The notes under the pieces: generated by a model | What the model saw: only the letters and a program-made list of their open reading frames with translations | What the model was told of the DNA's origin: nothing | Databases searched by the model: none | Virus record (IMG/VR): IMGVR_UViG_3300037042_001372 | Span: 1-25,949 of that record | Direction: 5' to 3' (one strand) | Source: a virus | Length of the DNA: 25,949 bases | Translations under genes and position numbers: made by a program | Part shown: positions 1-25,949 of the stretch, one piece after another | How the letters are laid out: every line of letters begins with the position of its first letter | Position numbering within the stretch: the stretch's first letter is position 1

Positions 1-1
1 C

Positions 2-691
2 AGCGTGGGCGAGCGGGCCCGCGTTGGCGTGGGGGCCAGCGTGGGCGATGGGGCCAGCGTGGGTGAGGAGGCCAGCGTGGGCGAGTGGGCCAGCGTGGGT
101 GAGGAGGCCAGCGTGGGCGAGTGGGCCAGCGTGGGCGAGTGGGCCAGCGTGGGCGAGCGGGCCCGCGTTGGCGTGGGGGCCCGCGTTGGCAACAGGGCCA
201 GCGTGGGTGAGGAGGCCAGCGTGGGCGAGTGGGCCAGCGTGGGTGAGGAGGCCAGCGTGGGTGAGGAGGCCAGCGTGGGCGAGTGGGCCAGCGTGGGCGA
301 GCGGGCCCGCGTTGGCGTGGGGGCCAGCGTGGGCGGTGGGGCCAGCGTGGGTGAGGAGGCCCGCGTGGGCAACAGGTCCAGCGTGGGCAACAGGGCCCGC
401 GTGGGCAACAGGGCCAGCGTGGGCGATGGGGCCAGCGTGGGCAACGGTAAATTCGTTCAGTTCACATCGGTCGGGAAGGAAGGCCGCACGGTCGTTATCT
501 ACTGGCACGAGGCTCAGGTTGTCGTGTCAGCCGGCTGCCAGGTCGGGATCCCGTTCGAGGTATTTGTTGAACGAATCGACAACGCAATTGGCACTACAGA
601 AGACAGCGCCCAGATGTACCGCGACATGATGCCGATGTTCGAGATGGCGCGCGACTTCGTAATCAACGCGAACAAGGGTGGTGCGGAATGA
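2..691 (+). CDS. Hexapeptide-repeat phage protein, 5' partial
   Basis: The reading frame is already open at the window edge, so the true start lies upstream; the GTG at 5 is only an internal codon. About 24 complete six-residue units of type A-S-V-G-x-x follow, fitting the [LIV]-[GAED]-x-x-[STAV]-x rule of left-handed parallel beta-helix proteins (V-G-E-W-A-S). Such units usually stack three per coil, giving about eight coils here. After base 448 comes a non-repetitive C-terminal domain of about 80 residues containing VVVSAGCQVG, ending in a helical stretch. Small phage proteins with such repeats plus a short C-terminal domain are common in Pseudomonas-type phages, but I know of no assigned function. 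It overlaps the next gene by 4 bases (ATGA), so it is translationally coupled. An acyltransferase role, known for some hexapeptide proteins, is not supported: no catalytic domain is visible. Confidence 0.75.
   Translation, partial: SVGERARVGVGASVGDGASVGEEASVGEWASVGEEASVGEWASVGEWASVGERARVGVGARVGNRASVGEEASVGEWASVGEEASVGEEASVGEWASVGERARVGVGASVGGGASVGEEARVGNRSSVGNRARVGNRASVGDGASVGNGKFVQFTSVGKEGRTVVIYWHEAQVVVSAGCQVGIPFEVFVERIDNAIGTTEDSAQMYRDMMPMFEMARDFVINANKGGAE
7..448 (+). repeat. 18-bp tandem coding repeat with 144-bp higher-order period
   Basis: Units of 18 bp (type gccagcgtgggcgagtgg) run head to tail, encoding A-S-V-G-x-x. The distinctive block gggcgagcgggcccgcgttg starts at 7, 151 and 295, exactly 144 bp (eight units) apart, and the order of unit variants (EE, EW, EE) largely repeats between blocks. 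This points to block duplication on top of unit duplication. The array continues out of the window. Confidence 0.9.
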
Positions 692-1053
692 GTAAGCGAT
701 TTGGACGCAACCAAAAGCGCCGCCTTGTGCAAGAGCTGGCGCAGCTGCAGGCAGTGAACCAGACGCACGTCGAAGTGGCCGGCAACCAGATATCCGAAAA
801 TAGCCGCCTGCGCGCTGCCATGAGTGCCGCTGAGGCAGTGCTTGGGGTAGACAACCCGGCGTTCCCTGCGAACCGCATGGAGGCGCTGGGGCCCGCCAAA
901 TACGACCCGCTCGCCACGGTTCGGATGAGAAATGGCTCAGAAGCGTACCAAATGACCATGAGCACACAGGCGCGGCCATTCGACCACCGAGAGCAGGCCC
1001 ACGTGTTCCTGACCTACAAGCACCACCGATGGGGGGGGGTACGCAATCACTGA
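688..1053 (+). CDS. Hypothetical phage protein, N-terminal part of a frameshifted gene
   Basis: The ATG at 688 overlaps the preceding stop (ATGA). As the frame reads, the product is 121 aa with a basic N-terminus (MSKRFGRNQKRR), a helical region rich in Q, A and E, and an abrupt tail after a G9 run (1031-1039) ending in GGVRNH. Removing one G would continue the protein in the next frame (1040-1159) to about 156 aa, ending with an ATGA overlap with the downstream gene. That tidy junction argues the long form is the original protein. The basic N-terminus resembles those of small Pseudomonas phage proteins of unknown role. Function unknown. Confidence 0.7.
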   Translation: MSKRFGRNQKRRLVQELAQLQAVNQTHVEVAGNQISENSRLRAAMSAAEAVLGVDNPAFPANRMEALGPAKYDPLATVRMRNGSEAYQMTMSTQARPFDHREQAHVFLTYKHHRWGGVRNH

Positions 1054-1159
1054 TGAGGCTCTGCGCCGCTACCCGCGCGAGGTACTGGCACAACGGATGG
1101 CCCATGAGTTCACCCATATGGTGCTGGATCAACTGAATAAATTGGAGGAGCGCAAATGA
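1040..1159 (+). pseudogene. Displaced C-terminal part of the 688 gene
   Basis: Starting with TAC at 1040, one frame ahead of the 688 reading frame, this segment encodes about 39 codons (YAITDEALRRYPREVLAQRM, then an HEFTH motif) and stops with TGA at 1157-1159. The stop overlaps the ATG at 1156 as ATGA, the junction style used across this phage. It has no good start or ribosome site of its own, so it only makes sense as the C-terminus of the 688 gene with 8 rather than 9 Gs, or through +1 slippage. HEFTH formally matches the HExxH zinc-protease motif, but only 13 residues follow it, too few for the usual third ligand. Confidence 0.65.
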
Positions 1160-1716
1160 CAGAATTCGAAAAAGAGCTAGTATCGCTGCTAAAAATGGCT
1201 GCCATGCCTATAGAAAAATACGGTCACTATTGCCGTCTTTATCCAGACGAAAGCGGACAATATGACTCCGCCGGCAGGGCCAGAGGCAGTTACGCGTTGG
1301 CTGACAGGATCCGTGAGGTGCTTTCTACGGTGCCAGTAGAAGAGCACTATAACGGCGATGCCGAACGGGTTTTTAAGTTAATGAGGTGCAAATTGGTTTC
1401 TGAAAACGTTGGAAATGAACACCTTGGGGTTATTGGTGCTACCAGGCTTGAGGTCTGGACGATGAAGTATGGTGGAATGATGGAGCTTAGGTCCTCAAAT
1501 GGCGGCCAGAGCCTCCGCGTTTACCAAGACGTTAATGAACTGCCCTGTGTCACTGCAGAGGACCTAGCTTTATTAAGAGGGGCTCAAGGCGGTGAAGAAC
1601 GCCCTGACCTAAGGAACAGCGAGGCACTTAACCGGCTGGGGCTGTCCGCTAATGGGCGTATAACCAAGCTCGGACTTAAGCTGCTGGAAAACAAGTGGGG
1701 CATACGGAATGACTGA
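1156..1716 (+). CDS. Hypothetical protein, 186 aa
   Basis: I do not recognise this family. The ATG at 1156 is preceded by GAGGAG five bases upstream and overlaps the previous stop. The product is soluble-looking: an N-terminal amphipathic helix (MTEFEKELVSLLKMAAMPIE), a Y/R/D-rich segment (YCRLYPDESGQYDSAGRARG), a central mixed region, and a C-terminal stretch (NRLGLSANGRITKLGLKLLE) that looks helical and could be a small winged-helix-like or dimerisation element. No signal peptide or membrane segment is seen. Its base composition is clearly lower in G+C than the structural genes (one sampled 60-base line, 1381-1440, is 42% G+C), which suggests separate acquisition. It overlaps the next gene by 8 bases. 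Confidence 0.7.
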   Translation: MTEFEKELVSLLKMAAMPIEKYGHYCRLYPDESGQYDSAGRARGSYALADRIREVLSTVPVEEHYNGDAERVFKLMRCKLVSENVGNEHLGVIGATRLEVWTMKYGGMMELRSSNGGQSLRVYQDVNELPCVTAEDLALLRGAQGGEERPDLRNSEALNRLGLSANGRITKLGLKLLENKWGIRND

Positions 1717-1963
1717 ACTCGAACAACTCCGCAAAGTGGCTTACGAGGCGACCAGCTACCTGAATGGCGACGGATCCCGCGCTGAACTGGCAAAGGCCCT
1801 GCGACTCAGCACGCAAGGGTACTGGACGCTCACCAGCTTAAGCAGCGGCCGACGAGGTCGGGTGCAGGGTGAGGAGGGCCCGAATGTGCGGATCGTCGAT
1901 GAGAACGGCAGCGAGCACCTGGTGCCGAAAGCCAGCCTTCACTTGTCGTGGGCGCCGGCATGA
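1709..1963 (+). CDS. Hypothetical small phage protein, 84 aa
   Basis: Starts inside the end of the previous gene (8-base overlap), so translation is probably coupled; no strong Shine-Dalgarno is visible. The sequence has an N-terminal helix (MTELEQLRKVAYEATSYL) and then a compact beta-rich half: SGRRGRVQGEEGPNVRIVDE, followed by a segment ending in HLVPKASLHLSWAPA. The second half resembles a small SH3-like or Tudor-like barrel (R-G-R-V-Q, V-R-I-V-D, L-V-P), but this is only a pattern impression. No catalytic motif, signal peptide or membrane helix. Its base composition looks closer to the G+C-rich structural genes than to its two neighbours. Confidence 0.65.
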   Translation: MTELEQLRKVAYEATSYLNGDGSRAELAKALRLSTQGYWTLTSLSSGRRGRVQGEEGPNVRIVDENGSEHLVPKASLHLSWAPA

Positions 1964-2063
1964 CGCGGCAGGTGATGGCCAGAATAGACTTAGCGAGATA
2001 CAGGTACGCTCTTGGTACGGCTATCGCATTTTATATCAGCCATAATTGACAAGGAAAAACCAC

Positions 2064-2417
2064 ATGACATATCGATATATGAATGAAATATGCGGACCAG
2101 ATCAGTCCGGCAAGACAACGTTATTGACAGCCATAGCGGCGGCATGTGTTGCCAGTGGAAAAAGCCCATTGCTTATATGCCAAAATGAGGCTTCCGCTGA
2201 TTGGTTTAAGAGGTTTCGTGATCCTTGTGGACTTCTGGTAGCGAATGGGTTGCGTGTAACCAGCGCGCTTCGGTTCAGTCATTTTGTTCGTATTGGTGCC
2301 GCTCCGGACATAATCCTAATCGACGGAGCAAGAAGTTGCGGAAGTGATATCGTAAATGAGGTTACTGAATATCTTGAGCTCCGCCATCGCACCACCCAAG
2401 TTGTTGTGGTTCGATAA
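2064..2417 (+). CDS. Small P-loop NTPase-like protein, 117 aa
   Basis: The start is ATG 2064 because AAGGA at 2051-2055 sits about 8 bases upstream; an upstream in-frame TTG at 2046 lacks support. Residues 11-18 are GPDQSGKT, a textbook Walker A (GxxxxGKT), at the end of a first strand. Residues 82-88, DIILIDG, look like Walker B. Between them lie a helix, a second strand (PLLICQ) and a segment around VTSALRF. The layout is that of a minimal RecA/helicase-like or dUMP-kinase-like P-loop core without extra domains; the family cannot be named. Its G+C is low (one sampled line, 2161-2220, is 43%), unlike the structural genes, so it may be a moron. A hairpin terminator follows six bases after the stop codon. 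Confidence 0.75.
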   Translation: MTYRYMNEICGPDQSGKTTLLTAIAAACVASGKSPLLICQNEASADWFKRFRDPCGLLVANGLRVTSALRFSHFVRIGAAPDIILIDGARSCGSDIVNEVTEYLELRHRTTQVVVVR

Positions 2418-2422
2418 AATCA

Positions 2423-2444
2423 AAGGGCACCGCTGGGTGCCCTT
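2423..2444. terminator. Bidirectional hairpin terminator
   Basis: A perfect 9-bp stem (aagggcacc / ggtgccctt) closes a 4-base loop. On the plus strand it is followed by cttcatt after the P-loop gene. On the minus strand it is followed by tgattttat, the better T-rich tail, after the holin-like gene that stops at 2447. It sits between two convergent genes, as expected for a shared terminator. Confidence 0.8.
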
Positions 2445-2446
2445 CT

Positions 2447-2656
2447 TCATTGCGATTCGTCCAACTTGCGCCGCATGATGCGGATCTCCAGCAGCACCTT
2501 GTACGCGGTCAGCACGGCGAGCACCAGGCCGGCTACTGCCGACAGCGTGCCGATATTCTCCGGCAGCCACTTTGACAGGTTAGCTATCCCTATCCCGATC
2601 GCGCTGAATGCGATCGCGAACGCGGTCTTTATTTCGGTCAACAAGCTTGGCGTCAT
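2447..2656 (-). CDS. Putative holin-like protein with two membrane helices
   Basis: The product has 69 aa. Residues about 9-28 (IKTAFAIAFSAIGIGIANLS) and about 36-56 (GTLSAVAGLVLAVLTAYKVL) are hydrophobic, separated by a short KWLPENI turn. The C-terminus is highly charged (RIMRRKLDESQ). Two helices with a short turn, a charged C-terminus and under 100 residues is the usual layout of class II holins, which make holes in the inner membrane at lysis; the WLP turn followed by a second helix is seen in several Pseudomonas phage holins. It overlaps the previous gene by ATGA. It is separated from, and divergent to, the endolysin cassette, which already has its own membrane protein, so a role as holin, antiholin or unrelated membrane protein remains open. 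Confidence 0.6.
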   Translation of the reverse strand: MTPSLLTEIKTAFAIAFSAIGIGIANLSKWLPENIGTLSAVAGLVLAVLTAYKVLLEIRIMRRKLDESQ

Positions 2657-3123
2657 GGTCTTGTACCTTCGTTTCCAAAGCCCAGTAAACGGCGCGTAGC
2701 CCGATAGCTATCAACACAAAAATAAATGTGACCAGCTGTATCCATTCTATCGCGCTCACGCTCTGGGTCTCTTGTCATGATGGATATGAGGAGCGCTGCA
2801 TAAAGCCCCGTACAGGCCCAATTGTAAACCGCTGGCGAGAGATACTGCGAGTACATTATCAGGCCCACTATCTGAACGGGTATGAATGCCAGCGACACCA
2901 GCTGGACCAGTTTCACTCTGCGTGGCACTGGGCTCGACACCCGGGCGGCATAAACGACGAGGACGTCGGCCAGGACCGCGCCCCCGTAATAGCCAAAGTC
3001 TGAAAGGTGCGGGTCTGCTACCCAGTGGGCCGCGAACACCATACAGGTGAACAGGGCGAACCTTGACCCTGTCAGCACCGCTGCCGCACCTGCGGCCACC
3101 AGCATGGCGTCGTTCAGGCTCAT
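2653..3123 (-). CDS. Multi-pass membrane protein of unknown function, 156 aa
   Basis: I do not recognise a family. Four hydrophobic segments are visible, at roughly residues 7-33, 46-62, 72-92 and 98-116, the third ending in IVGLIMYSQYL. A charged C-terminal tail follows (TRDPERERDRMDTAGHIYF, then RATRRLLGFGNEG), probably cytoplasmic. There is no cleavable signal peptide. The gene is coupled on both sides by ATGA overlaps: its start overlaps the stop of the 39-aa gene and its stop overlaps the start of the holin-like gene. The three form one small operon next to the lysis genes, so a role in lysis timing or superinfection exclusion is a guess from position only. Confidence 0.65.
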   Translation of the reverse strand: MSLNDAMLVAAGAAAVLTGSRFALFTCMVFAAHWVADPHLSDFGYYGGAVLADVLVVYAARVSSPVPRRVKLVQLVSLAFIPVQIVGLIMYSQYLSPAVYNWACTGLYAALLISIMTRDPERERDRMDTAGHIYFCVDSYRATRRLLGFGNEGTRP

Positions 3124-3239
3124 TTCTTTTCGCGTTGACGCCCATTACCGCCCGCGCCGTCCGGCTTTTTGACCGGTGCCGGCTTAGCCGGTGGGGTCGG
3201 GGTGACTGCTTTGCGTTGACGACCGTTTCCGCCTGCCAT
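3120..3239 (-). CDS. 39-aa basic protein with duplicated GGNGRQR motif
   Basis: This small gene is supported by context: AGGA lies about 7 bases before the ATG at 3239, and its TGA overlaps the next ATG as ATGA. The protein begins MAGGNGRQRKAVTP and ends DGAGGNGRQREKK, so the motif A-G-G-N-G-R-Q-R flanks a P/K/A-rich linker (TPTPPAKPAPVKK). It is strongly basic, with no hydrophobic segment, and probably unstructured; binding of nucleic acid or membrane lipid would fit the charge but is speculative. It is the first gene of the minus-strand mini-operon that reads away from the endolysin. Confidence 0.7.
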   Translation of the reverse strand: MAGGNGRQRKAVTPTPPAKPAPVKKPDGAGGNGRQREKK

Positions 3240-3300
3240 GTTTCTGTCCTCTTGTTGGTGTTAAACTCTGAAAGTCAATAGTACAACTGGAGCAGGGCTT
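3240..3300. promoter_or_regulatory. Divergent intergenic region between mini-operon and lysis cassette
   Basis: This 61-base gap separates two outward-reading gene sets and should hold at least one promoter each way. On the plus strand TTGTTG (3252) with 17 bases to TCAATA is a poor sigma-70 match. On the minus strand TTGACT is a good -35 but no fitting -10 follows. A GGAG about 8 bases before ATG 3301 and an AGGA before ATG 3239 are the ribosome sites. The location is firm, the promoter assignment is not. Confidence 0.3.
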
Positions 3301-3849
3301 ATGCAAAAGAGAACAACAGCCGGGGCGGTATGCTCCGTCGGGGCAATCATCGCGTTAGTGTTGTCGATGGGTCTGGGTGTTCGCACCAACAAAGAGGGCC
3401 TGGAGCTGATAGGCAACGCCGAGGCGTGCAGGCGCACACCGTACACGTGCCCGGCGGGTGTGCTGACCGACGGGGTCGGCAACACGCACAACGTCAAACC
3501 GGGGACGCGCAAGTCTGACGAGCAGATCGCCAGCGATTGGGCCGCCAATATTCGAGACGCCGAGCACTGCATCAACTCGCAGTTCAGAGGTGCCGAGATG
3601 AACGACAACCAGTTCAGCGCCATGACGTCGGCGGCCTTTAACATGGGCTGCCGCAACCTGATGTCTTACAGGAACGCGCAGGGCAAGCGTGTCCCGACTA
3701 CTATCTGGCGCCACGCGTCGGCAGCCAGGTGGCCGGAGATGTGTAACAGACTGATGGACTTCACGAAGTCCGGCGGTAAGGTGCTGCAGGGCCTCGTCAC
3801 CCGGCGCGGTAAGGAAAAGGCACTGTGTTACAAGCCTGTTGAGGGCTGA
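3301..3849 (+). CDS. SAR endolysin, GH24 lysozyme of P1 Lyz type
   Basis: A T4-type (GH24) lysozyme of 182 aa that cuts the glycan strand of peptidoglycan in the periplasm. Residues about 7-27 (AGAVCSVGAIIALVLSMGLG) form a weakly hydrophobic, G/A-rich signal-arrest-release helix instead of a cleaved signal. The catalytic triad is visible as E41-(8)-C50-(5)-T56 in EACRRTPYTCPAGVLTDGVG; Cys replaces the Asp of T4 lysozyme. C11 in the SAR helix, C43 and C50 match the arrangement in phage P1 Lyz, where a C44-C51 disulfide blocks the active site until the SAR cysteine frees it. I infer the same control here. The ATG at 3301 has GGAG about 8 bases upstream. It heads the lysis cassette, followed two bases later by a holin-like gene and then Rz/Rz1. 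Confidence 0.92.
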   Translation: MQKRTTAGAVCSVGAIIALVLSMGLGVRTNKEGLELIGNAEACRRTPYTCPAGVLTDGVGNTHNVKPGTRKSDEQIASDWAANIRDAEHCINSQFRGAEMNDNQFSAMTSAAFNMGCRNLMSYRNAQGKRVPTTIWRHASAARWPEMCNRLMDFTKSGGKVLQGLVTRRGKEKALCYKPVEG

Positions 3850-3851
3850 CC

Positions 3852-4064
3852 ATGATCCGACTCATTGATAACTGGCGAGAGGCGCACCGCTTCTCATCCA
3901 TGCGGCTCCACGCGTTTGCGGGGGTGTGTGACATCGTGCTGGCCGGCGTCGTCATAATCGACCAGCGGTTCCCGTTCGACCCGCTGTGGTACGTGCTGGC
4001 CCGCCTGGTGCTGACGGCCGCGGGCATGGGCGCACGCGTCATCGCCAAGCAGGTGAAGCCATGA
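3852..4064 (+). CDS. Holin-like small membrane protein, 70 aa
   Basis: Starts two bases after the endolysin stop, with GAGGG six bases upstream, and overlaps Rz by ATGA. The N-terminus MIRLIDNWREAHRFSSMRL is amphipathic and basic, followed by two hydrophobic segments, about residues 20-36 (HAFAGVCDIVLAGVVII) and 45-62 (LWYVLARLVLTAAGMGAR), and a short basic end. 'xLIDNW..' small proteins with two helices lying between endolysin and Rz are common in phages of Pseudomonas and relatives and are usually called putative holins. With a SAR endolysin upstream, a pinholin that only collapses the membrane potential would be enough. Function is assigned from position and topology. Confidence 0.7.
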   Translation: MIRLIDNWREAHRFSSMRLHAFAGVCDIVLAGVVIIDQRFPFDPLWYVLARLVLTAAGMGARVIAKQVKP

Positions 4065-4453
4065 TCGCGGTTCCTTGGTGGGCGAAGGCGGCCGCACTGG
4101 CCGGTGCCATGGCTGGGTCGTACTGGTGGGGTGCGTTGAATGCTGGCACAGAGTGCGCACTGGCGGAAGCCCAGCGCGACGTCGAGGCGTACGGCGCCCA
4201 AGTGTCCACGCAGGCACGCATTGACGTCGCTGACGCCGCTCTGGCCGAGAAACAGGCGATTATCCTCCAGGGGGTGGCAGTCGAAACTATCAAATACAAG
4301 GTGATTTATCGTGACCGGATCCAGAACCCTGCCGTTGCTCACTGTGTTGCTGACAGCGGGCTGCTCGACCTCTACCGCGCCGCCCACGGCTTTACCGTCG
4401 GTGGCGGCCGAGCTGTTGGTGCCCAGGGCGCCGTTACTCGACCCGGGCGATGA
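4061..4453 (+). CDS. Rz: Rz-like inner-membrane spanin subunit
   Basis: The start is ATG 4061, overlapping the previous stop as ATGA; an upstream GTG frame extension inside the holin gene is not credible. The 130-aa product has one N-terminal membrane helix (WWAKAAALAGAMAGSYWWGA) and then a periplasmic domain predicted to be largely helical (ALAEAQRDVEAYGAQVSTQA through LAEKQAIILQGV). Near the end it has the C-x(3)-DSGLLDLYRAA pattern typical of Rz proteins. Rz pairs with the outer-membrane lipoprotein Rz1 to fuse the two membranes in the last step of lysis. Rz1 is encoded in another frame inside and beyond its 3' end, supporting the call strongly. Confidence 0.9.
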   Translation: MIAVPWWAKAAALAGAMAGSYWWGALNAGTECALAEAQRDVEAYGAQVSTQARIDVADAALAEKQAIILQGVAVETIKYKVIYRDRIQNPAVAHCVADSGLLDLYRAAHGFTVGGGRAVGAQGAVTRPGR

Positions 4454-4562
4454 CCCCGTTATGCTGGGCGAGGCGGTCGAGTGGAACGCCGCACAGTGCC
4501 TGTCAGATCGCGCGGCGCTTGAGAGGTGGCAAGAGTGGTATAGAAAGGCAAATGGCCCGTGA
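4311..4562 (+). CDS. Rz1: Rz1-like outer-membrane spanin lipoprotein
   Basis: Encoded +1 relative to Rz, starting with GTG at 4311 and running 109 bases past the Rz stop. The N-terminus MTGSRTLPLLTVLLTAGC is a short lipoprotein signal with lipobox L-T-A-G-C, so the mature protein should begin at C18. The mature part starts STSTAPPTALPSVAAELLVP, proline-rich as in other Rz1 proteins, and continues to about 65 residues. The layout is embedded at its 5' end and extended at its 3' end, so it is overlapping rather than fully nested. No better start exists in frame. A terminator hairpin overlaps its last codons. Confidence 0.88.
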   Translation: MTGSRTLPLLTVLLTAGCSTSTAPPTALPSVAAELLVPRAPLLDPGDDPVMLGEAVEWNAAQCLSDRAALERWQEWYRKANGP

Positions 4563-4570
4563 GGGCCATT
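4551..4570. terminator. Hairpin between lysis cassette and structural operon
   Basis: A perfect 8-bp stem (aatggccc / gggccatt) with loop GTGA, followed on the plus strand by gttgtt. It overlaps the Rz1 stop codon and lies 4 bases from the end of the convergent tailspike gene. The plus-strand tail is modestly T-rich; the minus-strand tail (tgcc) is poor, so termination is more likely for the lysis transcript. Confidence 0.6.
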
Positions 4571-4574
4571 GTTG

Positions 4575-6575
4575 TTAGTAGCGGTACCTGAACGACCCGA
4601 AAAGTGAAATCGCGCCAGATTTATCCGCCGCAGTGATCCTGGTCCGCACCATCGATGCTTCTTTCCATAGCTCCGCCTCTTGGGTTGACGGGTTGACCTG
4701 GATAGGGGCCGCTACCGCCCCCGCCACGGAGAACCCAGTGATACGTGAAAGGGATCCGTGCCCGCCATAGCTGCCGGTTATCGCTACGCTTTCGGCCACG
4801 GCGGTTATGGGGGGGAGGGAGATAGACAGATTGCCAGTTACCTCCGCAGGGTTTATGACGATCAAGAACTCGACACAAACAAAACTCTCCTCTACCCAGT
4901 ATCGACCCTGCATGCCGGAGGGCGCGGTTGCTGACGCGACCCCGTTTACGAGTAAGTTAGGGTTGTACCGCAAGCGCATGTCTGTCCATGTCCACGGGGC
5001 CACGTTCGCGTAGCTTCGTGTGCGCGGGGACGTCTGCACTGCAGCGTCGTACAGTTGGTAGACCCCAGCGATATTCGAACCAGAGAACGTATTCCCGCCG
5101 ATAATCAACCCGTCACAATTTACCGGGCTAAAAAAAACCCAGTGGTTAGTGTTACCGCCCGCGAAATCACAGAAATTCGGAAAGTTACATCCCGTGATTT
5201 TGACGTTTACCCCGGAGCCCTGGCACGTGGCGACACCATGGCTAAGGTTTTTCGCAGTCGAACCCATCACAGTCAGGCCGTTCAAAACGCCAGTGGCATT
5301 CCAAACCCATTGGATGCAGTCCGCCGCGCTCGCGGGGCCCACGTCGTCAGCATGCTTGTTGACCCAGTTGTTGACCACATCCATGCAGTTGGCGGCAGAT
5401 TTTACGGTCACTACGCCGCCGGAGAAGCTGTCGAGGGACTCGTTGCCCGTTAACACCGCCCCTCGAATAGTGGCGTCCACCCCCTCTATCAGGCGGTCGC
5501 ACGCCGCAAGGTCACAGCCCACAAACTGGACCCCGTGGATGTGGTCTTTTTGTGCCGCAGTACCGGTGATCTTAACCAGGCGAGACACCACATCCGCACG
5601 CATACCTAGGAAGGAGTAATGGCGCATGCCCGTAAATAGGGTGTCATTTACACCACCGGTAAACACCGTAGACGGGTCACACACAATATTGAGCAGGCTG
5701 ATGCAGTAAACCGCGGTTGTGCCCCCATCGAAAATGACCCCCCGCCCATACGCCTGCACAAAATCGATAGCGTAGCCGACGATGCAATCGCTAAAACGGA
5801 CATCAATGTCCGCCAGGTTGGACGCCAGCTTGCCTTTGTAGAAACATGCTTTCCAATTCGCGCTGTTGCTCGTCTCGCTCAACGCCCCAAACAGGCTCAT
5901 GCCGCGGAAGCTGACAAACTCTATCTCACTGGTGACGGTCGGGCTGGCATTAGTGTGGTCGGACCACACCACGGTCGCATTTTTGCCTGCGCCAATAAAA
6001 TCGATCCCAAACCCCATAGCCGCTGGGATCGTCAACGCACTGACCTTGAAATGCCCGGCGGGCAGCATGATGGCGCGTTTACCGCCAGCTCGCTTGGTCC
6101 CCAGGGTGGCGAAGAACGCAATCGCAGCCTGAATCGCAGTGGTGAAGTCATTGCCGGTTTGAGTCTGCGCGTTCCAGTTGGGGTCGAGGCCGCTGGCAAA
6201 CCATCTGACATTGACTACCTGGTCATACGCGACTTCTGAAAGCGACCGCTTCACGGCGCCCGCCACCCCCGATGGCTTTGTTTTCACCAAGGCGGCCCCG
6301 TCGTCCCCCGCGAGCGCTACTTTCGAAGCGAATAGCGCCTCGAACGCCTGCCGCATTTGGCTGGCGCCGACCTCATCCGGGGCGCCGGACGGGGTGATCC
6401 CCGCCTCCGAGAGCATCTGCTGCTGAAACCCGAACCAGTCGTTCAACCACAGCTGATCAAGCGGTGTACCTGTGCCGTCTCCAGGCGCTGTCACATTACG
6501 CGCCCTACCATAGGGGTATGCGGGGCTTGTACCCGCTGTCTTTCCGGGAAATGCAGAGTTGGGGTTAATCGCCAT
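4575..6575 (-). CDS. Tail fibre/tailspike with pectate-lyase-like beta-helix
   Basis: The start is ATG 6575 (MAINPNSAFPGKTAG), with AGGA 8 bases upstream overlapping the previous stop; the frame is open farther upstream but that part lies in the preceding gene. The product is 666 aa. Residues 1-85 form a phage-attachment N-terminus (SPAYPYGRARNVT, FGFQQQMLSEAGITPSGAPD). From about residue 150, FTTAIQAAIAFFATLG, AGGKRAIMLPAGHFKVSALT and repeated N/G/V-rich turns (GCNFPNFCDFAGG, IIGGNTFSGSNIAGV) indicate a right-handed beta-helix of the pectate lyase type, as in capsule- or LPS-degrading tailspikes. The C-terminal about 100 residues are beta-rich and end SLFGSFRYRY, likely a trimer tip. Enzyme activity is plausible but no active site can be named. 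No tail-fibre chaperone gene follows. Confidence 0.82.
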   Translation of the reverse strand: MAINPNSAFPGKTAGTSPAYPYGRARNVTAPGDGTGTPLDQLWLNDWFGFQQQMLSEAGITPSGAPDEVGASQMRQAFEALFASKVALAGDDGAALVKTKPSGVAGAVKRSLSEVAYDQVVNVRWFASGLDPNWNAQTQTGNDFTTAIQAAIAFFATLGTKRAGGKRAIMLPAGHFKVSALTIPAAMGFGIDFIGAGKNATVVWSDHTNASPTVTSEIEFVSFRGMSLFGALSETSNSANWKACFYKGKLASNLADIDVRFSDCIVGYAIDFVQAYGRGVIFDGGTTAVYCISLLNIVCDPSTVFTGGVNDTLFTGMRHYSFLGMRADVVSRLVKITGTAAQKDHIHGVQFVGCDLAACDRLIEGVDATIRGAVLTGNESLDSFSGGVVTVKSAANCMDVVNNWVNKHADDVGPASAADCIQWVWNATGVLNGLTVMGSTAKNLSHGVATCQGSGVNVKITGCNFPNFCDFAGGNTNHWVFFSPVNCDGLIIGGNTFSGSNIAGVYQLYDAAVQTSPRTRSYANVAPWTWTDMRLRYNPNLLVNGVASATAPSGMQGRYWVEESFVCVEFLIVINPAEVTGNLSISLPPITAVAESVAITGSYGGHGSLSRITGFSVAGAVAAPIQVNPSTQEAELWKEASMVRTRITAADKSGAISLFGSFRYRY

Positions 6576-6586
6576 TTTTTTAATCC

Positions 6587-7399
6587 TCAGTTGTAGTTGA
6601 CCATTACCCCGATCCACTGGTGCAGGGGGCCTATCTTAAGACAAAGCGCCTCAAACTCATCACGGCGTGATACGGGTACCGATGCCTGCTGGCCAAATAC
6701 CGCGCCGCCCACATACCAGAAATACGGCCATTTGGTCGGGTCGGTCGGGACAGTATATCTTCGTAAAAGTTTTTCGTAATCAAAGAAGTTACCGCACGCG
6801 GCATCGGCTTCCCCACACTCCGCAAAGGGCTCACCACAAAGTACTATCTGGTCTGGCGAAGAGTATTCAATTTTATTAACTAACGGGTAGCCTATCGGGT
6901 TAATTGAGTTACCGCATTCGGCAAAAGGCTCGCCACCTTCGGCAAAAGGCTCGCCACAGTCTACCACCTGGTAGTTCGGTAAGTTGTCCAGACGCAAGTA
7001 GAGGAGCGGGTTACGCGGCACCGCGCAGGCGTGTGACCCAATGGGGGGCTCGGCTCCGGGCGCCCACCACTCGTGGACATAGACGTCAAACCCCGCGCTG
7101 CGCAGCGTGTCCTGTAGGTAGCGTGGCGATTGCCCCCCGACCGCTTTCCATGCCGCATCGAGGCGTGCCCTACGGTCCGAATCTGGTGTTAGCGAAGGCG
7201 GCAACCCGAACTGGTTTTCCCACTCGTCAAGGGCGCCTGTCGCGGCTGGCTGCAGCTCATCGTAATCCGTATCCAGTGCGGACCGCGCATCACCGCCCCA
7301 GGCAGATAGGCCGGTGATAAGTCGGGTAAGTTGTTTGTTTACCGCAGTGGCGCGCCAGGCCCTTCCGTTCGGGAGAAGGTGCTGCAGGGTCTTAAACAT
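6587..7399 (-). CDS. Mu gp48-like baseplate protein (YmfQ/DUF2313 type)
   Basis: A 270-aa protein whose N-terminus (MFKTLQHLLPNGRAWRATAV) and first domain (LQPAATGALDEWENQFGLPP, RLDAAWKAVGGQSPRYLQ) match the Mu gp48/YmfQ family, which links the baseplate wedge to the tail fibre. It follows gp47 and precedes the fibre, as in Mu. It starts inside the end of gp47 (8-base overlap). An insertion at residues about 148-204 carries C-G-E-P-F-A-E units (CGEPFAEGGEPFAECGN and CGEPFAECGEADAACGN), backed by a 21-bp tandem DNA duplication at 6917-6957. C-G-D/E repeats of varying number occur in other family members. The C-terminus (PLHQWIGVMVNYN) is the usual fibre-proximal end. Confidence 0.85.
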   Translation of the reverse strand: MFKTLQHLLPNGRAWRATAVNKQLTRLITGLSAWGGDARSALDTDYDELQPAATGALDEWENQFGLPPSLTPDSDRRARLDAAWKAVGGQSPRYLQDTLRSAGFDVYVHEWWAPGAEPPIGSHACAVPRNPLLYLRLDNLPNYQVVDCGEPFAEGGEPFAECGNSINPIGYPLVNKIEYSSPDQIVLCGEPFAECGEADAACGNFFDYEKLLRRYTVPTDPTKWPYFWYVGGAVFGQQASVPVSRRDEFEALCLKIGPLHQWIGVMVNYN

Positions 7400-8582
7400 A
7401 GGTCAATGCCCCCAGCTTGGCTTTCTCTCCGACCCCGAGGATGTAGACCGAGGCATCCACGCCGTTACGCTTCACCTGCAAGGTTGTGAACACTCCGCCA
7501 GCGGCCCCGACTACTTGGTCCACTACACCACCTACAGCGGTTGTGGTTATGCGGTCTGATCGGACCCCAACCGACAGACCGACAATGTACGGCTCGCGTG
7601 AGAGGAAATAGTCCGTCAACGCCGCCCCGATCTGGTCGCGCACGGTGGCCAAGTCACCAGGCACCGATAGACCCAACACTCGGACGTCAAAACCGAGACG
7701 GGTGATCGGGAACCCGCTCACCAAAGCACCTGTCGGTCGGCGAGACGCGAGGCCGTTCCGGTCAAGCTCGATCATGTCAAGCGCCGCCTGGATTTGGGCG
7801 TTCGTAGGTATGCCTTCCGGCTCTGTGGCCGACTCGACGTAAATGTCGACCTGTCCAGGGCACTCACTTGTGTACGGGTAGACGTTCAGCACGCCTTCGG
7901 CCTCTTCGCCCCACTGTTCATAGTCTGCGTAAGCACCGCCCTGTGGCCGCTTCTGAAACCGGTCAAGGATGCGCTGGCGGTAAACCTCGACATCTTCGGC
8001 GTCTGATCCTGTGACGACCTGGCCTGTTACCGTCGCAACTCGGCCTATGTTCGGTAGCGGGTTGGCGAATTGCAGCTGTGATCCGTTTGGTAGGTTGCCA
8101 ATCGCCCCCGCGCCGTCCCCGCCTTGCTGGTCGCCTGATGCTCGCACTACTGCCGAGACTGTCGGTGCGGTCAGGGCGACGTCACCAGTCACCAGATACG
8201 TCACACCAGTGGACGGGAAGATCAGCTGTGATCCAGTGCGCAGAAAGCCGGTTTGATTCGTCACGGCGACGCTTACCGTCAGTTCCGCCTGGCTTGCGGC
8301 CTTTGGCTCTTCAATGCCCACCAGCGCGCCCCACTCCCGCAGCGGGCGCACTATGCGGCCGTTGATAGTGGTCTCTGCGTCGCTGGCCGTGCGAACAAAC
8401 AATTGCAGCCAGATAAACCCGGCGTATTTGTAGAGCACGACAATAAGCCCTGACAACGCCTGGGCCATGACGCGGATAAAGGACTTCGGAAAGAACGGGA
8501 TTGACTGGGCCAGTTGGGCGCTGACCTGTGCGACGATATTATCACTGACCTGCTTGGTGGTTGGTGTCTGCGGGGCGCTCAT
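7392..8582 (-). CDS. Mu gp47-like baseplate wedge protein (baseplate J family)
   Basis: The start is ATG 8582 (MSAPQTPTTKQ), overlapping the gp46 stop by ATGA; the nine bases of open frame farther up are inside gp46. The 396-aa protein has family features: an N-terminal helical region with FIRVMAQALSGLIVVLYKYA and FVRTASDAETTINGRIVRPL, a central beta domain (GSQLIFPSTGVTYLVTGDV), and TGSDAEDVEVYRQRILDRFQ followed by KRPQGGAYADYEQW, the hallmark stretch of baseplate J-like proteins. These form the arms of the wedge around the tail hub in contractile tails. Order gp46-gp47-gp48 is as in Mu. Confidence 0.92.
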   Translation of the reverse strand: MSAPQTPTTKQVSDNIVAQVSAQLAQSIPFFPKSFIRVMAQALSGLIVVLYKYAGFIWLQLFVRTASDAETTINGRIVRPLREWGALVGIEEPKAASQAELTVSVAVTNQTGFLRTGSQLIFPSTGVTYLVTGDVALTAPTVSAVVRASGDQQGGDGAGAIGNLPNGSQLQFANPLPNIGRVATVTGQVVTGSDAEDVEVYRQRILDRFQKRPQGGAYADYEQWGEEAEGVLNVYPYTSECPGQVDIYVESATEPEGIPTNAQIQAALDMIELDRNGLASRRPTGALVSGFPITRLGFDVRVLGLSVPGDLATVRDQIGAALTDYFLSREPYIVGLSVGVRSDRITTTAVGGVVDQVVGAAGGVFTTLQVKRNGVDASVYILGVGEKAKLGALTYV

Positions 8583-8953
8583 TCGTTCCACTCCTGGGTG
8601 AATTGGTACGCGGTACCGTTGATGTCTGCCACCAGTGTAACGCGGTTCAGCATAGGGATGAATGCCGAAGTGGTGATAGTCCAGCTATACGGGGCCGCCG
8701 TCACCCACGCCAGGTCCGTCGACATCGCGTCAGCGAGCCTCAACAGGTTGCCACTGGTAGGCGGGAGCTCGTCGAGCAGTTGCTGTGTCCGGCTGGTCAT
8801 ACCCTCGTCGGCCCACCACGCGGCCCCGTCCTGATTGCCGCCGAACAGGGAAATGTACGCAGCGCTGCCTGGCAGGTCAGTAAGCGAGACGACGCCATTC
8901 ACCACCTCGACTTCACCGTCGTCAATTGTCTGGAAAAGTAGAACATCGCTCAT
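8579..8953 (-). CDS. Mu gp46-like baseplate wedge protein
   Basis: The 124-aa protein starts MSDVLLFQTIDDGEVEVVNG and contains AAYISLFGGNQDG and WWADEGMTSRTQQLLDELPP, typical of the Mu gp46 (phage GP46) family, which replaces the T4 gp25-type wedge protein and connects sheath and baseplate. The second half (LLRLADAMSTDLAWV ... YSWTITTSAFIPMLNRVTLV) is the usual domain for building the wedge. It is coupled to gp45 upstream and gp47 downstream by ATGA overlaps; AGGG lies 8 bases before the ATG. Confidence 0.9.
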   Translation of the reverse strand: MSDVLLFQTIDDGEVEVVNGVVSLTDLPGSAAYISLFGGNQDGAAWWADEGMTSRTQQLLDELPPTSGNLLRLADAMSTDLAWVTAAPYSWTITTSAFIPMLNRVTLVADINGTAYQFTQEWNE

Positions 8954-9462
8954 TGGTTTTGCCCTGTGTTTGATGGCCCTGTTTCCACGCCCGGGTGGGT
9001 GTGCCCGGACAGCTCTTTCCCGTCAGCGACCATAGAGGGCCCCTCGAAACCGGTTGGGCTGGTTGCCTTCCCGTCAGTGCTGATGATCAGGCCGTTTATA
9101 TTCACCGACCCGTCGGACTGCAGCACCAGGAACCCGGTGCCGTTGTTCATAGCCGCTGACCCGTCTGACTGCAACCACAGCTCGACTACCTGCGAGCCGT
9201 CAGCCGTGCGCGCATAGATCCTGCGCTCACCAGGACCGGCGGTCTGCGCGTTCTGAGGGTCGACATACCCAACCGCCGCGAACACACCGGATTGTGGCGT
9301 CTCGACCAGTACGGCGTAATCACCCGGCAGCGGGTGGGCGTCATCACCTGGTTGCTGGGCGTGCGGCGCCTGCCTGATCGCACCGCCGCCGGGGTCGCAC
9401 TTTGCGTCGCTCTTACCGCCCACGCCGCGGATAAACTCGAGAACCTTTGCTATTCGTCCCAC
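8950..9462 (-). CDS. Mu gp45-like baseplate spike
   Basis: GTG start at 9462 inside the end of gp44, with GGAG 8 bases upstream. The 170-aa product has an N-terminal OB-like region (LPGDYAVLVETPQSGVFAAV), then repeated beta segments typical of the trimeric spike helix (VELWLQSDGSAAMNNGTG, FLVLQSDGSVNINGLIIST), then a tip segment with H154-T-H156 (SGHTHPGVETG). In Mu gp45 and P2 gpV the HxH pair binds an iron ion at the spike tip; the same is expected here. The QSDGSxxxN unit occurs twice. This protein is the membrane-piercing needle at the centre of the baseplate. Confidence 0.93.
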   Translation of the reverse strand: MGRIAKVLEFIRGVGGKSDAKCDPGGGAIRQAPHAQQPGDDAHPLPGDYAVLVETPQSGVFAAVGYVDPQNAQTAGPGERRIYARTADGSQVVELWLQSDGSAAMNNGTGFLVLQSDGSVNINGLIISTDGKATSPTGFEGPSMVADGKELSGHTHPGVETGPSNTGQNQ

Positions 9463-10685
9463 GGCATTTGCTCCGGCAGCTTACCGGACAGAGTGCCCGG
9501 CAGGATCACAGTAAGGGTGGCTGTCTCCGAGCTGTCGCTTTTGTTGAGGCGAACGGACCTGATCAGCATCGTAAACGCCGAGTATACCATGGCCCCTGGG
9601 GCAAATAGTGCGACATACGCCCCGGGGGACCACAAGCCGCCATTCTGATCGCGCCACGTGGCCACCTCGAGCTCGTAGGATACCGCGTTCGCCGCCATGC
9701 GCCCCGCCTTGGTTTGTACCGTCTGCTCGATCGTGTTGTCCACCGTGTCGCCGGCTTCGAACACATAGGGGCGCAGGCTGTCTGCCAGGCGTGCATTCTT
9801 TACGGTGAACTGGGTGCCAGCCAGACCGATGACCACAGGGGCGATCCCGGTCACGTGGCTGTAATAGTCCTGGGGGCTGAACTGCGGAGTCACTGAGACC
9901 AGCGGAGATAGCCCCTCGGAAAGCTTGGCCACAACCTGTCTGGCGTCTCCCTCACGGGTAAACCGCAAGCGGCCATCCGGGGAGGCCCCGATCACAAAAT
10001 TTCGCTGGGACGCCAGGTCAGACAGAAAGTCCAGAGCCATTGTTCCCGGTGATAGTGCCGCACGTTCGAACACGGGACCAGGGTCGGCAGTGAACTCGAC
10101 GGACAGGCCGAACAGCCCGGCTACCGCCTCCGCGATCGTCTGCAGCGTCGCCCCCGACCACTCGAGCGGGTACGCCGACGCCGGGGCTGTACAGTCCCCC
10201 ATAACGCCTGCTGTGGAATAACACGCCACCGACACCGTGCGCCCGTCTGGGCCAGTTTTCGGCGTTGGGGCGACCATCGTCCCAGTGAACAGCCTGGCAC
10301 CGCCAACGTCGACAGAAACCGGCGAGTAGGAGAACGGCTTAAACAGCGACCGCTGGTCCGCCATATCCGGTTCGAAGGGGGCTTCAAACTCGACGGCCGA
10401 CTGGGTGTCCAGCGACAGGGTTATCGACACCGACGTCCAGAATCGAAAACGCGTGCCGCCAACCGTCAGCGCCACCTCGTTTGGCTCGCTCGCCACACGG
10501 TTTGCCGCTGTATCGACAAAATAGTCCGGGTCATCCGGTACGACCAAACCCGACCCCGGCGCCAGTGGCTCGTCCGCCCCCGGGTTCCCTCTGCGGAGCA
10601 GCGGGGCTTTCTGGTCGTCGCCGTACACCTTGCGGGCGATCAGCTCATAGGTGTCGCCCTGCTGGACGATGTAACTACTTGGCAT
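9450..10685 (-). CDS. Mu gp44-like tail hub protein with N-terminal LysM
   Basis: I choose ATG 10685 because GAGG lies 6 bases upstream; the adjacent in-frame ATG 10688 is too close to it, and the longer open frame upstream lies inside the orphan gene. The 411-aa protein begins with a LysM-like segment (YIVQQGDTYELIARKVYGDD ... LAPGSGLVVP, residues about 4-50) as seen in many hub proteins, then the gp44/gpP hub core (residues about 70-411; LPGTLSGKLPEQMPWDE at the end). The hub ring holds the spike and joins it to the tube. The LysM part may bind peptidoglycan. It follows the 60-aa orphan and overlaps gp45 by 13 bases. Confidence 0.85.
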   Translation of the reverse strand: MPSSYIVQQGDTYELIARKVYGDDQKAPLLRRGNPGADEPLAPGSGLVVPDDPDYFVDTAANRVASEPNEVALTVGGTRFRFWTSVSITLSLDTQSAVEFEAPFEPDMADQRSLFKPFSYSPVSVDVGGARLFTGTMVAPTPKTGPDGRTVSVACYSTAGVMGDCTAPASAYPLEWSGATLQTIAEAVAGLFGLSVEFTADPGPVFERAALSPGTMALDFLSDLASQRNFVIGASPDGRLRFTREGDARQVVAKLSEGLSPLVSVTPQFSPQDYYSHVTGIAPVVIGLAGTQFTVKNARLADSLRPYVFEAGDTVDNTIEQTVQTKAGRMAANAVSYELEVATWRDQNGGLWSPGAYVALFAPGAMVYSAFTMLIRSVRLNKSDSSETATLTVILPGTLSGKLPEQMPWDE

Positions 10686-10857
10686 CATACACCTCACGGT
10701 CTGATGGCGTCGGCTCGACAATGGCGCCATGAGCCAGGTAGGCAGCAAGGCCTGCGCGGGCATCGTCCACCAGCAACGCTGACCCGAGACGCACGGCAGG
10801 CATTTGGGCTGCAGCAAATATGGCGGCTTGCTCGTCCCGCGCTTCTACCTTACGCAT
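10675..10857 (-). CDS. Orphan 60-aa protein between gp43 and gp44
   Basis: Read from ATG 10857, with GGAGG 10 bases upstream, overlapping the gp43 stop; the alternative TTG at 10866 is too close to the ribosome site. It ends 10 bases inside gp44, so translation is coupled at both ends and the gene is surely used. The protein (RDEQAAIFAAAQMPAVRLGS, then a segment ending HGAIVEPTPSDREVYDAK) is A-rich, probably helical in the first half, with no membrane segment or known motif. Mu itself has no gene at this point between gp43 and gp44. I cannot name it; a hub-assembly or tail-chaperone role is suggested by position only. Confidence 0.75.
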   Translation of the reverse strand: MRKVEARDEQAAIFAAAQMPAVRLGSALLVDDARAGLAAYLAHGAIVEPTPSDREVYDAK

Positions 10858-12067
10858 AGTAGACAATCCTCCGCCCGCGTGGCAGCTCGACTATCTCATC
10901 CCCTGACAGGTCGTTGTCCGCCATCAGCATGTCCAACTTGTCATCCACAGACCCGTAGACCTCAAAGCACACATCGATGATCGACCGGTCGCTAGTCAGC
11001 ACCAGCACGCGCTCCGCGGCCAGGTCAAACGACTGGTCCACCAGCGCGCCAGCGACAGTGGCCAGCAAGTCTTGAGTCGCCTGCCAGCTTGACCCGTCAT
11101 CCACTTCACCCTGGGCGGCGAACTGCTCGTCGCGCCAGGCGGCCAGCACGTCGAGCTGAGCGAGCAGCTGCTCGGCCGCTTGTACCGCCTCTGGCCTGCG
11201 GGTGTAGGTAGTGCTGAACGCCGCTTGGGCGGTGGCCGTCGCCGTGGTCGACGCGAAAAGGTCCCTGGTGTAGAGCGCCGTCCTGTTTTCTGCCGGCCTT
11301 CCGATGTACTGCTGAAACAGGTTGCTGTATGCGTCCAACCTGGCGCCGACTTGTTGAGAGATCCTGGCAGGCGTCTTGATCAGCTGTATCGTCTGGTAGG
11401 CCAGCGTCAGCGGCTGCCCGATCAGCACGTCCAGGCCCCGCGTTATTGAAGACTGGATCTGGTCAAAGGCTCGCTGAGTGCCAGTCACCGTGTCGGCTAT
11501 CGGGCGCAAGATATCGCTGGCGGTATTGAGCGCCGCGTTATACCGAGAACGAAGGTCGGCGAGCACAGTGGCCGTCGATTCGACGAACGCTGCGCCGAAC
11601 CATTGCGCCTGAGCCTCTTCGGCTGCGGCAACTTGATCAGCTACTGTGCCGGCGGTGTCCGCGACAGGGGATGGGTAGATAAGTCCATTGGTCTGGAAGA
11701 AGGTTACTTCAAGCACAGCCTGGTTTGCTGCGCTGACCAGATCGTCACGCCGCGATATGTCCCCGAAGGGCACGACGAGAACGGACCCGTATGCCGGGTG
11801 CTCCAGTGTGCCCTGTCCGCGCTCGTTGAGTGCGTCCTCGAATGCGGTGGCCTGCAGGTCGCAGTCAGCGCCTGAGAAGAACATCCGCAGCGGGTACCGG
11901 CGACCGGTGCGCCCCAGGTCTTGCACAAACGTCCCGTCAGCGTCGGTAAACTCGAAAGTAGCCCCCTTGACTGACACCGTGCGGCCGACGTCTTCATATT
12001 GAAACGTGAGGCGGGTGCCGCTCGGGCTGGTATACGCCGCCTCTCTAAGCCTGTTTTCCCATGTCAT
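10850..12067 (-). CDS. Mu gp43-like baseplate/DNA circularisation protein
   Basis: The start is ATG 12067 (MTWENRLREAAYTSP), sharing one base with the tape measure stop (TGATG). The 405-aa product begins with the recognisable N-terminal domain (SGTRLTFQYEDVGRTVSV, VQDLGRTGRRYPLRMFFSGA, CDLQATAFEDALNERGQGTL) of the DNA_circ_N family, which contains Mu gp43 (gpN). The domain's name derives from other phages' annotations; in tails it is a baseplate hub component next to gp44. A long helical middle (LADLRSRYNAALNTASDIL) and a C-terminal LysM-like end (IIDVCFEVYGSVDDKLDMLM through LPRGRRIVYYA) follow. Order tape measure-gp43-gp44-gp45 is as in Mu. Confidence 0.9.
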   Translation of the reverse strand: MTWENRLREAAYTSPSGTRLTFQYEDVGRTVSVKGATFEFTDADGTFVQDLGRTGRRYPLRMFFSGADCDLQATAFEDALNERGQGTLEHPAYGSVLVVPFGDISRRDDLVSAANQAVLEVTFFQTNGLIYPSPVADTAGTVADQVAAAEEAQAQWFGAAFVESTATVLADLRSRYNAALNTASDILRPIADTVTGTQRAFDQIQSSITRGLDVLIGQPLTLAYQTIQLIKTPARISQQVGARLDAYSNLFQQYIGRPAENRTALYTRDLFASTTATATAQAAFSTTYTRRPEAVQAAEQLLAQLDVLAAWRDEQFAAQGEVDDGSSWQATQDLLATVAGALVDQSFDLAAERVLVLTSDRSIIDVCFEVYGSVDDKLDMLMADNDLSGDEIVELPRGRRIVYYA

Positions 12068-13881
12068 CAAAAGCCCCCTGTTGACTGGAGTTTCAGCCCA
12101 GGCGTTTTGCCGCCGGTCTGAGTGACAGTTGAATGGGTGGTCTCGTCGCGGATCACAACCTCGGTCGTGTTGGTCGTGCGTGTCTCGCTGAACGCCTGAG
12201 CCGTGCGCTGCTGTGGCGGGACCATCTCGAAAGCGGGCACATCACCGTTCACGAGGCCGGTGGGGCGCTCTTGCACCGCAGGCCCGCGCATGGCGATCGG
12301 GTCAAAGCCGAACATCCCGGTCACGCTGTTTATGCGGTTGATCCAGCGGTTGATAAACCCGTCCCATTCACGCCCGAGCCACGTCATGGCATCCGACCCG
12401 AGGGACTTGATACCGTCCCACATGTTAGAAAACCCAGCCGTAGTGTTTGACCACATGTCAGAGAAGTAATCAGATATCGGGTCCCAGTAGGTGTATATCG
12501 CCACTGCCGCACCCGCTATCGCCATTGCCATCAGCACGAACGGGTTTACCGCGGCCAGCGCGTTAGCCGTCGTCAGCGCGGCATTGAGGGCCCATACCGA
12601 CCCGACCAGTATCCCGACGCCTTTGGCCGCCAAGACCAGTGAGTCGATGTTATCTGCGAGCTTGAGGACCCACTCACCTATCCCGCTGGCCACGACATCT
12701 CCATTCGCCCGGACCCAGGCGGTCGTTCGGTCAATGACGTCTTTGATGGGGCCGCCTGTCATGCTGAACAGGGAAATAGACACGCCCTCTATCGCGGATG
12801 TCAGGTTGTTCAGGCTGCCGCGTGTGGTGTTGCGCAAAGTGTCGGCTAGGTTTTTGGAATAGTTGTCCGCGTTTATCAGGTCATTCGTCATGGATCGAAG
12901 CTGGTCGCCGCCACTGGTCAACACAGCAATGTTACCAGCCAACCCCTCCCGCCCGTATATCGCCTCGACTACCCGCTGCTTTTGGATGTCCGTCAGCTTT
13001 GCTGTCTTTTTTGCGATCTCGTCCAGAAGGTCCGGCATCTGTTTCATTTTTCCGGCTGACGTGTACATCGATATGCCCAGGCGCCGAATGACTTTTACGG
13101 CGTCGCCTTTGGGGTTTGCGATGTTCAGCATGGCGTTTGCAACCGCTGTCCCCGCCAGCTCCCCCTTGATACCCGCGTTGGCCATCAAGCCGAGCATGCC
13201 TGCGACCGTCTCTATGCTCTGGCCGGCCATAGTGGCCACAGGGCCGCCTTTCTTCATGGCCTCGAACATCTCTTCCATAGAAAGGTTCGCCATGTTTGAG
13301 CCTTTCGCCATGACGTTGGACACTCGCGCCAAGTTCTTTGCTGTCTGCTCAGCTGTGCCGCCATTTAGGTTAAAAGCCCCGAGAGTATCGTTCGCCATGC
13401 TGGTAGCCGAGGCGAGGTCAACTTGTGCCGCCGTAGCCATGTCGATCACGCCGGGCAGTGAGGCTATCGCAGTGTTGGCGTCCAGACCGGCCATTGCCAT
13501 GTTTGACAACGCCTCTGCGGCGGCTTGTGCCGTAAATTCAGTGGTCGCACCTGCGTTCATCGCAGCGGCCTGTAGCGTATCGAACTCAGCCGACCCCTGT
13601 TTTATCCCGCCAGAGAAACGCGCAGCGGCGCCGACCATGGTTTGCTCGAAGTCAATACCTGCGGTAGTGGCGCTGGCCAAGCCACTCGTCAGCGCCGCCA
13701 GCGACAGGACCGAGGCGACCCCGACGGCGTTCGTGAATGACCCGACCGCCTTCGTCACCCCCCTGAACCCAACCTGAGCGGATCGGGTGAACGTGCCAAG
13801 TTTTGACTGCATGCGGGAAATGGGGGCGGTCATCTTGTCCACCGCCTTGAAGATTGTGGCAATCTCGAACTTGTTGGCCAC
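12067..13881 (-). CDS. Tail tape measure protein
   Basis: GTG start at 13881, AGGGGG 6 bases upstream. The 604-aa product begins MANKFEIATIFKAVDKMTAP and carries the TP901/PhageMin tape measure core (residues about 60-300: AAEALSNMAMAGLDANTAIA, MANDTLGAFNLNGGTAEQ, GMLGLMANAGIKGELAGT), followed by the helix-rich YGREGLAGNIAVLTSGGDQ stretch. Hydrophobic segments at about 415-465 (GVGILVGSVWALNAALTTAN, NPFVLMAMAIAGAAVAIYTY) may enter the host membrane for DNA passage. In other phages length scales with tail length; 604 aa would mean a short tail of about 90 nm by the usual 1.5 Angstrom per residue rule. Order chaperone-tape measure-gp43 is standard. Confidence 0.93.
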   Translation of the reverse strand: MANKFEIATIFKAVDKMTAPISRMQSKLGTFTRSAQVGFRGVTKAVGSFTNAVGVASVLSLAALTSGLASATTAGIDFEQTMVGAAARFSGGIKQGSAEFDTLQAAAMNAGATTEFTAQAAAEALSNMAMAGLDANTAIASLPGVIDMATAAQVDLASATSMANDTLGAFNLNGGTAEQTAKNLARVSNVMAKGSNMANLSMEEMFEAMKKGGPVATMAGQSIETVAGMLGLMANAGIKGELAGTAVANAMLNIANPKGDAVKVIRRLGISMYTSAGKMKQMPDLLDEIAKKTAKLTDIQKQRVVEAIYGREGLAGNIAVLTSGGDQLRSMTNDLINADNYSKNLADTLRNTTRGSLNNLTSAIEGVSISLFSMTGGPIKDVIDRTTAWVRANGDVVASGIGEWVLKLADNIDSLVLAAKGVGILVGSVWALNAALTTANALAAVNPFVLMAMAIAGAAVAIYTYWDPISDYFSDMWSNTTAGFSNMWDGIKSLGSDAMTWLGREWDGFINRWINRINSVTGMFGFDPIAMRGPAVQERPTGLVNGDVPAFEMVPPQQRTAQAFSETRTTNTTEVVIRDETTHSTVTQTGGKTPGLKLQSTGGF

Positions 13882-13883
13882 GA

Positions 13884-14081
13884 CTAGCCCCCTTTTGTCG
13901 CCTTGAGCAGCTCAGGTATAAGCGCTCGGTAGAAAGTGTCTATCTCGTCAAGTGTCAACGTCCTGACGTCGGGGATCCCCGCGTAGTCCCTTGCTCCCTG
14001 GAGCATCTGAAACAGCGGGGCCTCGTAGCCCCGCTGTTTTATAGCTTCACCGCGGGTGACTACCACCGCCGTCACATGACC
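13884..14081 (-). CDS. Frameshift extension of the gp41-like tail chaperone (gp41')
   Basis: This open frame is expected to be made as the C-terminal part of a fusion with gp41 after a -1 ribosomal slip at 14081-14087. Read on from the slip it adds about 65 residues (GHVTAVVVTRGEAIKQRGYE, then about 45 more), giving a fused protein of about 197 aa. It lies directly before the tape measure gene, where lambda-, Mu- and P2-like phages have their chaperone frameshift pair (gpG/gpGT in lambda). A GTG at 14075 could start a free 63-aa form but has no visible ribosome site. The region includes a 12-bp perfect hairpin at 14010-14039. Confidence 0.85.
   Translation of the reverse strand, partial: GHVTAVVVTRGEAIKQRGYEAPLFQMLQGARDYAGIPDVRTLTLDEIDTFYRALIPELLKATKGG
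14010..14039. promoter_or_regulatory. Perfect 12-bp intragenic hairpin in gp41' frame
   Basis: Plus-strand arms aaacagcggggc (14010-14021) and gccccgctgttt (14028-14039) close a 6-base loop; twelve contiguous pairs including a GGGGC/GCCCC core. It lies 41 bases downstream (minus sense) of the slip site. On the plus strand it is followed by T then TAT, giving a short U tract; on the minus strand the tail is only CAG after three Us of the stem. It could slow RNA polymerase or ribosomes before the tape measure gene, or terminate antisense transcripts. Confidence 0.7.
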
Positions 14082-14476
14082 AAAAAAAGCGATACCAGCG
14101 CGAACAACACCCGGATGTCTTTCGGCTTGAGCTGGGAAGGTGGGACCCCGCCCCCTGTGAGCTCCTTGATGACGGTAAACATCTTGGCCGTGTTTTCGCC
14201 GGCTTTGACACGGTCCATCGACATCAGCACCGCGCCGGTCATTTCCTTGAACTCCATGGCCTTTCCGCTGGTGGTCGTATATACCGGGCGCCCGTCGTCT
14301 GTCAGGCGCAGTTCACCGCCCACCAGCGCCCGACAAACTTTGCGCTTGAGCTCGTCAAAGCCTTTGACGGTGTCGTCGTCTTCGCCAGTCAGGTCCGTTT
14401 CTACGCCCATAGTGGCGCACATCCGCTCGAACTCCTGGTCCGCCATGTCAGGCGGCATGATCGCTTGCTTGCTCAT
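14072..14476 (-). CDS. Mu gp41-like tail assembly chaperone
   Basis: The start is ATG 14476 (MSKQAIMPPDMADQEFERM), with AGGG 8 bases upstream; an ORF extension to 14566 runs through a structured noncoding leader and starts with unlikely residues, so I reject it. The 134-aa product has an acidic middle (VETDLTGEDDDTVKGFDELK), GGELRLTDDGRPVYTTTSGK and a helical C-terminal half (GGVPPSQLKPKDIRVLFALV). Small acidic proteins between tube and tape measure genes are the tail chaperones that coat the tape measure before the tube polymerises. A 159-base gap separates it from the tube gene and holds a terminator and a candidate pseudoknot. Confidence 0.85.
   Translation of the reverse strand: MSKQAIMPPDMADQEFERMCATMGVETDLTGEDDDTVKGFDELKRKVCRALVGGELRLTDDGRPVYTTTSGKAMEFKEMTGAVLMSMDRVKAGENTAKMFTVIKELTGGGVPPSQLKPKDIRVLFALVSLFLVM
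14081..14087 (-). promoter_or_regulatory. -1 frameshift slippery heptamer T TTT TTG
   Basis: In the gp41 frame the mRNA reads CTT TTT TTG GTC ATG TGA. The heptamer T-TTT-TTG fits the X XXY YYZ rule exactly in frame, three codons before the gp41 stop. A one-base backward slip continues into the open frame that ends just before the tape measure gene. Candidate stimulators downstream are GTGAC/GTCAC (5 bp, beginning 5 bases on) or GCGGTG/CACCCGC (6 pairs with one bulge, about 11 bases on). Confidence 0.88.
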
Positions 14477-14481
14477 CTTCT

Positions 14482-14550
14482 TAGCCCTGTAATTAGGACG
14501 GGGGCGCCCGCTTTCGCGGAGAGGCGCAGGGCTAGTACACCGCGCCCCCG
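14482..14550 (-). promoter_or_regulatory. Candidate pseudoknotted leader controlling gp41 translation
   Basis: In minus-sense RNA: P1 pairs CGGGGGCGC (14550-14542) with GCGCCCCCG (14507-14499), nine perfect pairs. P2 is CCGC-GAAA-GCGG (14519-14508), a hairpin with a GNRA loop directly abutting the 3' arm of P1. P3 pairs UAGCCCUG (14534-14527, in the P1 loop) with CAGGGCUA (14489-14482), eight perfect pairs covering the gp41 ribosome-binding AGGG. P1 plus P3 form an H-type pseudoknot that would hide the start of gp41. The pairings are seen in the sequence; the fold and function are inferred. Confidence 0.55.
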
Positions 14551-14596
14551 ACAGAACCCTGCCCACGTAGTATGCACTGAACCGCCGTAAAGAAAA

Positions 14597-14618
14597 AGGC
14601 CACCGATTAAGGTGGCCT
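14597..14618 (-). terminator. Factor-independent terminator after the tube gene
   Basis: On the minus strand a perfect 8-bp stem (aggccacc / ggtggcct) with loop ttaatc ends in TTTTTCTTT, the strongest terminator in the window. It lies 18 bases after the tail tube stop. It should trim transcripts so that sheath and tube mRNA exceed chaperone and tape measure mRNA, as fits the protein copy numbers in a virion. Confidence 0.88.
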
Positions 14619-14635
14619 CTTGCTGCCCGCGCTAC

Positions 14636-15013
14636 TTACTGCCGCGTCAACTTACCCGGACCAGACAGTGTGACTGCCGCAGTGGTCGACATACTGCTGG
14701 TCTGCTCTTCACCTACAATCTGACCGAGACCTGAGTACACCGCCCCGGAGGCGTAGGTGATATCGATCGGATAGAAGTCCTTTCGGTCTTTCAGGTCCTG
14801 CAGATACTCCTGATCTCCGCGCAAGTCATCGATGGATAGCGTCAAGCCGTCAACTACCCAAGCTACCGCCGTCTTAATCAGGCGCGCGGTACGGTCACCG
14901 TTCGGCTGCACCTCGTTCTCGTACCCGCCCAATTTCCGGTTGCTGTCCGCGTCTGCGGCCACTGAAAAGGTGCGGCCTGCGAGGCCCACACTCTCGATAG
15001 ATCCACCTGCCAT
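14636..15013 (-). CDS. Contractile tail tube protein (Mu gpM-like)
   Basis: A 125-aa protein whose start is fixed by AGGGGGCC just upstream of ATG 15013. MAGGSIESVGLAGRTFSVAA, then DADSNRKLGGYENEVQPNGD and ARLIKTAVAWVVDGLTLSID are typical of the Mu/P2-type tube (Tail_tube) family that forms the inner tube stacked in hexamers. The rest, YPIDITYASGAVYSGLGQIV and the short AAVTLSGPGKLTRQ end, fits the beta-sandwich fold. It follows the sheath gene by 12 bases and is followed by a terminator. The ribosome-binding segment is nearly identical to that of the capsid gene, fitting a high-copy product. Confidence 0.93.
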   Translation of the reverse strand: MAGGSIESVGLAGRTFSVAADADSNRKLGGYENEVQPNGDRTARLIKTAVAWVVDGLTLSIDDLRGDQEYLQDLKDRKDFYPIDITYASGAVYSGLGQIVGEEQTSSMSTTAAVTLSGPGKLTRQ

Positions 15014-15025
15014 GACGGCCCCCTG

Positions 15026-16522
15026 TTACGCGATGATGGTAGAAGTGCCGAAATAGAACCCGAAGTTCAGATCGATACTGTGAATGTTGGCATTGCCGGA
15101 CAGCTTGACCGGGAACACGGTGTTCAGCCGTTTCGGGTTCTGGCTGTCGATCTCCGACTGTGTGTTCGCCTTGGTGTAGGCGGGGTCAGAGATCAGCGCG
15201 TTGAGCCCCAGATTGTCGGCCAGCGCACCGAGGACAGCCCGCGCGTTTTTAGGCTTTTTGGCTTCCGGGTTGACGGTCGGCTGGTCGTCTGGGATCAGCG
15301 GCGCGCCATCCCACTCAGCGTTATTGAACTGCAGGTCCACGTTGAAGATGATGTTCTGCAACTTCACGATATCGCACACGAACCGGTAGGCCGGCGGCTC
15401 CTCGCCGGTCGGGTGGTACATGGTCACGACATCGGAGATATTCACCTCGCCGTCGCGCACCTCGACCGTGCTGCATCCGCCCTTGACCGCTTCGTCACGC
15501 TGAGGGTACGTCCACTGCAGGCCGTCCGCGCCGGGCAGAATGTAGTTTGCAACTTGGCGGCCGTAGTCCCGGGCGGGGTTGTTGTTGGCCACCTTGACGA
15601 TCCGCGCCAGCTGGCCAGCGGCGGACACGAACGGCAGGTTCACAGAGCCCGGGTTTGGCATCTGCACGTTGACCTTGTCTGTCTTGCGCGAGTCGCCAAG
15701 CGCGGTAGCGGTGGCGGGGGACTGCGCGGCGGTACCGGTGAACACGACCAGGGGTTTACGCACCAGCGCGCCCCAGCGACCATCGCCAAATGTCTGGTAG
15801 GCGTCGAGCGCGTCAGTGTCGCCGATGTTCAGACAGTTCAGCACCATGGTTTCCCACACGTTGCCGACATTGTCCAGCGCAGGCTGTACGTCAGGGTTCG
15901 CGGCGCCGCCGTTAGGCTGGGTCACTGCAAACGTGACACCGGTGTCGCTCGGCCCGATCACCTCGATAAACAAGTCGTTACCGCTCGCCCCCTTCCATTT
16001 GGCGGTGACGCTGACTTTGGTGGTGCCGTTAGCCGCGACCGCCGGCATCTCCAGTACACCGCTCATCGCCGAGACGGTCTTGGCTATCACCGCTGCCGGG
16101 GCATCGCCGACGGCCACAGTGAACTGCGCAGACCGGACTCCGCTCACGCGCACGCGGAACGTGCCAGCTTTGGTGGCGGTACCCGTTGGGGTGATGTCCC
16201 CCGCAGCCGCTACGCCAGCGCTATCGTCTACCAGCGGGTAGAACGTCACCGGGATCGAGCCGACCCCGTCACCGTTGGCTGGAAGCAGCTGGAGCGCCGC
16301 CAAGTGAAGCGGGGACCCGAAACCTACGGCCTGCCCCACTTGCGCCGCAGTGGTCGCACGGAACTTTGTGGTGGGGTAAGTTGACGCGGTGGCGCCTTGG
16401 CCTACCACGGCTACCCGTTGCGGCAGGAAGATAACCCCACCCACGTTCGTGTTGAAAAACTCGGTTTTAATGCCGACGACACGCGCTACTGCGCTTGCGT
16501 CTACGGCGGTGCTGATAGCCAT
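15026..16522 (-). CDS. Contractile tail sheath protein (Mu gpL-like)
   Basis: A 498-aa protein from ATG 16522, with GGAGG 7 bases upstream. GGVIFLPQRVAVVGQGATAS and the AAQVGQAVGFGSPLHLAALQ stretch mark the N-terminal sheath domain of the Mu gpL/gp39 family; the middle (residues about 130-260) is an Ig-like insertion found in longer sheaths (GTFRVRVSGVRSAQFTVAVG, AKWKGASGNDLFIEVIGPSD). The C-terminal third (LPGADGLQWTYPQRDEAVKG, VRDGEVNISDVVTMYHPTGE) is the conserved subtilisin-like core end that connects to the next subunit. It forms the contractile outer tube and is coupled to the upstream terminator gene by a 12-base gap. Confidence 0.94.
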   Translation of the reverse strand: MAISTAVDASAVARVVGIKTEFFNTNVGGVIFLPQRVAVVGQGATASTYPTTKFRATTAAQVGQAVGFGSPLHLAALQLLPANGDGVGSIPVTFYPLVDDSAGVAAAGDITPTGTATKAGTFRVRVSGVRSAQFTVAVGDAPAAVIAKTVSAMSGVLEMPAVAANGTTKVSVTAKWKGASGNDLFIEVIGPSDTGVTFAVTQPNGGAANPDVQPALDNVGNVWETMVLNCLNIGDTDALDAYQTFGDGRWGALVRKPLVVFTGTAAQSPATATALGDSRKTDKVNVQMPNPGSVNLPFVSAAGQLARIVKVANNNPARDYGRQVANYILPGADGLQWTYPQRDEAVKGGCSTVEVRDGEVNISDVVTMYHPTGEEPPAYRFVCDIVKLQNIIFNVDLQFNNAEWDGAPLIPDDQPTVNPEAKKPKNARAVLGALADNLGLNALISDPAYTKANTQSEIDSQNPKRLNTVFPVKLSGNANIHSIDLNFGFYFGTSTIIA

Positions 16523-16533
16523 GGGCCGGCCTC

Positions 16534-17193
16534 CTACTGGGTGAAGTCAAAATCGACCTGAACAAGCAGGCGCCCGTCAGGGGCTCGCGTGATCTGGTTC
16601 GCCATGTATTCTAACTGAACAGGTGGGTATTGTGGCGAGAATTCGTCGTAGCGCACCGATAGCGTCAGCCGCGCCCCTACGCTCTGCGTCAGCTCTCTGC
16701 TGGTGGCCTGCGGCTGGAAGCTTGCGACGTTCGACACCCACCGCTGCCCGACCGTGCCGCGCAGGTCTGCGCCCAGATATGTGTAATGGCTCGCCATCAG
16801 CATGTTGCGCACAAGGCGCAGGCCACGAGCTGCAGCACGCGCCGCCGCCTCATCGCCTGGGTCGTGGCCTGTCAGTGTGTCGCGTGACACACCGAAGCCA
16901 ACCACATCGATATTGAATTGGCCGATCATTGTCTGGCGCTCTACCGTATTCGATGACCTGTCATCGGGCGCTGCCGACTCAAACCACACATTGACAATCA
17001 CGTCGTCGTTTACGCCTTCATCGTCCCAGGGGTTCGACCGCTCTGTGTAGACCGCCAGCGCCCACTGCCAGGGGTCTTTGCCAGCGGTCACTGCAAGTGC
17101 CTGTTGTTGCGCAGACTCGGTGGCAATGATCTCGGCTATCCGATCCCGGACAATCTCGAATGTATCATGCTTGTCGATAAGAAATTGGATCAC
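16534..17193 (-). CDS. Probable tail terminator/completion protein (Mu gp37 position)
   Basis: I choose GTG 17193 (MIQFLIDKHDTFEIVRD), where the GTGA overlaps the preceding stop and GGAGG lies 10 bases upstream; GTG 17202 is only one base from that ribosome site. The 219-aa protein has an N-terminal helix (TFEIVRDRIAEIIATESAQQ), VTAGKDPWQWALAVYTERSN, beta segments DVIVNVWFESAAPD and FNIDVVGFGVSRD, then a helical ARAAARGLRLVRNMLMASHY and a final beta-hairpin (LEYMANQITRAPDGRLLVQV). It sits directly before the sheath gene, where Mu encodes gp37, thought to cap the tail. Family recognition is by position and layout, not a defining motif. Confidence 0.7.
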   Translation of the reverse strand: MIQFLIDKHDTFEIVRDRIAEIIATESAQQQALAVTAGKDPWQWALAVYTERSNPWDDEGVNDDVIVNVWFESAAPDDRSSNTVERQTMIGQFNIDVVGFGVSRDTLTGHDPGDEAAARAAARGLRLVRNMLMASHYTYLGADLRGTVGQRWVSNVASFQPQATSRELTQSVGARLTLSVRYDEFSPQYPPVQLEYMANQITRAPDGRLLVQVDFDFTQ

Positions 17194-17576
17194 GCCTGCC
17201 ACGCCTCCAGCAACAGAACGATGACACCCAGCGCGCGGTCAGGCTCACCGTTGACGACTTTAAACGTGTAGGAAAGGCCGTTTATATCATTAAACTGCGC
17301 AAGCCATGGCTTAGCGCCTCTGCGCGCCTCGCCGAACGGGAGCACCGAGACCCCCTGCGCATAGAGTGACGAAATCCGCACGGTGGCAGAGGCTTGACGA
17401 CCAGACACCAGGACGCCTGTTTGCGGGTCCACCATCAGGCTGATGTCGTTTGATTGCGCCGTTACGTTAACCTGCGCACCGGCGGGGGTGGTTAACGTAA
17501 CGGGCCAGCCGAAGCCGGTGAGCCCGTCCTCAAGGGTAGTGGCCAGGTCGGCCTCGGCTAGCGCGCGTAAATTCAT
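17190..17576 (-). CDS. Neck/head-tail adaptor-like protein, 128 aa
   Basis: MNLRALAEADLATTLEDGLT, then GFGWPVTLTTPAGAQVNVTA, QSNDISLMVDPQTGVLVSGR and ASATVRISSLYAQGVSVLPF, ending with ALGVIVLLLEAWQA. Proteins with this opening and the S-N-D-I ... D-P-x-T-G ... V-S-G-R pattern are widespread at this position in phages with lambda-like heads and are annotated as hypothetical or head-tail joining proteins. It starts by ATGA overlap with the 65-aa gene and ends by GTGA overlap with the terminator gene, so it belongs to the neck block. The coding sequence carries a perfect 14-bp inverted repeat (17459-17503). Confidence 0.7.
   Translation of the reverse strand: MNLRALAEADLATTLEDGLTGFGWPVTLTTPAGAQVNVTAQSNDISLMVDPQTGVLVSGRQASATVRISSLYAQGVSVLPFGEARRGAKPWLAQFNDINGLSYTFKVVNGEPDRALGVIVLLLEAWQA
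17459..17503. repeat. Perfect 14-bp inverted repeat inside neck gene
   Basis: Arms CCGTTACGTTAACC (17459-17472) and GGTTAACGTAACGG (17490-17503) are exact reverse complements, with a 17-base G/C-rich loop. Each arm holds a GTTAAC. The arms code for P-V-T-L-T and Q-V-N-V-T in the neck gene, so codon constraint does not force the match. Confidence 0.85.
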
Positions 17577-17770
17577 ACCAAGTAGCCCTTGTCCTTGAGT
17601 TCAATCAAGGTTTTTTCGCCGCCTGAAACGTGTTTTTCTTCGACCACGTCACCAGGGCCTTTGATCCCCGCCATGGTGGTGATCGACTTGCCTTCCGCTA
17701 CGCGGTAGCCCGCTTGCTCAGCGGATGCTTGCTCAGCGGCTGCTTGCTCTTGCGCGTTATTCTTTGCCAT
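17573..17770 (-). CDS. Small head/neck protein with EQA repeats, 65 aa
   Basis: ATG 17770 (MAKNNAQEQAAAEQASAEQA) has GGAG 9 bases upstream; an in-frame TTG at 17785 would clash with that site. The N-terminal third is a helix of three A-E-Q-A-type units from a tandem 15-bp DNA repeat (about 17709-17752). Then come GYRVAEGKSITTMAGIKGPG and DVVEEKHVSGGEKTLIELKD, ending KGYLV, a small beta-barrel-like part. Small proteins of this length with an 'xxYRVAEGKSITT..G' segment are often found just after the capsid gene in Mu-like and related phages. Role unknown; neck assembly is suggested by its place and its ATGA coupling to the 128-aa gene. Confidence 0.7.
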   Translation of the reverse strand: MAKNNAQEQAAAEQASAEQAGYRVAEGKSITTMAGIKGPGDVVEEKHVSGGEKTLIELKDKGYLV

Positions 17771-17793
17771 GTCGCCTATCTCCAAATAGAGGC

Positions 17794-17811
17794 GGGCCGC
17801 CGAAGCGGCCC
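17794..17811 (-). terminator. UUCG-capped hairpin after the capsid gene
   Basis: On the minus strand GGGCCGC-TTCG-GCGGCCC, a 7-bp stem with the very stable UUCG tetraloop, lies 7 bases after the capsid stop and is followed by GCCTCTATTT. It lacks a clean U tract, so it may be a weak terminator or a 3' barrier that protects the capsid mRNA from exonuclease. Confidence 0.6.
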
Positions 17812-17818
17812 ACTTGTC

Positions 17819-18898
17819 TTACGGGTTGGTATCGAGGCAGCCGAAGCCGTCGATCTGCACTGGGATCAGGAGGGTGCGGGACTCCAGCTCCGCAAACAGC
17901 TGCTTGCCGTTCGGGGTGCACCACAGGTTCGGCGTGACGTCCAGGTCCATGGTGTCGCTCACCAGTCGACCAGGCATCAGCGCGGCGACACGGGGGTCGG
18001 GGCCGAGGGGCAGCGGGACACGCGCCGACACACGGTCAAAACGGGTGTTTGACGAGGTCATAATAACCTTGTCGTCAGCCACGTACTGGGTGAACGCGCC
18101 GCTCACCGGGTCCTTGTACCCTTCCGGGTATGTCCACATCATGTACTCGTACGCGCCGATCCAGATGCTCCCGATGAATGTCGCACCACCTTGAGCTTGG
18201 CGGGGGGACACCTCGCCGATATTGATCCGGCGTTTATCCAGTGCGTCTTGAACTTTTGCGTCATCCAAGAAATGGCGGAACGCCGTGGCCCCGAAAATCA
18301 GGGTGTCAGGGTTAACTTGGCCGTCCGCCCGGATCACCTTGCCGAGGTTTTCAAGGTCGAGCAACTTGTCGCTGGCGGTATTCGACCAGGCCGTGGATAC
18401 CGTCGGAAAGTGGGTTGCCTTTGGCTTGAAGTCCAGCTCGAACACCACGCCACCTGCATCGCTCATCAGCAGCTTGCCGGTCTGCATGATCTGCGCCGCT
18501 TGCATTTCCACGCCACGGGCGATCATGTCCATACCCAGCATGTAGTACCGCGTCAGCCGGCCGACAATCTTCTGGCCATACGGGATGTAAGCATCGGTAT
18601 AAGGGTCGATGCCAGCTGACCGCTCCAGCAGCTCTTCGACATCCGCAGGGAACGCCTCTCCGTACTTGGGCGGGGTGAACTCTTTAGTGGTGACGATGTC
18701 GGCGTCGTTCAGGTTCGGGCCTTTGCCCTGGCGCAGAATGACCGCAACATCTTCGCCGAAGCGTTGAATGTCGATCTCCACCTTCTTGCCGTTAAAAACA
18801 TTACCAGGCTTGACCGTGAAGAAAGACTGCAGGAATTTGGTCGGACGGCGCATCTGCTCGAAGCGCATCATCCAACCGGTTGCAAACGGATTCGCCAT
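17819..18898 (-). CDS. Major capsid protein, lambda gpE family
   Basis: A 359-aa HK97-fold capsid subunit. The start at ATG 18898 is preceded by TAACAGGGGGCC. Family features include the opening MANPFATGWMMRFEQMRRPT, FLQSFFTVKPGNVFNGKKVE, IDIQRFGEDVAVILRQGKGP and FTPPKYGEAFPADVEELLER (N-arm and E-loop), YYMLGMDMIARGVEMQAAQI (long spine helix) and the DRVSARVPLPLGPDPRVAAL stretch near the end. It directly follows decoration protein D, as D-E in lambda. Expected to form the procapsid shell with the nested scaffold and be stabilised by D. Confidence 0.95.
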   Translation of the reverse strand: MANPFATGWMMRFEQMRRPTKFLQSFFTVKPGNVFNGKKVEIDIQRFGEDVAVILRQGKGPNLNDADIVTTKEFTPPKYGEAFPADVEELLERSAGIDPYTDAYIPYGQKIVGRLTRYYMLGMDMIARGVEMQAAQIMQTGKLLMSDAGGVVFELDFKPKATHFPTVSTAWSNTASDKLLDLENLGKVIRADGQVNPDTLIFGATAFRHFLDDAKVQDALDKRRINIGEVSPRQAQGGATFIGSIWIGAYEYMMWTYPEGYKDPVSGAFTQYVADDKVIMTSSNTRFDRVSARVPLPLGPDPRVAALMPGRLVSDTMDLDVTPNLWCTPNGKQLFAELESRTLLIPVQIDGFGCLDTNP

Positions 18899-18910
18899 GA
18901 TGGCCCCCTG

Positions 18911-19300
18911 TTACTGGTTGTCTTGGATCGACAGCTGGCGGACCGGCTGGGCGATAATGGTAAAGTCGCGGAGTGAGTCCACGGCGACATCGGTCAGGGC
19001 GGTACCGGCGCTATCGGTCAATTTGCCAAGTCGAACATGTCCGCTAATCAGTGGGCGGATCGGCTTGTCGCCAGATGCGGTAAACACCAGCTCTTCCGCC
19101 AGCACCGCTTTCGGGATTTCGGCGCCGCCGGACCCAGCTGGGTTAAAGCGAACGTATTTTCCTGACACTTCGACTTTTGCCAGCACCGCGCCGACAGGCC
19201 AGGTGGCCGCGCCGGTAGCCGTTGCCACAGCGTCCGCGTACAGGTCATCTGCGATGACCAGGCCGTTCATGGTGCGATTGGTAATGTTGATGTTACTCAT
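18911..19300 (-). CDS. Head decoration protein, lambda gpD family
   Basis: The 129-aa protein (MSNINITNRTMNGLVIADDL) carries the family's beta-tulip core: ATWPVGAVLAKVEVSGKYVR, FNPAGSGGAEIPKAVLAEEL, then GDKPIRPLISGHVRLGKLTD and SLRDFTIIAQPVRQLSIQDN. D trimers bind the three-fold sites of the expanded capsid and lock it against the pressure of packed DNA. The start overlaps the protease/scaffold stop by ATGA and the stop lies 12 bases before the capsid start. The order protease/scaffold-D-E matches lambda C-Nu3-D-E. Confidence 0.93.
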   Translation of the reverse strand: MSNINITNRTMNGLVIADDLYADAVATATGAATWPVGAVLAKVEVSGKYVRFNPAGSGGAEIPKAVLAEELVFTASGDKPIRPLISGHVRLGKLTDSAGTALTDVAVDSLRDFTIIAQPVRQLSIQDNQ

Positions 19301-19644
19301 TGCGCGGCCCCTTCAAAAATGGCTTTAGCAACGGCAGCCTTGCGGGCTTCTTCACCCTCGGCTTTCGGCTTGTTGCCGTCGAGCAGCTGCTCGTCTTGTG
19401 CGCGGGCGCCCAGGCTTGCACGGTTCATACCTGCGGTCAGGTACTCGGCCTGCAGCTCGCCGTCATCCTTGCCCTTGCCGTCCAGGCAGGCTTTGATAGC
19501 CAGTGCCTCGGCGCCGGATTTGGTCCCCATGGTGAGGTGGTACTTGACGCGATCGAGTTCCTGCGCCGCGCCTTCTGCTTTGCCTGACGCAAAAACCGAA
19601 GCGTACAGCCCCGGGTGGTCGGCTTTCAGTTTCTCAAGATCCAT
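19297..19644 (-). CDS. Nested scaffold protein (lambda Nu3-like), internal start
   Basis: Inside the protease gene and in the same frame, ATG 19644 (residue 263) is preceded by AGGAG with an ideal spacing of 8 bases (acaggagtcaagacgatgg), giving a 115-aa product equal to the protease C-terminus. In lambda, Nu3 is made from within gene C in the same way and forms the core around which gpE assembles. The preceding segment (ATPKATSTPSKTGVKT) is a flexible linker, so the start falls at a domain border. The internal start is seen; its use is inferred. Confidence 0.75.
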   Translation of the reverse strand: MDLEKLKADHPGLYASVFASGKAEGAAQELDRVKYHLTMGTKSGAEALAIKACLDGKGKDDGELQAEYLTAGMNRASLGARAQDEQLLDGNKPKAEGEEARKAAVAKAIFEGAAQ

Positions 19645-20430
19645 CGTCTTGACTCCTGTTTTACTGGGGGTTGAAGTTGCCTTCGGGGTGGCGCTGCCGA
19701 TCGCGTCGATCATGCCGGCGTCGAGCGCCTGCTGCGCGAGCATCATGCCGCCCCGACCGAAATCATTATTAACCTTTTCAACCGTGGTGTCACGCCCGAC
19801 CGCAACCGCCGTAGAGAACAAGTCCTCTATCTGGTCAAGCATAACGCGGATGGCGGCTTTACCCTCTTCGGTTTCCGGGTCCGGCCGCTTATTTGGCGCG
19901 TTGCTACTGGTGACGTCCACATACGCCGACTCGCTCGGCTTACGGGCGGAAACCACGGCCCCAACCGACCCTAGCAGCGCGGCACGGTTATCCGCCACAA
20001 TGCTGTTCGACTGGCTGGCGAGCCAATACGCGGCAGAGGTGGCCATGACCACGCGGGCGCTATTGGGCTTTTTCATTGCGGCGATTTGGTCCCCAACTGC
20101 CGCTACGGGCAGTGCCTCACCACCCGGTGACCGGTAAACGAACTCGACTGACTTCACGTCCGAGTCGGCTTCTGCCGCCAGGATTGCCGCCGATATGTCG
20201 CCGTATGTAGTGTTGCCGCCGCCGAATATCATCGCCATCCAGTCGGGGGCCTCGGTCAGTACGCCAGAAACGTTTATTCTGGCCACGTCGCCAGCACGCT
20301 CCATAACTTTGCTGGCGTCACCTGACTGTGACCCCGCTGCGGCCATAAACCGTTCGAGCTGATCGGCTGTCGGGGCGGGAGCTGAGTCCATCGCCGCCAT
20401 TACGCTCGGCTCAAGTAACCAAATTTTCAT
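19297..20430 (-). CDS. S49-type head maturation protease with C-terminal scaffold (lambda gpC-like)
   Basis: A 377-aa protein from ATG 20430 (AGGGG upstream). Residues about 45-240 form the S49/ClpP-like protease: DVARINVSGVLTE, FVYRSPGGEALPVA (SPGG at 101-104, oxyanion loop), then MATSAAYWLASQ with candidate nucleophile S132, and NAPNKRPDPE with candidate general base K181. Such proteases cut the scaffold and portal during maturation. The C-terminal about 115 residues are charged and helical (DLEKLKADHPGLYASVFASG ... EEARKAAVAKAIFEGAAQ), like the Nu3 scaffold fused to lambda gpC. An internal ribosome site before M263 should make the free scaffold. It overlaps D by ATGA. Confidence 0.9.
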   Translation of the reverse strand: MKIWLLEPSVMAAMDSAPAPTADQLERFMAAAGSQSGDASKVMERAGDVARINVSGVLTEAPDWMAMIFGGGNTTYGDISAAILAAEADSDVKSVEFVYRSPGGEALPVAAVGDQIAAMKKPNSARVVMATSAAYWLASQSNSIVADNRAALLGSVGAVVSARKPSESAYVDVTSSNAPNKRPDPETEEGKAAIRVMLDQIEDLFSTAVAVGRDTTVEKVNNDFGRGGMMLAQQALDAGMIDAIGSATPKATSTPSKTGVKTMDLEKLKADHPGLYASVFASGKAEGAAQELDRVKYHLTMGTKSGAEALAIKACLDGKGKDDGELQAEYLTAGMNRASLGARAQDEQLLDGNKPKAEGEEARKAAVAKAIFEGAAQ

Positions 20431-20440
20431 AAAAGCCCCT

Positions 20441-20962
20441 TTATACCGGTGTTATTGCCGTTTCTTTTGTCACCTGCTCGGCGATCAGCAGAATTGCGGT
20501 CACTGTGTACGTGCCGCCGTTCGAACGGATCGTAATCGGCGCGCCATTGGTCACAATGTTACCGTTCTTGTCGATAGACAGGAATGTCGCCAGTGTAATG
20601 ACGTCTGGCGTCACCGCGGCATCACGGCTCGCCACGAGGCGGTTCCCGTTTGTACCCACGAAATCAAGCTGCATAGAGCGGCTAGAACTCCCACTGGTCC
20701 ATGCCCCTACCAGGTTGATCTTGAACGCGAGGGACGAGTTGTCGTTGTAGGCGTTCAGCTTGTTGCTGACGGTGTTAAAAAACGGGGCCAGTGCGCCAGA
20801 CGTCGGCGCCGGGAGTCCTTTAAGGAAGGTTATGAGGTCGACATTAGTGTCCGTGGCCAGCGTCCTCCCGGTTAGTCCAGACCAATATACCTCGCTCTTT
20901 TTGCGGGTCGGCAGCACTACGGGGGGCGCTGCCTGTGATTCGCTTTCTGGTTCCCAGCTCAT
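20441..20962 (-). CDS. Probable virion protein of unknown role, 173 aa
   Basis: Start uncertain between ATG 20962 (AAGG about 10 bases upstream) and GTG 20968, which overlaps the previous stop as GTGA. The product has a short disordered N-terminus (MSWEPESESQAAPPVVLPTR) and then beta-rich sequence: VDLITFLKGLPAPTSGALAP, FKINLVGAWTSGSSSRSMQL, NRLVASRDAAVTPDVITLAT, DKNGNIVTNGAPITIRSNGG and YTVTAILLIAEQVTKETAI. This looks like a surface-exposed or fibre-like beta domain. It lies between portal and protease, where lambda has nothing similar. I do not recognise the family; a minor head decoration is a reasonable guess. Confidence 0.7.
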   Translation of the reverse strand: MSWEPESESQAAPPVVLPTRKKSEVYWSGLTGRTLATDTNVDLITFLKGLPAPTSGALAPFFNTVSNKLNAYNDNSSLAFKINLVGAWTSGSSSRSMQLDFVGTNGNRLVASRDAAVTPDVITLATFLSIDKNGNIVTNGAPITIRSNGGTYTVTAILLIAEQVTKETAITPV

Positions 20963-20964
20963 AG

Positions 20965-21249
20965 TCACGCCACCTTCGCCACGTTAACTTGTACGACCTG
21001 TGTGGATGTCACCCACGCCCCCGTGTCACCCGCCTGATTCGTCCACACCTCTCCCGGACCGCACTGCCGGTACCCGGACGCCCCTGTCGGCGCGCTTGCG
21101 CCTGAGAACAGTTTTAGCGGAACAGACCCAAGGTTCTGCACACTGATCTGGTCACCGGCTGTAATGCCTGCAGCCAGAACTGCCGGGGCCGCGTACAGGT
21201 TTACCGGGGTGTTTGCCGGTATGGTGATGTTGTTTATTGTATTAGCCAT
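20965..21249 (-). CDS. Small beta-rich head-associated protein, 94 aa
   Basis: ATG 21249 lies inside the end of the portal gene (8-base overlap). The product (MANTINNITIPANTPVNLYA, AGITAGDQISVQNLGSVPLK, FSGASAPTGASGYRQCGPGE, VWTNQAGDTGAWVTSTQVVQ) is a beta-sandwich-like domain with no membrane segment. Similar small proteins 'I.I.A.TPV.LYAA..I..G..I.VQN.GS..L.L...A.P' occur near portal genes of several phages and are usually hypothetical; their pattern resembles virion capping or decoration proteins. It is coupled to the downstream 173-aa gene, so the two may act together. Confidence 0.7.
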   Translation of the reverse strand: MANTINNITIPANTPVNLYAAPAVLAAGITAGDQISVQNLGSVPLKLFSGASAPTGASGYRQCGPGEVWTNQAGDTGAWVTSTQVVQVNVAKVA

Positions 21250-22870
21250 CTATGTCACTCCCCGCGACAAGTTGTAGCCCTGACTGTGCTTTGACGGTGT
21301 CGACCGCCTCATCGCCAAACTCGGCGCGTAGCTCCAGCTCTGGCCGCATGCTCTCGGCGATCTTGGCGTTCTCACGCGCCACCTTACGGATGTTACTCTC
21401 GAAACGGCTTCCAGTCATCTGGCGCGCGGCGTTCGCGTTGGTGCTCCAGCCGTTGGCAATCATGCCCTCCTGGCCCTTCACTTCTTTCGGTAGGTCGACA
21501 GCCTCTTTGACGATTCCCCACCAGTTCGAGTGCGTCCAGGCGGAAAACTGCTCATACCCTTTCTGGTCGCGCCATGCGTCCAGCAGCCCGCGCGCCTGGA
21601 TCTGGCCAAGCAGCACCTTGGCGACCAGCCACGAGCGGTAAATCGGGCGGGTGAACTGGTCGGCAAAGTCAGCCCGCTTCATGTTCATTACGAGATTGAA
21701 CTCTTTCACCTCGCCACGGCTGGCCGAGTAACTCGACCCGAACACCATCCGCACGATTGACGGCGGGATTTCCAGCGCCCAACTGATCCCATTCAGCATA
21801 GCCTCTTCAAATTCCCCAAACTTTTCGTCAGTGGCATCAGCCCCAAACCCTTTCGGCTCCACGCCTTGCGGCAGCTGTTCATAGACGATGCCAGGGTTCT
21901 GGCTGGTGATATCGAATTTGTAATCAGACCCGTCAGCCATCTGGCCGCTGCCGGCAACCCTGCGCTGAGCACCCGCAGTGATCGGCTTGGTGCTGATCCC
22001 TTTTGCGTCTGGGTGCTGGTAGAAGAATACGGAGAATAGTGACCCAACGGACGCTTTGCGCTGCGCACTGTCCCGGTAACGATCCACCTCGCTTACCCCC
22101 TGCATGACGAGAGAGATCAGCGGCTCGCCGCGCACCTCGCAATGCCGGCGGTCCGTAGCATAGAGCAACCATGCCAGGCGGCGACCGTTTTTCCCACGGG
22201 CCGGGATCCGCTTATGGGTGAGGTCTGACTGTGCGACGTAATAGGCAACGTGCTCGCCGCTTGGGGTAACCTCTACGCCGTGCTCAATGCGGTTTCCTGT
22301 GGCCAGTGACTCCATGGCGCCGAGCGGAGTGGTTACCGTTGCCCCGTCCACCAGCTCAATGCTGGGTAGTTGGGTCGCTGAGTTGTGGTGCTCAATCACC
22401 AAAACGTCACCACTGACCAGTGCCTCGCGGTAGGCAGACGCCTGCAGCTGGCCGAACGTCATCCGGCGCGTGTAGTCGCAGGCGTCTGGCAGCGTTACCC
22501 ACGCCTCCCACTTGTTCTCAACCTCAATACCCCAATCCTCTGCCTGTTGCTCCGTCAGCTGAGGTAGCAGCGCCTCCAGCGGGTCGGCCTCCAGCGTCAG
22601 CCCCGTATTGATGATGTTGGTCACCATACGACGGACGATACCGCGGCCATACTGGTTGGTTTTGAAGAACGACGCAGAGCGGGCGCGCAAAGCCCAGTAG
22701 TCAGTCCAGGCAACGGGCACCGGGCCGAGCCCCCCGTCGAATTTCTCGCCGTCGTGTACCTGCATACGCCAGTCAGCGAACCGCTCACCGAACGGTGCGG
22801 CCGCCTGCATCACCAACGCGGACCGCTCAGCCCGCTCGGCAATGATCTGTTTGGCAACGAGGTCTCTCAT
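21242..22870 (-). CDS. Portal protein, lambda gpB family
   Basis: The start is ATG 22870 (MRDLVAKQIIAERAERSALV), overlapping the gpW-position gene by ATGA; the ORF extension above it lies inside that gene. The 542-aa protein matches the lambda portal family: ALRARSASFFKTNQYGRGIV followed by RRMVTNIINTGLTLEADPLE, then FGQLQASAYREALVSGDVLV, RDSAQRKASVGSLFSVFF (wing/stem) and the C-terminal AMLNGISWALEIPPSIVRMV with SYSASRGEVKEFNLVMNMKR. It forms the 12-subunit ring through which terminase pumps DNA and to which the neck proteins bind. The lambda gpC-type protease downstream would be expected to trim it. Confidence 0.94.
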   Translation of the reverse strand: MRDLVAKQIIAERAERSALVMQAAAPFGERFADWRMQVHDGEKFDGGLGPVPVAWTDYWALRARSASFFKTNQYGRGIVRRMVTNIINTGLTLEADPLEALLPQLTEQQAEDWGIEVENKWEAWVTLPDACDYTRRMTFGQLQASAYREALVSGDVLVIEHHNSATQLPSIELVDGATVTTPLGAMESLATGNRIEHGVEVTPSGEHVAYYVAQSDLTHKRIPARGKNGRRLAWLLYATDRRHCEVRGEPLISLVMQGVSEVDRYRDSAQRKASVGSLFSVFFYQHPDAKGISTKPITAGAQRRVAGSGQMADGSDYKFDITSQNPGIVYEQLPQGVEPKGFGADATDEKFGEFEEAMLNGISWALEIPPSIVRMVFGSSYSASRGEVKEFNLVMNMKRADFADQFTRPIYRSWLVAKVLLGQIQARGLLDAWRDQKGYEQFSAWTHSNWWGIVKEAVDLPKEVKGQEGMIANGWSTNANAARQMTGSRFESNIRKVARENAKIAESMRPELELRAEFGDEAVDTVKAQSGLQLVAGSDIDG

Positions 22871-23133
22871 GGCAGCGCCCCCGGGATCACTTGTATCGCC
22901 CCGCCGTTGGTCAGACGGGCGCACAGCGCGTCGTACTGGTTGAACAGATCGGCGCGCATCTCCGTCATTCTTGCCACATCCTGGCGTGTAACTCTCTGCT
23001 TGCTCTGCCCTGTGTCAAGATGATACTCAAGGATGCCGGTAGTTGAGAGTTGCAATATTGCATCATCCAAGGCGTTGATTATTGCCTTGGTTTTATCAAG
23101 CCTTGCTTGCTCCCATTCACGATCTAAACACAT
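22867..23133 (-). CDS. gpW-position head-tail joining-like protein, 88 aa
   Basis: I take ATG 23133 (MCLDREWEQARLDKTKAII), with GGGG about 8 bases upstream; the GTG at 23142 is another in-frame option. The product is mostly helical (NALDDAILQLSTTG, then DVARMTEMRADLFNQYDALC) with one beta-hairpin (ILEYHLDTGQSKQRVT). It sits between terminase large subunit and portal, where lambda has gpW, which fills the portal after packaging and lets gpFII and the tail attach. Size and hairpin-in-helices layout suit gpW, but sequence identity is too low for certainty. Ends by ATGA overlap with portal. Confidence 0.72.
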   Translation of the reverse strand: MCLDREWEQARLDKTKAIINALDDAILQLSTTGILEYHLDTGQSKQRVTRQDVARMTEMRADLFNQYDALCARLTNGGAIQVIPGALP

Positions 23134-23163
23134 GCTGCGCACCCCATATTAATTTCAGCCATT

Positions 23164-25167
23164 CTAGCCCTCCGCGTCTTGATCTGTCCAATAGCGCCCG
23201 TCTTTTGCAATCTCCCAGAACTCAGACCAGATCAGAGCATCAATGCCAGCCTCATTCACGCACACGTCATGAGCGATCAGCTCTAGTGCTGCTGTGCAAT
23301 AAACCGTCGTATCCCATAGTTCATTCTTGACACCGCCTGGGCGGTGCCAATACGTACCAAGCATTTTACCTGACTGCGGATCTCTCTTTTCCCTTACATA
23401 CTCCACAGTGAGCTCATTCATGTGGCTATCTGGTAAGTTTGCAGGCAGGGATAGGCAGTTCCTTGGTAGAGAATCAATGCCGTTCCATTGCCTTTTCATT
23501 GCCGCCGACCATCGATCCTTGTATAGATCAACGGTAACAGCAACATACCTGATCCCGGTTGATGACTCTTCAACGCTAAACTCGCGCATCCTGCCGCCCC
23601 TGATCGGCTTATCCCTACCCCTCAATGGCATTACGCCAGTTTCCCACTGTGAACAATACTGATAGACAGTGTCTGTCATGAACGACGCGTCAATGAGCGT
23701 CAGAGAAATTGGCATGCGGCGCCCGTCGTTTATCTGGTACACCTTGTTATCAATGATATCAGCCAACTCATTCCACACGGGTGCATCAGGCAACTCCGTT
23801 TCACCCTGCATGTGCCAGTAGTCAACCAGGTAACCGGCATAACCGGCGTTATCAGCAGATGGGGCCCACCCATAGATTGTGACAGCTAGCCATGATGCCT
23901 GAACGTCGACAGACATAGTGAGCAGCATAATCGGGCCACCAGCATGAACCTCTGCGTGCCGGCTTGGAATTTGGCCTAGCGCGTATTCGTGGCGCTTGTG
24001 CGGGCTTATCTGGTATGGCTTAAGCCTATCCGCCTTGATCTCATACGCTTCACCCAGGTCGTTGTTATAGAAAACCTGCAGCTTTTCACCATCCTTGACG
24101 ATGTTTGATGAGTCATCCCAAGCATCAGACCAGCTGCGCGCAATTGCCTCCCACGTGCGAGCGAATGGAGGAGCATAAAGTGCCGGAAGGTGATATGAGC
24201 GAAACCCTGGCCTGGATGGCTTGGCGGTTGGCCTCCACTCCCCAGCTGGCATAATCACGGCCTTATCCTCGTTGATCATCTCCTTGCTGCAAAATTGGCA
24301 AACATAACGAACCGAGCCGCCAACGATTACGCCATCGTCAGTCTCCCATCGCAACCCAAAGAAAACGCCATCGTCAGTACGCCCCCTGAACTTGAGCACC
24401 TGCATCTCGCCGCAGTGCCTGCAAGGAACGAAATAATGGCGCTTGTCACCAAGATCATACCGCCTTGAGATTGCGCACGTCTCTTTGGTTGTTGGCGTGG
24501 AAAGATCAAGGATCCGACGAGTTAACTCATATGAGTTTGTCCGAGTCTCCGTCAAAACCATGGGATCGCCGTCACGGCCAACCACTAATGGCCAACCAGA
24601 AACCTCATCCCTAAGAAGCCACGGCGCTGAGTACGAACGCTGCTTTGATGCGTTGACAGCGCCGAGCGGTAGCATATAGCCGCCACCAGCCCACTCCAGC
24701 TTCTTATCTGTCGCTCCCCGCTTATTCGCCCTCAGGCTGTCATTTGCCTGGATCAGGTGACCTATTCCAGACGCCTGGATCATTGGCATTACAGCAGTGT
24801 CCATCCGTGTTTGTGCCAACTCAGCGTCGGCGGTGTAAAACAGGCACGGAGAGGATCTGATGTAGTCGATAAGGTAGCCAACCAGGTTTTCAAGGACGGC
24901 CACTGTCGCGCCAACCTGGGCGCCTTTTTTTATCGCAACAAAATGGATGTCGCTGTCCTGACTAAAGCAATCAACAACCTCTCGCCAATATGGCGTATCG
25001 GCAAAAGAGAACGGGCCTGGCTTTGGGCTGGTTGATCTTGGTAGGTATCGAACAGTCTCGGCCCACTGCGATGGGAGTAGGGTCTGCCACTCATCAGTAG
25101 TTCCGTCTATCAGTGATGCAACAAGCTCGGCACCACCCCGATAATGGGCCATTGGATCATATGTCAC
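23164..25167 (-). CDS. terL: Terminase large subunit, lambda gpA family
   Basis: GTG start at 25167, with GAGG 7 bases upstream, overlapping the small subunit stop. The 667-aa product has the lambda-type deviant Walker A: IKKGAQVGAT at residues 79-88, with lysines at 80-81 and none in the usual GKT place, as in lambda K-S-A-R-V-G. LLRDEVSG (residues 184-191) is Walker B. A zinc-ribbon-like pair C249-x2-C252 and C290-x2-C293 follows. The C-terminal nuclease includes D421 in SVDVQ. This enzyme packages DNA into the procapsid and cuts it at cos. G+C looks lower than in the portal gene (sampled lines 50 and 53% versus 65%), hinting at a mosaic border near 23150. Confidence 0.95.
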   Translation of the reverse strand: MTYDPMAHYRGGAELVASLIDGTTDEWQTLLPSQWAETVRYLPRSTSPKPGPFSFADTPYWREVVDCFSQDSDIHFVAIKKGAQVGATVAVLENLVGYLIDYIRSSPCLFYTADAELAQTRMDTAVMPMIQASGIGHLIQANDSLRANKRGATDKKLEWAGGGYMLPLGAVNASKQRSYSAPWLLRDEVSGWPLVVGRDGDPMVLTETRTNSYELTRRILDLSTPTTKETCAISRRYDLGDKRHYFVPCRHCGEMQVLKFRGRTDDGVFFGLRWETDDGVIVGGSVRYVCQFCSKEMINEDKAVIMPAGEWRPTAKPSRPGFRSYHLPALYAPPFARTWEAIARSWSDAWDDSSNIVKDGEKLQVFYNNDLGEAYEIKADRLKPYQISPHKRHEYALGQIPSRHAEVHAGGPIMLLTMSVDVQASWLAVTIYGWAPSADNAGYAGYLVDYWHMQGETELPDAPVWNELADIIDNKVYQINDGRRMPISLTLIDASFMTDTVYQYCSQWETGVMPLRGRDKPIRGGRMREFSVEESSTGIRYVAVTVDLYKDRWSAAMKRQWNGIDSLPRNCLSLPANLPDSHMNELTVEYVREKRDPQSGKMLGTYWHRPGGVKNELWDTTVYCTAALELIAHDVCVNEAGIDALIWSEFWEIAKDGRYWTDQDAEG

Positions 25168-25822
25168 GAAGCGCCCTCACTATCTGTGCCTTGACTGACT
25201 TGATTGTCCTTTCGATCGGCTCTCTTGCTGCTGATTCTACAGCGGCCCTGTCTGCCCCTGCCATGGCCAGAGACATTGCGCTGTTTGCAATATTGGTTAC
25301 TGCGTCAGACAACAGAGCCTTGTGAAGGGAGTCGACCATTGCAATTAGCCGTTCTGCATGAACCCGGTGGATAAACTCTCCACGTTTTCTTGCCTGGTCT
25401 TCCTCTAGACCCTGGGTCTGTACCAGCTTGTGATAGGCCATCGTGTACTCCTTGAATTCGATGCCTTTCCCGTACCGCTTCACAACTTCTCGCAGGGTCA
25501 TTGACATGATGTCGGTTGCTGTTTTTTCGTCACTGTCGTCCACGTAGCCATAGTCAACAACCTCAAGCTCATCACGCTTTGGCTCTGTCGCTCTTGTAAC
25601 CTTTGATTTTGCTGCCGCCTCCTTGCGCACTGCCACCATGTCAGGCTCTGAATACCCCCATTGGGCGCAATATATCTTTGCCGCCTGGTGATCGAGATCA
25701 ACGCGGTCGCCAACCATGGCTGAATGAAGCTGCCCGCCCTCCTCGCAGTCCTTGTAAATTGAGGATTTCTTTCTCCCAGACATCCGCCGAGAGAGTTCCA
25801 ATTTTGATACCAGCCTTGTCAT
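25157..25822 (-). CDS. terS: Terminase small subunit, Nu1-like
   Basis: A 221-aa protein from ATG 25822, AGGG 5 bases upstream (acagggctaaa). The N-terminal part (MTRLVSKLELSRRMSGRKKS, SIYKDCEEGGQLHSAMVGDR, VDLDHQAAKIYCAQWGYSE) looks like the winged-helix DNA-binding domain of lambda gpNu1. A linker rich in E/D/K then leads to a helical region (LREVVKRYGKGIEFKEYTMA, RVHAERLIAMVDSLHKALLS) for oligomerisation and contact with the large subunit. It recognises phage DNA next to cos and recruits the large subunit. It is longer than lambda gpNu1 (181 aa). A cos-like noncoding stretch lies immediately upstream. Confidence 0.85.
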   Translation of the reverse strand: MTRLVSKLELSRRMSGRKKSSIYKDCEEGGQLHSAMVGDRVDLDHQAAKIYCAQWGYSEPDMVAVRKEAAAKSKVTRATEPKRDELEVVDYGYVDDSDEKTATDIMSMTLREVVKRYGKGIEFKEYTMAYHKLVQTQGLEEDQARKRGEFIHRVHAERLIAMVDSLHKALLSDAVTNIANSAMSLAMAGADRAAVESAAREPIERTIKSVKAQIVRALRDI

Positions 25823-25826
25823 TTTA

Positions 25827-25949
25827 GCCCTGTCTCAACCGGCAATTCGTTAATGGAATGATACCTTCCAAGGTGTGATTTTGGAAAGGAACCTTGGAAA
25901 TTCAAATTAAACATACACTTAGCGAAATGCGCGGGGTCGGATTCCAAAC
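25827..25949 (-). other. Candidate cos region (cosN half and cosB-like repeats)
   Basis: About 120 noncoding bases upstream of the terminase small subunit. The minus strand reads GACCCCGCGCATTTCGCTAA at 25938-25919, then AGTGTATG and an AT-rich stretch. From memory, the left end of lambda reads GACCTCGCGGGTTTTCGCTA followed by TTTATG, so order and spacing are similar. Closer to the gene are four TTCCAA/TTGGAA elements (25866, 25882, 25894, 25942), two of them forming the perfect inverted repeat TTCCAAGG ... CCTTGGAA (25866-25873 and 25892-25899). These could be R-type small-subunit binding sites of cosB. The sequence is cut by the window end. Confidence 0.5.

Follow-up and report, generated by a model that had tools for sequence, protein, structure and literature searches.

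Genomic context of the leader element

The window, i.e. the whole stretch of DNA analysed here, is the linear IMG/VR record IMGVR_UViG_3300037042_001372, with a length of 25,949 nt. It carries the genes of a contractile-tail phage, namely terminase, portal, protease, major head, sheath (the identity of which is taken from the annotation of its relatives), tube, tape measure and baseplate. The tail tube protein gene (14636..15013, minus strand; PHROG 4699, E 2.7e-38), whose counterpart is annotated as tail tube protein in Aeromonas phage AeroV_348, lies 5' of the leader element described below. The gene behind the element, located between the tube and tape measure genes (14072..14476, minus strand), encodes a gp41-type protein of 134 aa that belongs to PHROG 4648, a family of unknown function. 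Phage AeroV_348 is also the closest named relative, with 86% identity across the tube-chaperone region and 96% within the gap, and beyond it a DNA similarity search of phages and plasmids yielded weak or chance matches only. A strong match to 'tail needle knob' (20441-20968, minus strand; PHROG 1030, E 5e-69) sits between portal and protease, an unusual location in a contractile-tail phage.

Relatives of the gp41-type product carry, in phages Scuro and MAG7, the annotation 'tail assembly chaperone', and a slippery heptamer, U UUU UUG (14081..14087, minus strand), is found 13 nt 5' of the stop codon, with a 67-aa -1 extension reaching 13884. Of 71 family members, 33 have a slippery heptamer, about 30 of these with an extension of 64-83 aa. 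Based on the gene position, the slippery site with its extension and the annotation of the relatives, we regard the product as a tail assembly chaperone of the G/GT type. Its structure model is confident (pLDDT 92) and has no significant match in the PDB, the best one showing an E of 1.0. Programmed frameshifting in G/GT-type tail chaperone genes takes place at the end of the gene and fixes the proportion of two products; the element described here would act on the same gene class, this gene too having U UUU UUG, but earlier, at initiation.

Leader architecture in the window

The tube stop (14636) and the gp41 AUG (14476) are separated by a gap of 159 nt, in which the first-pass annotation had placed a pseudoknot covering the Shine-Dalgarno (SD) segment of the chaperone gene. 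When the minus strand, to which all leader coordinates refer, is read one base at a time, each pairing of this pseudoknot is found as proposed. The outer stem, P1, joins CGGGGGCGC (14550-14542) with GCGCCCCCG (14507-14499) through 9/9 Watson-Crick pairs. Hairpin P2 (14508..14519) pairs CCGC (14519-14516) with GCGG (14511-14508) around a GAAA loop (14515-14512). The third helix, P3, joins an anti-SD segment, UAGCCCUG (14534-14527), with the chaperone SD segment, CAGGGCUA (14489-14482), through 8/8 pairs, and covers the AGGG located 8 nt 5' of the gp41 AUG.

Three further parts lie beyond that description. First, the anti-SD is held in the loop of a small hairpin, hA, with the 5' arm GGUG (14538..14541) and the 3' arm CGCC (14523..14526); since P1 encloses two hairpins, hA and P2, the fold is a three-way junction. 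Second, an upstream SD-like copy, SD' (GCAGGGUU, 14555..14562), can form a helix with the anti-SD loop, P0, in which 14562-14555 pairs with AGCCCUGC (14533-14526) over 8 bp including one G-U. Third, a terminator-like hairpin, GGCCACC-UUAAUC-GGUGGCC followed by UUUUUCUUU (14589..14617), can be read from the sequence 3' of the tube gene and is conserved in L002, L003 and L004; it is not among the output of a simple terminator scanner.

In the window clade this hairpin is followed by a conserved block, GUUCAGUGCAUACUACGUGGG (14562..14582), that contains a -10-like CATACT (14574-14569). The block is identical in the window, L002/L005, L003 and L014, and in L014 it starts directly 3' of an inserted gene block. 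It is a possible promoter candidate on these sequence grounds; a promoter scan returned no consensus sigma-70 promoter.

Three perfect pairings had been judged unlikely to arise by chance. For the window alone this holds moderately, as the P1+P3 score is reached by 1 of 100 dinucleotide shuffles, and it does not extend to the pseudoknot-free folding energy of 14470-14592, which is unremarkable (z = -0.8). The element is secured by the comparative evidence that follows, and not by the lone window sequence.

Recurrence of the pairings among relatives

Relatives were collected via their sheath and tube proteins, giving 98 loci and 75 non-redundant gaps. Used as a query, the window chaperone recovered one locus in viral contigs and none in bacterial contigs, and an alignment of diverse chaperones was too variable to serve as a search query, tube- and sheath-based scans being used instead. 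The tube-chaperone gap is usually about 75-125 nt long among the 98 loci. P1 and the loop/SD pairing can be formed in nearly all non-redundant gaps of at least 60 nt, despite the changed sequence; short gaps with an ordinary SD number about 17 in the non-redundant set. The P3 arms of the relatives, given as anti-SD/SD, include GCCCUAU/AUAGGGC, as well as AACCCC/GGGGUU (L072), CUCCUUAC/GUAAGGAG (L082), UUGCCUUGU/ACAAGGCAG (L077), GCCACCCUAU/AUAGGGUGGU (L106), GUCCUG/CAGGAC (L098) and UACCCUC/GAGGGUA (L176). In the VP16T-like Vibrio phages (L094, L096, L097) P1 and P3 are present, P2 is absent and hA is longer.

The element is hosted by phages of Aeromonas, Shewanella, Vibrio, Acinetobacter, Oceanospirillum and Pseudoalteromonas and by many environmental phages, and also appears on contigs binned with Shimia (Roseobacteraceae) and Nitrospinota genomes. 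A separate set of leaders (L006, L007, L062, L078, L080, L039) is longer or divergent, with an outer stem of 8-18 bp and a loop complementary to the SD, i.e. the same logic in another internal architecture; the L078 leader contains a tRNA T-loop-like GGUCCGAAUCC.

Covariation and swap tests

Covariation was analysed on A1, in which 32 relatives were aligned with MAFFT from sequence only and which contains no member of the window clade. Compensating changes in the relatives' gap, put forward at first pass as the check on the structure, are found for P1 and, by the swap test described below, for P3. P1 shows double compensatory changes at 8/8 homologous pairs, with 96.5% of the cells paired; the corresponding values are 89.6% for hA and 78.6% for P2. 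None of 500 shuffles scored as high as the whole structure on any of five measures. Across clusters hA (GGN...NCC) flanks the anti-SD with a nearly invariant GG and a CC that is invariant or nearly so. Among the non-Watson-Crick pairs of P1, G-U outnumbers A-C by 22:4, which indicates that the sense-strand RNA has been selected, and not a DNA palindrome.

On A1, P3 is 72% paired and its covariation score is no better than that of partners slid by +1 to +3, because indels in the loop shift the arms and because of the C/G runs. A1 is hence unsafe for P3 counts, and swap and shuffle tests were used in its place. In the swap test the arms were left unaligned and each loop was scored against its own and against other clusters' downstream segments, using 34 clusters at <72% identity. 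The own pairing scored 17.88 versus 14.27 +/- 0.42 for the permuted ones, with 0/20000 permutations as high (z = 8.6), and against dinucleotide-shuffled downstream segments z was 10.5 (34 clusters); these tests lessen, but do not wholly remove, the effect of shared ancestry. A P3 helix of at least 6 bp is present in 30/34 clusters. From these comparisons of sequence, P1, hA, P2 and P3 are demonstrated as pairings, with selection acting on the sense strand.

A1 also served to build a covariance model, R1, which is limited to P1, hA and P2 and contains neither P3 nor any window-clade sequence. Run over 563 kb, it recovered the window at 14569-14474 (29.1 bits, E 4.8e-4), where it delimits the whole element, plus about 50 other chaperone leaders, with no match elsewhere at E<0.1 and none in the short-gap loci. 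On a wider set it gave 71 matches (about 70 loci, 34 clusters at <72% identity), which always precede either the gene of the tail chaperone or a small gene placed between element and chaperone, and which include one contig binned with the Shimia and one with the Nitrospinota genome; the L094, L096 and L097 leaders are missed or barely detected. Two features of the new family are seen in the window, the R1 scaffold match and an hA loop able to pair fully with the SD of the gene that follows. The single copy and the fixed place of the element are likewise demonstrated, as the 27 phage records and the Shimia- and Nitrospinota-binned genomes searched hold at most one copy per genome, at the leader.

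Chance complementarity in a GC-rich gap could be read from the modest single-sequence statistics (1/100 shuffles, z of -0.8), but it is contradicted by all comparative results, namely recurrence, P1 covariation, R1 recovery, swap tests and G-U bias, and we give it a negligible probability.

A second SD copy and a possible alternative helix

Most members carry SD' 5' of P1, as AAAUAGGGC and variants, and P0 of at least 5 bp can be formed in 29/34 clusters, being lacking or weak in L074, L079, L101-L104, L076, L082 and L098. Analysed as for P3, the own P0 scored 14.88 versus 13.46 +/- 0.42 for permuted pairs (17/20000 as high, z = 3.4), and z was 6.1 against dinucleotide-shuffled sequences (34 clusters), values to be read knowing that simple duplication alone would make SD' resemble SD. 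The duplex energies in the window are -14.8 kcal/mol for P0 and -15.1 kcal/mol for P3, and they are close in many other members too. P0 and P3 are mutually exclusive, so the leader would have two states of similar stability, one of them with the SD free; the sequences are suggestive of such a two-state leader. A conserved upstream ORF, starting from an AUG often found 3' of SD', was considered and dropped, the position A(U/C)G varying as a P1 pair.

In L094, L096, L107, L115 and L127 SD' and the tube stop codon share bases (CAATAGGGC or CAATAGG). This overlap would suit a switch driven by tube translation, in which ribosomes ending at the tube stop mask SD' and the anti-SD then traps the chaperone SD. 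Against it, the window, L014, L069, L077, L092 and L101-L104 have a terminator-like hairpin behind the tube gene, and whole modules also intervene in all of those lineages except the window, yet the leader persists. This persistence disfavours coupling to tube ribosomes as a general rule, and we regard such a switch as doubtful.

Insertions, losses and changed neighbourhoods

The modules just mentioned are gene blocks that split tube from chaperone in Vibrio phages 1.124.O, 1.164.O, H188 and MAG7 (L101-L104) and likewise in L014, L069, L077 and Scuro (L092); several carry HTH or antisense genes. The blocks lie in mid tail operon, each after a terminator-like hairpin. Despite these modules and hairpins the element remains at the chaperone leader. 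In L101-L104 a sigma-70-like TTGTTT-17-TATACT is located directly 5' of P1, so that the mRNA would begin with the element.

On the other side, a small gene is inserted 3' of the element, and uses the element's SD, in L017/L018, L115, L101 and L127. In L017 (2652-2918) and L115 (4475-4741) the inserted gene is an Acb2/Tad1-hairpin gene (anti-defence type) with the element's own SD and start site. Since the element precedes another small gene in four lineages, it would not act only via the chaperone coding sequence, and the spot directly after it resembles an entry site for accessory genes. At L127 (4488-4736) and at MG592499 13254-13448 (in L184) the ORF right behind the element, ahead of the chaperone, is small, unrelated and of unknown function.

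The first-pass annotation had named relatives that keep gp41 and lose the pairings without compensation as evidence against the structure. Relatives keeping the chaperone without the pairings do exist (about 26 of 101), but most of them lost the whole leader and not pair by pair, an entire leader being gone and a short ordinary SD left (e.g. L120, L161, L041). Of the 101 rows in a sheath tree, we labelled 75 as having the element and 26 as lacking it; its state changes at least 15 times on this tree, with 10 changes forced by well supported branches. Such clean losses suggest, at the level of sequence, that the control element can be dispensed with, and not that the structure is wrong. Persistence amid modules and repeated clean losses together describe an element that is old, modular and dispensable.

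In L120 and L161 the gap after the tube stop shows a single AAAATAGGG(C/T) SD and resembles a deletion between SD' and SD. As direct repeats (SD' and SD) flank inverted repeats in the intact leader, a DNA-level element, i.e. a recombination hot spot, a protein operator or a terminator, was also weighed. It is very improbable given the 22:4 ratio in P1, the link of P3 with the SD at a narrow distance 5' of the start codon and, in the window, the lack of a long U-tract after P1.

The losses bear as well on a constitutive structure, which would set a low fixed translation rate or protect or stabilise the mRNA segment, with no switching. That clean losses leave an ordinary SD (L120, L161, L041), that some lineages are without P0 and that a conserved unpaired pocket is absent apart from the complementary segments would all fit such a structure, which we consider possible but not probable. 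A plain SD hairpin would be enough for damping, however, yet a compensated three-way junction pseudoknot is retained, and most clusters retain a second SD copy tracking the anti-SD.

Comparison with known regulatory RNAs

The first-pass annotation knew of no such element for gp41-type genes, and this is borne out: Rfam 15 shows no family at gathering threshold in the window or in 12 relatives' loci, the sub-threshold matches (up to E 5) falling mostly on the terminator hairpin, and a literature search, covering open-access papers and a minority of preprints, found no description of the leader. The SD-hiding leader knot, which returns in dozens of relatives with widely divergent sequences, is, as judged by this comparison, almost certainly real, and it is apparently undescribed.

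Ribosomal-protein leaders (e.g. rpsO/S15) place a pseudoknot translational operator before a structural gene. Neither a sequence nor an Rfam relation to the leader was detected for them, and here the gene is a phage tail gene. The rpsO pseudoknot is mentioned in a 2010 review (PMC3014915) according to which the gene 32 pseudoknot of T4/T2/RB69 is possibly the only viral pseudoknot involved in translational autoregulation. It is the closest case known from phages: both that pseudoknot and the present leader are phage mRNA leader pseudoknots controlling translation initiation, in our case presumably. The gene 32 pseudoknot, however, is found about 67 nt upstream, where it acts as the nucleation site for gp32, which binds over an A+U-rich ribosome binding site, and its gene product is a ssDNA-binding protein, whereas here the SD is itself a pseudoknot arm and the product is a tail chaperone (PHROG 4648). 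The gene 32-type arrangement, a pseudoknot located upstream with the SD excluded, is thus not that of this leader, whose SD forms the 3' arm of P3.

The closest architecture is that of the preQ1-II riboswitch (RF01054), a pseudoknot of three stems that has an additional hairpin and buries the SD entirely in an anti-SD/SD helix (PMC11625349, PMC11262651). Both bury the SD in a pseudoknot helix; unlike preQ1-II, this leader holds the anti-SD in its own small hairpin and has an upstream SD copy. The likeness to such SD-sequestering three-stemmed pseudoknots would speak for a new class of metabolite riboswitch. Such a class is improbable, as unpaired nucleotides other than those of SD', anti-SD and SD are not strongly conserved, the window and the 12 relatives show no match to RF01054 or to any other Rfam riboswitch, the clusters have no conserved unpaired ligand pocket, and the gene is structural, not metabolic.

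Proposed function

We hold with good confidence that the leader at 14569-14474 represents a conserved cis-regulatory RNA family of 40-50 kb contractile-tail phages, built on an SD-hiding pseudoknot. In the proposed mechanism P1 encloses hA and P2 as a three-way junction, and the anti-SD in the hA loop pairs with the chaperone SD outside P1, giving a pseudoknot that would block 30S binding. In most lineages, the window included, SD' would compete for the same anti-SD through P0, leading to an SD-hidden or an SD-free state. The net effect would be to keep chaperone translation low, or to delay it, compared with that of the abundant tube protein. Sequestration of the SD that limits chaperone translation is the most likely function given the conserved pairings; repression itself we infer from the geometry.

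Concerning what may operate the leader, a phage tail protein acting autogenously is our tentative first candidate. The absence of any trigger, with constitutive damping or co-transcriptional timing, comes next as a possibility, ribosome traffic from the tube gene is doubtful and would concern only lineages without a terminator, and a host factor or metabolite is the least likely of these. Autoregulation by the chaperone through direct RNA binding is possible, but is not favoured by the acidic character of the protein (pI about 5), whose structure model matches nothing known. An RNA thermometer is not favoured either, as a GC-rich junction would be needless for it and the hosts are diverse. Tentatively, two near-identical SDs may compete for one anti-SD within the three-way junction, with a tail protein, or the translation of the neighbour gene, switching between the two states and matching the chaperone to tail assembly.

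The proportions of tail parts in phages are usually attributed to gene order, promoters and programmed frameshifting. To these a conserved SD-hiding pseudoknot would add control of the chaperone at the level of initiation, apparently unlisted before. As a compact SD-switch scaffold of about 95 nt it represents a new design, and it offers a direct and cheap test of tail-assembly feedback on translation. If the two-state reading is true, tailed phages would have in this leader a widespread means of translational feedback.
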